A stretch of 64,000 nucleotides of DNA from positions 310,001 through 374,000 of the forward strand of contig NZ_CP061319.1 in NCBI RefSeq assembly GCF_018688455.1, written 5' to 3'. The position numbers and the translations under genes were made by a program. This document shows, piece by piece, positions 1 through 64,000 of the stretch (the stretch's first letter is position 1; each line of letters starts with the position of its first letter). A model generated the notes under the pieces. The model had not been told where the DNA came from. It saw only the letters and a list, made by a program, of their open reading frames with translations, and searched no databases. The stretch is from Polynucleobacter sp. AM-7D1. Its GTDB lineage: Bacteria; Pseudomonadota; Gammaproteobacteria; Burkholderiales; Burkholderiaceae.

Positions 1-822
1 TCTGCAAAAAGAAGAAAAATTCCCGTATTTCACATGGAAGCTGGTAACCGATGCTTTGATGAAAGAGTCCCGGAGGAATTAAATAGAAAGGTTTTGGATC
101 ACCTCAGTGACATCAATTTAGTTTTGACGGAGCATGCCCGAAGATATTTAATATCCGAGGGGGTAAGACCTGAGAAGATATTTAAAACTGGTTCGCATAT
201 GCCTGAAGTTATTGACTTTTACAGGGAGAAAATTGCTAATTCAGATATTTTAAGCAGGTTAAATTTACAGGCTAATAATTATTTTGTGGTTAGCGCTCAT
301 CGGGAGGAAAACGTTGACTCCCCTAAAAATATGTTTGACTTTGTTGAAACTCTGAATTCTTTGGCTGAAGAATATAAGATGCCGGTAATAGTTTCAACTC
401 ATCCAAGAACAAAAAAACAATTAGATAGCATGGGGTTAATTAATTTAAGTCCCTTAATTCAGTTTTCTAAGCCGTTTGGTTTTTGTGACTACATTAAATT
501 ACAAATGGACTCCAGATGTGTTGTATCTGACAGCGGAACTATATCCGAGGAAGCTTCAATTCTAAATTTACCAGCAGTTACTATTCGCAATGCACATGAA
601 CGGCCAGAGGCTATAGATGTAGGCACCTTCATTTTGACAGGTCTAAAAAAAGAAAGAGTGCTTGAGTCGATCAAGGTTGTGTGCGAGCAGCATAATCAGA
701 TGAATAGATCCATCTTTCCAGTGCCTGATTATGCTGAAAGTAATGTATCGAAGAAGATATTAAGGATAGTGCTTGGTTACACCGATTATGTAAATAGAAC
801 GGTATGGAAGAAGGCCGACTAG
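1..822 (+). CDS. fnlC: UDP-N-acetylglucosamine 2-epimerase family protein, FnlC/WbjD type (5' partial)
   Basis: The reading frame is open from base 1, so the N-terminus lies outside the window. The HMEAGNRCFDERVPEE segment is the form seen in FnlC/WbjD/Cap5G, which make UDP-N-acetyl-L-fucosamine by C2 epimerisation; classical WecB has HVEAGLRTGD there. Further family marks are SAHREENVD, STHPRT, SDSGTISEEA and the RNAHERPEA segment near the C-terminus. It acts in the cytoplasm on UDP-sugars for O-antigen. It is followed after one base by a WbuB-type glycosyltransferase, as in other FucNAc-containing O-antigen clusters. The fnlA and fnlB partners would be expected just left of the window. Family is near certain; the L-FucNAc assignment is inferred. 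Confidence 0.85.
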   Translation, partial: SAKRRKIPVFHMEAGNRCFDERVPEELNRKVLDHLSDINLVLTEHARRYLISEGVRPEKIFKTGSHMPEVIDFYREKIANSDILSRLNLQANNYFVVSAHREENVDSPKNMFDFVETLNSLAEEYKMPVIVSTHPRTKKQLDSMGLINLSPLIQFSKPFGFCDYIKLQMDSRCVVSDSGTISEEASILNLPAVTIRNAHERPEAIDVGTFILTGLKKERVLESIKVVCEQHNQMNRSIFPVPDYAESNVSKKILRIVLGYTDYVNRTVWKKAD

Positions 823-823
823 G

Positions 824-2053
824 ATGAAGATACTTTTTTGGATGCAGGTATTTGATCCAGAACCTCAAATAAAGGGAATTACTCTAGCCTCAAAAATCGT
901 TCAAGCGGGTAACGAAGTTATAGTTATTACTGGATTTCCAAATTATCCTGGAGGTAAGATATATCCAGGCTATTCAATTAAGTTATATAGCATAGAGTAC
1001 ATCGAGGGAATCAAAGTTATAAGGGTCCCATTATTTCCTAGCCACAGCGGCTCCATAGTTGGAAGGCTTGTAAATTATCTTAGCTTTGGATTTTCATCCT
1101 TCATAGCAAGTTTTTTTATTCGTGATCTAGATTTAATATATGCCTGCGGGCCACCAGTTACGGTTGGAGTTGCGGCTGCACTTTCTGGGCTAATTAAAAA
1201 AATACCTGTGGTTTACGATATTCAGGATTTATGGCCGGACTCACTAAATTCTACGGAAATGTTTAAGAGCACTCTCGGCCTCAAGATTATAGGAAAGGTG
1301 TGTCAATTTCTCTACCAGCATGTAGCAATGCTTATTGTTCAGTCTCCAGGGATAAGGTTAAAGTTGATTGAGCGAGGGGTTCCTGAGGATAGGATTTCTT
1401 TGGTATACAACTGGTGCAATGAAAGCGCAATTCTAAATTACGAAATAAATTCAGTTGCAATAATGCCCAGTGCTAAAGGTATGGGTGCTAGCGAGCGCTT
1501 CTCGGTCCTATTTGCTGGAAATATCGGTAGAGCGCAGGATTTATATGCAATTATAAAGGCTGCACAAATATTGCAAAAAAGAAAGTATAAGGTTGATATA
1601 TATCTCCTTGGTGAGGGTATTGAAAAGACTTCCTTAGAGCGTGAAGTTAAAAATAAGCGCATTGAAAATATTTTTTTTATACCAGCAGTTCCAATGTCGG
1701 ATGTAAGTAAATACCTCAAAGCCGCTAATGTGTTGCTTGTACATTTGAAAGATAGCGAGTTATTTAGAGTTACAGTGCCTGCAAAAACTCAGGCATATCT
1801 CGCCACAGGAAAGCCGGTTCTTATGGCCGTTGCGGGGGATGGCGCAGAACTTATTTCAAAATCTGGCGGAGGTATTGTGGCCAAACCATCAGACCCAGAT
1901 TCCATAGCTGATAGCATTATTTTGCTGCTTGAAAGTGGCGATCAGGAGTTGGTAAAAATGGGAAATTGTGGAAAGCAATACTATTGGGAGCATCTATCGC
2001 TTGAGCAGGGTTCAAAAAAATTTAATGCTCTCTTTAAGAAACTAGCTAAATGA
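824..2053 (+). CDS. wbuB: Glycosyltransferase family 4, WbuB-like (probable L-FucNAc transferase)
   Basis: A 409-residue GT-B glycosyltransferase. The N-terminal Rossmann half carries the ITGFPNYPGG segment typical of WbuB proteins and a YDIQDLWPDS segment. The C-terminal half has LFAGNIGRAQD and a sugar-nucleotide-binding region around TQAYLATGKPVL. WbuB proteins are proposed to add L-FucNAc to the undecaprenyl-linked O-unit at the cytoplasmic face. It starts one base after the epimerase stop, so the two are probably translationally coupled, and the pairing of a FucNAc-making enzyme with this enzyme supports the sugar assignment. Donor and acceptor are inferred, not visible in the sequence. 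Confidence 0.82.
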   Translation: MKILFWMQVFDPEPQIKGITLASKIVQAGNEVIVITGFPNYPGGKIYPGYSIKLYSIEYIEGIKVIRVPLFPSHSGSIVGRLVNYLSFGFSSFIASFFIRDLDLIYACGPPVTVGVAAALSGLIKKIPVVYDIQDLWPDSLNSTEMFKSTLGLKIIGKVCQFLYQHVAMLIVQSPGIRLKLIERGVPEDRISLVYNWCNESAILNYEINSVAIMPSAKGMGASERFSVLFAGNIGRAQDLYAIIKAAQILQKRKYKVDIYLLGEGIEKTSLEREVKNKRIENIFFIPAVPMSDVSKYLKAANVLLVHLKDSELFRVTVPAKTQAYLATGKPVLMAVAGDGAELISKSGGGIVAKPSDPDSIADSIILLLESGDQELVKMGNCGKQYYWEHLSLEQGSKKFNALFKKLAK

Positions 2054-2054
2054 T

Positions 2055-3074
2055 ATGGCGCTATTTTTATATAAAAATTACTTGCTATCTGTATTCATCA
2101 TATCTATTTTGGGATATGCCTTATATAAATCAATAGCCATCAGGCGTAATTTTATTGCAAATCCGAATTTCAGAAGTTTGCATCAAATCCCAATCCCAAC
2201 AGGAGCAGGGGTAGTTTTCTCCTCTATTTGTATCGCCTGTTTTTTTTTGGAATATACAATCGGTAATGTCGATAAAAGTCTGTACTTAATCTTACTTATA
2301 GGTGGAGTTTTTTCTATAATCATTGGTTTTGTAGATGATACTGTAGGTTTATCCCCATCTAAAAAGTTGCTTGCACAAATTTGCCTTTCTGGTTTGAGCA
2401 TCTTCTGTCTTGATGGCGGCAGCATCCTTAACATCCCATACCTTCCAGCTTGGGTTAATGCAGTGATCTGTTGGATTGGCTTACTTTGGTTGATAAATCT
2501 ATATAACTTTATAGATGGAATAGATGGGCTAGCTGCTGGCGGCGGCTTATTTTTCTGTGTAAGTGCGATGGTATTAATTTTTTTATCGCAATCTACTCAG
2601 GGTGAAATATTTCTTCCTCTCGCTTTGGTTGGGACATGCCTTGCTACTTTTCTAGTATTTAACTTTCCCAAAGCCAGCCTATTTATGGGGGATTCTGGCA
2701 GTATTTTTTTAGGATTCTTTTTTGGTGTAATTATTGTTTACACCGTTAATCATGGGGCGATTAGTTTATTCACATGGTTGATATTATTTGGGTATTTTGC
2801 AGGAGATACAACTCTAACAACCATAACAAGAATATTTATGGTCAAAAAATGGTACGGCGCCCACAGAAGTAACGCGTATCAAAATATTGCGCGAATTTCT
2901 GGTAGTCATGTAAAGGTGCTTTCCGGCGTACTTGCATACAAAATATTTTGGCTGTTTCCAATTGCGTTATTATCAATTTTTTATCCCGATTACAACTTTG
3001 TCCTTTTGTTGCTGGCCTATTTGCCTGTTGCTTTTTTTGTGTACTGCTATGGTCCTAGGCTTTCAAGTTCCTAA
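2055..3074 (+). CDS. wbpL: MraY/WecA-like undecaprenyl-phosphate sugar-1-phosphate transferase (WbpL type)
   Basis: A 339-residue polytopic membrane protein of the polyprenyl-phosphate GlcNAc-1-P transferase superfamily with about ten hydrophobic segments. Superfamily motifs appear in order: GFVDDTVGL (the Asp pair on a cytoplasmic loop), NLYNFIDGIDGLA, FMGDSGS, and a basic AHRSNAYQ loop that contacts the nucleotide-sugar. WbpL-type enzymes start O-unit synthesis by moving HexNAc- or FucNAc-1-phosphate from the UDP-sugar to undecaprenyl phosphate. It lies between the FucNAc genes and wbpM, as in Pseudomonas O-antigen loci. A T9 run at 2240-2248 lies inside the frame and could slip. Specificity is not determinable from sequence. 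Confidence 0.83.
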   Translation: MALFLYKNYLLSVFIISILGYALYKSIAIRRNFIANPNFRSLHQIPIPTGAGVVFSSICIACFFLEYTIGNVDKSLYLILLIGGVFSIIIGFVDDTVGLSPSKKLLAQICLSGLSIFCLDGGSILNIPYLPAWVNAVICWIGLLWLINLYNFIDGIDGLAAGGGLFFCVSAMVLIFLSQSTQGEIFLPLALVGTCLATFLVFNFPKASLFMGDSGSIFLGFFFGVIIVYTVNHGAISLFTWLILFGYFAGDTTLTTITRIFMVKKWYGAHRSNAYQNIARISGSHVKVLSGVLAYKIFWLFPIALLSIFYPDYNFVLLLLAYLPVAFFVYCYGPRLSSS

Positions 3075-4255
3075 TGAGAAATAAAAAAATCTTAGTCGTT
3101 TTGTGCGATTCAATTTCAATTGAGTTGGAAAATGCTCTAGTCTGCGGGAGGGAATTAAAGGAGTACCTCAGATTCGCATTCACATCAGAAAGTTTTCATA
3201 ATAAATTTTTTTTTGAGCGAAGCTTAGATGCTAGCGACCTAAGTTCTAGTGGGGTGCTGCTGCTGCGAAGTGGTACATGCATTAATGAGTTTGATTTAAA
3301 TCAGATTTATGAGCAAATTCATCCTCAGAGTTTCATTTTAAGAATTTCAGAATCTAGCCATATGATGCCTTCTTGGCGTGAAATTCCAGAAATTTTAGGG
3401 TTTTATGCTCCCCCTGGCGCGTTTTGTGACCCTAATGAACTTAGAGAATTTTGGAATGGAGGCGCCCTCAGGCTCCATGGCGCGTATAAAGAATTTTCTA
3501 TATTCGATTATATTTTGGGCGAGCAAAATCTCTTGGAAAATTCATACCCTTCTTTTTTTATTGAGTCCATGACCTCAATCTCCGAGTTTGAAAGAAGGAT
3601 ATGGCGTTTGAAAGCTCGTCGGTATTCTTCTGTGGGAGTGAGAATATCTGATTTAAATACTACTTATATTAGCGGGGAATTGACTTGCGGTAGGGGGGTT
3701 GAAATTTCTCCAAACGTAACAATTGAAGGTTTTGTTAATCTGGAGGATGGGGTTAAAGTCGGTACAGGTTCAATTTTGCGTAATTGCAGCATTGGGTTCA
3801 ACTCTTGTGTGAACCCCTACTCAATAGTTGAAAATTCTACTGTTGGTCGCAATAGTTTTATTGGTCCTTATGCACGAATTCGTCCAGAAAGCATAATTGG
3901 GGAAGCGGTACAGATTGGAAATTATGTGGAAATTAAAGAGTCAACCATAGGGAATGGATGCAGAATTAATCACCACAGTTTTATTGGTAATGCAGTGCTT
4001 GGTAGATCAGTAACTATTGGTGCCGGCACAATAACGTGCAACCATGACGGTCGGAGTATTCATCCGACGCATATAGGAGATAATTCATTTATTGGATCTG
4101 GTTGTAACTTAATTGCGCCGCTTGAAATTGGAGAGGCAGTTTTTGTTGGGGCGGGATCAACGATTACTTCGGATATTGATAATGAAGACGTTGTCATTGC
4201 AAGAAGTAGGCAGCTAACTATACGAAAGCATAACAGAGGCTTCAAAAGTGAATAA
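3074..4255 (+). CDS. GlmU-like hexapeptide acyltransferase with a divergent N-terminal domain
   Basis: 393 residues. From about residue 168 it follows the GlmU linker and left-handed beta-helix domain: an arm helix with EFERRIWRLKARR, hexapeptide turns, GPYARIRPES (R270), IGNYVEIK (K288), INHHSFIGN (H300, at the GlmU catalytic His), then IGAGTITCNHDG. The usual GlmU Tyr pair is replaced by Phe303 and His324. The first ~167 residues lack the LAAGxGTRM nucleotidyltransferase signature and are shorter than that domain (about 225 residues); I do not recognise them. The gene overlaps its neighbours by 1 and 8 bases. Likely an acyltransferase for an NDP-amino sugar rather than a peptidoglycan GlmU. 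A T9 run lies at 3206-3214. Confidence 0.75.
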   Translation: MRNKKILVVLCDSISIELENALVCGRELKEYLRFAFTSESFHNKFFFERSLDASDLSSSGVLLLRSGTCINEFDLNQIYEQIHPQSFILRISESSHMMPSWREIPEILGFYAPPGAFCDPNELREFWNGGALRLHGAYKEFSIFDYILGEQNLLENSYPSFFIESMTSISEFERRIWRLKARRYSSVGVRISDLNTTYISGELTCGRGVEISPNVTIEGFVNLEDGVKVGTGSILRNCSIGFNSCVNPYSIVENSTVGRNSFIGPYARIRPESIIGEAVQIGNYVEIKESTIGNGCRINHHSFIGNAVLGRSVTIGAGTITCNHDGRSIHPTHIGDNSFIGSGCNLIAPLEIGEAVFVGAGSTITSDIDNEDVVIARSRQLTIRKHNRGFKSE

Positions 4256-5222
4256 CCTTAGGGTGGTCGTATGGGGATTGGGGCAACATTCCCTCAATAA
4301 GATTCTGCCAGCGCTTGTTGATACTCCGGGGTTGGAAATGTATGGGGTATGCTCAAGGAATAAAGACGTTGTTGCATCAACTGCCAATAAATTCAGATGT
4401 AAAGGTTGGCTAGATCCTAGAGTAATGCTTTTTGATGACAATATAGATGTTGTTTATCTTTCAACCCCAATTGGACTTCATTTCACGCATGGGAAAATGA
4501 TATTACTTTCTGGTAAGCATCTATGGTGTGAAAAACCTCTAGTTAGCCGCCTTGAAGATGCTTGTACTCTGACGGATTTGGCGCTTGCAAAGAGTTTGAA
4601 AATTGCTGAGGGCTACATGTTTAAGTATCACCCGCATTTTCAGCAGTTTTTACAATTTTGCAAACAGGGTTACATCGGTCCAATTAGATCGGCAACCTTT
4701 AGGTTTGGTATACCCCCCCTTGCAAATCCTGGCTTTCGAACTGATCCAGCGCTCGGAGGCGGTGCATTTTTGGATGTAGGTTGTTACCCAGTAGCTGCAG
4801 CTTTAGAGGTTTTTGCGGGTACCCCTTATTCACTTCGCTATTCGGACATCACAATGAAGCAGGGCGTACCTGTAGATACATCGGGTAGGGCGGTAATAGA
4901 ATTTTCTAATGGTGCAGAGGCCAACCTTGAGTGGGGTATTAATTGTTCATATCGAAATGAGATTGATGTTTGGGGGGAATTTGGCGGGATATACTCCGAG
5001 ATGATTTTCTCTAAGCCCCCTGACTATCAACCTTATTTTATAATGTCAGATCAAAATGGCCGAAAAACGAAGGTTTTCTCTGTGGCTGAAAACCACTTTA
5101 AGATAATGCTTGAGCATTTCCGATGTCTTACTTTGGATGCTACAGGAGCAACTGATGAATTAGCCAAAATCAGAGATAGGGCTAAATTAATCGAATTGAT
5201 TAAAGTCGCCGCTAGCGTTTAA
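4248..5222 (+). CDS. Gfo/Idh/MocA family NAD(P)-dependent sugar oxidoreductase
   Basis: A 324-residue protein starting at GTG and overlapping the upstream gene by 8 bases. The N-terminal Rossmann fold has VVWGLGQHS in the dinucleotide-binding position (one Gly later than the usual GxGxxG), then YLSTPIGLH and the family signature CEKPLV, whose Lys takes part in catalysis. The C-terminal beta-sheet domain carries GGGAFLDVGCYPV with the usual Asp/Gly-Cys-Tyr substrate-site pattern. Such enzymes oxidise or reduce a hydroxyl or keto group of an NDP-sugar in the cytoplasm. Its place between an acyltransferase-like gene and a cupin suggests a step in making an unusual O-antigen sugar. Substrate unknown. 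Confidence 0.85.
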   Translation: MNNLRVVVWGLGQHSLNKILPALVDTPGLEMYGVCSRNKDVVASTANKFRCKGWLDPRVMLFDDNIDVVYLSTPIGLHFTHGKMILLSGKHLWCEKPLVSRLEDACTLTDLALAKSLKIAEGYMFKYHPHFQQFLQFCKQGYIGPIRSATFRFGIPPLANPGFRTDPALGGGAFLDVGCYPVAAALEVFAGTPYSLRYSDITMKQGVPVDTSGRAVIEFSNGAEANLEWGINCSYRNEIDVWGEFGGIYSEMIFSKPPDYQPYFIMSDQNGRKTKVFSVAENHFKIMLEHFRCLTLDATGATDELAKIRDRAKLIELIKVAASV

Positions 5223-5256
5223 TTAGTCTTAATTGAAATATAAAAAGGAAATAGAA

Positions 5257-5697
5257 ATGGAAAATTGGAAGAATGTAGTTTTGGATGAGCCAGGAATGTG
5301 GCCCACTGAAGGTTTGGTATCACTTGAGCCGGCACACGTTGATGCACGAGGCACAATTCAGTCCCTAGTTAATTTCCCAATGAAAAACTTATCATTGATT
5401 ACTAGCAAGAAGGGGTCTGTGAGATCAAATCATTACCATGTAACGGATTGGCACTATATGTATGTTTTGGCCGGATCTTTTGATTATTTTTATCGGCCAA
5501 CTGGGACTGATTCACAACCTTCAGTAATAAGAGTGAATGCTGGAGAGATGGTATTTACTCCCCCAATGGAAGATCATGCAACGGTATTTCTTGAGGATAC
5601 AAGCTTATTGGCTATGAGTCGCAACCCACGGGATCAGGTTGCGTATGAGGCTGATGTTAGAAGAGTGGTGCTGGTTAATCCAGACAGTATTGCTTGA
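5257..5697 (+). CDS. Cupin-domain protein, WxcM/sugar-epimerase-like
   Basis: The frame can be read from TTG at 5233, but the ATG at 5257 is preceded by AAGGA at a 7-base spacing and is preferred (146 residues). It is a single-domain cupin: the first metal-site motif is in NHYHVTDWHYMYVLAGSF and the second half has AGEMVFTPPMEDHATVF. Related small cupins in O-antigen clusters isomerise or epimerise dTDP-/UDP-4-keto sugars (FdtA, WxcM-C) or are of unknown use (WbuC). It lies 34 bases after the Gfo/Idh gene, and its stop abuts the next start, so it belongs to the same operon. Fold is secure; reaction is inferred. Confidence 0.75.
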   Translation: MENWKNVVLDEPGMWPTEGLVSLEPAHVDARGTIQSLVNFPMKNLSLITSKKGSVRSNHYHVTDWHYMYVLAGSFDYFYRPTGTDSQPSVIRVNAGEMVFTPPMEDHATVFLEDTSLLAMSRNPRDQVAYEADVRRVVLVNPDSIA

Positions 5698-5699
5698 AC

Positions 5700-6953
5700 A
5701 TGGAAGATTTTTATCTTAAAACAACATGTAGGATGTGTTCAGGGGAGGGGTTGGAGAAGGTTATGTCACTTGCCCCAACACCCCCCGGAAATAATTTTTT
5801 AAGTACTGCAGAATTGGAGTTGTCGGAAGCCTCTTATCCCTTAGATTTGTATTTGTGTGGCGAATGTAAGCATTTGCAATTAGGCCACGTTGTTGATCCA
5901 AAAATACTCTATCAAAAAGATTATTTCTATGTGTCTGGAACGTCAAATACATTCATTAAGCACTTGCAGGATTATGCTGAAAGTTCAGTTAGAAAATTTA
6001 AGCTTGATTCCGAATCATTTGTGGTTGATATTGGGTCTAATGATGGCACCTGTCTACGAGCATTTAAGGGGGCTGGCGTAGGTCGTGTATTAGGTGTTGA
6101 TCCAGCCAGTAAAATTGCTCAAAGGGCTACAGAAAGCGGAATACCTACGGTACCAGATTTTTTTTCGCACGAGTTAGCCGTGCAACTTAGCAAAGAGCAT
6201 GGAAGGGCAAAGCTCATAACCTCGCATAATGCCTGCGCCCATATTGATAGGTTGGATGACGTTATTAAAGGGGTGCATCATTGGCTCTCAGATGATGGGG
6301 TATTTGTACTGGAGGTGGGATACCTGGTTGATGTATATCAAAATGCTTGGTTTGATACGATTTATCATGAGCATCTAGATTTTCACACTGTGCGCCCGTT
6401 TCAATATTTATTTAAACGACTTGGTATGGAGTTATTAAGTGTAGAGCGTATAGCGCCTCAAGGGGGGTCGATTAGAGTTTCAGCACAGAGGGTCGGTGGC
6501 CCTCGCACCCCTGATTCGTCTATAAATAACTTGATTCAATTAGAAGATAGCATCTACTTAGGCGAAGCTACGACCTTCAAAGATTTCAATCTTCGAATTA
6601 ATGAAATCGGTAGTCAGTTAAGAGCGCTAATTCGTGATATCAAAGACGCCGGATCAACTATTGCTGCTTTTGGTGCTCCCACTAAGTCGACTACATTGTT
6701 AGCACATTTCCAAATTAACCCGAGAGACATAGATTTTATAGTTGACGATAATCCATTAAAGCAGGGTTTGTATTCACCATTGAAGCATATTCCAGTTCTC
6801 CACCCGGGAGAGATATATGCCCAAAAGCCGGATTACTTACTTATACTGGCTTGGAATTTTGCAGAATCTATTATGGCGAACCATAAGAAATATTCCGATT
6901 TAGGGGGTAAATTTATTGTGCCCATGCCAAACCCAAAGGTGATTGCTCAATGA
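5700..6953 (+). CDS. Sugar C-methyltransferase, class I SAM-dependent (Methyltransf_13/14 type)
   Basis: The start is ATG 5700; TTG 5694 in the same frame would overlap the cupin stop. About 417 residues in three parts: an N-terminal zinc-ribbon-like domain with CRMCSGEG and CGECKHLQLG (four Cys), a SAM-binding Rossmann domain with DIGSNDGT and GVDPA, and a C-terminal Rossmann domain with FGAPTKS and DDNPLKQG. This arrangement is that of NDP-4-keto-sugar 3-C-methyltransferases (TylC3/NovU/YerE-pathway relatives), which make branched-chain deoxysugars. The EIGYxxD-like LEVGYLVDVYQN segment and the YHEHLDFH motif with likely catalytic His fit. Overlaps the deacetylase by 4 bases. Role: adds a methyl branch to an O-antigen sugar (inferred). 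Confidence 0.82.
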   Translation: MEDFYLKTTCRMCSGEGLEKVMSLAPTPPGNNFLSTAELELSEASYPLDLYLCGECKHLQLGHVVDPKILYQKDYFYVSGTSNTFIKHLQDYAESSVRKFKLDSESFVVDIGSNDGTCLRAFKGAGVGRVLGVDPASKIAQRATESGIPTVPDFFSHELAVQLSKEHGRAKLITSHNACAHIDRLDDVIKGVHHWLSDDGVFVLEVGYLVDVYQNAWFDTIYHEHLDFHTVRPFQYLFKRLGMELLSVERIAPQGGSIRVSAQRVGGPRTPDSSINNLIQLEDSIYLGEATTFKDFNLRINEIGSQLRALIRDIKDAGSTIAAFGAPTKSTTLLAHFQINPRDIDFIVDDNPLKQGLYSPLKHIPVLHPGEIYAQKPDYLLILAWNFAESIMANHKKYSDLGGKFIVPMPNPKVIAQ

Positions 6954-7615
6954 AAAGACTTTTAGTTGTAGCTCCTCATCCTGATGATGAAACTTTGGGC
7001 GCTGGTGGCACAATAATTAAGCTTGCAAATGAAGGGTATGAAGTGGCCGTTCTGACGGTTTCTGGGCATTTGCCACCCCTTTATGATAGAGCTGATTATG
7101 AAGTAACTTTAGCTGAGGCAAAAAACGCTTTTTCAATGCTTGGCGTCTCCAAATCTTGGTTTTTAGAAATTCCTGCCACCATGATTGGTGATCAGCCTGT
7201 AGGTGTTTTAAATAGAAAAATCGTTCAAGTTATTAATGATTTTGAGCCTGAGATTGTTCTCTGCCCATTCCCTGATAGGCACATCGATCACCGAATTGTT
7301 TTTGAGAGTGTCATGGTTTCATGTAGGCCAGTGGGCTCGGGGCGATGCGTAAAAATGTTAGCAAGTTATGAAACTCTCTCAGAGACTCATTGGAATGCAC
7401 CAAACATAGAAGCCAACTTTACCCCTAACTGGGTTGTTGACATCACAGATCAAATTGAAAAGAAGATTAGCGCTTTGAACTGTTATGAATCGCAAATTCC
7501 TCATTTCCCCGGCGCTCGATCTCTTGAGGCTGCAAAGTCTCTTGCAATGTTTCGTGGTACTCAGGCAGGTTTTTCATATGGCGAAGCTTTTCAAATTATC
7601 AGAAAATCTAGTTAA
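6950..7615 (+). CDS. PIG-L/LmbE family N-deacetylase
   Basis: 221 residues, starting in an ATGA overlap with the methyltransferase. The zinc site is clear: APHPDDE at residues 8-14 and RHIDH around residue 106, with the Asp of PDD as general base. The family removes acetyl groups from N-acetyl sugars (PIG-L, MshB, BshB, LPS deacetylases). In this operon the likely substrate is an NDP-HexNAc derivative or a lipid-linked O-unit sugar. A preceding hexapeptide acyltransferase-like gene makes a deacetylate-then-reacylate exchange of the N-acyl group attractive, but this is inference. Confidence 0.83.
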   Translation: MKRLLVVAPHPDDETLGAGGTIIKLANEGYEVAVLTVSGHLPPLYDRADYEVTLAEAKNAFSMLGVSKSWFLEIPATMIGDQPVGVLNRKIVQVINDFEPEIVLCPFPDRHIDHRIVFESVMVSCRPVGSGRCVKMLASYETLSETHWNAPNIEANFTPNWVVDITDQIEKKISALNCYESQIPHFPGARSLEAAKSLAMFRGTQAGFSYGEAFQIIRKSS

Positions 7616-7629
7616 TTTTTGAACCTGCT

Positions 7630-9558
7630 TTGGATAATTTAGTCAAACAATTTATGCTGCGGTGGCCTCGCTCTACAAAGAGGGGGGCTGTAGTCATATT
7701 GGATATATTGATTTGCATTTTCAGTACATGGATTTCATTTGGGTTGCGACTCGACCAGTGGGGATGGCTGGAGGGCAATAGGTATTGGGCTCTGATTGCT
7801 GCAATCGGATTTATGCTCCCCCTCTTTATGTTTTTTGGACTATACAGAACTATTTTTAGATACGTTGGGTTCTTTGTGCTTGAATCTATGGTTCGAGTTT
7901 TAGCGATCTACTTAGTTTTATATGTTGGTATCTTTACTATAGTTGGGGTTGAGGATATTCCTCGTTCTATTGGGGTTATACAGCCAATCATTTTAATTTT
8001 TTGTATCGGTATTGGTCGATATTTAATTCAGTTGTGGTTAGGTTCGGTTGACTATGTTGGGAGACCGCACAGCAAGCAGATTCCGGTTGCGATCATATAT
8101 GGTGCAGGTTCGGCTGGCAGACAGTTGGCCTCGGCCTTGTCTCTTAGCGGGCAAATGTTGGTCAAGGGCTTTATAGATGATGACCGACAATTACAGGGCA
8201 ACACGATTGATGGTATCAATGTGTATGGAAATGGTGACCTAAGTGGGTTGATATCAAGACAGGGGATTACTGATGTGCTCTTGGCAATCCCTTCAGCAAA
8301 TCAGTCCCGCAGAAATCAAATTATTACCTCACTAGAAGGTTGTGGAGTTCGCGTACGGACTCTACCTGGTGTCATTGATTTAGTCTTTGGAAGGGTTCGC
8401 ATATCAGATTTGCATGATCTAGATATGAATGATTTATTGGGGCGCCAAGTAGTTCCCCCTAATGTTAAGTTATTGGAAGCAAATATTCGCAATCAAGTCG
8501 TTCTAGTTACAGGTGCTGGCGGCTCTATTGGCAGTGAGTTATGCCGACAAATAATTAAATTTTTACCGAAATCAATAATTCTGGTTGAAAGTAGCGAGCA
8601 CGCATTGTATGTAGTTTATGAAGAGCTTAAACATCTCACTCTCGATTTGGACATCAATTATCAGTTAGAGTCTACGGGCGCAGTGTCTGAGTTTCTCATT
8701 CCCCGATTAGCATCGGTTCGAGATGTAGACCTAGTCAATAAAATCTTTGATGAATTTAAGCCAAATACAGTGTTTCATGCGGCAGCTTATAAGCACGTTC
8801 CTCTTGTTGAGCAGAATGCTGCGGAGGGTATACGCAATAATGTGTTGGGTACCCAAATTTGTGCGCAAGCCGCGCTAGATACCGGTACTTCTTGTTTTAT
8901 TTTAATTAGCACGGATAAAGCGGTAAGGCCTACTAATGTTATGGGGGCAAGCAAGCGAGTTGCTGAATTAGTTTTGCAAGCAATGTCAGAATTCGCCAGA
9001 AAGAATGGTTGTAAAACTAAATTCTCAATGGTACGGTTTGGTAATGTGCTTGGCTCTTCTGGTTCGGTAGCGCCACTTTTTTCAGCTCAAATTAAGGCTG
9101 GTGGCCCCATAACCCTTACCCACCCGGAAGTTACGAGATATTTTATGACCATTCCTGAGGCTGCTCAATTAGTTATTCAGGCAAGCGCCATGTCTACCGG
9201 GGGAGATGTTTTTGTTCTTGATATGGGGAAGCCTGTACGGATCTATGACTTGGCGGTAAAGATGATTTTTCTTTCTGGGCTCATGCTGAAAAACAAAGAT
9301 AACATGCATGGGGATATTGAAATCCAAATAACTGGATTGCGTCCAGGTGAAAAACTGTATGAAGAACTTTTGATTGGTAATGACCCACAGCCAACAGACC
9401 ACCCAAAAATTATGAAAGCCCATGAGGAGTTTTTATCGAAACATGATTTAGAGCTAGAGTTGGAGAGGCTTAATCGGGCTTTGAGTGTTGGAGACTCTTT
9501 TCTGATAAGAAAGTCGTTAAAGAGTCTAGTGCCTGGATACCAGCCAACATTGACTTAG
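7630..9558 (+). CDS. wbpM: WbpM-type UDP-GlcNAc 4,6-dehydratase (membrane-anchored polysaccharide biosynthesis protein)
   Basis: 642 residues from TTG 7630; ATG at 7654 is an alternative start. The N-terminus has four membrane helices (about residues 20-140), followed by a CoA-binding-like Rossmann fold (IYGAGSAGRQL) and a C-terminal SDR dehydratase domain with VTGAGGSIGSE, HAAAYKHVPLVE, and the STDKAVRPTNVMGASK segment. As in WbpM, the SDR catalytic Tyr is Met (M438) with Lys442 retained. It makes UDP-4-keto-6-deoxy-GlcNAc, the entry to QuiNAc, FucNAc and related sugars. It closes the O-antigen cluster, as wbpM does in Pseudomonas. The convergent gene downstream marks the cluster border. Confidence 0.93.
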   Translation: MDNLVKQFMLRWPRSTKRGAVVILDILICIFSTWISFGLRLDQWGWLEGNRYWALIAAIGFMLPLFMFFGLYRTIFRYVGFFVLESMVRVLAIYLVLYVGIFTIVGVEDIPRSIGVIQPIILIFCIGIGRYLIQLWLGSVDYVGRPHSKQIPVAIIYGAGSAGRQLASALSLSGQMLVKGFIDDDRQLQGNTIDGINVYGNGDLSGLISRQGITDVLLAIPSANQSRRNQIITSLEGCGVRVRTLPGVIDLVFGRVRISDLHDLDMNDLLGRQVVPPNVKLLEANIRNQVVLVTGAGGSIGSELCRQIIKFLPKSIILVESSEHALYVVYEELKHLTLDLDINYQLESTGAVSEFLIPRLASVRDVDLVNKIFDEFKPNTVFHAAAYKHVPLVEQNAAEGIRNNVLGTQICAQAALDTGTSCFILISTDKAVRPTNVMGASKRVAELVLQAMSEFARKNGCKTKFSMVRFGNVLGSSGSVAPLFSAQIKAGGPITLTHPEVTRYFMTIPEAAQLVIQASAMSTGGDVFVLDMGKPVRIYDLAVKMIFLSGLMLKNKDNMHGDIEIQITGLRPGEKLYEELLIGNDPQPTDHPKIMKAHEEFLSKHDLELELERLNRALSVGDSFLIRKSLKSLVPGYQPTLT

Positions 9559-9631
9559 TTGGCAGTAATGGAGCACATTGAATAATGGCCTTCATAATAT
9601 AATTAAAAACCTCGCCAGGCCCTTTCATTAG

Positions 9632-10651
9632 TTACGGGACTAGACTTAGGAACAAATATTCAAAAAAAATAATCAAATGCAACACTCCTTGTAGCAGGGT
9701 GGTTCTGCCGATTGCTAACGTTAGTGCCCCAATAAAGAACGATAGATACATCAGGGTCATATTCAGACTACTGATGCCTAAGCTCAGCGGAAGATTAAAG
9801 AAGATAGCAAACGCAGCTACCGTTGGAATGGTCAGTCCAATACTGGCTAAAGCTGAACCAAGAGCTAAGTTCAAGCTGCTCTGTAAGCGATTAGCTCTTG
9901 CAGCTCTGACGGAAGCATAAGCTTCAGGCAACAGTACTAGCATCGCAATGGCGATACCGACTACTGTCTTTGGGGCTCCAGCGGCTTTGACGCCAGCTTC
10001 AATTGCGGGGCTCAACGCTTCTGCAAGTCCAACCACTACCGCCAGTGAGATCAGTAGAAGGAAAACACTCACACCGGTTTTGAGATTGCTGGGTTTCTCG
10101 GCATGGGTATCACTATTTATTTTTTGATCTTCTGCTTTAGGTAAGTAGTAGTCGCGATGGCTGACTGTCTGGAAAAAGATGAACGCGCCATATAAAGTAA
10201 AAGAAGCTACACCGGCAAAAGCAAGCTGAGTCTTCGTAAAGTCTGGGCCAGGTGTGCTGGTAGTGACCATTGGCATAACGAGAATAAAAGTTGCTAGAGC
10301 AGTCAATACCGCCAGAGCAGAATTTGTACCTTCATTGCGAAAAGACATCTCATGGTTTTTGAAGCCCCCCATAAAAATACAGAGACCAATAACTCCATTG
10401 ACAACAATCATGACAGTAGCAAACACGGCATCACGAGCGATAAATTCGGAGCCTTCATGCCCAGCAAACATCATGGCAATGATGAGTGAAACCTCGATGA
10501 TGGTGACGGCAATTGCTAAAACCAATGTTCCATATGGCTCACCGGTTTTATGGGCAATGATCTCAGCATGGTGAACAGCTGATAACACCGCCCCAATCAG
10601 GGTGATGCCCATTAGGGCGATGAACCAAGTTTGGTTAAGAAGATCTGACAT
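9632..10651 (-). CDS. chaA: ChaA-type calcium/cation:proton antiporter
   Basis: 339 residues, about eleven hydrophobic segments. Two CaCA-type repeats are visible: ALSAVHHAEIIAHKTGEPYG...TIIEVSLI in the N-terminal half and VVGIAIAMLVLLPEAYASVRAARANRLQSS in the C-terminal half, each with the conserved acidic residue (E) and Gly-rich surroundings used for cation binding. ChaA exchanges Ca2+ (and Na+/K+ in E. coli) for protons at the inner membrane. It faces the O-antigen cluster convergently, separated by 73 bases in which no clear terminator was found. An A8 run sits in the 3' end of the gene. Confidence 0.82.
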   Translation of the reverse strand: MSDLLNQTWFIALMGITLIGAVLSAVHHAEIIAHKTGEPYGTLVLAIAVTIIEVSLIIAMMFAGHEGSEFIARDAVFATVMIVVNGVIGLCIFMGGFKNHEMSFRNEGTNSALAVLTALATFILVMPMVTTSTPGPDFTKTQLAFAGVASFTLYGAFIFFQTVSHRDYYLPKAEDQKINSDTHAEKPSNLKTGVSVFLLLISLAVVVGLAEALSPAIEAGVKAAGAPKTVVGIAIAMLVLLPEAYASVRAARANRLQSSLNLALGSALASIGLTIPTVAAFAIFFNLPLSLGISSLNMTLMYLSFFIGALTLAIGRTTLLQGVLHLIIFFEYLFLSLVP

Positions 10652-10995
10652 AGGGATAATGGAGTGAAGGGGGTTAGGGGGTGAAAACTGTATTGCAAGG
10701 TGAGCCTAGGTAGGCGATACCCACAGTTTAAAGGTTTGCGCGGATATGAATACGAAGGTAATAGCCTTATTTGAACCTGGCGCCCGAGTTGCTCATTGGC
10801 GTAAGTTATCTGCATTTAGTCGCCTCTTCAGTAAATTGCCAAAGACAATGCCACTTATAAAGCACTAAGAATGCCCGTTTCTGAATTGGCTGAGTCCTAC
10901 ACATACTGGCTTGCATCTCGATTTCTAGTCTAAAACCCTGGGTTTGTTGATACAGTAGACCCTTTATTGCTATTAATTTCATCGAAAGCTTGCAA
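10652..10995. other. Intergenic region between divergent chaA and hdeD-like genes
   Basis: About 340 bases without a supported gene. It must carry both divergent promoters. A sigma70-like site for the rightward gene is listed separately. Next to chaA there is a purine-rich GGGATAATGGAGTG stretch. No RNA gene or repeat was recognised. Confidence 0.6.
10947..10976 (+). promoter_or_regulatory. Putative sigma70 promoter for the HdeD-family gene
   Basis: TTGATA, an 18-base spacer, then TATTAA. The predicted start point lies about 10 bases upstream of the coding start, giving a very short leader. Sequence match only. Confidence 0.4.
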
Positions 10996-11574
10996 ATGAC
11001 CGATTTATCCCTGACTCAAATTAAAGAAATCCGCGCTGCGGTCCTTGGCGCCGCAGCCAAAGTCCCGAGAGCCTTAATTGGTATGGGCGTTCTTTTTATT
11101 GCTTTGGGAATGATTGGCATTGCTGGTCAGACATTATTTTCATTTGTCACGATTAATGTATTAGGCGCATTCTTGGTATTTGGTGGTGCTGTGCAATTTG
11201 CTCATGCTATCAAATCTAGTGGCTGGAAGAGTGTCGGCATTCAGGTGGTATTGGCTGTTTTGTATGTTGCTGCCGGTATCTACACTTGGGCCTTCCCGAT
11301 TCCTGCATTAGAGGCAATTACCCTTTGGCTTGCTGCAATCTTTTTTGTAACTGGCATCTTGCGTTTGATCTCCGCATTTCAGCATCGTCATTTCCGCGAA
11401 TGGTTCTGGTTAGCGCTATCCTCTGCGATTTCAATCTTAATGGGTGTTCTCATCATGAATGGCTACCCAGAGAGCAGCTTGTGGTTGCCTGGTTTGCTCA
11501 TTGCAATTGAGCTGCTTTTGCAGGGCTGGTCATTGCTTTTCTTAGGTTTAGCAGCGCGTTCATTGACTAAGTAA
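10996..11574 (+). CDS. HdeD/DUF308 family membrane protein
   Basis: 192 residues from ATG 10996, chosen over TTG 10990 because GAAAG lies 7 bases upstream. Six hydrophobic segments arranged as three hairpins, with the repeated GAxxxxxGxxxF pattern (NVLGAFLVFGGAVQFAHAI; WLAAIFFVTGILRLISAF) typical of HdeD/DUF308. E. coli HdeD contributes to acid resistance at high cell density, but most homologues are uncharacterised. It reads towards a Lys-rich small ORF and an acyltransferase gene, with which it may share a transcript. Confidence 0.78.
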   Translation: MTDLSLTQIKEIRAAVLGAAAKVPRALIGMGVLFIALGMIGIAGQTLFSFVTINVLGAFLVFGGAVQFAHAIKSSGWKSVGIQVVLAVLYVAAGIYTWAFPIPALEAITLWLAAIFFVTGILRLISAFQHRHFREWFWLALSSAISILMGVLIMNGYPESSLWLPGLLIAIELLLQGWSLLFLGLAARSLTK

Positions 11575-11606
11575 TGGTGAGGGATGTATTCATACATTAA
11601 AGCGTT

Positions 11607-11786
11607 ATGGCAATGAAAAAAACTGATCTCTATAAGAACCTTGCGTTGACTACTGCTCAGCGTATGAAGAATGCCAAGAAGGTGCCTAAGCCTGGTGCAG
11701 CTGAGAGTGTTCCTAAGACTAAGAAGGAGCTTGCTGGCAGCAACCCTATGCTCGCGTCTTTAATGGGCAAGGCTAAATCTAAGTAG
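11607..11786 (+). CDS. Lysine-rich 59-residue hypothetical protein
   Basis: An intact small frame starting MAMKKTDLYKNLALTTAQR and ending GKAKSK. It has about 14 Lys, no acidic cluster, no membrane segment, and Pro/Ala/Gly-rich middle. It starts 32 bases after the hdeD-like stop and ends 14 bases before the next gene, filling the gap neatly. The start lacks a strong Shine-Dalgarno; the second ATG at 11613 is equally possible. I do not recognise the family. The high basic charge suggests nucleic-acid or ribosome binding, which is inference only. Confidence 0.55.
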   Translation: MAMKKTDLYKNLALTTAQRMKNAKKVPKPGAAESVPKTKKELAGSNPMLASLMGKAKSK

Positions 11787-11799
11787 CTCTTAATCACTC

Positions 11800-12876
11800 T
11801 TGAAGCAAGCCTCTCCACTATTACTGATCGATCTACTTAAGGTCTTTGCGGCACTCGTCATCATCCTGCATCACCTTGCTAGCTATGGACAGATTGCAGT
11901 AGATGCGCGAGCATTCTTGCCGAGCCTCATGGGCTGGCTATTTGAGTATGGACGTTTTGCAGTGCAAATATTTTTGGTGATGGCAGGGTACTTGGCCACG
12001 CAATCACTAACCCGATTTGCAAATGAAAAATTTAGCAGTCAGAAATTACTGCGAGTCATCATCAATCGCTATCTTCGCTTGTTTGCACCATACGTCGCCG
12101 CTTTGATTTTTACCATTTTTTGCGCCTGGATTGCTCGTCACTGGGTAAATGACGAGTTCGTTGGCGAGCAAGAGACGCCGGGCCAATTTATGGCACACCT
12201 ATTTTTTCTGCAGGGCATTTTGGGTCTGGACTCAATCTCTGCAGGCGCTTGGTATGCCGCGATTGACTGGCAGCTCTACTCGGTACTGGCCATATTGCTC
12301 ATTTCTTTTTCTTCGTATCAAACCTTAATTTGGTTGCTCAGCATTGTTGCAGTGAGCTCTTTGCTGTACTTCAATCGCTCGGCGCAGTACGAGTCTTACT
12401 TCATTTATTTCTTGGGCTCTTACACCTTGGGAGTGTTGTCCTATCTTGCAAAGAACTATGCTGATCAAAAGATCAGAGTCTTGGCAAAACTGCTGATCAT
12501 CATCATTGGTGTAGTCATTGCAATCTCTTCTTTGCAGGAGGTGTGGGGAAGAAATATATTGGCATGGTTTATAGCCTTACTTCTATTGATTTGGGGTGAC
12601 GCTGGCTATCCTACTTTGCCTCAAGGTGGAATGAATGCCAAGAGAGTGTTCTTACAGGGAATTGCTTGGGCGAGCCCACGCTCTTACTGCGCTTTCTTAA
12701 TCCACTTTGCATTTATCTTGTTGGTAAATACAATTTACATTGCCTCTGGAATGCATGCCCACAAGAGTGGTTTAATAGCAATTAGCCTCATGATTGGAGT
12801 TGTGGTGAGTAGCACCATTGCCGCTAACTACTTGTATCGCTGGGTAGAGATTCCTGCTACTAAGCTTAAGGTCTGA
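11800..12876 (+). CDS. Acyltransferase family 3 (OafA-like) membrane protein
   Basis: 358 residues from a TTG start. About ten membrane helices. The N-terminus has the family features: LKVFAALVIILHHLA with the conserved His (HH at about 22-23), and an FAVQIFLVMAGYLA segment matching the VDxFFxxSGF motif in variant form. RYLRLFAPY follows in the expected cytoplasmic loop. Family members O-acylate sugars of LPS, exopolysaccharide or peptidoglycan, or other extracytoplasmic acceptors. Its modest distance from the O-antigen cluster makes an LPS-modifying role possible, but there is no direct link. Confidence 0.78.
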   Translation: MKQASPLLLIDLLKVFAALVIILHHLASYGQIAVDARAFLPSLMGWLFEYGRFAVQIFLVMAGYLATQSLTRFANEKFSSQKLLRVIINRYLRLFAPYVAALIFTIFCAWIARHWVNDEFVGEQETPGQFMAHLFFLQGILGLDSISAGAWYAAIDWQLYSVLAILLISFSSYQTLIWLLSIVAVSSLLYFNRSAQYESYFIYFLGSYTLGVLSYLAKNYADQKIRVLAKLLIIIIGVVIAISSLQEVWGRNILAWFIALLLLIWGDAGYPTLPQGGMNAKRVFLQGIAWASPRSYCAFLIHFAFILLVNTIYIASGMHAHKSGLIAISLMIGVVVSSTIAANYLYRWVEIPATKLKV

Positions 12877-12884
12877 GCGCTAAC

Positions 12885-13412
12885 TCAAATTCCCATATCC
12901 TTGAGGACGCGGAAGATTTCTCGATAAGCCTTAGGTGGCTTATTACTTTCTTTTTCTTTGCGCGCGTTGCGAATGAGGGTGCGCATATTCTGAATATCCA
13001 TATCAGGGTATTGCTCAATCATTTTGGTGAAAGCTGCATCATCGGCGATCAGTCGATCGCGATAAGACTCTAAATAGTGGAGCTTGGCAGTCTCTGCTTT
13101 ACTAACACCCTGAATTGCATCTAGACGGTTCTGAATGGCATCTAGCTCCTCTTCATCTAAAAAGCGCATCAGTTTGCCAAGGTATTGTTTATGGCGACGT
13201 ATGGCTTCAAAACTTTTGATTTTGTTAGTTTCAGCAATCGCAGCTCTAATAGCCTCATCTAGCGGAATAGTCTTTAATGCATCGCTACTGAGTGCAGCTA
13301 AAACCTCCGCCAATTTCTGGCGCTCTGTCATTTGGCGCTTGAGCTCTGACTTGCTTGGACCATCATCAAGATCATCTTTCTTGGGGGTCCGGTTTTTTTC
13401 ATTAACATGCAT
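12885..13412 (-). CDS. darP: Ribosome-associated protein DarP (YjgA, DUF615)
   Basis: 175 residues, highly charged and helical. The PSKSELKRQMTERQKL segment near the N-terminus and the IRRHKQYLGKLMRFLD segment are hallmarks of the YjgA/DUF615 family. E. coli DarP binds pre-50S particles and promotes late 50S assembly. The downstream protease gene pmbA, often its neighbour in proteobacteria, is not present here. It converges on the acyltransferase gene with 8 bases between stops. Confidence 0.9.
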   Translation of the reverse strand: MHVNEKNRTPKKDDLDDGPSKSELKRQMTERQKLAEVLAALSSDALKTIPLDEAIRAAIAETNKIKSFEAIRRHKQYLGKLMRFLDEEELDAIQNRLDAIQGVSKAETAKLHYLESYRDRLIADDAAFTKMIEQYPDMDIQNMRTLIRNARKEKESNKPPKAYREIFRVLKDMGI

Positions 13413-13539
13413 GGGGCTATTTTAGACGGGTAATGATGCTTGCCCACCAAATCCCATGGATAGTTTCGATAAATTTACGCCCCTTGCTTGCTTAGTGAAT
13501 AATAGTCAATGAACCCCTAGTCAATCTCTAGCGGAAAAT

Positions 13540-15174
13540 ATGACCCAAATTCAGAAATACGACTTCATCATCATTGGCGCAGGTAGTGCGGGCTGCATGC
13601 TGGCTAAGCGCTTGACTGAGAATCCTGCCAAACGGGTGCTGTTGATAGAGGCTGGGTCGCATGACAACTACATTTGGATTCATATTCCGGTTGGTTACTT
13701 GTATTGCATCGACAACCCCCGTGCCGATTGGTGCCTTAAGACTGCTGCAGAAAAGGGCTTGAATGGTCGATCTTTGATTTACCCCCGCGGTAAAGTTCTG
13801 GGCGGATGCTCCTCGATTAACGGCATGATTTATATGCGCGGCCAAGAGGATGACTATGCCAATTGGGTCCGAGAGACCGGTGATGAAACATGGTCCTGGG
13901 AAAATGCTTTGCGTCGTTATAAGTCCTTTGAGGATTACCACGGCAATGCCAATCAATGGCACGGCAAGGGCGGCGAGTGGACAGTATCACGGCAACGTTT
14001 ACGCTGGCCGATTATGGATATCTTTAAGCAAGCAGCTATTGAAGCAGGTATTCCGGCATCAGAGGATTTCAATCAAGGCGATAACTTTGGAGTGGGGTAT
14101 TTTGATGTCAGTCAACGCCAAGGTTGGCGCTTAAATACTGCTAAAGCATTCTTGCGCGATGCAGCTAAACGACCCAATCTCACGGTGATTACCGAGGCCG
14201 TAGTCAATAAGCTCTTGATTGATCCGGTGAGCAAAAATTGCTTTGGGGTGCAATACCTCAAAGACGGTCAAACTCTTGAGGCGCATTGCCAATCTGCCGA
14301 TGCTGGCAAGCAAGGTGAAGTGATTCTGAGTGCCGGCTCAATTGGAAGTGTGCAAATTTTAGAGCGCTCAGGTATTGGTGCAGCAACTCATCTCAATCGT
14401 TTAGGTATTGATGTGATTTCTGATTTGCCAGGCGTCGGCGAGAACTTGCAAGACCATTTGCAGTTACGCATGATCTATAAAGTCAGCGGAATTCAGACTC
14501 TCAATACCAAAGCAAACTCTTTGCTTGGTAAGTTATTAATCGGCATGGAGTACATGTTTAAGCGTAGCGGCCCGATGTCTATGGCACCATCTCAGCTAGG
14601 TGCTTTTGCCTACAGTTCTCGGGAGCATGCTTCACCTAATGTGGAGTATCACGTGCAACCCCTATCTTTAGAGAAGTTTGGCGAGGATCTCCATACCTTT
14701 GATGCTATTACGGCCAGTGTTTGTAATTTGCGTCCTACTTCGCGTGGTAGCGTGCATATTGATTCAAAGGACCCACAAGCACCACCAGTGATTGCTCCCA
14801 ACTACTTATCTACCGATGCTGATCGCCAAGTGGCGATTGAGGTATTACGCCTTACTCGCAAGATTGTGGAGAGTCCCGCTTTAAGACCCTATATGCCTGA
14901 GGAGTACAAGCCGGGCAAAGAGTATCAATCGGACGAGGAACTGATTAAAGCTGCAGGTGATATTGGTACGACGATTTTTCATCCGGTGGGCACTTGCAAG
15001 ATGGGGCGCGATGATGATTCTATGGCAGTGCTCGATTCCCAATTACGGGTGAGGGGTGTGCATAACTTGCGAGTAGTAGATGCTTCGGCAATGCCAACGA
15101 TTACCTCAGGAAATACTGCAGCGCCAACCATGATGATTGCGCAGCGCGCAGCAGAATTGCTCTGTGGTGAGTAA
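13540..15174 (+). CDS. GMC family FAD-dependent oxidoreductase (choline/alcohol dehydrogenase-like)
   Basis: 544 residues. The N-terminal FAD-binding motif is DFIIIGAGSAGCMLAKRL with LLIEAG ending the second strand. GMC signature 1 is seen in PRGKVLGGCSSINGMIYMRG and signature 2 in GSIGSVQILERSGIG. The C-terminus has FHPVGTCKMG, holding the catalytic His, and NTAAPTMMIAQRAAELL. Members oxidise alcohols such as choline, aliphatic alcohols or sugar alcohols. It is followed by a permease and a ketopantoate reductase-like gene, so a small catabolic operon is plausible. Substrate not predictable. Confidence 0.88.
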   Translation: MTQIQKYDFIIIGAGSAGCMLAKRLTENPAKRVLLIEAGSHDNYIWIHIPVGYLYCIDNPRADWCLKTAAEKGLNGRSLIYPRGKVLGGCSSINGMIYMRGQEDDYANWVRETGDETWSWENALRRYKSFEDYHGNANQWHGKGGEWTVSRQRLRWPIMDIFKQAAIEAGIPASEDFNQGDNFGVGYFDVSQRQGWRLNTAKAFLRDAAKRPNLTVITEAVVNKLLIDPVSKNCFGVQYLKDGQTLEAHCQSADAGKQGEVILSAGSIGSVQILERSGIGAATHLNRLGIDVISDLPGVGENLQDHLQLRMIYKVSGIQTLNTKANSLLGKLLIGMEYMFKRSGPMSMAPSQLGAFAYSSREHASPNVEYHVQPLSLEKFGEDLHTFDAITASVCNLRPTSRGSVHIDSKDPQAPPVIAPNYLSTDADRQVAIEVLRLTRKIVESPALRPYMPEEYKPGKEYQSDEELIKAAGDIGTTIFHPVGTCKMGRDDDSMAVLDSQLRVRGVHNLRVVDASAMPTITSGNTAAPTMMIAQRAAELLCGE

Positions 15175-16084
15175 CTCGGTTAATAGAGTGCCCAATCGAC
15201 TACCCCTGAGCCATCTTCTTTTGGCGCTAGCCATTGTGGCAATTTGGGGGACCAATTTTGTCGTGATCAAAAAATCACTGGATTCGTTCCCACCATTTTT
15301 GTTTGCGACACTGCGCTATGTTTTTGCCTTATTGCCCGCTATATTTTTTGTGAAGCGCCCCAAAGTCTCTTGGCTTAATTTAGCGCTGTATGGAATATTT
15401 ATTGGGGTAGGGCAATTCGGTATTTTGTTTTATGCGATCAATGGCCACATCACTCCTGGCTTGGCTTCTCTAGTGGTGCAAACCCAAGTATTTTTCACGA
15501 TTGGCTTTGCGATGATCTTTGCTAAAGAGCGGCTTTACTGGCATCAATCCATCTCCATTGGAATTGCGATGATCGGTCTCCTGGTGATTGTGAGTCATAT
15601 TGATAGTCAAACCAGTTTGCTCGGAATAGGTTTAGTCATCTGTGCTGCTTGTGCTTGGGGGGCAGGCAATACTTTGAGTCGGCAAGCAGGCGCTATCAAT
15701 ATGTTTGCCTATGTTGTGTGGGCTAGTGCATTTTCTATTCCACCTCTGTTATTGCTGTCGCTGTATTTTGAGGGTGGATATTCCAGCTTGGTCTCCGCGA
15801 TAGAGTTAGCGCCTTTAGGAGCTTGGGCAGGAGTCTTTTGGCAATCTTGGGCCAATACCTTATTTGGTTACGCCGCTTGGGCCTGGCTTTTATCTAAGCA
15901 TCCAGCAGCTCTTGTAGCTCCAGCCCCATTGTTAGTTCCAATCTTTGGCATGGGGGCAACCGCTATTTTCTTGGGTGAGTCACTGCCTGGGTGGAAGTTC
16001 TTAGCAGCAGGTTTGGTGATAGTGGGCTACCTAGGCACCATTTATGGTTTATCGTTCACAAAACATTCCTCGAGGAAATCATGA
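15167..16084 (+). CDS. EamA/DMT family transporter
   Basis: About 305 residues from GTG 15167, overlapping the GMC gene by 8 bases; the frame is open from TTG 15137 and GTG 15188 is another candidate. Ten hydrophobic segments in two EamA repeats: AIWGTNFVVIKKSL in the first and a second starting near GIGLVICAACAWGAGN. The WANTLFGYAAWAWLL and APLLVPIFGMGATAIFLGE segments are standard for YdcZ/RhaT-like DMT exporters of metabolites or amino acids. Its stop overlaps the next start as ATGA, indicating coupled translation. Confidence 0.82.
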   Translation: MSNSVNRVPNRLPLSHLLLALAIVAIWGTNFVVIKKSLDSFPPFLFATLRYVFALLPAIFFVKRPKVSWLNLALYGIFIGVGQFGILFYAINGHITPGLASLVVQTQVFFTIGFAMIFAKERLYWHQSISIGIAMIGLLVIVSHIDSQTSLLGIGLVICAACAWGAGNTLSRQAGAINMFAYVVWASAFSIPPLLLLSLYFEGGYSSLVSAIELAPLGAWAGVFWQSWANTLFGYAAWAWLLSKHPAALVAPAPLLVPIFGMGATAIFLGESLPGWKFLAAGLVIVGYLGTIYGLSFTKHSSRKS

Positions 16085-16995
16085 AGATATTAATTGTGGG
16101 CGCGGGTGGTATTGGCGGCTATTACGGATCGAAGTTGATGTTGGCTGGTGCAGATGTCACCTACCTCCTACGTGAGAAACGCAAAGCACATATTCAAGAG
16201 CATGGGTTGGTAGTGGAGACGCCAAAAGGTAGTTATACGGTGCATCCTAAAACAGTGACCGCTCAAGAGCTAAAGCCGATCTATGACCTCATTATTTTGG
16301 CGCCCAAAGCCTTTGACCTAGAGGACTCATTGCAATCGATAGCTGGCGCATCGAGTCAGGGTCTCATCTTGCCTTTCCTTAACGGCTTAGCGCATATTGA
16401 GCAATTGGATCAGCGTTTTGGTCGCGAGCGTGTGATGGGCGGTATTGCTCATATAGCAGCAACGATTACCGATACAGGCGCAGTAAAGCAATTAACGGAT
16501 TTGCATGTTCTGACCGTCGGTGCGCGCACACCAAGTCAAGAGGCTGCGGCAAAAGCATTTTATGAGTCGTGTCTGAAGACGGACTTTAATGCAGTCTATA
16601 GCGAAAATATTGAGCAAGCCCTGTGGGATAAGTGGACTTTCTTGAGCACCTTAGCGGGGATGACCACTTTGTGCAATGGCTCCATTGGTGAGATTGTTGC
16701 TACCCCTTATGGCGATGCACTGACTAAAACCATGTATGCACAGTGTTGTGCGATTGCAGATGCACATGGATTTGCGATTGCTGCTGACGTGCAAAGCAAA
16801 TCGATTGAGATGCTCACCGCAGTTGGATCGCCAATGACGGCGTCCATGTTACGAGATTTAAATGCTGGCAATAAAACAGAGCATGGGCATATCTTGCTCG
16901 AGATGATTAATAAGGCGCAAGCTAAGCAATTGGATTGCGATTTAATCAAGATGGCATATACCCATATTGAAATAATCCAGCGCCGTAATACTTAA
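16081..16995 (+). CDS. panE: Ketopantoate reductase family protein (PanE/ApbA)
   Basis: 304 residues from ATG 16081, preceded by AGGAAA; the frame is open further upstream but that part overlaps the permease. The NADP-binding motif is VGAGGIGGYYGSKL, followed by a basic LLREKRK that suits NADP. The C-terminal helical domain contains the catalytic Lys in LWDKWTFLSTLAGMTTL and the S/N-rich SMLRDLNAGNKTEHGHI segment with its Glu. PanE makes pantoate for CoA. Many genomes have several paralogues acting on other 2-keto-acids, and its operon with GMC oxidoreductase and permeases suggests one of these, so the symbol is provisional. Confidence 0.8.
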   Translation: MKILIVGAGGIGGYYGSKLMLAGADVTYLLREKRKAHIQEHGLVVETPKGSYTVHPKTVTAQELKPIYDLIILAPKAFDLEDSLQSIAGASSQGLILPFLNGLAHIEQLDQRFGRERVMGGIAHIAATITDTGAVKQLTDLHVLTVGARTPSQEAAAKAFYESCLKTDFNAVYSENIEQALWDKWTFLSTLAGMTTLCNGSIGEIVATPYGDALTKTMYAQCCAIADAHGFAIAADVQSKSIEMLTAVGSPMTASMLRDLNAGNKTEHGHILLEMINKAQAKQLDCDLIKMAYTHIEIIQRRNT

Positions 16996-17018
16996 TTAAG
17001 ACACATGAGTATTTGCTA

Positions 17019-17906
17019 ATGATCTTACGCATTCTGGGTATTACCCTGCCAATCTTCGCGATTGTGTTCGCAGGGTTCTTATATGCACGATATAGAAAAC
17101 CCAATATGAGTGGTGCTAATCACACCCTCATTGATTTGGCATTGCCATGTTTTATTTTTATCTCATTATCAGCTAAGCCACTGGATTTCACAAGCGCTGG
17201 TTATTTGGTGTTAGCGGCAGTATTGATAGTCGTTTTTTCAGGCCTATTAGCTTTACCTCTGGCCAAATATTCCGGCACGGGAGCTAAAGCTTTATTGCCG
17301 TCCATCATGTTTACCAATGTTGGTCCGATTGGTATTCCGCTCACGGTCTTGGCATTTGGGCAAGATGGATTGGCACCATCAGTACTTCTCATGGTGCTCT
17401 CCAATATTTTGATTTTCTCGCTGGGCTCGGCAGTGATGACCGGCAAGATGGATGCCAAAAGCATTTACGCTAGTCCCTTGGTATGGTCTATGGGTCTGGG
17501 TCTGTGGTTTGGGCACTTTCAGATGACTTTGCCGGATTGGCTGGATACCTCGGTCACCATGGTCAGTACTATTTTGATTCCCTTGATGTTGATCTCGCTG
17601 GGCACCCGCCTGGCCGAAGGAAAAATTGAGCATGTTAAGGCTGGGGTCGTTGCAACCGCACTTTCCATTTTTTTGCGCCTGTTGGTTGCCTATTTAGTCA
17701 TATGGACATTACCTTTGGAGTCCATTCAGAAGGGCGCGTTGATCATTTTTGCCGGCTTGCCCCCTGCGGTATTTAATTACATCTTGGCTGATCGCCATAA
17801 TCAAGAGCCCCAAAAAGTAGCCTCAATTGTGATGGTGGGACACCTGCTGTCGGTGATCTATTTACCGCTGGTGATTTGGTTGGCAATTTATACCGGTACG
17901 CCCTAA
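17019..17906 (+). CDS. AEC family transporter (auxin efflux carrier/malonate permease type)
   Basis: 295 residues from ATG 17019, preceded by GAG at a 9-base spacing; TTG 17013 is also in frame. Ten hydrophobic helices in two halves of five (bile-acid:sodium/AEC fold). The N-terminal half has DLALPCFIFISLSAKP and FTNVGPIGIPL; the C-terminal half has STILIPLMLISLGTRLAEG and GLPPAVFNYILADR, the two broken-helix crossover regions of the fold. Bacterial members carry malonate, malate or other carboxylates. It lies 23 bases after the reductase gene and probably ends that operon. Confidence 0.85.
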   Translation: MILRILGITLPIFAIVFAGFLYARYRKPNMSGANHTLIDLALPCFIFISLSAKPLDFTSAGYLVLAAVLIVVFSGLLALPLAKYSGTGAKALLPSIMFTNVGPIGIPLTVLAFGQDGLAPSVLLMVLSNILIFSLGSAVMTGKMDAKSIYASPLVWSMGLGLWFGHFQMTLPDWLDTSVTMVSTILIPLMLISLGTRLAEGKIEHVKAGVVATALSIFLRLLVAYLVIWTLPLESIQKGALIIFAGLPPAVFNYILADRHNQEPQKVASIVMVGHLLSVIYLPLVIWLAIYTGTP

Positions 17907-18160
17907 GCACCAGCTGGGATTAAACCCATTATTAAAGTGGTTAAAGTAGATAAGGTAGCTTGAGGAGACCCCGTTAGCTAGCCCTTGAGCTAATCAGGTC
18001 CAGCAAACCCTTGAAGTAAAAGCCTTAGCCTGAAGGAGGGTTTTAGAGTGAATCATTTTCATGGAGAAATTAGCGTAAACCCCAATTGAGATGCTTGTAG
18101 GGAGGAATACGATCGTGTTGTTGTTATACCGATTAATAAAAGAAGAATTGGAGATATTCG
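17907..18160. other. Leader/intergenic region upstream of the TRAP operon
   Basis: 254 bases with no gene. Contains AAACCC at 18005-18010 able to pair with GGGTTT at 18038-18043, with a smaller CCTT/AAGG pairing inside, so the leader may fold. The TRAP binding-protein gene has GGAG 8 bases before its ATG. No known riboswitch was recognised. Confidence 0.35.
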
Positions 18161-19330
18161 ATGTCTATTACTGCCAAAGATGCAGCCCCAGTAGTTGTTC
18201 AAGAAGAAAATACAAGTCAATCCCGTAGAAAGTTTTTCAGCAAAGCAGGTGCTGCTGCTGTAGCTGTTCCACTGGCTGGCTTCCCAATGATTTCTGTAGC
18301 TCAAGCTCCTGTTGTGTTGAAAATGCAAGGTGCTTGGGGTGCTAAAGACGTCTTCAATGAAATGGCTGAAGATTACGTCAAAAAAGTAAACGAAATGTCT
18401 GGCGGTAAGCTCAAGATTGATTACCTCGTTGGCGGCTCAGTAGTTAAGCCATTCGAAGTGACTGACGCGGTTAGTAAGGGTGTTCTAGACGGTGGCCACC
18501 AAGTTGCGGTTTACTGGTACGGTAAGTCTAAAGTAGCCTCATTGTTTGGCTCTGGCCCAATTACTGGTGCTAACGCTGAGCAGACTCTCGGTTGGATTCA
18601 GCGTGGCGGTGGCGATCAGCTCTATCAAGAGTTGCTCCAAAAGCTAAACCTGAACATCAAAGGTTTCTTTGCGTTCCCAATGCCAACTCAGCCATTAGGC
18701 TGGTTTAAAAAGACTCCACCAAAGAACGCTCAAGAGCTCGTGGGCTACAAGTATCGTACCGTAGGCCTTGCAGCTGACTTGATGCAAAGCATGGGTATGA
18801 AAGTAACTCAGTTGCCAGGTGGCGAGATTGTTCCAGCGATGGAGCGTGGTGTGATTGACGCATTTGAGTTCAACAACCCAACTTCTGACCGTCGTTTCGG
18901 CGCTCAAGACGTGGCAAAGAACTATGTGATGGGCTCATTCCACCAGGCGATGGAATTCTTTGAAATCATTTTCAACAAGACTAAGTACGATTCTTTGTCT
19001 GTTGAACACAAGGCGATTTTGAAGTATGCAGCTGAAGCAGCTTCATCTTCTAATACTTGGATGGCTCAGGATTACTACTCTAAAGACTTGCAAGAGCTCA
19101 TTACTAAGGACAAGGTGAAAGTTACACGTACACCAAAATCCATTATGGATGCACAGCTCAAGGCTTGGGGTGAGTTGACACAGAAGTTAGAAGCCGAAGA
19201 CCCATTCTTCAAGAAGTGTGCAGATTCTCAATTGGCCTGGGCTAAGCGCGTTGCTTATTATGGCTTCTTGAATGACGCAGACTACAAGGCAGCTTACGAG
19301 TATGTATTCAAAACTAAGCTTCCAGTATAA
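18161..19330 (+). CDS. dctP: TRAP transporter solute-binding protein, DctP family
   Basis: 389 residues. The N-terminus has a twin-arginine-type signal (SRRKFFSKAGAAAVAVPLAG, cut after VAQA around residue 47). The mature part is a DctP fold: the VVLKMQGAWGAKD first strand, the hinge GYKYRTVGLAADLMQSMG with the conserved Arg that clamps the ligand carboxylate, and the GVIDAFEFNNPTSDRRFG segment. This resembles the TakP/mannitol-chloroaromatic branch, whose ligands are often 2-oxo acids. It is followed by a terminator-like hairpin, then the two membrane subunits, so it is probably expressed in excess over them. Ligand not assignable. Confidence 0.9.
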   Translation: MSITAKDAAPVVVQEENTSQSRRKFFSKAGAAAVAVPLAGFPMISVAQAPVVLKMQGAWGAKDVFNEMAEDYVKKVNEMSGGKLKIDYLVGGSVVKPFEVTDAVSKGVLDGGHQVAVYWYGKSKVASLFGSGPITGANAEQTLGWIQRGGGDQLYQELLQKLNLNIKGFFAFPMPTQPLGWFKKTPPKNAQELVGYKYRTVGLAADLMQSMGMKVTQLPGGEIVPAMERGVIDAFEFNNPTSDRRFGAQDVAKNYVMGSFHQAMEFFEIIFNKTKYDSLSVEHKAILKYAAEAASSSNTWMAQDYYSKDLQELITKDKVKVTRTPKSIMDAQLKAWGELTQKLEAEDPFFKKCADSQLAWAKRVAYYGFLNDADYKAAYEYVFKTKLPV

Positions 19331-19351
19331 AATGCTGATCTAGTAATAAAG

Positions 19352-19379
19352 AAAGGCCGCTTTATTAGCGGCCTTTTTT
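19352..19379 (+). terminator. Rho-independent terminator-like hairpin after dctP
   Basis: A perfect 9-base stem AAAGGCCGC / GCGGCCTTT with a 7-base loop, running into six T. Since dctQM lie 90 bases downstream on the same strand, it probably acts as a partial terminator or 3'-end stabiliser that sets dctP above dctQM. Confidence 0.85.
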
Positions 19380-19391
19380 GCAGTAACGAAC

Positions 19392-19425
19392 AATACCTCT
19401 AATATTTATCAGTATTAGAGGTATT
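19392..19425. repeat. Perfect 13-base inverted repeat between dctP and dctQ
   Basis: AATACCTCTAATA and its exact reverse complement, separated by 8 bases. There is no T-run after it, so it is less like a terminator than an operator or an RNA processing/stability hairpin. It is followed by a weaker AGTAC...GTACT pair at 19426-19457, just before the dctQ ribosome-binding site. Confidence 0.75.
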
Positions 19426-19469
19426 AGTACTAAAAACAGAAGCGCTAAAAGCGTACTGAGGAGAAAGCA

Positions 19470-20048
19470 ATGCTGGGTTATATCAAGTGGGTTGATGGCC
19501 TCTCGAAATCCATAGGCCATGCCTTTGGATGGACGGTAGTCCTGCTAACCCTAGGAACCTGTTACGAAGTGTTTATGCGTTATGTGCTCAATAATCCAAC
19601 GGATTGGGCATTTGACATGAGCTATATGTTCTATGGCGCATTATTCATGATGGCAGGACCATACACACTATCCAAGGCCGCCATGGTCCGAGGCGATTTT
19701 TTATATCGCACCTGGAAAGAGACTACACAAGCCAAGGTTGATCTTGCCTTGTATTTCTTGTTCTACTTCCCTGGCATTTTGGCGCTGATCATTATTGGCG
19801 GTCGCTATGGTTTTGATGCCATGATGATTCGTGAGGTCAGTGTGAATAGTCCGGTTGGAGTACCTGTTTGGCCACTCAAGATGATCATCTTCTTTGCAGG
19901 TTTAGGTCTATTTATGGCTGGAACCGCTGAAGTATGTCGTTGCCTCATCTGCATTAAAACTGGCAGCTGGCCTTTTAGAGATCAAGACGTACAAGAGCTT
20001 GAAGAAGTTCTTATCGAAACCCATTCAACTAAAGTGGAAAGCACATAA
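19470..20048 (+). CDS. dctQ: TRAP transporter small permease subunit, DctQ family
   Basis: 192 residues with four membrane helices, preceded by AGGAGA. The GTCYEVFMRYVLNNPTDWAFDMSYMFYG segment in the first third is the DctQ signature (E-x-x-x-R-Y with N-x-P). The protein pairs with DctM in the inner membrane to form the sodium-driven carrier fed by the periplasmic binding protein. Its stop overlaps the dctM ATG by one base. The C-terminal ~25 residues are a charged tail. Assignment is secure from sequence plus position. Confidence 0.88.
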   Translation: MLGYIKWVDGLSKSIGHAFGWTVVLLTLGTCYEVFMRYVLNNPTDWAFDMSYMFYGALFMMAGPYTLSKAAMVRGDFLYRTWKETTQAKVDLALYFLFYFPGILALIIIGGRYGFDAMMIREVSVNSPVGVPVWPLKMIIFFAGLGLFMAGTAEVCRCLICIKTGSWPFRDQDVQELEEVLIETHSTKVEST

Positions 20049-21460
20049 TGAGTGATCCAGTCATCGCCCTCTTTATGTTGGGCTTGTTTATTGTTTTTAT
20101 TTTCCTAGGATTCCCAATCGCCTTCACCTTGATGGCAATGGGTATTGGTTTTGGTTTTTACGCCTATTACGATCCAGTCCTTTCATTTTTAGATAACCGC
20201 ATCTTCTATCTATTTGTGCAAAACACATTTAGTGTGATGAACAACGATGTCTTGATATCGATACCCCTATTCTTATTTATGGGTTACATCATCGAGCGGG
20301 CCAATATTTTGGATCGACTCTTTCTGAGCTTGCAAACTGCCTTAAGGCACGTACCTGGATCAATGGCAGTTGCCGCATTGATTACCTGTGCACTGTTTGC
20401 TACCGCTACCGGTATTGTGGGCGCAGTGGTGACCTTGATGGGCTTGCTGGCTTTGCCATCAATGCTGAAAGCGGGTTACGACCAAAAGTTGGCAGCGGGT
20501 GTTATCACTGCCGGCGGTACTTTAGGTATTTTGATTCCACCATCAATTATGTTGATTGTGTATGCCGCAACTGCTGGCGTATCCGTAGTTAAGCTCTACG
20601 CAGCTGCCATGATTCCTGGTTTCTTATTGGCAGGCTTGTATTTGGTATATGTCATTGTGCGTGTGGTGATTAATCCATCATTAGCGCCTAAGCCAAAAGA
20701 TGTGGATAACGTCGGTTTTTGGGATGGCTTTAAGTTATTGGTAACTGCATTCTTCCCATTAGCTTTATTGATTTTGGCAGTTCTAGGCTCCATTTTGTTT
20801 GGCTTGGCAACCCCAAGCGAAGCGGCAGCAATGGGCGCTCTGGGCGGCACAATGTTGGCAGTAGCCTACAAGGCATTTACTTGGCAGCGTCTACGTGAGT
20901 CTGTTTATTTGACTGCGAAGACTTCAGCGATGGTGTGTTACTTGTTCGTAGGTTCATGGACATTCTCATCCGTGTTCTCTTACCTCGGTGGCGAGCACAT
21001 CATCAAAGATTTCATGATGTCGATGGATTTGAATACTGTTCAGTTTCTCATCATTGCCCAGTTAATCATCTTCGTTTTAGGCTGGCCACTAGAGTGGAGC
21101 GAGATCATCATTATTTTCGTTCCGATCTTCTTGCCACTTTTGGCGCACTTTAATGTTGATCCATTGTTGTTTGGTATTTTGATCGCCGTGAACTTGCAAA
21201 CCTCCTTCTTGACGCCGCCCATGGCTATGTCGGCCTACTACCTCAAAGGTGTGGCGCCGCCAGAGTTGGCTTTGTGGACGATTTTCAAGGGATGTTTCCC
21301 ATTCTTGGGAATGGTCTTCCTGACCCTAGTACTTGTTTACGTACAGCCAGCATTGGTAAATTGGTTGCCAGATATGCTCTATAACAACGAAGACGTTTCT
21401 GCACCTTACGATCCAAATGATCCAAGTGCAGTGAACCCTGAATTCTTAATGAGTAAGTAA
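20048..21460 (+). CDS. dctM: TRAP transporter large permease subunit, DctM family
   Basis: 470 residues with about 12 membrane helices. Recognisable DctM elements: FLGFPIAFTLMAMGIGF near the N-terminus, SIPLFLFMGYIIERA, the ATGIVGAVVTLMGLLALPSMLKAGYD segment, and AAGVITAGGTLGILIPPSIMLIVYA. These are the elevator-type transport domains with their helical hairpins. It contains a loop of about 25 residues near 215 and a charged ~35-residue tail (NNEDVSAPYDPNDPS) typical of the mannitol/chloroaromatic branch. It drives substrate import with DctQ and the Tat-exported binding protein. Confidence 0.93.
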   Translation: MSDPVIALFMLGLFIVFIFLGFPIAFTLMAMGIGFGFYAYYDPVLSFLDNRIFYLFVQNTFSVMNNDVLISIPLFLFMGYIIERANILDRLFLSLQTALRHVPGSMAVAALITCALFATATGIVGAVVTLMGLLALPSMLKAGYDQKLAAGVITAGGTLGILIPPSIMLIVYAATAGVSVVKLYAAAMIPGFLLAGLYLVYVIVRVVINPSLAPKPKDVDNVGFWDGFKLLVTAFFPLALLILAVLGSILFGLATPSEAAAMGALGGTMLAVAYKAFTWQRLRESVYLTAKTSAMVCYLFVGSWTFSSVFSYLGGEHIIKDFMMSMDLNTVQFLIIAQLIIFVLGWPLEWSEIIIIFVPIFLPLLAHFNVDPLLFGILIAVNLQTSFLTPPMAMSAYYLKGVAPPELALWTIFKGCFPFLGMVFLTLVLVYVQPALVNWLPDMLYNNEDVSAPYDPNDPSAVNPEFLMSK

Positions 21461-21466
21461 GACGAG

Positions 21467-22813
21467 ATGAGTGACGCAGTCATTACCTTAAACCAGTTAG
21501 ATGTCCCCAAAATTCGAGAGTTGATCTCGACTGGGTCATCTAGCTGTGTTGAGCTCACCGATTTGTTTTGTCAACAGGCAAAAGGAATTGATGAAAAAAT
21601 TACTGCGCTTGCTTTTTTTCATCCCAAAGCCATTTTGCGACAAGCGGCTTTAGTTGATGATGGTCACGCACGTGGCTTAAATCATTCAGCCAGGCTTGAG
21701 GGCGTTCCGGTGGCACTCAGTGACAACATTGATTCCATTGATATGTTTTCCACTATTGGATCTCCTTTGCTGGAAGGGCGTCATCCGCGCTGGGATGCCT
21801 CTATTGTTAAACGCTTAAGAGATGATGGTGCTATTACTTTTTGCAAAGCCAAGGTTGCCGAATTCAATTTGGGTCAGGCGCCAGAAGTTTGCAATCCATT
21901 GGACCTCGAGCGACAAGTTGGATTAGCTGCTGGGGCCGCCGCTGCTTTAGTTGCTAGCGGTATCGTACCTGTTGCAGTGGGCACACAATCTCTAGGATCT
22001 ATAGCCGAATCTGCTTCTTATTGTGGTGTAGTGGGCTTTAAGCCTAGCAGTAGCCTAATATCGCAATCGGGTCTCTTTCGTGCTTCAAAAACACTCGAGC
22101 AAGTTGGTATCTTTAGTAAGACTGTAGAAGATGCCGCTTTACTAGCTGAGATTGTCTTGGGCTCCGATGAGCAGGATCCGGATACTAAAGGCGTTCTTCC
22201 AAGACCGCTCTTGGCGGTTTGCAAAGAAGAGATTCCTTTTAAGCCGAATTTTGTTTTCTTGAAAACGCCAGATTGGCTTGATATGGAAGCTGAGGCAAAA
22301 GAAGCCATTGAGGCTTTGCTTGAAGAGCTTGCTGATCAAATCACCATCATTGATTTGCCTGAGTCTACGATTCAGTCAAAAGAGTGGCATGAGCTTATTG
22401 CGCAGGCGGAGTTTACCCAGGCTTTGGAAACACAAGAACGTCAAATCTCTAAAAAGCCTCCTAAGAGAATTGCTGACATGATTAAGGCGGGCTCGAAGAT
22501 CACTGCTCAAGAATACCTCCGAGCGCTCAATGCTATTGAAATGGTGTCAAGTAGTTTTGATGAGTTCTTTGATCGCTTTGACTGTATTTTGACGCCTTCA
22601 AGCTTAGGCTTTGCACCATTAAAGTCTGAAGCAGCAAGAACTGGTAGTTTGGCAAATTCTCTTTGGGCGGTAACTGGTATGCCAACAATTAGCCTACCAA
22701 TTTTGCAATCAGGCAATGGACTCCCATTGGGGGTTCAGTTGACTGGTAAACAATTCGACGACGCTCGTCTCTTAAGGACTGCGCGTTGGTTTTTAAATCA
22801 CTTCAATCAATAA
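21467..22813 (+). CDS. Amidase-signature family homologue, probably catalytically inactive
   Basis: 448 residues in the TRAP operon, 6 bases after dctM. The fold follows the amidase signature family throughout: RLEGVPVALSDNID, GAITFCKAKVAEFNLG, CNPLDLERQ, GTQSLGSIA, CGVVGFKPS and a C-terminal LPLGVQLTGKQFDDARLL. Two of three catalytic residues are replaced: the Lys of the usual VKDN is Ser85, and the cis-Ser of GGSSxGS is Ala154 (GLAAGAA). Ser178, 24 residues on at the nucleophile position, is kept. The frame is intact and codon use is like its neighbours, so it is not a decaying pseudogene. It may bind a ligand or serve another chemistry. Confidence 0.82.
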   Translation: MSDAVITLNQLDVPKIRELISTGSSSCVELTDLFCQQAKGIDEKITALAFFHPKAILRQAALVDDGHARGLNHSARLEGVPVALSDNIDSIDMFSTIGSPLLEGRHPRWDASIVKRLRDDGAITFCKAKVAEFNLGQAPEVCNPLDLERQVGLAAGAAAALVASGIVPVAVGTQSLGSIAESASYCGVVGFKPSSSLISQSGLFRASKTLEQVGIFSKTVEDAALLAEIVLGSDEQDPDTKGVLPRPLLAVCKEEIPFKPNFVFLKTPDWLDMEAEAKEAIEALLEELADQITIIDLPESTIQSKEWHELIAQAEFTQALETQERQISKKPPKRIADMIKAGSKITAQEYLRALNAIEMVSSSFDEFFDRFDCILTPSSLGFAPLKSEAARTGSLANSLWAVTGMPTISLPILQSGNGLPLGVQLTGKQFDDARLLRTARWFLNHFNQ

Positions 22814-22828
22814 CTGGAACTATTGACC

Positions 22829-22999
22829 ATGAAAAAATTATTCCCACCTTTATTAGCATTAGGTTTATTGCTATTTTTCTTTTTAGCATACATCCTCAAA
22901 CTCAAGCAGTTTGATTTATTGCTTCTACTCACTTTTGGTATTGGCCTGGCGGTATATGACTTCTATCTTTCATACAAAGATAGCAAAGACCAGCGTTAA
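22829..22999 (+). CDS. Small membrane protein, 56 residues
   Basis: Starts MKKLFPPLLALGLLL and contains two hydrophobic helices (about 5-23 and 28-46) followed by a charged tail, SYKDSKDQR. GGAA lies about 10 bases before the ATG. It begins 15 bases after the amidase-like gene and so could be the last gene of the TRAP operon. No family recognised. The regular start, composition and spacing make it a likely real gene. Confidence 0.6.
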   Translation: MKKLFPPLLALGLLLFFFLAYILKLKQFDLLLLLTFGIGLAVYDFYLSYKDSKDQR

Positions 23000-23079
23000 T
23001 CAGTTGTAAGTTCTTTTGCGTCAGTTCTCTTGCTGGAGGCGGATTAGCCTCCAGTCAGACGGTTCTTGTGATTTCTGAT

Positions 23080-23637
23080 TTAGGGCTGTAGCAGCCCAAT
23101 AGCCTCTCGAATGAGAAGCGCCCGATACGCCATGTAAGTGGCAACCAGTAAAAATCCCGATAAGAATAGTTTTGGTATTAGGGCGCCATCGCTCACTAAT
23201 TCTGAATTTATTAGCCCTATCGCCACCGCTAAAAAGAATAGTGCGCCCAGCACCAAGATGACCCAATTCTCTGCACCTGTAACTTCTTGAGTTTGGTTGC
23301 GATACGCAAGCACTTGAAATACCGTATTTTTCTGATACCCCGAAACTATCACGCTATCGCCATCGCTAATATTCATTGGCGTAGAAAACTTTGCCTTAAT
23401 AGCTTGCTCACCCAAGTGAAATCTTGAAGTATAAAAACGTTGGTAATACACAGAAGAATGATCGTGAGTTGGTTTTTCAGGATTAACGTATTCCAAGAGC
23501 TCATTACTTAGATTACTGACAGTCCCCGAAATGGCGCTCACTGAGCTAGTTAAAAAAGAACTTGGTTTAACTGTCATGAATAGGGTTCCCAGTAGCGCGA
23601 GGAAGATGATCAGAATAGAAGCTTTTGGCCGCTTCAT
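23080..23637 (-). CDS. Hypothetical inner-membrane protein, 185 residues
   Basis: Starts directly after the stop of the TauE-type gene with no gap, so it is co-transcribed with it. An N-terminal hydrophobic helix (about 7-24) is followed by a ~95-residue likely periplasmic domain with a YYQRFYTSRFHLGEQAIKAKF segment and a strand-rich DGDSVIVSGYQKNTVFQVLAY stretch, then two C-terminal membrane helices (about 125-145 and 155-173). The middle part resembles small OB-like domains with G-x-x-x-x-x-V-x-A patterns. I do not recognise the family. By position it may accompany sulfur-compound export. Confidence 0.6.
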   Translation of the reverse strand: MKRPKASILIIFLALLGTLFMTVKPSSFLTSSVSAISGTVSNLSNELLEYVNPEKPTHDHSSVYYQRFYTSRFHLGEQAIKAKFSTPMNISDGDSVIVSGYQKNTVFQVLAYRNQTQEVTGAENWVILVLGALFFLAVAIGLINSELVSDGALIPKLFLSGFLLVATYMAYRALLIREAIGLLQP

Positions 23638-24477
23638 TTATTTTAAGAAAACATCAAGATGCAGATTAAGCGCACCCTTAATTAATAAACTAATTGCAAT
23701 CAATAGGGTAAAAATAGCAAAGATGAGTTGGACATTCGGGCCGCTCATTTTTTTGCCTAAGAGTTGTCCAAATAATAAGCCAACTAGCGCTGCTAGAGAG
23801 AAGGGTGCAGCAACGATGAGATTGAGGTTGCCGGAAGCGGCAGAGAAAATTGCGCCACCGCCAGTAACGATGGCAAGCACTCCAAGCGAGGTCGCTACGA
23901 TGGACTTCACAGGTAGATCTGTATAACGTTTTAGCGCTGGAACAATAATGAACCCACCACCAACCCCCAATAAGCCAGATAAAAAACCTGCAAGACTTCC
24001 AGAAACCATTAGGGCGCGTGCGCAAGGTACTGTCCACTGCAGTTTTCCGATTGATGGATTCATTAAACAGGGGGGAGGTTTGCGATTGGGCTCAGGAATG
24101 CCTTTTAGTTCATTCCGGGCTTGACTCAATAATCGAATGGCAACGTACAAGAGAATCAAGCTAAACAAGATCTGCAAGGGCGCATTAGGAATTTGGGGTG
24201 CGACCCAAAGGCCCAATGGTGAAAGCGCCAAACCAAAAATCGCCATAAAACCAGCCGCTTTGTAGCGCAAGATCTTATTTCTGAGGCCTAGAATGGCCCC
24301 AATGCTAGAGGCAAGGGCTACAGCACACAGTGCTATAGGTGCCGCTTCAGCAATGGGTAATCCCAAAAAGAAGACTAAAAGCGGTACGGACAAGATGCCA
24401 CCCCCAGCGCCGGTAAGGCCCATAAGGATGCCCACTAGGATGCCGAGTGCCGGGCTGATAAGAGTTGAGTAGTCCAT
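23638..24477 (-). CDS. TauE/SafE family sulfite/sulfur-compound exporter
   Basis: 279 residues, eight or nine membrane helices in two repeats, each with the family pattern: GILVGILMGLTGAGGGILSVPLLVFFLG and GFLSGLLGVGGGFIIVPALKRY. TauE/SafE proteins export sulfite, sulfoacetate or similar anions. Here it is divergent from a persulfide-dioxygenase-like gene and its BigR/SqrR-type regulator, across an AT-rich palindromic region. The same association is known for BigR operons of Xylella and Agrobacterium, where it is thought to remove sulfite made by the dioxygenase. Export of sulfite is thus inferred from context. Confidence 0.87.
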   Translation of the reverse strand: MDYSTLISPALGILVGILMGLTGAGGGILSVPLLVFFLGLPIAEAAPIALCAVALASSIGAILGLRNKILRYKAAGFMAIFGLALSPLGLWVAPQIPNAPLQILFSLILLYVAIRLLSQARNELKGIPEPNRKPPPCLMNPSIGKLQWTVPCARALMVSGSLAGFLSGLLGVGGGFIIVPALKRYTDLPVKSIVATSLGVLAIVTGGGAIFSAASGNLNLIVAAPFSLAALVGLLFGQLLGKKMSGPNVQLIFAIFTLLIAISLLIKGALNLHLDVFLK

Positions 24478-24489
24478 TGCAATTTATTT

Positions 24490-24518
24490 TATATTAATAT
24501 AGTATATAAATATATATT
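24490..24518. promoter_or_regulatory. AT-rich palindromic control region between the tauE-type and persulfide hydrolase genes
   Basis: The 65-base divergent gap is nearly all A and T and contains two exact palindromes, TATATTAATATA (24490-24501) and AATATATATT (24509-24518). BigR/SqrR repressors bind AT-rich inverted repeats that overlap the promoter. One repressor encoded downstream could therefore control both directions. Binding itself is inferred. Confidence 0.6.
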
Positions 24519-24542
24519 ATATTTATTCGACAGGAAAATATC

Positions 24543-25415
24543 TTGAACGCGCAACACACACCAATCATTAAAGATTTTTTTGACCCAGAAACCTGGACTT
24601 ATACCTATGTGGTTTATGAGGGTGAGGGCAGCCCTTGCGTCATCATTGATTCAGTCATGAACTATGACCCCAAATCAGGCAGAACTACTACCAAGTCTGC
24701 CGACGAGGTCATTGCCTTCGTGAAGGCGCACCAGCTGCAAGTAGCTTGGATTTTGGAGACCCATGCCCATGCAGACCATTTAACTGCTGCTCCTTACCTG
24801 CAAAGTCACCTAGGTGGCAAATTAGTTATTGGCGATCACATCACTAATGTACAGAAAGTATTTAAAGGCGTCTTCAATTTAGATGAGAACTTTAAGGTGG
24901 ATGGCACTCAGTTTGATCAATTGCTCAAAGAGGGTGAGTCACTCCCTTTTGGAAACCTCTCTTTAAAAGCCCTTTTTGTACCAGGCCACACCCCAGCTTG
25001 TATGGCTTACGAAATCGGTGATGCGATCTTTGTAGGTGATACCTTATTTATGCCGGATGTTGGTACAGCCCGTTGTGATTTCCCAGGTGGTGATGCGAAG
25101 ACGCTTTATCGCTCCATTCAGAAGATCTTGTCCTACTCTGGCGAGACAAAGCTGTACATGTGCCATGACTATCCACCAAATAACAGACCTGCGACAGGTG
25201 TCACTACTGTCGCTGATGAGAAGGCAAACAATATCCATGTGCATGATGGCGTGACTGAGGAGCAATTTGTGGCGATGCGAACTACACGAGATAAAACCTT
25301 AGATATGCCAACATTAATATTGCCTTCTATTCAGGTCAATATTCGAGCTGGTCATTTTCCTGAGGCAGATAGCAATGGGGTTGCTTATCTCAAAATTCCA
25401 TTGAATGCACTCTGA
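24543..25415 (+). CDS. blh: MBL-fold persulfide dioxygenase-like hydrolase (Blh/ETHE1 family)
   Basis: 290 residues from TTG, with AGGA upstream. The metal site reads LETHAHADHLTAAPYL (HxHxDH), GHTPACMAYEIGD, and DTLFMPDVGTARCDFPGG. The single-iron persulfide dioxygenase pattern (His, His, Asp; Asp after GDTLF; CHDY with His near residue 205) is complete. Blh proteins oxidise glutathione persulfide to sulfite and are controlled by BigR in Xylella and Agrobacterium. Here the regulator overlaps its 3' end or follows within 14 bases, and a DUF2892 gene comes next. The expected partner steps are sulfide oxidation elsewhere and sulfite export by the divergent TauE. Confidence 0.88.
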   Translation: MNAQHTPIIKDFFDPETWTYTYVVYEGEGSPCVIIDSVMNYDPKSGRTTTKSADEVIAFVKAHQLQVAWILETHAHADHLTAAPYLQSHLGGKLVIGDHITNVQKVFKGVFNLDENFKVDGTQFDQLLKEGESLPFGNLSLKALFVPGHTPACMAYEIGDAIFVGDTLFMPDVGTARCDFPGGDAKTLYRSIQKILSYSGETKLYMCHDYPPNNRPATGVTTVADEKANNIHVHDGVTEEQFVAMRTTRDKTLDMPTLILPSIQVNIRAGHFPEADSNGVAYLKIPLNAL

Positions 25416-25428
25416 TTGGAATATGACG

Positions 25429-25746
25429 ATGAATATGCCTATCTCCAAAGCAGAATTGAAAAAAATGCAGTCATCAGCGGATGATGCTTGCAAGCTGATG
25501 AAGGTCTTATCTAACCGAGATCGCATGATGCTCTTGTGCGAAATCGGCCAAGCAGAAAAATGCGTTAGTGAGCTAGAGACTGCTCTAGATTTACATCAAC
25601 CCACACTCTCACAGCAGCTCACGGTGTTGCGTAAAGAAAAGCTGGTGAAAACACGTAGAGATGGTAAGCAAATTTACTACTCCCTATCAAGCCAAGTTGC
25701 TGTATCAGTTATGAGTTTGCTCTATAAGCACTACTGTAAAAAGTGA
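25429..25746 (+). CDS. bigR: ArsR-family persulfide-sensing repressor, BigR/SqrR type
   Basis: 105 residues from ATG 25429, which has TTGGA at a good distance; earlier in-frame ATGs at 25405 and 25423 fit worse. Winged helix-turn-helix with recognition region LHQPTLSQQLTVLRKEKLV and wing RRDGKQIYYSL. Cys37 (in MMLLCEIG) and Cys103 (in YKHYCKK) are 66 residues apart, exactly the spacing of the C41/C107 pair in SqrR and C42/C108 in BigR that forms a sulfur bridge and releases DNA. Two other Cys (21, 45) are present. It should repress its own operon and the divergent exporter. Confidence 0.9.
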   Translation: MNMPISKAELKKMQSSADDACKLMKVLSNRDRMMLLCEIGQAEKCVSELETALDLHQPTLSQQLTVLRKEKLVKTRRDGKQIYYSLSSQVAVSVMSLLYKHYCKK

Positions 25747-25787
25747 TTGCGAAGAAGTATTTAATTATTTTTTAAAGGGAGTTCAAT

Positions 25788-26000
25788 ATGAAATGTAACG
25801 TCGGCGGTATCGATCGTATCTTAAGAATCGCAGTAGGCATTGTGTTAGTTGCGCTTGCAGCCAACGGTATCGTAGGTTGGTGGGGCTGGCTTGGACTAAT
25901 TCCTTTAGCTACTGGAATTTTCCGTTTCTGCCCGGCTTATCCATTATTGGGAATGAATTCTTGTGGAACTTCATCTGAAGCAGATTCTTGCTGTAAGTAA
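25788..26000 (+). CDS. DUF2892 (YgaP-like transmembrane) protein
   Basis: 70 residues, preceded by AAAGGGAG. Begins MKCNVGGIDRILRIAVGIVL, the N-terminal pattern of DUF2892, with two membrane helices and an RFCPAYPLLGMNSC segment. It ends in a Cys-rich tail (DSCCK). DUF2892 domains occur alone or fused to rhodanese (YgaP) and are recurrent in sulfide-responsive operons. The five Cys are consistent with contact to sulfane sulfur, but the function is unknown. It is the last gene before a bidirectional terminator. Confidence 0.85.
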   Translation: MKCNVGGIDRILRIAVGIVLVALAANGIVGWWGWLGLIPLATGIFRFCPAYPLLGMNSCGTSSEADSCCK

Positions 26001-26018
26001 GTCTTCCTTAGTTTGATA

Positions 26019-26052
26019 AAGGCGTATTGAGAAATAACACTCAATGCGCCTT
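26019..26052. terminator. Bidirectional terminator between convergent operons
   Basis: Stem AAGGCGTATTGAG / CTCAATGCGCCTT (13 bases, one non-Watson-Crick position) with an 8-base loop; A-rich on the left and TTATT on the right. It separates the sulfide module from the Fur-controlled operon on the other strand. Confidence 0.75.
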
Positions 26053-26069
26053 ATTGCCATCAAGTACTC

Positions 26070-26486
26070 TCATTTTTTAGTGTAAATACCGTGCAGCAAA
26101 AAGATTGCAAAGAACGCAGTACCAAGCATCCAGTGCGTTGTAATAACTGGATCTCGAATTTCTGCAGGGCCGTAGTAGAGCAGAGCCCCAGAAACTAATA
26201 AAGTAGTTAAAAAAGCTAATTGGCTTAAACCACTCCACACCTTCCTCTTAGACTTCAGGCCTGCCTTCAGGTGGGCGGGCAAAACCGAACCCAGAGCCAT
26301 CGTGGCCATGATTGCTGTAATGCCATGCCACGCTAATACTGAGTGGGCACCCAATACATCACGTTGAATATGCAATTCATGACCAAGTAAATAGGCTATG
26401 CCGGTAAGTGAGCAGCTCAACATGGCAATGATTACAGAATGTCTTTGCCAGCCGGGCATTTTGCCAAGGCGACTAGTATTTTTCAT
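26070..26486 (-). CDS. Small His-rich membrane protein, putative b-type cytochrome (DUF4405-like)
   Basis: 138 residues from ATG 26486, which overlaps the ApbE stop as ATGA; the longer upstream frame is a shadow of apbE. Four hydrophobic helices. The last helix has two His with 13 residues between them (THWMLGTAFFAIFLLHG), the HX13H spacing by which helices ligate two stacked haems in cytochromes b. The second helix also has His at both ends (WHGITAI...LPAH). I infer a quinol- or membrane-side electron donor to the flavoprotein encoded two genes upstream. Family not firmly recognised; a haem-free membrane protein remains possible. Confidence 0.62.
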   Translation of the reverse strand: MKNTSRLGKMPGWQRHSVIIAMLSCSLTGIAYLLGHELHIQRDVLGAHSVLAWHGITAIMATMALGSVLPAHLKAGLKSKRKVWSGLSQLAFLTTLLVSGALLYYGPAEIRDPVITTHWMLGTAFFAIFLLHGIYTKK

Positions 26487-27310
26487 GGGGTGAGCGTGTT
26501 GGGGACTTTGATGGCTTGTGCAGAAAAATGCCTCAAGCAGGGGTGCTGGGTATTTCCAGAAATACTCACTACTTTGGTTAAGGCATCTGCGTAGACACAT
26601 TGATTTGCGATCACTGAGTAAGACTCTGAAAATTCAAGATACTCTTGATTGAGGGGATTGACCAGATAGCTTTTGTCATCAGTATCGCGCTTTGAAAAGT
26701 AGAGGCCGCTGGTTGCGATCGCACCCTTCCTGATGTTGCCAATGTGGATAAGTTCACAGGGATTCGCTGGATTACGAATATGAATGTCTTGACTGCAATC
26801 GCCAAAAACCCGCAAATCTCCGCCGGCATTCACTGATCCAGATTGGATGCCGCCAGTAAATAAGATCTCTGCCGCCCTATCCACAGCGTAGCCTTTAGCA
26901 ATACCTCCAAGATCAAGACAGAGTGGGACCGTGGAGTACACCAAGTTTGGCTCAAGAAATAGGACATCTTCAATGCCTCCAAATGCATGAGCACCCAAGC
27001 AGACATGCTTAGGAAGTAGGCCTGCCTCTACTAAGAGGTGCCCAATCCCGCAATTAAATAGGCCATTTGAGAGTTGATAAATCTCTTTGGCAATCGAAAG
27101 CACCTCAGCAGTCCAGGAGTGGATTTGAAGAGGTTCTAAATATGAGCTGGCATTTATTTGAGAAAGCTCACTCTCTGGATTGTGAAAGCCCATCAAGGAT
27201 TGCACTTGCTCAATAGCTAGGAAAGCTTCGTTTAGCACTTTCGAAGATTGCAACTCATCCTCAATTCTGATTTCTACGAAGGTGCCTAAAAGCGGCTTGC
27301 AGCGAATCAT
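26483..27310 (-). CDS. apbE: FAD:protein FMN transferase, ApbE family
   Basis: 275 residues. Family marks in order: KPLLGTFVEIRI at the N-terminus, FHNPESELSQIN, DLGGIAKGYAVDRAAEIL, GSVNAGGDLRVFG, and CVYADALTKV, whose Asp belongs to the metal site. ApbE moves FMN from FAD onto a Thr or Ser of partner proteins. It overlaps the flavoprotein gene by 4 bases, naming its likely substrate. Unlike most ApbE proteins working in the periplasm, it has no lipoprotein or Tat/Sec signal: the protein starts directly at the domain, and the start is fixed by the overlap. It is shorter than typical ApbE (about 330-350). Confidence 0.9.
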   Translation of the reverse strand: MIRCKPLLGTFVEIRIEDELQSSKVLNEAFLAIEQVQSLMGFHNPESELSQINASSYLEPLQIHSWTAEVLSIAKEIYQLSNGLFNCGIGHLLVEAGLLPKHVCLGAHAFGGIEDVLFLEPNLVYSTVPLCLDLGGIAKGYAVDRAAEILFTGGIQSGSVNAGGDLRVFGDCSQDIHIRNPANPCELIHIGNIRKGAIATSGLYFSKRDTDDKSYLVNPLNQEYLEFSESYSVIANQCVYADALTKVVSISGNTQHPCLRHFSAQAIKVPNTLTP

Positions 27311-27861
27311 TTTGCTTTTGGAATTGAAGTTTGATGTTTTAAGGCGATGTCGTATAAGACGGTAACCCGCTTGACGCCATCCGTGAGATGTTTACAAGAA
27401 AGGGTGGCGCCGCCGATATTTTGAATATCTTTGTTCAGCTTAATAGGGTCTACTGCTGTTTTACCTACGAACTGTTTACGCCACTGGTCTTCTGCCACTT
27501 CGTAGCCATAGGATTCAACATACTCCAGAATCTCGATTCCAGTCACCGCTCCGGATGGGTTTAGTGCTACTGCATAGGTAATCATTTCATGTTTGCCAAC
27601 CACCTCATCTACGATGAACCAGCTCCCATCGGATGCTTTCCAAATTCGATCGCCTTGAAAGGGGTGGCGAATACTTGAAGCAGAACGCATTTTGTCTTGT
27701 AATTCATCGGTGATGATGATGGGATTTTTCGCAAGAGACTTATTAGGAGCGAGTATCTTTTGCGCTTTCTCAATAGATACATAAATCTTGGCATGTGCAA
27801 CTATTGGTATTGTTGCTGCAACAAGGCCAATGATGAGTAAGGGGTTGGGTTTCCAGTTCAT
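27307..27861 (-). CDS. Exported FMN-binding-domain protein with ApbE flavinylation motif
   Basis: 184 residues, preceded by AAGGAAGAG. An N-terminal Sec signal (about 1-24, ending VAHA) gives an exported protein. The FMN_bind domain follows: GDRIWKASDGSWFIVDEVVGKHEMITYAVAL, GAVTGIEILEYVESYGYEV, and near the C-terminus NIGGATLSCKHLTDGVKRV. In the GATLS core the Thr is the expected site for phosphoester-linked FMN, with the first motif residue Gly instead of the usual Ser. Similar to RnfG/NqrC/NosR-type domains in single-domain form. It probably passes electrons outside the cytoplasmic membrane. Gene order: barrel, flavoprotein, ApbE, membrane protein. Confidence 0.85.
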   Translation of the reverse strand: MNWKPNPLLIIGLVAATIPIVAHAKIYVSIEKAQKILAPNKSLAKNPIIITDELQDKMRSASSIRHPFQGDRIWKASDGSWFIVDEVVGKHEMITYAVALNPSGAVTGIEILEYVESYGYEVAEDQWRKQFVGKTAVDPIKLNKDIQNIGGATLSCKHLTDGVKRVTVLYDIALKHQTSIPKAK

Positions 27862-27871
27862 GCTCTCTTCC

Positions 27872-28786
27872 TTAGTTCAAAGGAAATCCAACTTTGACAA
27901 TGAATTCATTGACAGAGTGACTATCCCAAACTCGGGCGTTGGAGCATTCTGCTTCACCGCCACCCATGCAATTTCCACCCTTTAACTGATAGCGCCATGC
28001 ACCGGTAACCCACCAGTCTTTTGCAGCGTAGTGCATGTTTGGTCCAACAAAGGTTGCACGCTGTACTTGATTTCGTAAATTCAATTCTGAGTAGTCATTA
28101 TGAAAGCGCGCTTCAACACCGGCAGACCATTTGGGGGCAAATCGGTAACTAGCTCCTACAAGAAAATCGAGCATGGATTCAGGGACATTGCCATTCTCAA
28201 TAAATTTCAAGCGTTCATTTGCTACGACCACGTTGCCTGCTAATACCAGTCGGTCATCAATGAAGTTCGATTGCAAGAGAAGGCGAGCCTCAATTTCATC
28301 TTTGTTTCTACCCCAGGTAGGTTCTAGATACAGTCCTACTCCAACGGGCGATGTCACTGGATTAGTGAGTCGATAAATGGCTTCTAAGGAGCCACCCTCA
28401 ATGCCACTTTTTCTATAGGGGGTGGCAGGATCATGGCTTGATGGCACCCCATATCCACCTGTGCAACTTGCAACATCACCACAAGCCTCGGGGTTGGTGT
28501 AATTTTGATTTGCACTGGTGTAATAAGAGTTGATGTAGCCAGCGATTTGCAAATCATTAGTCAAGCCATATTCAAGTTCAGTTCGGGCGGTCCAGGCATC
28601 GTAGGTGCCAGCAGCTTGCTGTTTATTGAGCTGTAAGCGTTGCTCAAACTCGAGCTTTCCTTTTGGCTGGAGATCGAGGGTGTAAATCCATCCAAACGCC
28701 CCTTCGCCCGCATTGGCGAATGAGAAGTGCAAGGCGGTGGCTAATAGGATGCTGAAGGCTACGAGTCTTTTGATAGTCAGTTTCAT
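27872..28786 (-). CDS. Outer-membrane beta-barrel protein (DUF6662-like), first gene of a Fur-controlled operon
   Basis: 304 residues from ATG 28786, giving a clean signal peptide (MKLTIKRLVAFSILL..., cut near ANA); the frame is open further up, but that part overlaps the Fur sites. The mature protein is a run of amphipathic beta strands with alternating aromatic residues (LEFEQRLQLNKQ, LTNDLQIAGYINSYY, VGVGLYLEPTWG) and ends in a terminal aromatic-containing strand FIVKVGFPLN. A short loop has paired Cys (ACGDVASC) and another has CMGGGEAEC. No plug or TonB box is seen. Function unknown; by operon and Fur control, iron-related. Confidence 0.75.
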   Translation of the reverse strand: MKLTIKRLVAFSILLATALHFSFANAGEGAFGWIYTLDLQPKGKLEFEQRLQLNKQQAAGTYDAWTARTELEYGLTNDLQIAGYINSYYTSANQNYTNPEACGDVASCTGGYGVPSSHDPATPYRKSGIEGGSLEAIYRLTNPVTSPVGVGLYLEPTWGRNKDEIEARLLLQSNFIDDRLVLAGNVVVANERLKFIENGNVPESMLDFLVGASYRFAPKWSAGVEARFHNDYSELNLRNQVQRATFVGPNMHYAAKDWWVTGAWRYQLKGGNCMGGGEAECSNARVWDSHSVNEFIVKVGFPLN

Positions 28787-28813
28787 GGTGATAGTAATTA
28801 GTGAATAAAAGTT

Positions 28814-28832
28814 ATTGAGAATGATTCTCAAT
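28814..28832. promoter_or_regulatory. Fur box 1 (perfect 9-1-9 palindrome)
   Basis: ATTGAGAATGATTCTCAAT is a perfect 9-1-9 inverted repeat and matches the GATAATGATAATCATTATC Fur consensus at most positions. It lies 28 bases before the ATG of the minus-strand barrel gene, where it would block the promoter when iron is plentiful. Confidence 0.88.
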
Positions 28833-28840
28833 ATACAGTA

Positions 28841-28865
28841 AATGAGAACAATTCTCAATTGAGAA
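28841..28865. promoter_or_regulatory. Fur box 2 with overlapping third half-sites
   Basis: AATGAGAACAATTCTCAAT (28841-28859) is a 9-1-9 repeat with two mismatched pairs, and TTCTCAATTGAGAA (28852-28865) is an exact palindrome overlapping it. With box 1 this makes an extended array as at strongly iron-regulated promoters. It also lies upstream of the rightward DUF3820 gene. Confidence 0.8.
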
Positions 28866-28932
28866 AATGACCCTGTTTGGCTTGGTGTTGAGATTTGGCT
28901 GGGAACTTGCTGGGGCTTGTAAGATCAGGGCT

Positions 28933-29175
28933 ATGGATTCAGAAGCCCTGGTGAAGCTAGTCACAATGAAGATGCCTTTTGGCAAGCATGCTGGTCGCGC
29001 GCTTGCGGACTTGCCTGGTAATTACTTGGCCTGGTTCGCTCGCGAAGGCTTCCCTCAGGGTGAGCTAGGTCAGTTGCTGGAGCTAATGCATACCCTGGAT
29101 CACAATGGATTACGAGGCTTGTTGGCGCCTATTCAGCGGGCCCATGGGATTGCTCCCCGCACTCGGGAGCAATAG
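28933..29175 (+). CDS. DUF3820 family protein
   Basis: 80 residues from ATG 28933; the frame is open from ATG 28867, but family members begin at this position (MDSEALVKLVTMKMPFGKH). Conserved features are MPFGKHAGRALADLPGNYLAWFAREGFPQGELG and the final GLRGLLAPI. The family is described as a putative quorum-sensing-regulated virulence factor; its fold is small and helical, with no known activity. It lies close to the Fur sites, so iron regulation of this gene too is possible if transcription starts nearby. Confidence 0.78.
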   Translation: MDSEALVKLVTMKMPFGKHAGRALADLPGNYLAWFAREGFPQGELGQLLELMHTLDHNGLRGLLAPIQRAHGIAPRTREQ

Positions 29176-29179
29176 AGAG

Positions 29180-30199
29180 TTATTTTGAGTGCACTACAAC
29201 TGCGACACGATTACGTTCGTAGCTCAAATTGGGTGAATCGGGTGGACTGCTTTGTGAAAGCATGACCCGCATTTGAGTTTTCGTTTCAATCTCTTGCTGC
29301 AGTTTGTAAGCTAGCTCTGCATTGCGGTCATATTGAATCTGTACGCTAGAAACCTTACCCAATTGAATGTTCGTTATGATTGCTGCTACCTTTTCAGGTG
29401 AGTATTGATCAAAAAAGACCGGATACCAGCCACCCAGCGCTTGTCTAGATTCAGTGACACCTTTATCAACCTGTGTAACAGGCTTACTTTCGCCGTTCTC
29501 TACAGGCAAATGAAAGTCGATACCAGTTTTCTGAATCAGTTCGGTATAAGAGATCGGTGGGCGCATTTGAGCATCATTGGTATTTTCAATCCAATAAGCC
29601 CACGCCAATTTTCTATGGGGGTCATAGACCAGTTTATAAAGATGGCTTGGAATGGTGACCTTGTTTTTACCAATGCTGCCAGCATGACCAATTGAGCCGG
29701 TAAAGACGTAGACATCTCCTTGCGCACGCTTGATATACATCCTGGTAGGCTCTTCAACCCGCTTTGCCCAGATACCTTGGTTATTTTGCCTAGCCTGCGG
29801 CATCATATTTGCTAGAGAAAATGACTGCGCCATCCCTCGTTCGCGTGTCATGTCACCAGCCGGTACGTTGTGCCCACGGTCGTAGCCGCTACCGCGATAG
29901 TCGGATAGTAGGGCGCGTTCATTCAAAGGCAGTCTAGCTTCTTCATAAAACTGATTGGTTCGGCGGGGGCGAGGAGCCTGAAGCTGCTCACCATTTAACC
30001 TTTCCACGGTGTAGATAGGCTTTTTATCCAAAGGTGAGTAGTAGATTGCAAAATCATCAAAGCAAAGGTCGCGTCCTTCCTGAGAAGTGCTGGGTATTTG
30101 CTGGACTGGGAAAAGGTCTTTGCACTGATCGAACAGGGCAAATGCACTGAATGGCAGCCAAAGCGAGCTCAATAAGAAAAGTTTGACTAGGAAATTCAT
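29180..30199 (-). CDS. Exported DNA/RNA non-specific endonuclease (NUC1 family)
   Basis: 339 residues with a Sec signal at 1-22 (ending AFA). The beta-beta-alpha-metal nuclease motif is YDRGHNVPAGDM with catalytic His, and the Mg-binding Asn lies in SLANMMPQARQNNQGIW. Two N-terminal Cys (QCKDLF...RDLCF) could form a disulfide outside the cytoplasm. After the nuclease domain (to about residue 235) there is a ~95-residue C-terminal extension of unknown fold (YPVFFDQYSPEKVAAIITNIQLG). Likely roles are use of extracellular DNA as nutrient or breakdown of incoming DNA. Confidence 0.87.
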   Translation of the reverse strand: MNFLVKLFLLSSLWLPFSAFALFDQCKDLFPVQQIPSTSQEGRDLCFDDFAIYYSPLDKKPIYTVERLNGEQLQAPRPRRTNQFYEEARLPLNERALLSDYRGSGYDRGHNVPAGDMTRERGMAQSFSLANMMPQARQNNQGIWAKRVEEPTRMYIKRAQGDVYVFTGSIGHAGSIGKNKVTIPSHLYKLVYDPHRKLAWAYWIENTNDAQMRPPISYTELIQKTGIDFHLPVENGESKPVTQVDKGVTESRQALGGWYPVFFDQYSPEKVAAIITNIQLGKVSSVQIQYDRNAELAYKLQQEIETKTQMRVMLSQSSPPDSPNLSYERNRVAVVVHSK

Positions 30200-30717
30200 T
30201 GCATGTCAGTGTAATGAGAGTCGCCATCCGGCAGCTAAAGAATTGCGCCTATCGAGCGGGTAAGTTAGCTGTAGAGCAAATCTTTATCAGGGTTTATGTT
30301 CTGAATTTCAATTATGAATAGGGTTGTAAAGTTTGAAGACCGATAGATTTGTAGGTTGAAGCTATAAGTTCTACAACACTACCGGTAGCAAATATAGGCG
30401 CTAAAAATACTAGATGTACGGTTTTTTGACCCTGGCAGAAGTTGAAAAATAGTAAAAAAGTTGGATTTTCGGCACTTTTTTATGATATGAAATAAGTACC
30501 CACTAACTTCTATAAATCATTGAATTTAAACAATAAAATATCAAAAATAAGGACTTCCCCGGGGGGTAAGTTTATTTCAAGACCTATAAGTTATTGAAAC
30601 ATCATTCTTTATTCTTGACTTGATATAAGAACCTTCTTAGGATGGCACATGTTTTTAACTTATTGCATTGCAACATAAATCAGATGTTTGATTTTTTAGT
30701 GTGCTGCAAGACCATGA
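30200..30717. other. 518-base AT-rich intergenic region
   Basis: The longest gene-free stretch in the window, between the divergent nuclease and transglycosylase genes. It includes a CCCCGGGGGG island at about 30557-30566 in otherwise AT-rich sequence, and a promoter-like site listed separately. No intact frame, RNA gene or repeat family was recognised. Confidence 0.5.
30615..30643 (+). promoter_or_regulatory. Putative sigma70 promoter for the transglycosylase gene
   Basis: TTGACT, a 17-base spacer, then TAGGAT, about 75 bases before the first possible start codon. The -35 match is strong and the -10 moderate. Sequence match only. Confidence 0.5.
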
Positions 30718-31701
30718 ATGATTAAATGTTTGTCTGCCGATTCGAGTGACTTGCAACTAGCCCAGCCCCTAGGCGCTAAGGCTATGAAGTTCTTCTCTTA
30801 CGCACTCTCACCCGTGTATCGGGTGCTAAATGGCTTATTGATCGTGACAGTGTTCATGATCGTGGGGCTCTGGCTCTCCGGCAATGGCACCCAAGCGGGT
30901 GCATTCGATATGGCTCGCATCTTGGTTCCAGATGAAGCTCGCCAGATGGTTTGGCAAAACGGCTTTGGGATGCTCGATCAATATCAAGAAGAGACTCCAA
31001 AGGCACTGGACGATAAAGAAATCACCAGCGTGATCTACGACAAGGCTTCAGCTGGCCCTAGTAGCAGCCTGACAAGCGCTAGGCATCAAAAAGTAGCTCT
31101 TCTAGTGCCATCAGTAGCCCACGCGCAGGTAAAACCAATCTCTCACTTGTCGGATCGCATCCCAGCATCAAAAATAGATCCACAGGCGCTAGATTCCAAA
31201 TTAATGACATCGATTCAAAATCAACGCGCAGTAGCTGACTTCTTCGAGAAAAAGTACAAGCTCGACCGCGCCAAGATTGAAGAGTATGTATCTAATACTG
31301 TATTGATTGCAAAAGAAGTCAATATTGATCCAGTCCTATTACTCGCCGTAATCTCAGTGGAGTCTAACTTCAACCCACTCAGTAAAAGTCATGCTGGCGC
31401 TGAGGGCTTGATGCAGGTGATGACTTCTATTCACCAAGATAAATATGCCTTGTATGGCGGGGTTAGTGAAGCAGTTAAGCCAGAGGTGAATATTCGAATA
31501 GGCGCCTACATCCTGAAGTATTTGATAGCGACCAGTGGCTCATTACGTAATGGCTTGAAATACTATGTTGGTGCGGCAAATGCAGAAAATGACGGCGGCT
31601 ACACCGATAAAGTGATGGCGGAGAGAAATCGTTTGATTAGTTTGTGCCAGCCAACGTCGCAAAGTAAATTAACTTTGAATGGTAAAGATTTACGTTCATA
31701 G
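30718..31701 (+). CDS. Lytic transglycosylase (SLT domain) membrane-anchored protein
   Basis: 327 residues from ATG 30718; ATG 30784 (MKFFSYALSP) is a good alternative that places the hydrophobic anchor (VYRVLNGLLIVTVFMIVGLWL) near the N-terminus. A linker of about 140 residues precedes the C-terminal SLT domain: VNIDPVLLLAVISVESNFNPLSKSHAGAEGLMQVM, with the catalytic Glu in ESNFNP, then the INIRIGAYIL-like segment NIRIGAYILKYL and YYVGAAN. It cleaves peptidoglycan glycan strands in the periplasm. Role in remodelling or in inserting an envelope machine is not indicated by neighbours. Confidence 0.87.
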   Translation: MIKCLSADSSDLQLAQPLGAKAMKFFSYALSPVYRVLNGLLIVTVFMIVGLWLSGNGTQAGAFDMARILVPDEARQMVWQNGFGMLDQYQEETPKALDDKEITSVIYDKASAGPSSSLTSARHQKVALLVPSVAHAQVKPISHLSDRIPASKIDPQALDSKLMTSIQNQRAVADFFEKKYKLDRAKIEEYVSNTVLIAKEVNIDPVLLLAVISVESNFNPLSKSHAGAEGLMQVMTSIHQDKYALYGGVSEAVKPEVNIRIGAYILKYLIATSGSLRNGLKYYVGAANAENDGGYTDKVMAERNRLISLCQPTSQSKLTLNGKDLRS

Positions 31702-31726
31702 GCACTTCATTTTCTTTGAAAAAATA

Positions 31727-31754
31727 AAGGCCACTCAGTTCAATGAGTGGCCTT
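31727..31754. terminator. Bidirectional rho-independent terminator
   Basis: Perfect 11-base stem AAGGCCACTCA / TGAGTGGCCTT around a 6-base loop, with A-rich and T-rich flanks, between the convergent transglycosylase and FKBP genes. Confidence 0.9.
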
Positions 31755-31779
31755 ATTACTTGCAGATGCAGCTTTCGAA

Positions 31780-32127
31780 TTAACTGACTCCGTGTAGCTC
31801 CACATCAAATACCAGCGTTGCATTTGGGGGAATCACACCACCAGCACCGCGTGGCCCATAACCCATTTCTGAAGGGATGATGAGGGTGCGTTTACCGCCG
31901 ATTTTCATGCCTTGAACACCCTGGTCCCAGCCCTTAATGACATGGCCAGCACCTAAAGGAAAGCTGAATAATTGGCCGCGATCAAGGGAACTATCAAACT
32001 TCTGCCCTTTGTGATCTGGTGCATTCTCATCAAATAACCAGCCGGTGTAATGTACGTCCACATCATTCCCGGCAACGGCTTCCGCGCCATCACCAACAAC
32101 AGTATCTATTTTTTGGAGTTCGCTCAC
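31780..32127 (-). CDS. FKBP-type peptidyl-prolyl cis-trans isomerase
   Basis: 115 residues from GTG 32127, chosen because AGAGGAAG sits 7 bases upstream and the length matches single-domain FKBPs; the longer frame overlaps the divergent gene. Contains [43 protein letters not shown] and [24 protein letters not shown], i.e. the complete FK506-binding pocket. No signal peptide, so cytoplasmic. It speeds proline isomerisation and may act as a chaperone. Confidence 0.92.
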
Positions 32128-32202
32128 GTTTTTCTTCCTCTTTGGCTGAAATTGAGGGGCTAGTATATTCTGAGCGTAATCTTTTTGTTCGAGCACAATC
32201 AC

Positions 32203-33219
32203 ATGACACACTTCTGGCCTCATTCCGCATATCAAACCCTGACGGTAGGCTCGGACAATCAATTGCTGGTTACGGATGATTTTTTGCGCACTTACTTATT
32301 GCGCCCAGAGTTAAATCTCGTTCCTGAATCCTGCGATGCAGAGCGAAGTCTGCATCAACGTTTAAGCGAGAACCCACGTGCAGTGATTTCTGATCAAGAA
32401 ATTGCCGCAATGGCTGATCCTGATATACAGGTGAACTATCAAGTTTGGTTGAGATATCGAGCCAAATTATTGGCGGCTAGCTCTTTAGAAAACTTTTATA
32501 TGAGTTTATTTAAGGGTGAAGGTGTAGATGTTCCACCGCTATTTATTGCTCAGCTGGCGCAAATATTTATTCACCATATCTTGGGTCAAGATTGCCATCC
32601 TTTAGATGCTCGCATGGGCGAGATTTTCTTTCGGACTCAGAAGATCACTGTGCTAGAAGACGGCGTTGTAATGGGTGCAGATGATGAGGTGGTTACTCGC
32701 AATGCACAGGCAGGGGAGACTGGCAATATTCTAGATCTCCTGAAGAGTAAGTCGATGTCTATGCGCTCGATCGACTTAGATGTACTGCATGAAGAAAATG
32801 CTGATCTCTATTGGGAGAAATCCGAGGACCATGACTTTGCGGTTCAACTGAATTTTGGGCAGCCACCTATTAATCACTTTTGTCGCGTGCTTGAAAAATG
32901 GATACAACATTTTTTAGGTGCTCAGGTACGCATTACCCCAATGCAGCAAATCACTGACCCAAAGTGGTCTTGGCATGTTGGCCTTGATGCTGCTGCAAGC
33001 GATATCCTCAATAAGCTGTATAAAAAAGAGCCCGTAGATGCGGATGAGCTTGAGAGAGTGATCTGTTTATTTCGCCTCGACTTTATCGATGAGACTGCGG
33101 TGACCCAATCGCAGGCTGGAAAACCAGTCTATATGGCTATTGCTATGAATGATGAAAAGCAACTCAAACTGAAACCGCAAAACCTGCTCTTCAATTTGCC
33201 CTTAGCTAAAGCTTCCTAG
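32203..33219 (+). CDS. DUF6352 family protein
   Basis: 338 residues from ATG 32203 ([13 protein letters not shown]). Recognised from the FWPxSGYxxL-like N-terminus and the [33 protein letters not shown] segment common to an uncharacterised family in Burkholderiales. No membrane segment or signal. The middle part ([28 protein letters not shown]) and the C-terminal [19 protein letters not shown] stretch are strongly patterned but carry no known catalytic motif. The 3' end overlaps the convergent MFS gene by 18 bases. Function unknown. Confidence 0.7.
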
Positions 33220-34398
33220 TTTCTTGCGATTGGCGCTAAGCCAAATCAAAGCACCTGCTGTGACGGCAACTGGAAGTAGTGAGCCCCAGTTCAAAATATT
33301 CCAGCCCTGCGAGGTAATGAGTGCGCCAGAGCCGAAAGAAGTAAAGGCCATGGTGCCAAATACAAAGAAGTTAATTGCCGCCTGAGCTTTGTCACGCTCT
33401 TCGGGGCGGTAAGCCGTCATCGCCAATGAGGTCGAGCCAGTAAATAAAAAGTTCCAACCTACGCCTAATAAAAATAACGCAATTAAGAATTGATGTAAGT
33501 CGGTACCAGATAGTGCGATTGCTATGCACAAGAGATTGAGGATGACCCCAACGCCCATGATTTTGAGGGTACCAAAGCGCTGAATCAATGAGCCAGTAAA
33601 AAACCCGGGCGCAAACATCCCGATTACGTGCCACTCTAAAACCAGAGCAGTATCAGAGAAGGGTAGACCGCAAATTTGCATAGCGAGCGGAGTAGCTGCC
33701 ATCAGGAGGTTCATGACGCCATAACCTAAGGAAGCACCAATCACCGCAACCATAAAGACTGGCTGCATCAGAATAGTCTTTAGATCTCTGCCATCGGACA
33801 GGGAGTGCCGCGTCTTGAATTCTTCTGGAAAGTGGATGAATTGCATCACGATGATGCCAACCAAGCCAGCTATCGAAAGCGTGAGATAGGCGCCTAAAAA
33901 TGCAGTATCAAAGAAATCCTTGGTCCATGACGCAAGATTAGGCCCAATGACAGCACCCAGGATTCCGCCGGCTAGCACCCAAGAGACCGCTTTATCTCTC
34001 TGGCTGACAACGGTCAGCTCAGCAGCAGCAAACCGATAGAGTTGCCCATTAGCGCTGTAATAGCCTGCAATAAAGGTGCCCAGCACTAAGAGCCAGAAAT
34101 TCTTAGAAATGGCGGCATAGGCGCAAAGAAGGGCTGATAAGACTGCTACCAATAGGCCCAACTGAAAAGAAATCTTCCGACCAAAGTAATTTTGAGTTTT
34201 GGCTACGATTGAGGTTGAGAAGGCTCCACCAACAACATAGCCCATGACGGGTAGGGTAGCCATCCAGGCGACGGGGCTTAGACTCAGGCCAACTAGGCCA
34301 TTAATGGCAATAAAGGTCACATTATTGGTCAAAAACAAGCCCTGGCAGAGAATCAACAGTACGAGGTTTTTGTTGAGTAGAGGGTGCTTATTGGTCAT
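33202..34398 (-). CDS. Major facilitator superfamily transporter
   Basis: 398 residues with 12 hydrophobic helices in two halves. The loop between helices 2 and 3 reads TQNYFGRKISFQLG, the MFS motif A in relaxed form, and the second half has LIQRFGTLKIMGVG in the equivalent position. It resembles YfkF/EmrD-like or YcaD-like drug and metabolite exporters, but substrate cannot be inferred. No obvious operon partner; its stop overlaps the convergent DUF6352 gene. Confidence 0.83.
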   Translation of the reverse strand: MTNKHPLLNKNLVLLILCQGLFLTNNVTFIAINGLVGLSLSPVAWMATLPVMGYVVGGAFSTSIVAKTQNYFGRKISFQLGLLVAVLSALLCAYAAISKNFWLLVLGTFIAGYYSANGQLYRFAAAELTVVSQRDKAVSWVLAGGILGAVIGPNLASWTKDFFDTAFLGAYLTLSIAGLVGIIVMQFIHFPEEFKTRHSLSDGRDLKTILMQPVFMVAVIGASLGYGVMNLLMAATPLAMQICGLPFSDTALVLEWHVIGMFAPGFFTGSLIQRFGTLKIMGVGVILNLLCIAIALSGTDLHQFLIALFLLGVGWNFLFTGSTSLAMTAYRPEERDKAQAAINFFVFGTMAFTSFGSGALITSQGWNILNWGSLLPVAVTAGALIWLSANRKKLGSFS

Positions 34399-34649
34399 AC
34401 GCCACAGTTTACGATCTATGCGCGTATTGGGTTGGCTCGGTGGATTCCCTTAAATTGCCCGACTTCAGTCAATTTGGTGCCCAAATCCCCTTAAATAGCC
34501 GGGTTCGATGATTTAAAATAGATGTCTCGGTCCAGTGCGTGAAATATCACCCAAGATAGCCAAAAGCGCCTGAAGTGTTGCGCATGGAACGCGAGAGTGG
34601 TTCGGTATAAGGCCGAGCCCTAATATTTATCCATATCGAGGAAACATCA
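34399..34649. other. Upstream region of the isocitrate dehydrogenase gene
   Basis: 251 bases with no gene. It holds a 7-base hairpin GGTTCGG/CCGAGCC (one G-U pair) at 34599-34619, 31 bases before the start codon, and GAGGAAAC as ribosome-binding site. A GGTTCGAT at about 34503 resembles a tRNA T-loop, but no cloverleaf surrounds it. Confidence 0.4.
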
Positions 34650-36887
34650 ATGGCTTCAGAGAAATCAAAGATCATTTACACGCTGACAGACGAAGCGCCA
34701 TTATTGGCGACCTGTGCATTTTTACCAATCATTCGTACTTTTACAGCGCCAGCTGGGGTGCAGGTTGTAGAAAGCGACATTTCTGTTGCGGCACGTATCT
34801 TGGCAGAGTTCTCTGATTGCTTAACTGCTGAGCAGAAAGTGCCTGATAACTTAGCTGAGCTGGGTCGTATGACTTTATTGCCGGATACCAACATCATCAA
34901 GCTGCCGAATATCAGTGCCTCAGTGCCTCAGTTGCTCGCAGCTATCAAGGAATTGCAATCTAAGGGTTACAAGATCCCTGATTTTCCAGAAGATCCTAAG
35001 GATGACGCTGAAAAAGCAATTCGTACTCGTTACTCTAAGTGTTTGGGTAGTGCAGTAAACCCAGTATTGCGCGAAGGTAACTCTGATCGTCGCGCACCAA
35101 ATGCGGTCAAACGTTATGCCCGCAAGAATCCACACTCCATGGGTGAGTGGAGTCAGGCTTCCCGTACGCACGTATCTCACATGCATGGTGGCGATTTCTA
35201 CGCAGGTGAGAAGTCAATGACTATGACTAAGGCATGTGATGTGAAGATGGATTTGGTTACAAAGAGTGGCAAGACCATCGTTCTCAAGCCAAAAGTCTCT
35301 TTACTTGCTGGTGAAATTATTGACAGTATGTATATGAGTAAGAAAGCGCTCTGCGAGTTCTACGAAAAAGAAATTGAAGATGCTTACAAGACTGGCATGA
35401 TGTTGTCCTTGCACGTGAAGGCAACCATGATGAAGGTATCGCACCCGATCGTGTTTGGTCATGCTGTAAAGATTTTCTACAAAGATGCATTTGCAAAGCA
35501 CGGCAAGTTGTTTGAAGAGTTAGGCGTTAATCCAAACAATGGTATGAGCAGCTTGTATGACAAGATTAAAACTTTGCCAGAATCTAAGCGCGAAGAAATC
35601 ATTCAAGACCTGCACGCTTGCCATGAGCACCGCCCAGCTTTGGCGATGGTGGATTCTGCTAAAGGCATTACCAACCTCCATTCACCAAGCGATGTGATCG
35701 TGGACGCATCGATGCCAGCGATGATTCGTGTTGGTGGCAAGATGTGGGGCGCGGATGGTCGTTTGCATGACACTAAGGCAGTTATCCCGGAAAGTACTTT
35801 CGCCCGTATCTACCAAGAGATGATTAACTTTTGTAAGACTCACGGTAATTTTGATCCAAAAACCATGGGCACAGTGCCAAATGTGGGCTTGATGGCTCAG
35901 CAGGCAGAAGAGTACGGCTCACACGACAAGACCTTTGAGATTGCTGAAGCTGGTGTTGCCCGCATTGTTGCGGATGACGGCACAGTCTTGCTCGAGCAGA
36001 ATGTGGAAGAGGGCGATATCTGGCGTATGTGTCAGGTGAAGGATGCGCCGATTCGTGACTGGGTTAAGTTGGCGGTAAACCGTGCGCGTTTATCAAATAC
36101 TCCAGCAGTATTCTGGTTAGACGAGTACCGTCCACATGAAGCCGAGTTGATCAAGAAGGTTCAAACCTATCTCAAAGATTACGACTTAACTGGCGTAGAT
36201 ATACAGATCATGTCTCAGACTCGCGCAATGCGCTATACATTAGAGCGCATCATTCGCGGTAAAGATACGATTTCAGTGACAGGTAATATTTTGCGTGACT
36301 ACCTCACTGACTTGTTCCCAATTATGGAGCTTGGCACTAGTGCCAAGATGTTGTCTATTGTGCCTTTGATGGCAGGTGGCGGCCTCTTTGAAACTGGTGC
36401 AGGTGGTTCTGCTCCTAAGCACGTTCAACAATTGGTTGAAGAGAATCATTTGCGTTGGGATTCTTTGGGCGAGTTCTTAGCCTTGGCTGTTTCTTTGGAG
36501 GATATTGGCGATAAGACCAATAATCCAAAAGTGAAGATTTTGGCTCGCACTCTAGATGAAGCAACTGGTACATTGCTAGACAACAATAAGTCACCATCAC
36601 CACGCACTGGTGAGTTGGATAACCGCGGTAGCCAGTTCTACTTGGCAATGTACTGGGCTCAAGCCTTAGCTGCGCAAACCGAAGATAAAGAATTGCAAGC
36701 CCACTTTGCTCCGATTGCAAAAGCCTTGACTGAGAACGAGCAAAAGATTATTGACGAGCTCAAAGCGGTACAAGGTAAGCCAGCGGATATTGGCGGCTAC
36801 TTCATGCCTGATCAAGCCAAGTTCAAAGCAGTCATGTGCCCAAGCACAACATTGAATGATATCTTGAAGAAAGCAGCTGTAGCTTAA
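34650..36887 (+). CDS. icd: NADP-dependent isocitrate dehydrogenase, monomeric type
   Basis: 745 residues, the standard length of the monomeric (IDH-II) class, which differs strongly from the dimeric enzyme. Characteristic segments include [12 protein letters not shown] at the N-terminus, [26 protein letters not shown] with the substrate-binding Ser and Arg residues, [21 protein letters not shown], and [18 protein letters not shown] in the form [17 protein letters not shown]. It converts isocitrate to 2-oxoglutarate and makes NADPH in the cytoplasm. Single-gene unit with its own terminator; strong ribosome-binding site and clean codon use suggest high expression. Confidence 0.96.
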
Positions 36888-36923
36888 GCTTGTTGCACTT
36901 CAGTAGTTGCAGTTAGCGATATG

Positions 36924-36953
36924 AAAAAGGCAAACCAGTAGGTTTGCCTTTTT
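36924..36953 (+). terminator. Rho-independent terminator of icd
   Basis: Stem AAAAAGGCAAACC / GGTTTGCCTTTTT with an AGTA loop and T-run, 36 bases after the stop codon. It may also serve the convergent gene on the minus strand. Confidence 0.92.
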
Positions 36954-37007
36954 TCTTGCCCTTAGATCTTCTTTTAGATCCTTACGCCTATCGCTGCACT
37001 GATTATC

Positions 37008-37655
37008 CTAGGCATTCAGATACTGATCTTCTTGATAGGTGCTCACCCATTGCGGCCTATAAATTAACAACATAGCCAGCAACATACCGGAGAGCGAGCC
37101 CTCCATAAATGACAGGATGAGTAAGCCTAAAAACCAGCCTACCGGATCATTGCTAGCAAATGAGGTGATATTGAATGCTTGTTGTAACCCGTATATCAAC
37201 ACGCCGGTTGCAAAGGTACTTAGAAAAGCTGCCAAATAACCATGCCCCAAAATCAGAATAAATAAATGTTTGGGTAGTAGTCGATCAACCGCCTTGATGA
37301 CGCAGTAAGCAAAGATTGCAGGAATGACGCTCACCATGACATAGTGTTGAGTGGACTCTACCAAGTCACCGCTGACGCTTAAGACCCCAACTAGGGCTAC
37401 GAAAAAGAGGAGTGTGATTGCACTCCAGAAGCCAAATAAAGCGACTAGTAATGAAGCTCCAAAAAAGTGGAAGGATAGATCGATTAAGTTATCGAGGTTG
37501 CTATTGGGTAGGTGGGCGCGAATATTCCAGGCTACAGCTAGCAGAAGAATACAGACCAAAAAGAGGTTGCGAAGACGGGGTTGAAGAAGAACCCCTTGGC
37601 GACTTTGATACACGCCTAATAGGAAAATGGCACATGCCACTAGGATCCAGGTCAT
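37008..37655 (-). CDS. CbiM-like energy-coupling factor permease family protein
   Basis: 215 residues, about seven membrane helices. The SFHFFGASLLVALFGFWSAIT segment, the IKAVDRLLPKHLF loop and the C-terminal MEGSLSGMLLAMLLIYRPQWVSTY match a CbiM-like family common in beta- and gammaproteobacteria. In full ECF systems CbiM/NikM is the S-component for Co2+ or Ni2+ and needs an N-terminal Met-His metal site. Here the N-terminus is MTWILVACA with no MHI motif, and no ATPase or T-component lies nearby. Metal transport is therefore doubtful and substrate unknown. Confidence 0.65.
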   Translation of the reverse strand: MTWILVACAIFLLGVYQSRQGVLLQPRLRNLFLVCILLLAVAWNIRAHLPNSNLDNLIDLSFHFFGASLLVALFGFWSAITLLFFVALVGVLSVSGDLVESTQHYVMVSVIPAIFAYCVIKAVDRLLPKHLFILILGHGYLAAFLSTFATGVLIYGLQQAFNITSFASNDPVGWFLGLLILSFMEGSLSGMLLAMLLIYRPQWVSTYQEDQYLNA

Positions 37656-37820
37656 ACTGCTCTTTCAGGGTAAATAAATTCTTATTTGAACTCCATATGA
37701 GCTGGTCAGATATTGGATGAAACCCTATTATCCAGCACAGTTCTGAGCAATAAATTGCCAACCGTAGGAGAATGAGCCTTATTCACCATGCAGTTTGACA
37801 TCTATCAAAGAGATATTGAT

Positions 37821-38783
37821 ATGTATACAAATGACCAAAAGCAACTTTCTTTAGAAATCACCCCCAAGGCAGTTTTTGATGGACGCCGTGATTTGATTAA
37901 AAGCGCTGCTGCCGGAGCTTTTGGGTTGGCTCTTGCGCCCTGGTTCTCACGCGAGGCTCTTGCAAGCACCCCACAAAAATTAATCGCAACACCAAATCCA
38001 AGCCTTTCGGTGAAGGAAGACACTACTGGCTATCAATATGTGACGGGCTACAACAACTTTTACGAGTTTGGTACCGAGAAATCGGATCCTGCTGCCAATG
38101 CGGGCTCCCTGCAGACTCGTCCATGGACTGTCACGATTGAAGGTTTAGTTAAAAAACCAGTCACTTTGGATATTGATGCTCTTCTAAAACTTGCTCCAAT
38201 GGAAGAGCGTGTTTATCGGATGCGCTGTGTTGAGGGTTGGTCGATGGTGATTCCTTGGGATGGTTACTCGCTCTCTAAATTACTGAATTATGTTCAGCCT
38301 TTGGGCTCAGCAAAGTTTGTTGAGTTTATTTCACTGGCTGATCGCAAACAAATGCCTGGTTTAAGGAGTCAAATCATTGATTGGCCCTATCGGGAAGGCT
38401 TGCGTTTAGATGAGGCAATGAACCCATTGACGCTGTTGACATTTGGTTTGTATGGTGAAGTGTTACCCAAGCAAAATGGCGCTCCGGTTCGCATTGTTGT
38501 ACCCTGGAAATATGGCTTTAAGAGTGCTAAATCGATTGTCAAAATTCGTTTGACTGAAGAAATGCCTAAGACCAGTTGGAGTCAATTTGATGCACGAGAG
38601 TATGGCTTTTATTCCAACGTCAATCCTTTAGTGGATCATCCTCGTTGGAGTCAAGCAACTGAGCGTCGAATTGGCGATTTTAAAGCGGCCTTTGCACCTA
38701 AAATGAAAACACAAATGTTTAATGGTTATGGTGATCAAGTTGCTAGCATGTATACCGGCATGGACTTGAAGAAATTCTACTAA
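37821..38783 (+). CDS. msrP: Methionine sulfoxide reductase catalytic subunit MsrP (YedY)
   Basis: 320 residues from ATG 37821, which has AAGAGA 7 bases upstream; the frame is open from 37788. A Tat signal with [16 protein letters not shown] directs the folded molybdoenzyme to the periplasm. The molybdopterin-ligating Cys is in [35 protein letters not shown] and [16 protein letters not shown] are typical of the sulfite-oxidase fold. With the haem protein MsrQ, it repairs oxidised methionine in envelope proteins using quinol electrons. The msrQ gene follows after 23 bases. Confidence 0.95.
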
Positions 38784-38806
38784 TTGATCTGAGATAGTTG
38801 GTGTTC

Positions 38807-39394
38807 ATGAAGGTATTTGTTTTTCTGCTGGCACTATTGCCCTTAGGGCGACTTATTTGGCTGGGCTTTAATGATGGCTTGGGTGCTAATCCAGTTGAGT
38901 TCATTACCCGCTCGACAGGTACGTGGGCATTAGTCTTCTTGTGTTTAACCTTGGCGATGACGCCATTGCGTTTGCTAACGAATGCAGCAGCATGGATTCG
39001 GTATCGCAGAATGTTGGGCCTATTTAGTTTTTTCTATGGCTGTCTGCATTTTGGGATTTGGCTTTGGCTCGATCAAGACTTTGATTTAGTAGAAATGATC
39101 AAGGATGTGGTGAAGCGACCATTCATCACCATGGGCTTTATTAGTTTTGTGCTATTGATTCCGCTAGCGCTGACATCCACCCATTGGGCTCAAAGAAAAT
39201 TAGGCCGCCGGTGGACTCAACTGCATCGACTGATTTATTTCATTGCTTGTACTGTGATCCTTCACTATTGGTGGCATAAAGCAGGTAAGAATGATCTTGA
39301 TACCGTAACAATTTATGCGATCGTTTTGATATTGCTGTTATCTTGTAGGATTCCTTATATTCGCAAGTTCCTAGGCAAGAAATTCACCACTTAA
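38807..39394 (+). CDS. msrQ: Haem-binding membrane subunit MsrQ (YedZ)
   Basis: 195 residues from ATG 38807; GTG 38801 and TTG 38798 are possible starts. Six membrane helices of the ferric-reductase-like fold. Haem-ligand region: FFYGCLHFGIWLWLD, followed later by WTQLHRLIYFIACTVILHYWWHK, giving the His residues used by YedZ. TGTWALVFLCLTLAMTPLRLL is the characteristic N-terminal segment. It moves electrons from quinol to periplasmic MsrP. Confidence 0.92.
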   Translation: MKVFVFLLALLPLGRLIWLGFNDGLGANPVEFITRSTGTWALVFLCLTLAMTPLRLLTNAAAWIRYRRMLGLFSFFYGCLHFGIWLWLDQDFDLVEMIKDVVKRPFITMGFISFVLLIPLALTSTHWAQRKLGRRWTQLHRLIYFIACTVILHYWWHKAGKNDLDTVTIYAIVLILLLSCRIPYIRKFLGKKFTT

Positions 39395-39407
39395 TATCAA
39401 ATCTCCC

Positions 39408-39983
39408 ATGACTCTGTTTCTAAATCTTCGCGTTTCGATCGTTTCCATTTTGGGCTTTCTGATGATCTGTCTTGGGTCTGTCCAGGCTAGTGCTCAGCAA
39501 GCTGATCAGACTGTAAAGACCATAGCCACTCTCGATGTGCCTCGCTATCTCGGCACTTGGTACGAGATTGCGAAGTTTCCAAATTGGTTTCAGAAGAAAT
39601 GTGTTTCTAATACCAAGGCTGTATATTCCCCCAAACCCGATGGCAATCTTCAGGTACTGAATAGCTGCAAAACTGCAAGTGGAGAGACTTCAGAAGCGGA
39701 GGGTTTAGCCCGCCAAATTGGTTCGAAGGATTCGCCAAAGTTAGAGGTGCGTTTTGCTCCTGAGTGGCTTTCATTTCTACCTATGGTCTGGGGTGATTAC
39801 TGGGTGATTGATTTGGATGCTCAATATCAGGTGGCTGCTGTAAGTGATCCGAGAAGAGAATACCTCTGGGTTTTGTCTAGAACACCTCAAATCGATCCGA
39901 AAGTCTATGCTGATTTGTTGCAGCGCTTAAAGCAACAACAATTTGATATTCAAAAGCTCGAACTCACTTCCCAGAAAAATTAA
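39408..39983 (+). CDS. Lipocalin family protein (Blc-like)
   Basis: 191 residues. N-terminal Sec signal (about 1-29, ending ASAQQ) with no lipobox Cys, so a soluble periplasmic protein rather than the outer-membrane lipoprotein Blc of E. coli. The lipocalin signature is LGTWYEIAKFPNWFQKK, followed by CVSNTKAVYSPKPDGNLQVLNSC, with two Cys that can bridge, then YWVIDLDAQYQVAAVSDPRREYLWVLSR. It probably binds a fatty acid or lysophospholipid. It lies 14 bases after msrQ and one base before the next gene, so it may be part of an envelope-stress operon. Confidence 0.87.
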   Translation: MTLFLNLRVSIVSILGFLMICLGSVQASAQQADQTVKTIATLDVPRYLGTWYEIAKFPNWFQKKCVSNTKAVYSPKPDGNLQVLNSCKTASGETSEAEGLARQIGSKDSPKLEVRFAPEWLSFLPMVWGDYWVIDLDAQYQVAAVSDPRREYLWVLSRTPQIDPKVYADLLQRLKQQQFDIQKLELTSQKN

Positions 39984-39984
39984 G

Positions 39985-40923
39985 GTGTCTGAAAAGCGAA
40001 TTGGCAATTATTTGCTCCCGCTCGGAATTGAAATCTTCGAGCGTGGTTGGTTATCAGCCAATAATATTTTTTTATTTGGTGAAGATGATGTTTCCTTAGT
40101 TGATAGCGGTTACTGCACGCATCAGCAAATGACGGTGGATTTGGTTTCTAATGCACTCAAGCGGCACAACTTAAGTGGCCTCAATAAATTAGTTAATACA
40201 CATCTGCACTCAGATCATTGTGGTGGCAATGCGGCACTATCAAAAGAGTTTGATTGTAATATCTGGATACCAGAAGCTGAGGTAAGCGCTGTGCAAGATT
40301 GGGATGAAGATTTACTCAGCTTTGCGCAATTGGGGCAAGATTGCCCGCGCTTTACTCACTGCGATCAACTCGTAGCTGGCAAAGAGATTAACTTGGGTCC
40401 TTATCGCTGGCAGATTCTTGCGGCTCCTGGTCATGACAATCATTCAATCATGCTCTATCAAGAGCAACATCAAATCTTGATCTCTGCCGATGCCCTTTGG
40501 GAAGAAGGTTTTGGAGTCATCTTCCCTGAGCTCTGGGGTGAGGGTGGCTTTGAAGGGGTGGCGCAGACATTAGAGCTAATTGAAGAGCTTCCAGTTGCCT
40601 TGGTGATTCCGGGGCACGGAAAACCGTTTACAGATGTAAAGAAGTCAATCGCTACCGCAAAATCTCGGCTTGACTATCTTTCAGGTGATGCTGATCGTAA
40701 TGCTCGTCACGGTGCCAAGGTGCTGCTCAAGTACAAATTGTTGGAGTGGCGAAGTAAAGAGATGTCAGCAGTCAAGAGCTGGATTGCAGGTACGCCATTA
40801 CTGCAGAGTATTCGTAAACAAATGAATCTCTGTAGTGAGGATTTTGAAGACTGGTTGATGCAGGCTTTAGTGAAATCGAAGGCAGCGGCAATTGAGAGTG
40901 ATCGTTTAATGAATCTTGACTGA
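39985..40923 (+). CDS. MBL-fold metallo-hydrolase (glyoxalase II-like)
   Basis: 312 residues from GTG 39985, one base after the lipocalin stop; the longer frame overlaps that gene. Metal-binding motif NTHLHSDHCGGNAAL (HxHxDH), GHDNHSIMLY, SADALWEEGFGV and VIPGHGKPF are all in place, giving a complete dinuclear metal site. The C-terminal ~100 residues are helical (DYLSGDADRNARHGAKVLLKYKLLEW), as in several hydrolases resembling glyoxalase II or thioesterases. Substrate unknown. Cytoplasmic. Confidence 0.85.
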   Translation: MSEKRIGNYLLPLGIEIFERGWLSANNIFLFGEDDVSLVDSGYCTHQQMTVDLVSNALKRHNLSGLNKLVNTHLHSDHCGGNAALSKEFDCNIWIPEAEVSAVQDWDEDLLSFAQLGQDCPRFTHCDQLVAGKEINLGPYRWQILAAPGHDNHSIMLYQEQHQILISADALWEEGFGVIFPELWGEGGFEGVAQTLELIEELPVALVIPGHGKPFTDVKKSIATAKSRLDYLSGDADRNARHGAKVLLKYKLLEWRSKEMSAVKSWIAGTPLLQSIRKQMNLCSEDFEDWLMQALVKSKAAAIESDRLMNLD

Positions 40924-40945
40924 AGTGCCGCTCAGAAATTAAACC

Positions 40946-41779
40946 TTAGAAATTAAACGATAGCTTTCCGTAAAAAGACCAGTCGTAAACAGAGTAGCTT
41001 TCTACTACTTGTTTGCTGGCTCCCACTGCAAACAAGAAATGTTTATTGAGGCGATGGGTCACCATGGCATCGAGTGGAACAAACCAGCCACCACCCCCAC
41101 CTGTATTCCAGACGATTCCGTTTTCATCCCAAAGCCGGATTTGAGTATTTGGAAAGATATTAAATCCAAGCGTTGGAAAAATATTGAGATTACGGGCTAG
41201 GGGCGGCTGATTGGGATTATTGGCCAATGAATTGCCTTTGCTATCAAAGCCATACATATATCGTAGAAGCGGTGAAAAGTCGGATAGGCGCGAGCTATTA
41301 TCTTTGGTGGGTACATACACCGTGCCGATCTGGGGACCAACTGCCCACTGCCCATTATTACCAAACGGAAAAATCACTCGACCTCCCAATGTGCCTTCCC
41401 AATTTTTCAAAATACTAGGGTGATTTCCCCAGACGGTCAGCATAGTATTGCCAGCGTTGTAAGTGCCAGATGATTGTTCTGAAAGGGTAGGTCCATAAGT
41501 TGAAACGTAGGAGGTATCGAGTCGCATAGTGCCTCGCCAGCGATCAAACTGGAGGGGTTGGTAATAGCGCAACTTCAAGGTATCACTCTGAGTTTGCTCT
41601 CCAAAGGCGTTGTGGTAGCCCCAAAATTCAAGTACCCGCTGACTTGAGTACTGGTCAGATGCTTTTTCTAGGTTAAGAAAGCCCCCTGAGAACTTGCTTT
41701 CATCAGCCAAAACCCCTCCCATTAATCCCAGCAGAATCAATGAAGTCAGGGTGTGGGTGAAAATCCGCAACAATGCCAT
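40946..41779 (-). CDS. Outer-membrane beta-barrel protein, hypothetical
   Basis: 277 residues with a signal peptide at about 1-25 (ending VLA). The mature chain alternates polar and aromatic residues in short strands (DTLKLRYYQPLQF, WEGTLGGRVIFPFG, WAVGPQIGTVYVP) and ends ...WSFYGKLSFNF, a C-terminal Phe typical of Bam-inserted barrels. Similar in layout to transporter-like proteins of the phenol/MetA-pathway group or OmpL-type porins, but not assignable. Convergent with the metallo-hydrolase gene and divergent from the SDR gene. Confidence 0.72.
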   Translation of the reverse strand: MALLRIFTHTLTSLILLGLMGGVLADESKFSGGFLNLEKASDQYSSQRVLEFWGYHNAFGEQTQSDTLKLRYYQPLQFDRWRGTMRLDTSYVSTYGPTLSEQSSGTYNAGNTMLTVWGNHPSILKNWEGTLGGRVIFPFGNNGQWAVGPQIGTVYVPTKDNSSRLSDFSPLLRYMYGFDSKGNSLANNPNQPPLARNLNIFPTLGFNIFPNTQIRLWDENGIVWNTGGGGGWFVPLDAMVTHRLNKHFLFAVGASKQVVESYSVYDWSFYGKLSFNF

Positions 41780-41831
41780 ATACGCAGTAATATAAATGAA
41801 TCAGTCAATTACAAAAAATAAGTAGGAAATT

Positions 41832-42602
41832 ATGGAACATACCGTTTTGGTAACTGGCGCTACTGCTGGTTTTGGAGAGGCAGCTGCGAGGCGTTTTCTG
41901 GCTCATGGTCATAAAGTAATTGCTGCAGGCAGAAGGGTAGATCGCTTGGAAGCTTTGAAAGCATCCCTTCCTATAGAGCAGCAAAAAAAATTACTCACCT
42001 TGGCTGTGGATGTTTGTGACAGCGAACAGGTTGATGGTCTAGCCGCAACATTGCCGGCAGACTTTGCTGCGGTAACAGTATTGGTGAATAACGCTGGATT
42101 GGCTTTAGGTTTGGAGCCAGCGCATCAAGCCTTTCTCTCAGACTGGGATCGAATGATTGATACCAATATTAAGGGGCTGGTGCATATGACGCGTGCTTTC
42201 TTGCCTGGAATGGTGGAGCGTAAATGTGGCCACATCATCAATCTAGGCTCGGTAGCTGCAAGCTATCCCTACCCGGGCGGCAATGTATATGGTGGAACTA
42301 AAGCATTTGTGCAGCAATTTAGTTTGAACCTGAGGGCGGACTTAGTGGGTACGCCAGTCCGTGTTACCTGTGTTGAGCCTGGGATGAGTTCAGGCACAGA
42401 GTTTTCAAATGTGCGCTTTAAGGGTGATGATGATAAAGCGGGCAAGGTCTACAGCGGTGTTAAGGCATTGAGTGCGGATGATGTGGCAGAGGCAATTTAC
42501 TGGTCTACTAACTTACCAAGCCATATGAATATTAATTTGGTAGAGATCATGCCAGTACAGCAGGCTTTTAATGCTTTCAGTGTTCACCGCGATGAGTTTT
42601 AA
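41832..42602 (+). CDS. Short-chain dehydrogenase/reductase, YdfG-like
   Basis: 256 residues. NADP-binding TGATAGFGEAAARRF, then AGRRVDRLEAL with Arg residues favouring NADP, NNAGLALG, and the catalytic set N-S-Y-K in INLGSVAASYPYPGGNVYGGTKAFV. The C-terminal VNLVEIMPVQQ-like NINLVEIMPVQQAF segment matches E. coli YdfG, which reduces 3-hydroxy acids such as malonic semialdehyde and L-allo-threonine. An A8 run at about 41983-41990 lies in the frame. Confidence 0.87.
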   Translation: MEHTVLVTGATAGFGEAAARRFLAHGHKVIAAGRRVDRLEALKASLPIEQQKKLLTLAVDVCDSEQVDGLAATLPADFAAVTVLVNNAGLALGLEPAHQAFLSDWDRMIDTNIKGLVHMTRAFLPGMVERKCGHIINLGSVAASYPYPGGNVYGGTKAFVQQFSLNLRADLVGTPVRVTCVEPGMSSGTEFSNVRFKGDDDKAGKVYSGVKALSADDVAEAIYWSTNLPSHMNINLVEIMPVQQAFNAFSVHRDEF

Positions 42603-42608
42603 AGCAAT

Positions 42609-43148
42609 CTAGACTGTAGCTTTCCATTTGTAAAACTTGGGATAGACGCGCATTACTACTGGTCCGTCAAAGTCCCAAGACTTACAAGTTCCCAAATATA
42701 GTGGCGGCTTGTTGTCATCCGGATCAAAGAGGGCTCCAGGAATCGATTGAAAGGCAGCAGTAGCGATACTGCTGAGTAGCTCTCGTAGGTGTGTGCAGCC
42801 CTTAATTCCTCCAAGATGTTCATTAATAGTTTTGCGCCAACCTTTGCCAAGACGCGCACCAATCAGCGCATCCATTGGAGGGATTACTTGAGGACATTCT
42901 GGATGGGGATGGCTATCCATGGACACCTCGATTGCTAGGATTACTAATTCCGTGTTCACAGTAATGCGAACCCACATGTCATGAAATGCTTGGCCTGGCT
43001 CCCAGGTTTTCCCGCCAGTAGTGAAGGGATGAAATTTAAAGTCTCGTAGATGGGCCTCTATGTCCCACAAGCCATCCTCTCGGGCATAGCCTTGGAAAGT
43101 AATTTCACGGGTATGGAGTGGATTTCTGTTTGCTGGGGTTGATAGCAT
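42609..43148 (-). CDS. DUF2889 family protein
   Basis: 179 residues from ATG 43148 (MLSTPANRNPLHTREI); the frame is open further upstream without a ribosome-binding site. Family features: LHTREITFQGYAREDGLWDIEAHLRDFK, FHDMWVRITV, and GGIKGCTHLRELLSSIATAAFQSI, where the GCTHL motif with Cys and His is nearly invariant. The domain is of unknown function and widespread in betaproteobacteria, often near catabolic genes. The Cys-Thr-His and conserved Asp/His pattern hints at metal or thiol chemistry; this is inference. Confidence 0.82.
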   Translation of the reverse strand: MLSTPANRNPLHTREITFQGYAREDGLWDIEAHLRDFKFHPFTTGGKTWEPGQAFHDMWVRITVNTELVILAIEVSMDSHPHPECPQVIPPMDALIGARLGKGWRKTINEHLGGIKGCTHLRELLSSIATAAFQSIPGALFDPDDNKPPLYLGTCKSWDFDGPVVMRVYPKFYKWKATV

Positions 43149-43249
43149 GGCGGCAATAAGTAAGAGGCTAGGAGACGTTATGCATCCATCATAACGGCTA
43201 CATATCATGGTCGCGAAGTCAGCCTACTTTGTAGTATTCTCGGCATGAC

Positions 43250-43984
43250 ATGGCAAAACCAATTTCTCTCGAAAAAATATTATTTAGCCAAGGATTTGGC
43301 ACAAGGCGCTATTGCAGCGATTTAGTCTATGCCGACCTAGTGAAAGTTAATGGTGTTTTGGCGGAAGATCCAGAGGATCGTATTGCGACTGAGGGTTTGA
43401 TGCTGAACGTGGAAGGCAAAGATTGGGAGTTTCATGAAAAAGCCTACATCGCCTTTAATAAGCCCCCAAACTATGAGTGCTCTCATAAAACTACACATCA
43501 CCCCAGCGTCTACAGTTTGTTACCAAAGCCATTTGTAGAGCGAGGATTACAGTGTGTCGGCCGCTTAGACTTTGATACTACTGGCCTTATTTTGATTTCG
43601 GATGATGGCCAGTTTATTCATAAGATGACTACGCCAAAGAAAAATATTGGCAAGGTCTATGAGATTACTACCCCTGAGCCTATTACTCAAAAGCAGATGG
43701 ATCACTTGTTAAGTGGCGTTGTGCTGGATGATGACCCAAAACCCTGTTTTGCGACGGATTGCAAACAGCTTAGTGAAAATGTTTTGGCTATGACTATAGT
43801 TGAGGGCCGCTACCATCAGGTCAAACGAATGATGGCTGCTGTAGGTAATCATGTTGCTAAGCTGCATCGTACTGAAATCGGACAATACCGTATGCCTGCC
43901 GATTTGAATGAAGGTGAGTGGCGTTGGCTTTATCCAGAAGATTTACAGAAGCTATCTAAGAGTGTGGATGCCCCCATTGTCTAA
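43250..43984 (+). CDS. rsuA: 16S rRNA pseudouridine synthase, RsuA family
   Basis: 244 residues. N-terminal S4 RNA-binding domain (SLEKILFSQGFGTRRYCSDLVYADLVKVNG), then the pseudouridine synthase domain with the catalytic Asp in VGRLDFDTTGLILISDDGQF and the closing VEGRYHQVKRMMAAVGNHVAKLHR. The RsuA/RluB/E/F branch is clear; RsuA modifies U516 of 16S rRNA. The following pterin dehydratase gene overlaps its 3' end by 17 bases. Confidence 0.88.
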   Translation: MAKPISLEKILFSQGFGTRRYCSDLVYADLVKVNGVLAEDPEDRIATEGLMLNVEGKDWEFHEKAYIAFNKPPNYECSHKTTHHPSVYSLLPKPFVERGLQCVGRLDFDTTGLILISDDGQFIHKMTTPKKNIGKVYEITTPEPITQKQMDHLLSGVVLDDDPKPCFATDCKQLSENVLAMTIVEGRYHQVKRMMAAVGNHVAKLHRTEIGQYRMPADLNEGEWRWLYPEDLQKLSKSVDAPIV

Positions 43985-44279
43985 ACCTAAACTCCTTGCA
44001 AAGGATTTTGACTTTGCAAAAGTAGTGCCCGATTGGCAGCTTAATTTAGCTACTCAAGAGCTAGAGCGAGTATTTGTATTTCGGGATTTCAAGGCGGCAT
44101 TTGAGTTTATGACTCTAAGTGCTAATAAGGCGGAGGAGTTAGATCATCATCCAGATTGGTCTAACTCTTGGAACCGAGTATCAGTGCGCTTAAGCACACA
44201 TTCAATGAAAGCCTTGACTGAACTCGATATCGCCATGGCAAGCGCCATGGATCGATATGCTTTACAAGTCCAGGCTTAG
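43968..44279 (+). CDS. phhB: 4a-hydroxytetrahydrobiopterin dehydratase (PhhB/DCoH)
   Basis: 103 residues from ATG 43968, with AAGAG 5 bases upstream. Family motif ELDHHPDWSNSWNRVSVRLSTH includes the paired His and the third His of the active site; the FRDFKAAFEFMTLSANKAEELDHHP core matches DCoH. It dehydrates the carbinolamine made by aromatic amino acid hydroxylases. No hydroxylase gene lies in the window, so its partner is elsewhere, or it serves a pterin role with molybdopterin enzymes. Confidence 0.9.
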   Translation: MPPLSKPKLLAKDFDFAKVVPDWQLNLATQELERVFVFRDFKAAFEFMTLSANKAEELDHHPDWSNSWNRVSVRLSTHSMKALTELDIAMASAMDRYALQVQA

Positions 44280-44285
44280 TTCTAT

Positions 44286-44504
44286 TTACTGAACTTCCTC
44301 GTCTTCTTCATCTTCAGAGCTAATGCTCATGAGAATGGTTGCCAATAGACCATAAACAACCTCAGTGGCGATCATGCCATCTTCATCGAGCTCATCAATC
44401 AGGTCGTTTAGACAATCTTCAGTTGGCTCATTTAAGAGTGTCATGGCGCATTCGCACCCATAGTCAAAATCTTCATCGTTTTGGGTTTGAGTGTCGTTCG
44501 TCAT
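44286..44504 (-). CDS. Small acidic hypothetical protein
   Basis: 72 residues, about one third Asp/Glu, ending SSEDEEDEEVQ. AAAGGATT precedes the ATG at good spacing. The middle (CAMTLLNEPTEDCLNDLIDELDEDGMIATEVVYGLLATIL) is likely helical and has three Cys. No family recognised. Its strong acidity would suit a small adaptor or nucleic-acid mimic, but nothing else supports that. Confidence 0.65.
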   Translation of the reverse strand: MTNDTQTQNDEDFDYGCECAMTLLNEPTEDCLNDLIDELDEDGMIATEVVYGLLATILMSISSEDEEDEEVQ

Positions 44505-44559
44505 AAGAATCCTTTAAGTGATGCTGAAGAATAGCAAATAAAGTCTCGCTAGCCCAGCG

Positions 44560-45120
44560 CTATTCTTTCAGTAGAGCAAGAGCTTCTTTGAAGGCTGGAT
44601 TTTGAGCGCTCTTTAGCCACTCAAATCCCAGCATTTCTCCAGTAATCAGTCTGGCTCCAGCAGTACTCAGTCGATCAAGAGCGATTTGTTTATCGAGTGC
44701 TCGGCGTGAGCCAACCCCATCCACTACTATGGATACGTCATAACCCTCATCGATTAATTTCAGTGCGGTTTGCATTAAGCACACATGGGCCTCGCATCCC
44801 ATCAGAATGCATTGCTGGCGATTGGTGGGAATGGCTGCTGTGAGGCCATCTGCGCAGGCATTGAAATGCCCTTTGCTAATGGTTTGGCTACAAAAAGATT
44901 TAATGGATTCAATATTGCTTCCAAGGCTCTTTGGGCTTTGCTCTGTGCCAATGATTGGAATCCCGAGAAGTTGGGCAATTTTGGCGCTACGAATACATTG
45001 ATCTAGCACCGACTCACCTTGATCAATTGCGGGCATGAGACGACCCTGTAAATCAATCAGGATGAGGATGGATGACTCTGAATGAATTTGATTGGATGTT
45101 CTCATGATTATTGGGCTCAC
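44560..45120 (-). CDS. Isochorismatase-family cysteine hydrolase
   Basis: 186 residues from GTG 45120, overlapping the upstream gene by 4 bases; ATG 45105 is an alternative. The catalytic Asp is in LILIDLQGRLM, the Lys in QTISKGHFNACA, and the nucleophile Cys in CILMGCEAHVCLMQTALKLIDEGYDV. The cis-peptide context GCEAHVCL matches YcaC-like hydrolases. They hydrolyse amides such as nicotinamide or ureidoacrylate. Substrate unknown. Confidence 0.87.
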   Translation of the reverse strand: MSPIIMRTSNQIHSESSILILIDLQGRLMPAIDQGESVLDQCIRSAKIAQLLGIPIIGTEQSPKSLGSNIESIKSFCSQTISKGHFNACADGLTAAIPTNRQQCILMGCEAHVCLMQTALKLIDEGYDVSIVVDGVGSRRALDKQIALDRLSTAGARLITGEMLGFEWLKSAQNPAFKEALALLKE

Positions 45121-45647
45121 AGTAGAAGGCTGACAGTTTTAAAGTCGGGATCATCATCAAGCTTGGTAACTTCAAAACCTAACTCAGAAACCAGGTGCAA
45201 CATTTTTAAGTTCTTACTCAAGACATATCCAAGCATTTCTTGTAATTGATTTTCTTTTGCATATGTGATTAGGTCAAGCATCAAATGCGTACCTATTCCA
45301 TGTGCCGCATAGATATCACTTACGCTCAGAGAGAACTCGCAAACATTGTTATTGGGTGGGGTAACATAACGTGAAATACCAATAATCTCTGCATCACCTT
45401 TTTTATTTGTAATGACTGCGACTAGAGCCATTTCTTTTGCGTAGTCTAATTGCAAAATATCATCCAGAAAGGCGTCTGGAAGCTTGGAGATTGCATGGGC
45501 AAATCTTAAGTAACGACTTTCTGGTGAGAGATGGCTGAATAGCTCAATAATTCGATCTCGGTCATCTGAATGGATGGGGCGAATTAGATAGTGTTCGCCA
45601 CTATCAAGGGTATAAGTCTTGCTGGGAAATGAGGTTGCTGTCTTCAT
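45117..45647 (-). CDS. GNAT family N-acetyltransferase
   Basis: 176 residues. The N-terminal half, LIRPIHSDDRDRIIELFSHLSPESRYLRFAH, matches the acetyltransferase module of protein lysine acetyltransferases (Pat/YfiQ C-terminal domain). The acetyl-CoA loop is in AHGIGTHLMLDLITYAKE, a variant of the Q/RxxGxG/A motif. It is a stand-alone domain without the NDP-forming CoA ligase part. Followed by the hydrolase with a 4-base overlap. Confidence 0.85.
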   Translation of the reverse strand: MKTATSFPSKTYTLDSGEHYLIRPIHSDDRDRIIELFSHLSPESRYLRFAHAISKLPDAFLDDILQLDYAKEMALVAVITNKKGDAEIIGISRYVTPPNNNVCEFSLSVSDIYAAHGIGTHLMLDLITYAKENQLQEMLGYVLSKNLKMLHLVSELGFEVTKLDDDPDFKTVSLLL

Positions 45648-45756
45648 AAACTGGAGGTAGTCGAGACTCGATTCTTCAGGATACCTTTTTATGCAAGAAA
45701 CTACAGTCTTTTAGCCCTAAAATAAGACTCCCCCTATCTCACATGGCAATTCCCTC

Positions 45757-46530
45757 ATGATTTCCTTGGCTCAGGCCTTTAATGACCACTCTGCAGCCTT
45801 TTTTGTATTGGCTGCTATCAGCGTCATCATTGTGGGCATCTCTAAAAGTGGCTTTGGTGCGGGCTTGGGAGTGTTGTCATTGCCGTTAATGGCAAGTCAG
45901 TCGAGCATCCATGAAGCCTTGGCTATCTTATTGCCCCTGTTAATTGCGATTGATTTGGTAGGCTTGAGGAGATTTTTGAAAAATGCCGATTGGCGAATCT
46001 TAAAGTTAGTTCTTCTACCTGCTGCATTTGGCATGCTGTTGGGCTACCTCTTTTTCTCTGTCATTACCCCCAAAATTCTTTCGCTCTCGATTGGTATCTT
46101 TACTTTACTTTTTTTAATTCAGAGTTTAGTGATGTCACGCTTGAATTTGCAGGAAGCTAAACCATTTCCTTTGCTTGGAAGATTGATGGGGGGAGTTTCC
46201 GGATTCACTTCATTTATTGCCCACATCGGTGGCCCTCCCATCACAATCTATATGCTGAGAGAAAAAGTCGCACCTATGGTGTACACCTCAACCTTGGGCA
46301 TTTTTTTCACGGTGATTAATTTTGGTAAGTTACTACCGTATGCTCATCTCGATTTACTCAATTTCAATCAATTAGCCACTTCAATCCTACTGTTGCCTTT
46401 GGTTCCAGTAGGTGTCTATTTAGGATTTTATTTAGCCGAAAAGATTTCGGCTAAGTGGTACTACATCGTCGTCCAATTTTTCCTATTGGTGGCAAGCATT
46501 AAATTAATCGCTGATGGCTTACTTGCATAA
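45757..46530 (+). CDS. TauE/SafE family exporter (second copy)
   Basis: 257 residues, eight membrane helices in two repeats: GISKSGFGAGLGVLSLPLMA and GGVSGFTSFIAHIGGPPITIYML. It differs clearly from the copy at 23638-24477 and has no sulfur genes beside it. It ends 19 bases before the start of a small secreted protein gene. Anion export is known for the family; substrate here is open. Confidence 0.85.
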   Translation: MISLAQAFNDHSAAFFVLAAISVIIVGISKSGFGAGLGVLSLPLMASQSSIHEALAILLPLLIAIDLVGLRRFLKNADWRILKLVLLPAAFGMLLGYLFFSVITPKILSLSIGIFTLLFLIQSLVMSRLNLQEAKPFPLLGRLMGGVSGFTSFIAHIGGPPITIYMLREKVAPMVYTSTLGIFFTVINFGKLLPYAHLDLLNFNQLATSILLLPLVPVGVYLGFYLAEKISAKWYYIVVQFFLLVASIKLIADGLLA

Positions 46531-46549
46531 GTCAAAACAAGAAAGGTTT

Positions 46550-46867
46550 ATGAATAATCCTATACAAGTCAAAGTGATTCTGCCGATTGGGCTTGCTTTC
46601 ATTTTTGCGATCCCAATGACTGCAATCGCACAAACTTTTTCACCTTATACCCCTGCGCAAATACAAGAGTTTAATAATCAAGCCATAGCACCGATGGAGA
46701 CTCCTGCGGGCCCGGTGTATCTAGAGAAGCCACCGGTAAGTCAGAAGCCGAGCGTGCCATTTGATTCTCGCTATATCAAAAATCCAGATGGCGAAGAGCA
46801 GGCAGAAGCACAGGGGGCCGAGTCAGCCGCTCCGTTTGAGCCAATCCCGACTACCTTTACTTTTTAG
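46550..46867 (+). CDS. Secreted proline-rich hypothetical protein
   Basis: 105 residues from ATG 46550, with GAAAGG upstream. Signal peptide about 1-27 (ending AIAQ). The mature part is low-complexity, rich in Pro, Glu and Ala (PAQIQEFNNQAIAPMETPAGP, EEQAEAQGAES), likely disordered in the periplasm. It is followed at 49 bases by an exported parvulin gene, so the two may be co-transcribed. No family recognised. Confidence 0.65.
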   Translation: MNNPIQVKVILPIGLAFIFAIPMTAIAQTFSPYTPAQIQEFNNQAIAPMETPAGPVYLEKPPVSQKPSVPFDSRYIKNPDGEEQAEAQGAESAAPFEPIPTTFTF

Positions 46868-46916
46868 TAAAGCCTGGCTGTTAAGATTACCTTTATATTT
46901 TAGAAAAGAGTTCTTT

Positions 46917-47735
46917 ATGAAACTGCATCCCATCCGTTTGTTTATCAGTGCTGTAATGGCATTAGGTTTTGCCTCGGCCGCATATTCTCAAAACGCATTA
47001 CCGATTAATGCTGCTGCCTCCGTTAATGGGGTGATCATCTCTAACGATGCTGTTGAGCAAGGGATCCAGGCTGCCTTATCTCAAGGTCAAAAGGATTCTC
47101 CAGAACTTCGCAAGGCAGTTTTGGGAAAGATGATTGAGATTTCTCTTCTTTCCCAGCAGGCTGAGAAAGATGGTCTTGCTAATTCTGACAGAGCTAATAG
47201 TCAACTGGCCCTCATTCGTCAAAATTACTTAGCCGACTTAGAGTTATCTACTTATATTTCTAAAAATCCAGTGACTGATGCCGATGTGCAGGCAGAGTAC
47301 AACCGTGAGATAGCTTCATTAGGCCCTCAAGGAATGATTATTGAATATAAGGTCAGTGATATTGCTGTTGCTACTGAAGCTGATGCACAAGCTGCCCTAG
47401 CTAGAATTAAAAAAGGCGAGTCTTTCGATAAAGTAGCTAAGAGTGTTTCACTCGCACCTAATAAAGTTCAAGGCGGGGCTGTAGGCTGGGTACAAGCCGG
47501 TCAGACCTTGCCACAAATTGCTAGTGTTCTCGTAACACTCACTAAAGGTCAGGTTTCACCTGCGCCAATTCAGATGCCACAAGGCTGGTATTTAATTAAA
47601 TTAGAAGATAAAAAGTCCAGTAAGCCGCCAACTTTTGAGCAAGCTAAAGCAGCTATTCGCAATGGCTTAATGCAGAAGAAGCAATTTGAGTTCTTGTCCC
47701 AACTGCGTCAGGGAGCAAATATTGTCGTACGCTAA
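46917..47735 (+). CDS. Periplasmic parvulin-type peptidyl-prolyl isomerase (PpiC/SurA-like)
   Basis: 272 residues from ATG 46917, giving a signal peptide (to about SQN, residue 26); the upstream open frame is a shadow of the preceding gene. A helical SurA_N-like region with VNGVIISNDAVEQGI is followed by a single parvulin domain: EYKVSDIAVATEADAQAALARIKKGESFDKVAKSVS, GGAVGWVQAG, and GWYLIKLED. It helps fold outer-membrane or periplasmic proteins. A terminator follows. Confidence 0.88.
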   Translation: MKLHPIRLFISAVMALGFASAAYSQNALPINAAASVNGVIISNDAVEQGIQAALSQGQKDSPELRKAVLGKMIEISLLSQQAEKDGLANSDRANSQLALIRQNYLADLELSTYISKNPVTDADVQAEYNREIASLGPQGMIIEYKVSDIAVATEADAQAALARIKKGESFDKVAKSVSLAPNKVQGGAVGWVQAGQTLPQIASVLVTLTKGQVSPAPIQMPQGWYLIKLEDKKSSKPPTFEQAKAAIRNGLMQKKQFEFLSQLRQGANIVVR

Positions 47736-47754
47736 ATTAAAGCTAAGCCATTAA

Positions 47755-47778
47755 AAAGGGCGCCTCAGGGCGCTCTTT
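47755..47778 (+). terminator. Rho-independent terminator after the parvulin gene
   Basis: AAAAGGGCGCC pairs with GGCGCTCTTTT (one G-U pair) around a short TCA-type loop, followed by a T-run. Confidence 0.75.
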
Positions 47779-47873
47779 TGTATTTCTACCGTCTCTCTAG
47801 TGGTATTTCTCTATCTCCATACCAGTCATTCGGGAGTAGATTAAATCATCACCGATTAAATAAGGGGTCATAA

Positions 47874-48443
47874 ATGAGCAAGAATCCATTTGATTTAGGC
47901 GCGATGGCAAATCAGGCCAAAGGCATGAAGGCTGCCCAAGCGGTTGGCCAGGCAGCGCTAACTAGCGCTCAGGAAATTGCTCAGTTAAATCAGAGGGCGG
48001 CTCAAGAGCTTTCTACTCGATTGCAAGCTAAAGTTGCCGAGCTGATGAAAACACAAGACCCTAAAGCGGCATTCGACTATGTCCACGCCGAAGTCTTGCA
48101 AGACGCTGCAAAAGAAGTGGCCGACTATCAGGCCCAACTTTTTCAAGCTCTCGCTAGTGGAAATAAAGAGCTAGCAAAAATTGCCGAATCAATGATTAAA
48201 GACTCTCAGCATGACTTAATTCATTTTGTGAATGAAGCTACTCAAAATGCTCCGGCAGGAACTGAGCCATACACTTCTGTATTTAAAACCTCATTTAATA
48301 ACGCACTTCAGAATTTTGAGTTGATCCGCGCAGCAATGGCGGATTCATTTGTGGGTTTTGAGAAGAGTGTGGAAAATATGAGTCAGTTTTCAGCTGCGCA
48401 GAATAATGCTGCAAAACAAAATCCGAAAAAGAAATCAAGTTAA
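47874..48443 (+). CDS. phaP: Phasin family protein
   Basis: 189 residues, wholly helical, rich in Ala, Gln and Lys, with no signal. LNQRAAQELSTRLQAKVAELMKTQDPKAAFDYVHAEVLQ and the later NNALQNFELIRAAMADSF fit the Phasin_2 pattern. Phasins coat polyhydroxyalkanoate granules, set their size and number, and are consistent with a carbon-storing betaproteobacterium. Ends in a Lys-rich tail (KQNPKKKSS). No polymerase gene lies in the window. Confidence 0.82.
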   Translation: MSKNPFDLGAMANQAKGMKAAQAVGQAALTSAQEIAQLNQRAAQELSTRLQAKVAELMKTQDPKAAFDYVHAEVLQDAAKEVADYQAQLFQALASGNKELAKIAESMIKDSQHDLIHFVNEATQNAPAGTEPYTSVFKTSFNNALQNFELIRAAMADSFVGFEKSVENMSQFSAAQNNAAKQNPKKKSS

Positions 48444-48448
48444 ACAAT

Positions 48449-49417
48449 TTACATGACTAGTTTGGCAATCATGGCATACAGAGGGATGCCTAGAATAATA
48501 TTGAATGGGAATGTGATTCCTAGTGACATTCCCATGTAAAGGCCTGGATTCACTTCAGGTAATGCATGCCGCAAAACTGCGGGCACGGCAATGTAAGAGG
48601 CGCTGGATGCAAGAACCATCAGCAGGATGGTATTTCCTAAAGGTAGTCCAATGAGCTTGCAAAGTCCTAATGCGATCAGTGCGTGCGAAAGCGGTGAGCC
48701 AATCGCATAGAGCAGAGTGATGGGGGGTTTGCCACGTAAGCCTTTAATATTACGAGCTGCCATGAGCCCCATATCTAGGAGGAAAAAGGCGAGCATTCCC
48801 TTGAATAAATCAATCGAGAATGGTGCCATTAGCTTCTGACCGGCATCGCCACTTACCAAGCCAACTGCCATCGACCCTAATAGTAGAAGTTGTGCGCCAT
48901 CAGTAAAGGATTCATGCAGTATTTTTGAGAGGCCAGATTGTTGCTGGCTAGATTGGGGCTGGCTTGCCTGAGCAGATCGCGCCTTATTTGCCAAAACAAT
49001 TGCAAAGATGACTGCTGGGGACTCCATAAGTGCCATGGCTGCCGCCATATGACCGCCATAACTAATATCAAATTGATCCAAATATTGGGTGGCCGTAATA
49101 AATGTGACGGCGCTGACGGATCCATAGGTAGCGGCAACTGCTGCAGCATCAAATGCATTTAATTTGGCTCTCAGAATCTGATAACCGATGATGGGAATTA
49201 GGATGGCTAGGAATATGGCAAGACCAAGAGAAAGTGCAATCTCTGCTGTAAACCCAGACTTATGTAGAGCGAAGCCTCCCTTGAGACCTAGCGCCATTAA
49301 TAAGTAGAGCGATAGAAATCGAGCAATCGGCTGAGGAATTTCTAGGTTTGATTTAATGAACCCAGCAAATGCGCCAAATATAAAAAATAGAATTGCTGGA
49401 TCTAAAAAATTTGCCAT
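48449..49417 (-). CDS. sbtA: SbtA-type sodium-dependent bicarbonate transporter family protein
   Basis: 322 residues, about ten membrane helices. Family marks: LKGGFALHKSG, AATYGSVSAVTFITA in the first substrate-binding half, and SSASYIAVPAVLRHALPE in the second. The cytoplasmic loop between halves (RSAQASQPQSSQQQSG) is short and Ser/Gln-rich. Cyanobacterial SbtA imports HCO3- with Na+ and is controlled by the PII-like SbtB, encoded beside it; no sbtB is adjacent here. A LysR gene precedes it on the same strand with 3 bases between, suggesting transcriptional control instead. In a heterotroph the bicarbonate may supply carboxylases. Confidence 0.87.
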   Translation of the reverse strand: MANFLDPAILFFIFGAFAGFIKSNLEIPQPIARFLSLYLLMALGLKGGFALHKSGFTAEIALSLGLAIFLAILIPIIGYQILRAKLNAFDAAAVAATYGSVSAVTFITATQYLDQFDISYGGHMAAAMALMESPAVIFAIVLANKARSAQASQPQSSQQQSGLSKILHESFTDGAQLLLLGSMAVGLVSGDAGQKLMAPFSIDLFKGMLAFFLLDMGLMAARNIKGLRGKPPITLLYAIGSPLSHALIALGLCKLIGLPLGNTILLMVLASSASYIAVPAVLRHALPEVNPGLYMGMSLGITFPFNIILGIPLYAMIAKLVM

Positions 49418-49420
49418 AGA

Positions 49421-50293
49421 CTAACGCTTAATAATTGCCTCTACTAGTGGGTGCTGAATTTTCTTTTCTGATCGAATGGCGTAAAAATACTCGTAGATAT
49501 CTTCACACTTGCCAATCATTTCAATATGGTAGGTTTCTTTTAAATCCTTTTTGATGCTTTCTCCGGCTGGGAAGACTCCTAAGCCACTAGCAGCAAAGGT
49601 TTTTAGTAGGGCGCTATCCTCAAACTCCCCGGCAATGTTTGGGTTAATGCTATTTTGTACGAACCATTGATCGATGAGGTGTCTTACCTTTGAGTGCGAG
49701 GTTGGTAATAGGATGGGCAGATCATTAAGGCACGCAGGAAAAGATTTTTTGGATTGCTTGAGAAGCTTCTTGGGGCCAAACCAGGCAATCGATGACTTCA
49801 TGAGCTCTTCGCTGTAGACATGCAGATTTTTATTGATCGGTGCGGGTCTATCGGCAAGCACAATGTCTAACCTATGTAGGGCAAGGTCAGCCAAGAGGTC
49901 TTCAAATTCTCCTTCATGCGCAATCAGTTGCACATCATTTTTTTCAAGGATAGGTTCCAGCAGTTGTTTGGTCACCAGCTTCGGAAGGCCATCGGATACA
50001 CCAACTGTTATTTTTATTTTTTTAGAGCTTGCTGCTTCTCTTACTGCTTCTGGAAGCCTCTCTCCCAAAAGAAAAATTTGATCGGCAATTTCTAGTGCCG
50101 CAAAGCCAGACTCGGTTAGTGCTATCCCTCGGCCTGCTGGTTTAAATAATAGGTAGCCAAGAGATTTTTCTAATTCGTGTACTTGGGCGCTGATTGTCTG
50201 AATGGCAATATTGAGGCGCTCAGCAGCCTTAGACATGCTCCCCTCCTTGGCCACAACCCAGAAGTAATACAAATGACGGTAGCTATAAATCAT
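49421..50293 (-). CDS. LysR family transcriptional regulator (NhaR-like)
   Basis: 290 residues. N-terminal winged helix-turn-helix: YRHLYYFWVVAKEGSMSKAAERLNIAIQTISAQVHELEKSLGYLLF, with the N-x-A-x-Q-T-I-S recognition helix typical of the NhaR branch. The C-terminal effector domain follows (ITVGVSDGLPKLVTKQLLEPIL, LADRPAPINKN). NhaR-like proteins respond to Na+ or envelope conditions. It abuts the SbtA-type Na+/HCO3- transporter gene on the same strand (3 bases) and is divergent from a TerC gene, so it may control either or both. Confidence 0.88.
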   Translation of the reverse strand: MIYSYRHLYYFWVVAKEGSMSKAAERLNIAIQTISAQVHELEKSLGYLLFKPAGRGIALTESGFAALEIADQIFLLGERLPEAVREAASSKKIKITVGVSDGLPKLVTKQLLEPILEKNDVQLIAHEGEFEDLLADLALHRLDIVLADRPAPINKNLHVYSEELMKSSIAWFGPKKLLKQSKKSFPACLNDLPILLPTSHSKVRHLIDQWFVQNSINPNIAGEFEDSALLKTFAASGLGVFPAGESIKKDLKETYHIEMIGKCEDIYEYFYAIRSEKKIQHPLVEAIIKR

Positions 50294-50418
50294 ACTTATT
50301 ATCAGTTTTTTACGAAATTATAATCAATATATCTCTGCTTTTAGTTAAGTACAAATCCACCTACATTAACCCTAGAAAAACCTATGGAATTCATGGGAAA
50401 TTAAATTAGGAGACAAAA

Positions 50419-51126
50419 GTGGAATTATTTAGTCCGGAATTTTTCTCGGCATTGTTGGCAATTATTGTGATTGACTTGGTGCTTGCGGGAGATAACGCTA
50501 TTGTGATTGCAATGGCTGCACGTAACCTCCCAGTTCACCTTCAGAAAAAAGCGATCTTGTGGGGTGCTATCGGTGCTATTGCTGTCAGAAGCGCCATGAC
50601 TCTTGTGGTTGTGTATCTACTGAAGATTCCAGGATTGATGCTAATAGGTGGGCTGCTATTAGTTTGGATTGCTTATCGTTTACTGTGCCCGTCTCAAGAT
50701 AAAGATGAGCATGGCCATGCCTCTACTACCTTCTGGGGTGCAATGAAAACTATTGTGATTGCAGATGCCATTATGGGGCTAGATAATGTTCTCGCAGTAG
50801 CAGGTGCATCACACGGCAGTTATGTACTCGTTGTGCTTGGGTTGTTAATTAGCATCCCCATCGTGATCTGGGGTTCCACACAAATACTCAAATTAGTTGA
50901 GCGCTTCCCTTCAGTCATTTACTTGGGTGCTGGAGTGCTGGCTTGGACTGCTGCCAAGATGATCATTTCTGAGCCGATGTCGAAAAATTGGCTTTCATCC
51001 CAGAACCCAGCCATGGAGTACGTTATTCAAGTAGTTGTTGTATTTGGCGTCTTAATTAGTGGCTACATAGCTAGTAGACGAGCACTGGATAGTAGGCTTT
51101 CCCCGCCTATGACCAGCCACAATTAG
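50419..51126 (+). CDS. TerC family integral membrane protein (YjbE type)
   Basis: 235 residues, seven membrane helices, starting at GTG with AGGAGA upstream. The two TerC motifs with paired acidic residues are IIVIDLVLAGDNAIVIAMA and VIADAIMGLDNVLAVAGASHG. Members of this branch export Mn2+ or deliver it to secreted enzymes; some relate to tellurite resistance. No yybP-ykoY manganese riboswitch was seen in the upstream region. Divergent LysR gene at 125 bases. Confidence 0.87.
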   Translation: MELFSPEFFSALLAIIVIDLVLAGDNAIVIAMAARNLPVHLQKKAILWGAIGAIAVRSAMTLVVVYLLKIPGLMLIGGLLLVWIAYRLLCPSQDKDEHGHASTTFWGAMKTIVIADAIMGLDNVLAVAGASHGSYVLVVLGLLISIPIVIWGSTQILKLVERFPSVIYLGAGVLAWTAAKMIISEPMSKNWLSSQNPAMEYVIQVVVVFGVLISGYIASRRALDSRLSPPMTSHN

Positions 51127-51144
51127 CTAAATTTCGGCAAGGGG

Positions 51145-51188
51145 CAAGATGAATAAGCTGAGGTGTTGTCCCCCAAGTTGAATAAGCT
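51145..51188 (+). repeat. Short direct repeat CAAGWTGAATAAGCT
   Basis: Two 15-base copies, 51145-51159 and 51174-51188, differing at one base (A/T), 29 bases apart. A partial third copy (CAAGTTGA) forms part of the terminator just downstream. Purpose unknown. Confidence 0.6.
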
Positions 51189-51207
51189 AGTAACTCAGTC
51201 CTCTTTT

Positions 51208-51230
51208 TGCCCTCAAGTTGAGGGCATTTT
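51208..51230 (+). terminator. Rho-independent terminator of the terC gene
   Basis: TGCCCTCAA and TTGAGGGCA form a near-perfect hairpin with the tip opening at the AAGTT bases, followed by four T (TTTT then A). Located about 80 bases after the stop. Confidence 0.75.
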
Positions 51231-51340
51231 TATTGATGATTAATATTCAGTTAAATACTGAAATAAAGTCAATTTAATTCATATTTATAAGGAATTAAAT
51301 CTGATCTATTCTGAACTTGTTTTTAACAGAGGAAACATTA

Positions 51341-51673
51341 ATGAATCTGATTTTGGAAAATAAAGAAGAGGTAGAGCCAGAATTTAAAGTCTTTACAGAG
51401 AATAGGGTTAAGTTTTCCCTTAAACGACTTGTTTGGATGGTGCGGAAGATTAAGATTCGATATTCTGCTGTTTCGCCTGGCAAGGCTTCTTGCAATCAAA
51501 ACTGCCTGATTAGCCTGGAGACATTCGATCACCGGCAAATTGAGGTGAGTATGACTGCAAGAGATAGGCGGACGGCACTTGAGATGTGTCTTAAGAGGAC
51601 ATATAAGCTGATTCAGAAGGCGCTTCATAAAAGTCAGCAATATGGACGATTCTCTAAAACTGTCTATATATGA
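51341..51673 (+). CDS. HPF/RaiA-like ribosome-associated protein (truncated type)
   Basis: 110 residues from ATG 51341, with AGAGGAAA 6 bases upstream. The pattern RVKFSLKRLVWMVRKIKIRYSAV...NCLISLETFDHRQIEVSMTARDRRTALEMCLKRTYKLIQKAL follows small HPF/RaiA-type proteins (basic helix, strand with Cys, then the D-x-x-x-A-x-x-x-x-x-x-R helix). These bind the 30S subunit and limit translation in stationary phase. It has no long C-terminal dimerisation domain. It is the last gene before the metal-efflux operon, with an inverted repeat (TTTAATTC/GAATTAAA, 51273-51299) upstream. Assignment is by pattern and moderate. Confidence 0.55.
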   Translation: MNLILENKEEVEPEFKVFTENRVKFSLKRLVWMVRKIKIRYSAVSPGKASCNQNCLISLETFDHRQIEVSMTARDRRTALEMCLKRTYKLIQKALHKSQQYGRFSKTVYI

Positions 51674-51988
51674 GCTAGTTAGATCTAATTAGATCGATTT
51701 ATCCTAGGTGTGATCTAATTAGAGTTGTACATGTGGGGAGTAGCCTGCTCAGTCATCTGAGTCCTATATATCGTCAATTCGGCCTTTCGGCCCGGTATAT
51801 GGGTGAATTAACTTCAAGGCAAGACCATTTAATTTTTTATAAATGGTTATATTTTGAACTTACAACCCCAATCTTGGATTTACCCACCAAAAATAACACC
51901 CAAATCCCTGATTTGGGGAATTTCTCGTCTTTTAGCTTTTATGGCACCGGATAATCAAAGATCTTACTTTTTCTCTAAAATTGCGTTA
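51674..51988. other. Control region upstream of the metal-efflux operon
   Basis: 315 bases. The left half holds the two operator-like palindromes listed separately; a GGCCTTTCGGCC palindrome lies at about 51782-51793; the right half is AT-rich with no clear gene. The longest frame through it leads into the efflux gene, but lacks a signal peptide at its start. Confidence 0.5.
51679..51725. promoter_or_regulatory. Two copies of a GATCTAATTAGA palindrome (putative operator)
   Basis: GATCTAATTAGATC (51682-51695) is a perfect 14-base palindrome; a second copy, GATCTAATTAGA, begins at 51712, 30 bases on (about three helical turns). TTAGATCTAA (51679-51688) is a third overlapping palindrome. Such spacing fits a dimeric regulator binding one face of DNA in front of the efflux operon. 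Confidence 0.55.
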
Positions 51989-53254
51989 ATGAATGTTTTA
52001 AGAGCTTTGTTGACAGTAGCTGCTTGCATTTTGTTTGTAGGCGGGGTCAGTGCACAAACTCAAAAGCCTCTGACGCTAAATGAGTTGATTGGTATTGCCT
52101 TAGAGTCGAGCCCTCAAGTATTGGCGGCTCGGGATCAATCTAAAGCGATCAAGGGGCAACTCTCTTCTGCTCGTGCAATTCCAAATCCCGATTTTGAGCT
52201 TAATACCGGACAACAAAGATCGGTATCCGGACCCTTGACTACCGGCAATGTGTCTTCCTGGTCAGTTACCCAGCCGCTGGATATGCCCTACACCCGATAT
52301 CCTCGTGTGAATGCAGCTGAGGCTAACTTACGAGCGGCCGAAGCAACTCGTATTGCCTTTGAAATTGAAATGATCTCCCGAGTGCAACAGCGTTTTTATG
52401 AGTTGATGCGTCGTGATGCTGAGTTAAAAGCGGCTGAAGAAGATTTGGGATTGACTAAACAAATTCGCGATCGTATGCAAATTCGTTATGACGTTGGTGA
52501 GACTGCTCGATTTGAATTAATTCGTGCACAAACAGAATTTCTAAATGCACAAATTAATACTGAATCTAGTAAGCTCAGAGTTGAGCAGGCTAAGGGTCAA
52601 CTGAGGCAGGTAGTTGGGCATAACTTGCCGGTAGATTATGAGGTTGTTTCTCAATCCCTCAAGATGGAGCCTTTACCCACCTTACCAATTTTGCTGAGTG
52701 AGTTGCATGCGCAGAGTCCCGAGTTGCAGCGGGCAAAAGCAGAGGTTGAGGCGACTGAATCCAAGCTAAGCTTTGAGCAGAACTCTCGCCTACCTAAGCT
52801 ATCCATCAAGGCGCAGCAATATAACGACCCTAACTTCACTGACCGTCTGTATGGCTTGGTGGTGAGCATTCCTATTTGGGATTTCAAGGGTGGCCAAATT
52901 GCGGAGGCAGAAGCCAATGCATCTAAGGCTAAGAATCAACTGAATGCCCAAAGCCAGAGCTTAGAACAGCAGTTGGAGACGGCATACAAGCTTTATCAGA
53001 TGACTAGTTATCAGGTAAAAATTCTGGATCAAGATGTCGTGCAGCTAGCATCCAGTGCGCGTCGGATTGCAGAAGTTTCTTACCGTTACGGTGAGCGCGG
53101 CATGCTGGAGTATTTAGATGCACAAAGAACATTTAGAGTGGCTCGTAATGATTTGATCAAGGCTCGCTTTGATTTGGCCTCAGTCGTTACCGAGATTCAG
53201 CGTTTAAGAGCAACCCCGGAGTGGATTGCAAAAATTGAGAGTGGAATGCAATGA
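51989..53254 (+). CDS. TolC-like outer-membrane factor of heavy-metal RND efflux (CusC/CzcC)
   Basis: 421 residues from ATG 51989, which gives a signal peptide (MNVLRALLTVAACILFVGG..., cut after VSAQ); the frame is open from 51854. No lipobox Cys. Outer-membrane-efflux repeats: LTLNELIGIALESSPQVLAARDQ, VTQPLDMPYTRYPRVNAAEANLRAAE, RYDVGETARFELIRAQTEFLNAQ, and RYGERGMLEYLDAQRTFRVARNDLIKA. CzcC-type rather than drug-type. Its stop overlaps the adaptor start by 4 bases (ATGA). Confidence 0.88.
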   Translation: MNVLRALLTVAACILFVGGVSAQTQKPLTLNELIGIALESSPQVLAARDQSKAIKGQLSSARAIPNPDFELNTGQQRSVSGPLTTGNVSSWSVTQPLDMPYTRYPRVNAAEANLRAAEATRIAFEIEMISRVQQRFYELMRRDAELKAAEEDLGLTKQIRDRMQIRYDVGETARFELIRAQTEFLNAQINTESSKLRVEQAKGQLRQVVGHNLPVDYEVVSQSLKMEPLPTLPILLSELHAQSPELQRAKAEVEATESKLSFEQNSRLPKLSIKAQQYNDPNFTDRLYGLVVSIPIWDFKGGQIAEAEANASKAKNQLNAQSQSLEQQLETAYKLYQMTSYQVKILDQDVVQLASSARRIAEVSYRYGERGMLEYLDAQRTFRVARNDLIKARFDLASVVTEIQRLRATPEWIAKIESGMQ

Positions 53255-54597
53255 AGCAAGAGTTCACGGAAATCACGGCTAAGTTAAAGGAGTTTTACTC
53301 CCGCTATATGGCAATTGCAAAAGTCTATGCGCAGGAATGGCTTGCTATTGTCATTAAAGCTCAAAATGATTTGTATGTGCTGACCCATGCGTGGTTTAGT
53401 ACTCACTTGCCTCGTGTGGCTCAGCAATACGATAAAGCGCCCCCTTGGACGCAAAAAGGGCTTTTTTATCTTCCTTGGTTTTGCCTATTTCTGATCATCC
53501 TGAATTACTTCAACGTCTTTGATCGCAGTCCGACTATTAAGTCTGTGCAAGACCCCAATGTGGTGATCGTGAATGATGACCTGCGCAACATGATTACTGA
53601 GGGTGAGACTTACACCGGCTCCTTTGTTGAAGAGTTACGCGCTTCTGGTCGAGTAGATTTTAATGAGATGTTTTTATCTCGTATCGGTGCAAACGTAACA
53701 GGTCGCGTGTCAGAGATTCTTGCTATTCCAGGTCAAAAGGTGAAGCAGGGTGATATTTTGGCCAAAATTACCTCTACTGAATTAACGCAATCCCAACTAT
53801 CTTTCCTGAAGGCCAAGAGCGCAAGTCAGTTGGCTGACCAGGCTGCAAACCGAGCTAGGATTTTGTATAAAGAGGATGTGATCGCTTTGGCTGAGTTGCA
53901 AAAGCGGGAGGCTGAGGCTAGTAGTGCCAAAGCGGAATATCGTGCGGCAAATGACCAACTGCGTGTTCAAGGTATGGATCAGCCTAGTATTGATCGCTTA
54001 GCAAAGTCCGGTGTGATTGAGTCAACAAACAATGTGATCGCTAGTATTCCGGGTGAAATTGTGGAGAGAAAGATCAATAAAGGGCAAGTGGTGCAGCCTG
54101 CTGATGCTTTATTTACGGTGGCTGATTTGAATACCCTATGGGCAGTCTCTGAGATTCCTGAAAGTAATTCCTATTTGATTCACAAAGGTCAGAAGGTCAA
54201 CTTAATCATTCCTGCTTTGCGTAATGCAGAGATTGAGGGTGTGGTTGCTCACGTGGACTCTATTGTTAACCCGCAAACACGTACAGTTGTTGTGCGAATG
54301 GAAGTGCCTAACAAAGATGGTTTGATTAAGCCTGGAATGTTAGCAACCATGATGATTGAGAGTCAGCCGACTGAAAAACTGCTAGTGCCTACTAGTGCAG
54401 TCATTCGTGAAGATAACAAAGACTATGTATTCATTAAAGAAGATGATGATCTTTATCGCATGATAGCTGTGAAGCTTGGACCTGAAGGCAAAGGATATCG
54501 TCCGGTGATCTCAGGTCTTAAGGAGGGTCAAAATATTGCAGTGAATGGCGCCTTCCATCTGAATGCTGAGCGTAAAAGACAGTTGAGTGGTGGTTAA
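53251..54597 (+). CDS. RND efflux periplasmic adaptor (CusB/CzcB type) with N-terminal cytoplasmic extension
   Basis: 448 residues. Residues 1-65 are soluble and charged (TEITAKLKEFYSRYMAIAKVYAQEW), then a membrane helix (FYLPWFCLFLIILNYF, about 70-86), unlike the usual signal peptide at the N-terminus. The adaptor follows: FVEELRASGRVDFNEMFLSRIGANVTGRVSEILAIPGQKVKQGDILAKI (lipoyl-like), a coiled hairpin (AKSASQLADQAANRARILYKE), and the beta-barrel/MP domains (VADLNTLWAVSEIPESN, VNPQTRTVVVRMEVPN). It links pump and outer-membrane factor. Confidence 0.87.
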   Translation: MKQEFTEITAKLKEFYSRYMAIAKVYAQEWLAIVIKAQNDLYVLTHAWFSTHLPRVAQQYDKAPPWTQKGLFYLPWFCLFLIILNYFNVFDRSPTIKSVQDPNVVIVNDDLRNMITEGETYTGSFVEELRASGRVDFNEMFLSRIGANVTGRVSEILAIPGQKVKQGDILAKITSTELTQSQLSFLKAKSASQLADQAANRARILYKEDVIALAELQKREAEASSAKAEYRAANDQLRVQGMDQPSIDRLAKSGVIESTNNVIASIPGEIVERKINKGQVVQPADALFTVADLNTLWAVSEIPESNSYLIHKGQKVNLIIPALRNAEIEGVVAHVDSIVNPQTRTVVVRMEVPNKDGLIKPGMLATMMIESQPTEKLLVPTSAVIREDNKDYVFIKEDDDLYRMIAVKLGPEGKGYRPVISGLKEGQNIAVNGAFHLNAERKRQLSGG

Positions 54598-54602
54598 GCT
54601 GC

Positions 54603-57600
54603 ATGATTGAGAAAATTGTCCGCCTCTCCCTGCAGCAACGACTCTTAGTCGCCATTATTGCCCTAGTATTAATGGTGGCAGGCCTGCTAGCAACTAAGCG
54701 CCTGTCAGTAGATGCATTTCCGGATGTCACCAATGTGCAAGTGCAGATTGCGTCTGAAGCTCCGGGCCGTTCTCCAGAAGAAGTAGAGCGCTTCGTCACG
54801 GTTCCTATTGAATTGGCGATGACTGGCCTGCCGGGCCTTACCGAGATGCGATCCCTCAATCGTAATGGGATTTCCGTGATTACCTTGGTATTTACGGATA
54901 AGACAGAGCTCTACTTTGCAAGGCAGTTAGTTACTGAGCGCTTGATTGAAGTAGCGTCCAGAATGCCTGTTGGCATTACGCCTGTTTTAGCGCCTCCTTC
55001 AACAGGTTTAGGTGAAATCTATCAATACACTCTAGATCATCCTTCTGATGGTGACCGAGAGCTCACGGTAGATGAGCTAGAAGAACGCCGGACTATTCAA
55101 GATTGGATTGTGCGTCCGATGTTACGTTCAATCCCTGGGGTAGCCGAAATTAATACTCAAGGTGGATATGCGCGCGAATATCAAGTGCTAGTTAATCCAG
55201 AGCGCTTGCGTCACTACCAAGTGAGTTTGCGCGAAGTATATGAAGCCCTTGCTAGAAACAATGCCAATTCTGGTGGTGGACAGCTGCCAACCTATGCAGA
55301 GCGTTACCTGATTCGAGGTATCGGATTAATTACCAAGCCAGAAGATATTGGAAAAATTATTCTGAAAGAGGTTAAAGGTATTCCGGTATACGTGAAGAAC
55401 GTAGCTGAAGTCACGATTGGCAGTGAAGTGAGGCAAGGTTCTGCGATTAAGAATGGTTACACCGAAAGCGTAGCAGGCATCATGCAGATGATCCGTGGTG
55501 GTAATGCGCGTGAGGTAGTAAATCGCATTAAGTTAAAAGTAGCTGAAATTAACGAAGGCAAACTATTGCCCGATGGTTTACAGATTGTGCCTTTTTATGA
55601 TCGCACCGACTTAGTCAATGCAGCCAGGTTTAACGTGGCCAAGGTATTGATTGAAGGTGTGGTCTTGGTCATCATCTTGCTCTTCTTATTCTTGGGAGAT
55701 GTACGTTCTTCCTTAATTGTGGTGGCTACATTAATTTTGACGCCGCTACTGACATTCTTGGTGATGAATCGTTATGGCATCTCCGCTAACTTGATGTCGT
55801 TAGGTGGTCTCGCAATTGCGATTGGCATCATGGTGGATGGTTCGGTAGTGGTTGTCGAAAATACTTTTGCCAAGTTAGGTGAGCGACTCAAGACGGGTGA
55901 ATCGAAGAACCGGATCATTTTGGAAGCAGCCTCTGAAGTAGGTACCCCAGTCCTATTCGGTGTGGGCATCATTATTTTGGTATTTATGCCACTACTCTCT
56001 CTTGAGGGGATGGAGGGCAAGATGTTTGCCCCTATGGCCATCACGATTGCAATAGCACTAGCGATTTCTTTGATCCTGTCATTTACCTTATCTCCAGCAC
56101 TCTGTTCATATATTTTGAAGGGCGGTAGTGAGGATGACACGAAGCTGGTTGCCCGTCTTCGTGCGCCATATGATCGTTGGCTGCATTGGAGTCTTGCCAA
56201 TCCGAAGGTAGTTGTTAAGAGATCCTTGATGGCTTTAGCAGCGAGTTTGGTTGGCTTTGTGCTCTTGGGTAAGGCATTTATTCCAGTGATGCAAGAGGGT
56301 TCGATTACCCCAGTGATTGTGCGTGCGCCAAATATCTCTTTGGATGAGTCGGTGAAGTTGGAGTTTGAAGCTCTCAAAAGAATCATGACCATTCCTGATG
56401 TCAAGATGGTGGTTTCTCGTCTTGGGAGGGGGGAGTCACCAGCGGATCCAGGTCAGCCTAATGAATCTGATCCAATCGTCACCTTAAAACCTTTAGGTGA
56501 GCGCAGCCTTACTCAGGAAGAAATCGCTCAACAAATTCGTGATAAGTTAAAAACACTGCCTGGTATTGAATTGGCGATTTCACAGCCGATTGCTGCACGT
56601 GTCGATGAAATGGTTTCAGGTGTGAGATCGCAAGTAGCGATTAAGATTTTTGGGGATGATTTATTGACCTTGCAAAAGCTAGGAGCGCAAATCAGCCAAA
56701 TCTTAACTAAGATGAAGGGCAGCAATGACTTGCGAATAGAGCAAGTCTCGGGACAAAATTATCTCAATATCAAAATTGATCGAGATGCCATTGCTCGTTA
56801 CGGGATCAATGTGTCGGACGTCAATGAGGTGATTGAAACAGCAATTGGTGGTAAGCAGGCTAGCATCGTCTATGAAGGTGAGAGACGTTTCCCACTCATG
56901 TTGCGCTATCCCGCTCCTTATCGGGACAAGGTCGATGCTATCGAAAACATTATTTTGCATTCACCTGATGGCGCTCAAGTTCTCATGCGTGACTTAGCGG
57001 AAATTTCCTTAGTGGACGGTCCAGCGCAAATTTCCCGTGAGGCAGGTAAACGTCGTTTAGTCGTTGGTGTCAACGTCGATGGTCGCGATCTAGGTGGATT
57101 TGTGAAGGAAGCTCAAAGCTTAATTGCTAAGCAGGTGGAGTTGCCAGAGGGTTACACCCTGGAGTGGGGTGGCCAGTTTGAAAACATGGAACGCGCTATG
57201 GCTCGTTTGATGATCATTATTCCGTTGACCATTCTGGCAATCTTCTTCTTGCTTTTCATGCTATTTAAATCCATACGATTAGCAGCTTTGATTATTTTGG
57301 TCTTGCCTTTTGAGTCAATCGGCGGTGTAGTTGGTCTATTTATAGCTGGTGAGTATTTATCTGTGCCTGCGGCAGTAGGATTTATTAATTTATGGGGTAT
57401 CGCCGTTCTAAATGGCGTGGTGTTGATCTCATTTATTAAGCAATTGCGTGAAGATGGCTACTCTATGGAGGATGCCTTGCTGCATGGATGTGGCCATCGC
57501 TTTAGGCCGGTCATGATGACTGCTTCAGTCGCGATGCTGGCTTTGGTACCAATGCTGTTTTCAGGCGGCCCCGGCTCTGAGGTTACAAGACCGCTAGCCG

Positions 57601-57698
57601 CAGTAGTCATCGCTGGTCTGATTACATCAACTGCATTAACATTATTAGTACTCCCCGTCTTATATAGATGGTTTGAAGATAAAGAGGTGGAAGCATGA
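54603..57698 (+). CDS. HME-type RND heavy-metal efflux pump (CusA/CzcA family)
   Basis: 1031 residues, the expected length. Twelve membrane helices with two large periplasmic loops. N-terminus IEKIVRLSLQQRLLVAIIALVLMVAGLLATKRLSVDAFPDVTNVQVQI is characteristic. The TM4 proton-relay region reads AIAIGIMVDGSVVVVENTFAKL (Asp and Glu retained), but without the DFG of zinc/cobalt CzcA proteins, so the metal cannot be assigned from it. The ALCSYILKGG and LTLLVLPVLYRWFEDKE segments mark the ends of the two halves. It exports metal ions by proton exchange through adaptor and outer-membrane factor. Confidence 0.93.
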   Translation: MIEKIVRLSLQQRLLVAIIALVLMVAGLLATKRLSVDAFPDVTNVQVQIASEAPGRSPEEVERFVTVPIELAMTGLPGLTEMRSLNRNGISVITLVFTDKTELYFARQLVTERLIEVASRMPVGITPVLAPPSTGLGEIYQYTLDHPSDGDRELTVDELEERRTIQDWIVRPMLRSIPGVAEINTQGGYAREYQVLVNPERLRHYQVSLREVYEALARNNANSGGGQLPTYAERYLIRGIGLITKPEDIGKIILKEVKGIPVYVKNVAEVTIGSEVRQGSAIKNGYTESVAGIMQMIRGGNAREVVNRIKLKVAEINEGKLLPDGLQIVPFYDRTDLVNAARFNVAKVLIEGVVLVIILLFLFLGDVRSSLIVVATLILTPLLTFLVMNRYGISANLMSLGGLAIAIGIMVDGSVVVVENTFAKLGERLKTGESKNRIILEAASEVGTPVLFGVGIIILVFMPLLSLEGMEGKMFAPMAITIAIALAISLILSFTLSPALCSYILKGGSEDDTKLVARLRAPYDRWLHWSLANPKVVVKRSLMALAASLVGFVLLGKAFIPVMQEGSITPVIVRAPNISLDESVKLEFEALKRIMTIPDVKMVVSRLGRGESPADPGQPNESDPIVTLKPLGERSLTQEEIAQQIRDKLKTLPGIELAISQPIAARVDEMVSGVRSQVAIKIFGDDLLTLQKLGAQISQILTKMKGSNDLRIEQVSGQNYLNIKIDRDAIARYGINVSDVNEVIETAIGGKQASIVYEGERRFPLMLRYPAPYRDKVDAIENIILHSPDGAQVLMRDLAEISLVDGPAQISREAGKRRLVVGVNVDGRDLGGFVKEAQSLIAKQVELPEGYTLEWGGQFENMERAMARLMIIIPLTILAIFFLLFMLFKSIRLAALIILVLPFESIGGVVGLFIAGEYLSVPAAVGFINLWGIAVLNGVVLISFIKQLREDGYSMEDALLHGCGHRFRPVMMTASVAMLALVPMLFSGGPGSEVTRPLAAVVIAGLITSTALTLLVLPVLYRWFEDKEVEA

Positions 57699-58018
57699 TG
57701 GAAGTGAAGGCGGTTATTCGCCCTAATAAATTAGCGGCCCTCAGAACAGCATTGCTGGAGACTCCAGGATTTCCGGGTATGACTGTATCGAAGGTTGAAG
57801 GTTGCAGTGCCCCGAACCGTACCAGTAAATTTAATATTAAAGAAGAGTTAACCGATTATTCTGCCAAGGTAAAAATTGAAATCGTTTGTAATGATGAAAT
57901 TGCGCCAGTTTTCATGGACCGCATCGTGACTATTTGCCAAACGGGTCAGGTGGGCGATGGTGTAGTGTGGTGTACAGAAGTACCCAAGGCATTCTTTATC
58001 TCTAAGACCTCAGTCTAG
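57695..58018 (+). CDS. PII-like signal protein of the metal-efflux-associated group (PII-NG type)
   Basis: 107 residues, overlapping the pump gene by 4 bases (ATGA). Aligns over its full length with GlnB: VKAVIRPNKLAALRTAL, GMTVSKVEG, KVKIEIVCND, and the nucleotide-binding B-loop CQTGQVGDGVVW. The T-loop (GCSAPNRTSKFNIKEELTDY) lacks the uridylylated Tyr in its usual position. Four Cys (37, 65, 81, 93) are present, unusual for GlnB. A group of PII proteins encoded next to CzcA/CusA pumps has been described (Sant'Anna and colleagues); this fits. It may tune the pump post-translationally. Metal or nucleotide binding is inferred. Confidence 0.85.
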   Translation: MMEVKAVIRPNKLAALRTALLETPGFPGMTVSKVEGCSAPNRTSKFNIKEELTDYSAKVKIEIVCNDEIAPVFMDRIVTICQTGQVGDGVVWCTEVPKAFFISKTSV

Positions 58019-58092
58019 GCAAACCTGTAAATTCTTCGGTATGATGAATCGAGCAATTTTATTAATGATTGCCAATCATCTTGGAGACTGCT

Positions 58093-58491
58093 TTGAAAAA
58101 TATTATCGATCGCATTGATCATATTGTCCTAACTGTTACAGATATTGAGCGCACTACACAGTGGTATGAAAAAGCTTTAGGGTTTGAGCGAGAGTTTTTT
58201 ACTGGACCAGAAGGTCAGCCCCGTTATTCATTGCGCTTTGGGCAATTAAAAATTAATCTTCAAGATAAAGACACAGAAACGCCTACAAAAGCCAAAGTTC
58301 ATACGATTGGTTCTGGTGATTTTTGCCTGATTTCAGCGATCCCTTTGGATGACTTCATTTTTCATCTTCAGAGTAATGGCGTTGCCATTGATGTTGGCCC
58401 AGTACCTAGACGTGGCGCTCTTGGACCGATTCGTTCTGTCTACTTGCGTGACCCAGACAATAACCTTGTTGAGGTTGCTGAATACGTTTAA
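58093..58491 (+). CDS. VOC family protein (glyoxalase/extradiol-dioxygenase fold)
   Basis: 132 residues from TTG 58093, with TTGGAG 6 bases upstream. IDHIVLTVTDIERTTQWYEKALGFERE and RSVYLRDPDNNLVEVAEYV are the two beta-alpha-beta modules of a single VOC domain; His in IDHIVL and Glu in VEVAEY are the usual metal ligands. Virulence-protein (YwkD-like) or glyoxalase-like members have this size. Substrate unknown. Converges with the dehalogenase gene. Confidence 0.83.
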   Translation: MKNIIDRIDHIVLTVTDIERTTQWYEKALGFEREFFTGPEGQPRYSLRFGQLKINLQDKDTETPTKAKVHTIGSGDFCLISAIPLDDFIFHLQSNGVAIDVGPVPRRGALGPIRSVYLRDPDNNLVEVAEYV

Positions 58492-58505
58492 TGCCAAACT
58501 AGATC

Positions 58506-59222
58506 TTATGCGTCTAGCTGGCGCGCAAGATCTAGAAAGTCTTTTGCGTGATAGTTAGTAAATTGCTCCACATGGAGATCATTTCGAAGATGATTTTTGC
58601 CAAACTCCATTGGACGTTCAATAAAAGCCGTTTGTAGACCACAGGCATGGGCAGCTTCTAAATCATCTTTATGCGCTGCAACCAGCATGACCTCTTCCGG
58701 TCGAATGTTAAAGGTCTCCGCCACCCCTAGATAAGTTTCTGGATCCGGCTTGTAGTGGCGGAATACCTCGGCGGAAAGAATGAGGTCCCAGGGTAGCCCG
58801 GCGTTTTTAGCCATGTTGGCCAATAAGCCCAGGTTTCCGTTGGAAAGAGTCACGATTGTGAACTGGCTTTTCAGTTTGTGTAGACCTTCGACAGCCTCTG
58901 ACCAAGGAGTAAGGCGGTGCCAGATGAGATTGAGGTCTTGTAATTGCGCTTCAGATAAGGAATTGATTTTGAAGGTCTTGAGAACATCATCTAGGATCAT
59001 GCGGTGCAGATCATCAATCTTGGTCCAAGGAAGTTCTCCGGAGCGAACACGAGCCATAGCTGGCCTATAACCTTGCCGCCAAGCTGTTGCAAAGGCATCG
59101 GGATCAACTGGCAGCCCGAGTCGAGTGACCTCGGCTGCGATGGATCCATGCCAGTCAACTACTGTGCCAAACACATCAAATGCAAGAACTTTTGGTTTTG
59201 TATTCATGGGTAGATTATTCAT
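58506..59222 (-). CDS. Haloacid dehalogenase type II (HAD superfamily)
   Basis: 238 residues from ATG 59222; ATG 59207 is an alternative. Motif I is LAFDVFGTVVDW with nucleophile Asp; motif II TLSNGNLGLLANM; the LILSAEVFRHYKPDPETYLG segment with Lys and the C-terminal EEVMLVAAHKDDLEAAHACGLQTAFIERP carry the rest of the active site. These features are those of L-2-haloacid dehalogenases, many of which act on natural phosphates or haloacids. Cytoplasmic. Confidence 0.87.
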   Translation of the reverse strand: MNNLPMNTKPKVLAFDVFGTVVDWHGSIAAEVTRLGLPVDPDAFATAWRQGYRPAMARVRSGELPWTKIDDLHRMILDDVLKTFKINSLSEAQLQDLNLIWHRLTPWSEAVEGLHKLKSQFTIVTLSNGNLGLLANMAKNAGLPWDLILSAEVFRHYKPDPETYLGVAETFNIRPEEVMLVAAHKDDLEAAHACGLQTAFIERPMEFGKNHLRNDLHVEQFTNYHAKDFLDLARQLDA

Positions 59223-59288
59223 TAGCTTGAAAAAAATTGCTGGAGATTATTCTGCTGGAATCTTACTCTGAGCCCTGTATTTGATGTG

Positions 59289-59306
59289 AAGTCATACAAG
59301 TCATAC
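59289..59306 (+). repeat. Tandem 9-base direct repeat upstream of the FAD/Fe-S oxidoreductase gene
   Basis: AAGTCATAC occurs twice without spacing. TTGATG (59281) and TACATT (59304) flank it with a 17-base spacer and could be a weak promoter. May be an activator site; too short to be sure. Confidence 0.4.
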
Positions 59307-59371
59307 ATTGCAAAGAATTGCTAGAATGACACAGACCCTAAAAGGGCGCCAGATCAAACAAGGACACAGTC

Positions 59372-62281
59372 ATGGGCAGTATTTCTCAGTGGGAGCAATT
59401 GAATATTGAATTAACGGCTGCCTTAGGTAGCTCTGTTCATTTTGATACAGCCCATCAAGCGGTTTATGCCTCAGAGGCATCCAACTATCGCCAAATTCCG
59501 ATCGGGGTTGTTACTCCTAAAAATACTGAAGAGTTTGTAAAAGGTATTGAGATCTGCCATCGCAATAAAGCACCAGTCCTCATGCGCGGTGCTGGTACCT
59601 CCATGAATGGTCAGACTGTGAACAATGCGGTCGTATTTGATATTTCAAAGTACTGCAACCATATTCTTAGCTTAGATCCAAATGCTGGTAATGCTATTGT
59701 TGAGCCGGGCGTAATCTGCGATTCGCTGCGTGATGCTGCTGAGATACATGGCCTCACTTTTGCGCCAGATCCTTCGACGCACAGTCGTTGCACTTTGGGG
59801 GGTATGGTTGCCAACAACTCTTGCGGAGCCCACTCCGTGATGGCGGGTAAGACACTCGAAAATACCGAAGCATTAGAGATTCTGACCTATGACGGTGAAC
59901 GCTTTTGGGTTGGCCCAACTTCTGATCAAGAGTTGCAAGACATTATTGCTGCCGGTGGACGTAAAGGCCAAATCTATCAAGACTTACTAGCTTTGCGTGA
60001 GCGCTATGCGGATTTGATTCGGGCGCGCTTTCCAAATATTAAGCGACGTGTTTCTGGCTATAACTTAGATCAATTGCTGCCCGAGAATGGTTTTAACGTC
60101 GCACGTGCTTTGGTTGGTACTGAGGGGACTTGCGCACTGACTCTGGCCGCAAAAGTGCGCTTGGTAAAGAGCCCAGCAAAACGGGTAGTTCTCGTTTTGG
60201 GTTTTGATGATATTTATGTAGCGGGTGACGCCGTACCTGAATACCAATCCTTCAACCCTATTGCGATTGAAGGTTTAGATTACAAAATTATCCGCGGTTT
60301 ACAAGAGCGTAATTTAGCTAAAGCGGAGATTGATTTGCTTCCCCCTGGCAACGCTTGGGTAGTTGTGGAGTTCGGAGATGACACTATCGAAGGTGCTATT
60401 GCTCAGGCTCAAAAAGCGGAAGAATATTTCAAGACAAGAACGAAGGGTCCAAAGCCATCTACATGGTTAGAGCCTGACCCGCTAGTGCAGAAACGTATTT
60501 GGTCAATTCGGGAAAATGGTGCCTCAGCTACTCACTTATCGATCGACCCAAATTCTCCTGATCCAGTTGTTGGCTGGGAAGATGCCGCAGTTGATCCAGC
60601 GCGTTTGGGTGAGTACCTTCGCGCTTTCCAGAAACTAGTAGATTCTTATGAATATCAGACTTCGCTCTATGGTCACTTTGGCGACGGATGTATTCATGCG
60701 CGCATTACTTTTAACTTACGCTCTGCAGAGGGCGTTGCTAAATTTAGATCCTTCATTCGGGATGCGGCGACCTTAGTTGTTGAGTTTGGTGGCTCACTCA
60801 CTGGCGAGCATGGTGATGGCCAAGCCAGAGCAGAATTCCTCCCCATCATGTTTGGCGAAGAATTAATGGGTGCGATGCATGAGTTCAAACGCATCTGGGA
60901 TCCGCAGAACAAACTCAATCCGGGGAAAGTGGTTCATCCCTATCGCGTAGATGAAAACCTGCGTATGGGCCCAGAGTACAAGGTAGTCAATATCAAAACG
61001 CGTTTAAATTTCTTGAGCCAAGAGGGCAATGGATTCCAGAGAGCAGTTGAGCGTTGTGTTGGTATGGGTAAATGTCGTAGCGAAAAAATCGGCACGATGT
61101 GTCCAAGCTATCGCGCTACTAAGGAAGAACGCTTTTCTACTCGTGGACGCTCACGCTTATTCTGGGAAATGCTCCAGGGTGAAGTGATTAAAGATGGCTG
61201 GAAGAGCGAAGAGCTCAAAGAAGCTTTGGATACTTGCCTCTCATGCAAGGGTTGCAAGAGCGATTGCCCAGCACACGTTGATATGGCCTCATACAAAGCG
61301 GAGTTCTTATCCCATTATCACGAGACCAATAGCAGACCTCGTCAGGCTTTGACCATGGGTCGTATTGGTGATTGGGCGCCCCTTGCCAGCAAGTTCTCCT
61401 GGTTGATGAATGGTGTTATGCAGACGCCAGTGCTTTCTAGTATTGCTAAGTGGGTTGGTGGCGTAGCGCAAGAGCGTAGCCTGCCGAAGTTTGCAAATCA
61501 ATCTTTCAGAAAGCAATTCAAGTCAACAAGGCATGCAGGTGTAGGTCAGAAGAAAGTCATTCTCTGGGTAGATACTTTCTGCGAGCACTTTCATCCTGAG
61601 GTTGCAAATGCAGCGGTTGAGGTGCTGGCACATGCGGGCTTTGAGGCAACACTGCCAAAGACGCCTCTATGCTGCGGCCGACCTTTGTATGACTTTGGTT
61701 ATCTAGATCTAGCTAAGCAAAAGCTCGATAAGATTTTGGATGCGATCGGTAGTGAAATTCAATCAAATCCAAGTGCGCCGATTGCAGTGGTAGGTCTTGA
61801 GCCGGGCTGTATGTCGGTATTTAAGGATGAGCTATTAAAGTTCTTTCCGAACGATCCAAGGGCGAAACTCTTGGCATCGAGTACCTACCTACTGGGAGAT
61901 TTTCTGCACGAGCAGGGCTACACGCCACCACCCTTAGATTGCAACATCTTGGTTCACTCGCATTGTCATCAGAAGTCTTTATTTGGCACCAAAGGTGATG
62001 TAGCTCTATTGGCCGCCTTGGGTGCCAAGGCTAATTACATTGATAGCGGTTGCTGCGGCATGGCGGGTTCATTTGGATTTAATCCAGAGCATGTTGAAAT
62101 ATCCAAAGCAGTGGGTGAGTTAGTATTGCTGCCCGCCATTCGAGCTACTGATCTAGAAACTATCATTCTGACCAATGGCTTTAGTTGCCGAGAGCAGATT
62201 GAACAAGAAACCGGTCGCAAGGTAAAGCATCTAGCTGAGTTACTGCAAATGGCGCACCAAGCTCAAGTAGAAAGCGTGTAA
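59372..62281 (+). CDS. FAD/Fe-S oxidoreductase, YdiJ-like (D-2-hydroxyglutarate/D-lactate dehydrogenase family)
   Basis: 969 residues. Order of domains: FAD-binding PCMH domain (APVLMRGAGTSMNGQTV, CTLGGMVANNSCGAHS), FAD-oxidase C domain (YGHFGDGCIHARIT, LTGEHGDGQARAEFLP, NPGKVVHP), a 4Fe-4S part with CVGMGKC...MCPSYRA and CLSCKGCKSDCP, and a C-terminal cysteine-rich CCG region (LCCGRPLYDFG and GCCGMAGSFGF). The DGC/HGDG His residues fit a flavin oxidising a D-2-hydroxy acid, with electrons passed to a membrane acceptor. Homologous to E. coli YdiJ. Single-gene unit with GGACAC near the start. Confidence 0.9.
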   Translation: MGSISQWEQLNIELTAALGSSVHFDTAHQAVYASEASNYRQIPIGVVTPKNTEEFVKGIEICHRNKAPVLMRGAGTSMNGQTVNNAVVFDISKYCNHILSLDPNAGNAIVEPGVICDSLRDAAEIHGLTFAPDPSTHSRCTLGGMVANNSCGAHSVMAGKTLENTEALEILTYDGERFWVGPTSDQELQDIIAAGGRKGQIYQDLLALRERYADLIRARFPNIKRRVSGYNLDQLLPENGFNVARALVGTEGTCALTLAAKVRLVKSPAKRVVLVLGFDDIYVAGDAVPEYQSFNPIAIEGLDYKIIRGLQERNLAKAEIDLLPPGNAWVVVEFGDDTIEGAIAQAQKAEEYFKTRTKGPKPSTWLEPDPLVQKRIWSIRENGASATHLSIDPNSPDPVVGWEDAAVDPARLGEYLRAFQKLVDSYEYQTSLYGHFGDGCIHARITFNLRSAEGVAKFRSFIRDAATLVVEFGGSLTGEHGDGQARAEFLPIMFGEELMGAMHEFKRIWDPQNKLNPGKVVHPYRVDENLRMGPEYKVVNIKTRLNFLSQEGNGFQRAVERCVGMGKCRSEKIGTMCPSYRATKEERFSTRGRSRLFWEMLQGEVIKDGWKSEELKEALDTCLSCKGCKSDCPAHVDMASYKAEFLSHYHETNSRPRQALTMGRIGDWAPLASKFSWLMNGVMQTPVLSSIAKWVGGVAQERSLPKFANQSFRKQFKSTRHAGVGQKKVILWVDTFCEHFHPEVANAAVEVLAHAGFEATLPKTPLCCGRPLYDFGYLDLAKQKLDKILDAIGSEIQSNPSAPIAVVGLEPGCMSVFKDELLKFFPNDPRAKLLASSTYLLGDFLHEQGYTPPPLDCNILVHSHCHQKSLFGTKGDVALLAALGAKANYIDSGCCGMAGSFGFNPEHVEISKAVGELVLLPAIRATDLETIILTNGFSCREQIEQETGRKVKHLAELLQMAHQAQVESV

Positions 62282-62350
62282 TACAAATTCCCTTGCAGTA
62301 AGAAAGGTTCATAATGTGATTAAAGCCCTCTTTAGATTGCGAGTAATCAA

Positions 62351-62608
62351 TTGGATAAGTTAAATCTGCAAGCCTCTTATTTAAGTAGCTCTACCCATAG
62401 AGGGGATGCTACTTTGCATGATCGAAAAATAGCCCCTAGTACTGCCTCTACTCGAGCCCATCCAATTCCCTCTGCGTTAAAAGTTGAGCAGTCTGGACCA
62501 GCAGTTACTATTGAAATTAGCGGTAATACCCCCGATCCCCTTAAATTGATCCCAATGAGCGCTGATCGACAAATCGGTGCATATATTCGAAATACAAAGT
62601 TGCTATAA
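62351..62608 (+). CDS. Hypothetical protein, 85 residues
   Basis: A frame from TTG 62351 (MDKLNLQASYLSSSTHRGD) to a stop at 62606. Ser/Thr-rich N-terminal half, then a short strand-like KVEQSGPAVTIEISGNTPDPLKLIP. No signal, membrane segment or family recognised. Lacks a strong ribosome-binding site; no competing frame exists. It could be a small real protein or a chance frame. Confidence 0.4.
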   Translation: MDKLNLQASYLSSSTHRGDATLHDRKIAPSTASTRAHPIPSALKVEQSGPAVTIEISGNTPDPLKLIPMSADRQIGAYIRNTKLL

Positions 62609-62675
62609 GCCTCCTCAAGTTGATAGCGGCACTCTCTAATTTGGTTTGAACATCGCTCAGAGCTCGTAGATCCAT

Positions 62676-62709
62676 GATAAATAAGTTAGCCTTAACTAAC
62701 TTATTTATC
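62676..62709. repeat. Perfect 14-base inverted repeat upstream of the bactofilin gene
   Basis: GATAAATAAGTTAG and its exact reverse complement, with a 6-base CCTTAA loop. No T-run follows. A second small hairpin CCCTC/GAGGG is just downstream. Could be a regulator site or an RNA hairpin; about 120 bases before the bactofilin start. Confidence 0.7.
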
Positions 62710-62829
62710 GACCCTCGCTACAAATGAGGGCGTCCGAATAGGATCTTTCTAAATAAAGCTAGAATAGATCCCCGCCCAAACAGATGAGGGGGATAAAGCA
62801 CTACGGTGTGGATGCCCAAAGGAAACCCA

Positions 62830-63285
62830 ATGAGTTTGTTCAAGAAAAGTTCACAGTCCATTAAGTTCTTACAGCCAACAATGGAGTCCTTTGAGACCAT
62901 CATTGGGCCGGCTACCGAGGTTCATGGCAGGCTAGTCGCTAATGAGAGTCTACGAATTGATGGTCGGGTTATCGGCAATATCGAAGCGCGCCAAGGTAAG
63001 AGTGTCAGTATTGCCTTGGGTCGTACGGGTGTTGTGCAGGGTGATATTTTTGCATTTAGGGTTCTCGTTGCCGGCAAGGTAGAAGGAAATATCTATGCTA
63101 CTGAGCGCGTTGAGTTGCATGAAGGTGCGGAAGTTCGGGGCGATATTACATATGGTCAACTCGGAATTGAGCATGGTGCAAAATTAAATGGTCTGATGAT
63201 CTCCAGAAATGGTGAGGAACCAGAGGGTGCCACTGATTCTGCTGCAATTTTTCAAGCCAATTGGAGCAAAATTAAAAGCCAATAA
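62830..63285 (+). CDS. Bactofilin family polymer-forming cytoskeletal protein
   Basis: 151 residues from ATG 62830, with AAAGGAAA upstream; the frame is open from ATG 62806. Begins MSLFKKSSQSI and then runs as a beta-helix of short repeats with Gly/Val at turns: GRLVANESLRIDGRVIGNIEARQGKSVSIALGRTGVVQGDIFAFRVLVAGKVEGNIYATERVELHEGAEVRGDI. Bactofilins assemble filaments at the membrane and place peptidoglycan enzymes or polarity factors. Ends in a short disordered tail. Confidence 0.9.
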   Translation: MSLFKKSSQSIKFLQPTMESFETIIGPATEVHGRLVANESLRIDGRVIGNIEARQGKSVSIALGRTGVVQGDIFAFRVLVAGKVEGNIYATERVELHEGAEVRGDITYGQLGIEHGAKLNGLMISRNGEEPEGATDSAAIFQANWSKIKSQ

Positions 63286-63338
63286 TTTTTGGCGCGTATG
63301 ATTTTCACCTATTAACGCATTAACAAGGATAGTAGCTC

Positions 63339-64000
63339 ATGGGATTATTTGACTTGATTAAAGGCGGGTCTTTGCAGATGAGTCAAAGGCAGTTCGACCA
63401 GTGCGTTTTTGATCACTATCGGGAGCGATTTAAATATGATAGTTTTCAAAGTTTCTGGCATGCAACTGTTTCAAATCCGGACGGTAGCGTTGGGCGCTTA
63501 GTTGATCGCCTGTATGCATGTGAGGATGGCTTTCCAAAAGATAGTCTTTTGCATGCGCAGTTAGCAGAAGCCTCTTTAATCATTGAAAAACATTGGTTCA
63601 ATACCTACGGTATTAGTCCAGAGTCCTTAAGTATTTTTTCAAACATCTGCACCCAGGCGCAACAGGCCCTTGAGGAGCAATTAAGTTCTGAGGCAGTTCA
63701 GCCTATTGAGATCGATCCTGAGTTGAGGGTTGATGGCTGTCAAAAATCTCTGAACACGTATGAGCAAAATCTGGCTCAAATGGGTCTGCCAAAGTTTGAT
63801 GATTTAACCAAGATCCACTACTTTATGGTGGATATGAATGAAACCCTATCGGCCCCATTTAAATACAGCGGTAGTGTTTTAAAGGTTTTAGAGCAGGATT
63901 CCTATATGCAAAATGACGATGTTAGCTGGGGGCGATGGACTCTGTTTCGTGACGCCACTGGCTATACCGATATTTGGATTGTGCGCATAGAATCTGGAAA
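63339..64000 (+). CDS. Hypothetical protein, cut by the right edge (3' partial)
   Basis: Open from ATG 63339 to the end of the window without a stop, so at least 220 codons. AAGGA precedes the start. It opens MGLFDLIKGGSLQMSQRQFD and is soluble, with several Trp/Tyr-rich strands in the second half (WGRWTLFRDATGYTDIWIVRIESG). No known family was recognised. It follows the bactofilin gene at 53 bases on the same strand and may be its functional partner. Confidence 0.6.
   Translation, partial: MGLFDLIKGGSLQMSQRQFDQCVFDHYRERFKYDSFQSFWHATVSNPDGSVGRLVDRLYACEDGFPKDSLLHAQLAEASLIIEKHWFNTYGISPESLSIFSNICTQAQQALEEQLSSEAVQPIEIDPELRVDGCQKSLNTYEQNLAQMGLPKFDDLTKIHYFMVDMNETLSAPFKYSGSVLKVLEQDSYMQNDDVSWGRWTLFRDATGYTDIWIVRIESG

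Follow-up and report, generated by a model that had tools for sequence, protein, structure and literature searches.

A putative four-gene flavinylation operon of Polynucleobacter, very probably Fur-repressed, as a candidate ferric reductase with a predicted outer-membrane channel

The window analyzed here, 64,000 nucleotides (310001-374000) of the single-contig genome of Polynucleobacter sp. AM-7D1, carries at 26070-28786 on the minus strand a four-gene operon that represents a module common to many environmental bacteria of several phyla, and that is very probably iron-repressed through Fur. The reading we prefer, at a probability of roughly 60%, is that it encodes a ferric reductase chain for iron limitation, in which exported electrons would serve to reduce ferric iron ahead of its import. 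As far as sequence comparison can tell, the module appears related to known flavinylation systems but with a different putative carrier, a predicted channel of its own and an altered ApbE.

ORF calling and the sequence bear out the four packed genes of the original prediction, with all of its coordinates (Table 1). Their order, 5' to 3' on the minus strand, is DUF6662 barrel, FMN_bind protein, ApbE and four-TM membrane protein; a 10-nt gap separates the first two, while FMN_bind and ApbE, and ApbE and the membrane protein, each overlap by 4 nt. The barrel has been started at the ATG at 28786; the listed 328-aa ORF begins at TTG 28858. The identities proposed for the first three products hold in Pfam, with E-values of 2.4e-12 (DUF6662), 1.9e-9 (FMN_bind) and 1.1e-38 (ApbE), all above the cut-off; no Pfam match over the cut-off was found for the four-TM protein. 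The FMN_bind and ApbE proteins are the sole matches of each in the 1.93-Mb genome at E<=0.001, and the nearest named proteins are those of P. asymbioticus (P0010, 83%) and P. bastaniensis (P0059, 81%).

Table 1. Features of the operon and its upstream region, in window positions
Feature	Position	Strand	Basis
Fur box 1, AATGAGAACAATTCTCAAT	28841..28859	+ strand reading	2 mismatches to ATTGAGAATNATTCTCAAT; overlaps -35-like hexamer
Fur box 2, ATTGAGAATGATTCTCAAT	28814..28832	+ strand reading	perfect match; adjoins -10-like hexamer
Sigma-70-like promoter, TTGAGA-N17-TATATT	28830..28858	-	10/12 matches; embedded in box pair
Outer-membrane barrel, DUF6662, 304 aa	27872..28786	-	Pfam, AF2 model; signal peptide by eye
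Exported FMN_bind protein, 184 aa	27307..27861	-	Pfam; Sec-type leader by eye; GKHE and NIGGATLS motifs
Thr153 codon, predicted FMN acceptor in (S/G)GAT motif	27403..27405	-	sequence
Leaderless ApbE, 275 aa	26483..27310	-	Pfam; active-site alignment
Four-TM putative diheme b-type cytochrome, 138 aa	26070..26486	-	four His, helix model

The FMN_bind gene is present in 90 of the 121 genomes of the genus. Fifty of its 93 matches there were sampled (the 30 best, the AM-7D1 locus included, and 20 chosen ones, mostly divergent), and all four genes were found by tblastn (E<=1e-3) in 46 of the 50 loci; a divergent cytochrome gene occupies the fourth position in two of the exceptions (L037 and L041), no fourth gene is recognizable at the L043 locus, and no barrel match was found at that threshold in L054. 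A search for the four-gene order in other genomes had been proposed as a check on the original prediction, and the order recurs well beyond the genus: a profile scan of GTDB contigs gave at least 523 relatives, and among the best 80, none of them titled Polynucleobacter, 59 loci have exactly the order barrel-FMN_bind-ApbE-cytochrome, rising to 65 where duplicated genes or split ORFs are permitted. Seven of the 80 lack only a recognizable barrel, and eight are otherwise incomplete, several of these being ended by contig ends. The record titles among these 80 include Sulfuriferula, Thiobacillus, Gallionellales, Methylophilaceae, Thiomonas, Microbulbifer, Cellvibrio and Thiomicrorhabdus, and also Luteibacter, Sphingopyxis, Novosphingobium, Kordiimonas, Verrucomicrobia, Omnitrophota and Bdellovibrio. 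HMM searches, which are free of motif bias, matched the barrel profile in 28 of 399 genomes of the order (21 of the 28 outside the genus) and the FMN profile in 19 of 398 genomes of the phylum (14 of the 19 outside the genus, some weakly). Of the outside places found in this way, 18 were read; all 18 have at least two of the genes, and seven (L120-L124, L132 and L137) have all four, according to a script that hides genes lying beneath longer antisense ORFs.

The tandem Fur boxes that had been predicted before the operon are present, and comparison strongly supports Fur control. Box 2 is the only perfect match in a whole-genome scan, which counts in favor of the ferric reductase reading; apart from its partner, 27 nt away, no site comes within two mismatches, and allowing up to three mismatches adds just two sites elsewhere, with 3 mismatches, for four in all. 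The pattern written backwards, as a control, has no genome matches at that limit. The sigma-70-like promoter is weak evidence alone; over the whole scan, sites of this kind were rarer than in the shuffled sequences. There is a single FUR-family gene in the genome. Tandem boxes recur in all 30 of the best genus loci, the AM-7D1 locus included, at a spacing of 27 or 28 nt, with at most 2 mismatches in the better box and at most 4 in the other. Outside the genus, 33 of the best 80 loci carry a Fur-like box with at most 3 mismatches, either in the 350 nt preceding the first gene or in that gene's first 60 nt. The backwards pattern gave 1 of 80, and among other windows taken from these loci the rate was 2.6%. 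The 47 loci that remain have no such box under this rule, which counts against the ferric reductase reading. Since the Fur sites are conserved, the operon would be expected to be expressed once iron falls.

A link to iron uptake is supported both by neighboring genes and by co-occurrence with FeoB. FeoB and bacterioferritin genes were each detected by tblastn near 12 of the best 80 outside loci, ExbB near 5 and ExbD near 6; at least one of FeoB, bacterioferritin and ExbBD lies near 22 of the 80, with examples confirmed by Pfam, though these 22 are not independent events because many of them are related Thiobacillus/Hydrogenophilales or Sulfuriferula records. Within the genus, bona fide FeoB (best E<1e-40) is found in 69 of the 121 genomes, 66 of them over the curated cut-off, and it accompanies FMN_bind in 65 of 90 genomes as against 4 of the 31 without FMN_bind, 11 of which were assigned by elimination (Fisher p ~7e-9, kinship ignored). 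Against the ferric reductase reading count the 25 FMN_bind-bearing genomes without FeoB, that of the window among them, and the absence from this genome of FeoB matches over the cut-off and of any Nramp or FTR1 match. A ZIP protein is found there, along with four TonB-receptor matches, and its own route for Fe(III) could be by way of the TonB receptors instead. Such receptors occur in 119 of the 121 genus genomes, which means that the operon does not just stand in for them.

The DUF6662 protein models as a channel, with 12 strands in the AF2 model, for which the best VIA-align matches are the COG4313 channel and FapF, followed by autotransporter and KdgM barrels. In the exported FMN_bind protein the flavin is expected on Thr153; the acceptor Thr and the GAT motif are invariant in the A2 and A4 sequence sets. 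The [S/T/G]GAT core is kept, with the Asp two residues further upstream (DIxNISGAT) than in D-x-x-[S/T]-G-A-[S/T]; in one model enzyme, the effects of a D-to-A change in the acceptor motif were no more than minor (PMC12052999). Four helical spans make up the model of the membrane protein, and there is a break in the second of them at 67-68. Four TM His that are invariant or nearly so in its relatives -- His54, His72, His118 and His132 -- are candidate haem ligands, and their placement resembles that of a diheme b561-type cytochrome. The suggestion of a haem-like membrane protein thus gains partial support from these His and from weak Pfam matches of some relatives, at E<=0.1, to cytochrome b561 (7 of 22, best 1.1e-6) and DUF4405 (4 of 22, best 7.7e-7). 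A Foldseek search with the cytochrome model gave no matches at E<=0.001, a point counted against the ferric reductase reading.

The ApbE of the module is unusual both in its active site and in its N-terminus. In work based on the V. cholerae enzyme, His257 has been called absolutely conserved, and H257G nearly abolished transfer (PMC5655446); a review describes the effect of changing this residue as decreased activity (PMC12052999). The AM-7D1 protein has Tyr215 at the position of this catalytic His and Lys246 at that of the usual Thr; it keeps the equivalents of triad residues Ser241 and Asp285, as Ser201 and Asp242. When 122 module ApbEs were aligned together with 12 control ApbEs from plasmids, the His257 column held His in 15 of the 120 module rows with a letter there, as against 11 of the 12 controls; it is absent from 105, the commonest module residues in the column being Pro (46), Tyr (19) and Phe (10). 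In six further rows of the module set, a His is displaced from the column by one position, and the ApbE of L121, which lies outside these 122 module rows, retains the His. Lys closes the AD-x-L-x-K motif in each of the 112 module rows that match a pattern permitting Lys, Thr or Asn, and four further variants of the motif carry Lys as well; at this position 10 controls have Thr and 2 have Asn. A quick tree, in which a single branch sets off 10 controls, requires a minimum of four changes in the state "His" among 42 genus sequences and seven overall, these states having been taken from a cruder regular expression that mis-scored some rows, such as L158. The His thus seems to have been lost repeatedly, and its loss to be tolerated, whereas the acceptor Thr is retained.

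The AM-7D1 ApbE has no export signal, while its presumed substrate has, by eye, a Sec-type leader; this counts against the preferred reading, as does the loss of His257 in most module copies, that of AM-7D1 among them. The N-terminal motif was located in 68 of 75 outside ApbEs sampled, any start deeper than 60 nt within the FMN gene being excluded; all 68 start within 32 residues of it and have no strongly hydrophobic stretch. Leaderlessness is not unique to the module, a leader also being missing by eye in 7 of the 12 plasmid controls. With no export signal and with His257 missing, the attachment of FMN by ApbE, assumed at the outset, is not to be taken for granted, and the module clade would seem either to use other chemistry or not to transfer FMN. 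A more speculative proposal, judged less likely than not, is that the module is a widespread ferric reductase with its own outer-membrane channel, and that its distinct leaderless ApbE clade attaches FMN to the partner protein while this is still in the cytoplasm, ahead of Sec export. The place of the His257 base would then be taken by the Lys of the clade, by residues of the partner (GKHE) or by both. We regard it as doubtful that the module ApbE has ceased to be an FMN transferase and instead binds or hydrolyses FAD, with FMN_bind using a non-covalent flavin or none, an arrangement compatible with ferric reduction: the prevailing absence of His257, the H257G result, the Lys in place of Thr/Asn and the missing leader all point that way, but the invariance of the acceptor Thr and GAT motif, the retained Ser241 and Asp285 equivalents, the minority of copies that keep the His, and the standing of these two proteins as the only ApbE and only FMN_bind of the genome argue against it.

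On the ferric reductase reading, Fur would leave both boxes at low iron and the operon would be expressed. The four-TM protein would bind two b haems, one through His54 and His118 near the periplasmic side and the other through His72 and His132 near the cytoplasmic side, and may draw electrons from quinol or a cytoplasmic donor. These would then pass to the exported FMN_bind protein, whose flavin would reduce ferric iron or ferric chelates entering the periplasm via the DUF6662 channel, and the Fe(II) would be imported by FeoB in genomes that have it and otherwise by a different transporter, the ZIP protein of this genome being one candidate. Fur-repressed PepSY-like clusters (PMC8238504) and an iron-responsive ApbE cluster of Caulobacter (PMC3751524) are precedents counted in its favor. 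It is unlikely that the operon encodes instead an iron-sparing carrier, the flavin protein taking over at low iron from an iron-rich periplasmic cytochrome, either in respiration or in reducing an acceptor other than iron, with iron not the substrate. Flavin/haem interchange in iron-poor settings has been argued (PMC8238504), Fur control alone is compatible with such a role, and so are the 25 operon-bearing genus genomes that lack FeoB; the chain itself, however, seems haem-dependent, its neighbors include iron-uptake and storage genes, and a dedicated outer-membrane channel is conserved. Very improbable is a role in handling superoxide or oxygen at low iron, with a CybB-like diheme protein exchanging electrons with quinone and superoxide and the flavin protein assisting.

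Neither a description of the four-gene set nor any mention of DUF6662 was found in the open-access literature searched. In porin-cytochrome conduits of the MtrAB type, an outer-membrane barrel is likewise encoded with a periplasmic redox protein; the module barrel, however, has 12 strands in its model and no multihaem c-type cytochrome as partner, the CxxCH motif being absent from all four operon proteins, and it is unlikely that the globular FMN_bind domain threads the barrel. Two flavinylation surveys (PMC8238504, PMC11334425), in the portions available, describe related but different clusters. The extracytosolic systems of Meheust et al. 2021 (PMC8238504: PepSY-like, MsrQ-like, NapH-like, DsbD and NQR/RNF-like) combine ApbE and exported FMN_bind, as here, with a membrane electron carrier, the role predicted for the four-TM protein, and for the PepSY-like type both Fur repression, in Caulobacter and Shewanella, and a tie to iron assimilation are reported there; the module differs in its putative four-TM b561-like carrier, its own DUF6662 channel and its leaderless ApbE with altered site, and that survey removed genes without signal peptides. 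The DUF4405 cytochromes found with ApbE (mSystems 2024, PMC11334425) resemble the putative cytochrome of the module as small membrane b-haem proteins encoded beside apbE, with four His, but they have six TM helices and often occur with Flavodoxin_4, whereas the module protein has four, no DUF4405 match of its own, and FMN_bind and barrel partners. Caulobacter CC_3059-CC_3063 (PMC3751524) is iron-responsive, as the module very probably is, with ApbE beside a haem flavoprotein entry, though its genes, compared by annotation only, differ: a transporter, DUF2271, DUF4198, ApbE and a "sulfite reductase flavoprotein (heme)". VciB of Vibrio cholerae and FoxB of P. aeruginosa are PepSY-like proteins; VciB is reported to be a membrane haem protein serving iron reduction, which is how the module would work, but is said in the available text to be unassociated with flavinylation components (PMC8238504, PMC11334425), and no relation of the four-TM protein to either of the two emerged from Pfam.

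Uptake of ferrous iron by FeoB depends on a ferric reductase in the periplasm. That enzyme is not known in every case, and the module is a candidate for its role in several phyla. In the available text of the respective reports, no VciB-like ferric reductase is recorded from the genome of Sphingobium SYK-6 (PMC7376174), and ferrous uptake is the only kind known in P. asymbioticus (PMC6629928). The module ApbE clade is, in addition, a natural test of the requirement for His257 in protein flavinylation, and of where an exported flavoprotein acquires its flavin; if the clade does flavinylate without that His, then the accepted ApbE mechanism would not be universal.

A Porin_4-type porin is encoded near the module in 19 of the 80 outside loci (the best 80 of at least 523 profile-scan relatives), mostly in Betaproteobacteria, and lies in most cases 2-3.5 kb downstream of FMN_bind (loci L140-L168 and others). 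Module-like gene sets were also recognized by eye on two plasmids typed as conjugative, pSA1 of Novosphingobium resinovorum (L222) and a plasmid of Bradyrhizobium sp. ISRA435 (L223), in the latter of which apbE is annotated as two separate CDS. Within the genus, two Polynucleobacter genomes, G008 and G039, carry a second FMN_bind copy (loci L048 and L049), and the FMN_bind match in four others (G103, G086, G114 and G117) bears a stop-codon flag.

A sulfide/persulfide-like gene cluster adjoins the AM-7D1 operon (see table). The icd-II motif is the sole Rfam match at gathering score in the window.

Features neighboring the operon or elsewhere in the window
Feature	Window position	Strand	Basis
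TauE-like permease	within 23638-26000		assigned by eye
Metallo-beta-lactamase, Blh-like (bifunctional sulfur transferase/dioxygenase)	within 23638-26000		below NCBIfam cut-off
ArsR regulator, BigR-like	within 23638-26000		below NCBIfam cut-off
TM protein, YgaP-like	within 23638-26000		
QSregVF_b protein gene, divergent from operon	28867-29175	+	
icd-II ncRNA motif	34505-34641	+	Rfam RF04189, 118 bits

Only 8 nt separate the first ATG of the QSregVF_b gene from Fur box 1, and the two divergent units may share a regulated region. Since a whole-genome scan with the Fur-box consensus found no site within 2 mismatches beyond the operon's own, the operon may be the strongest Fur target of this genome.
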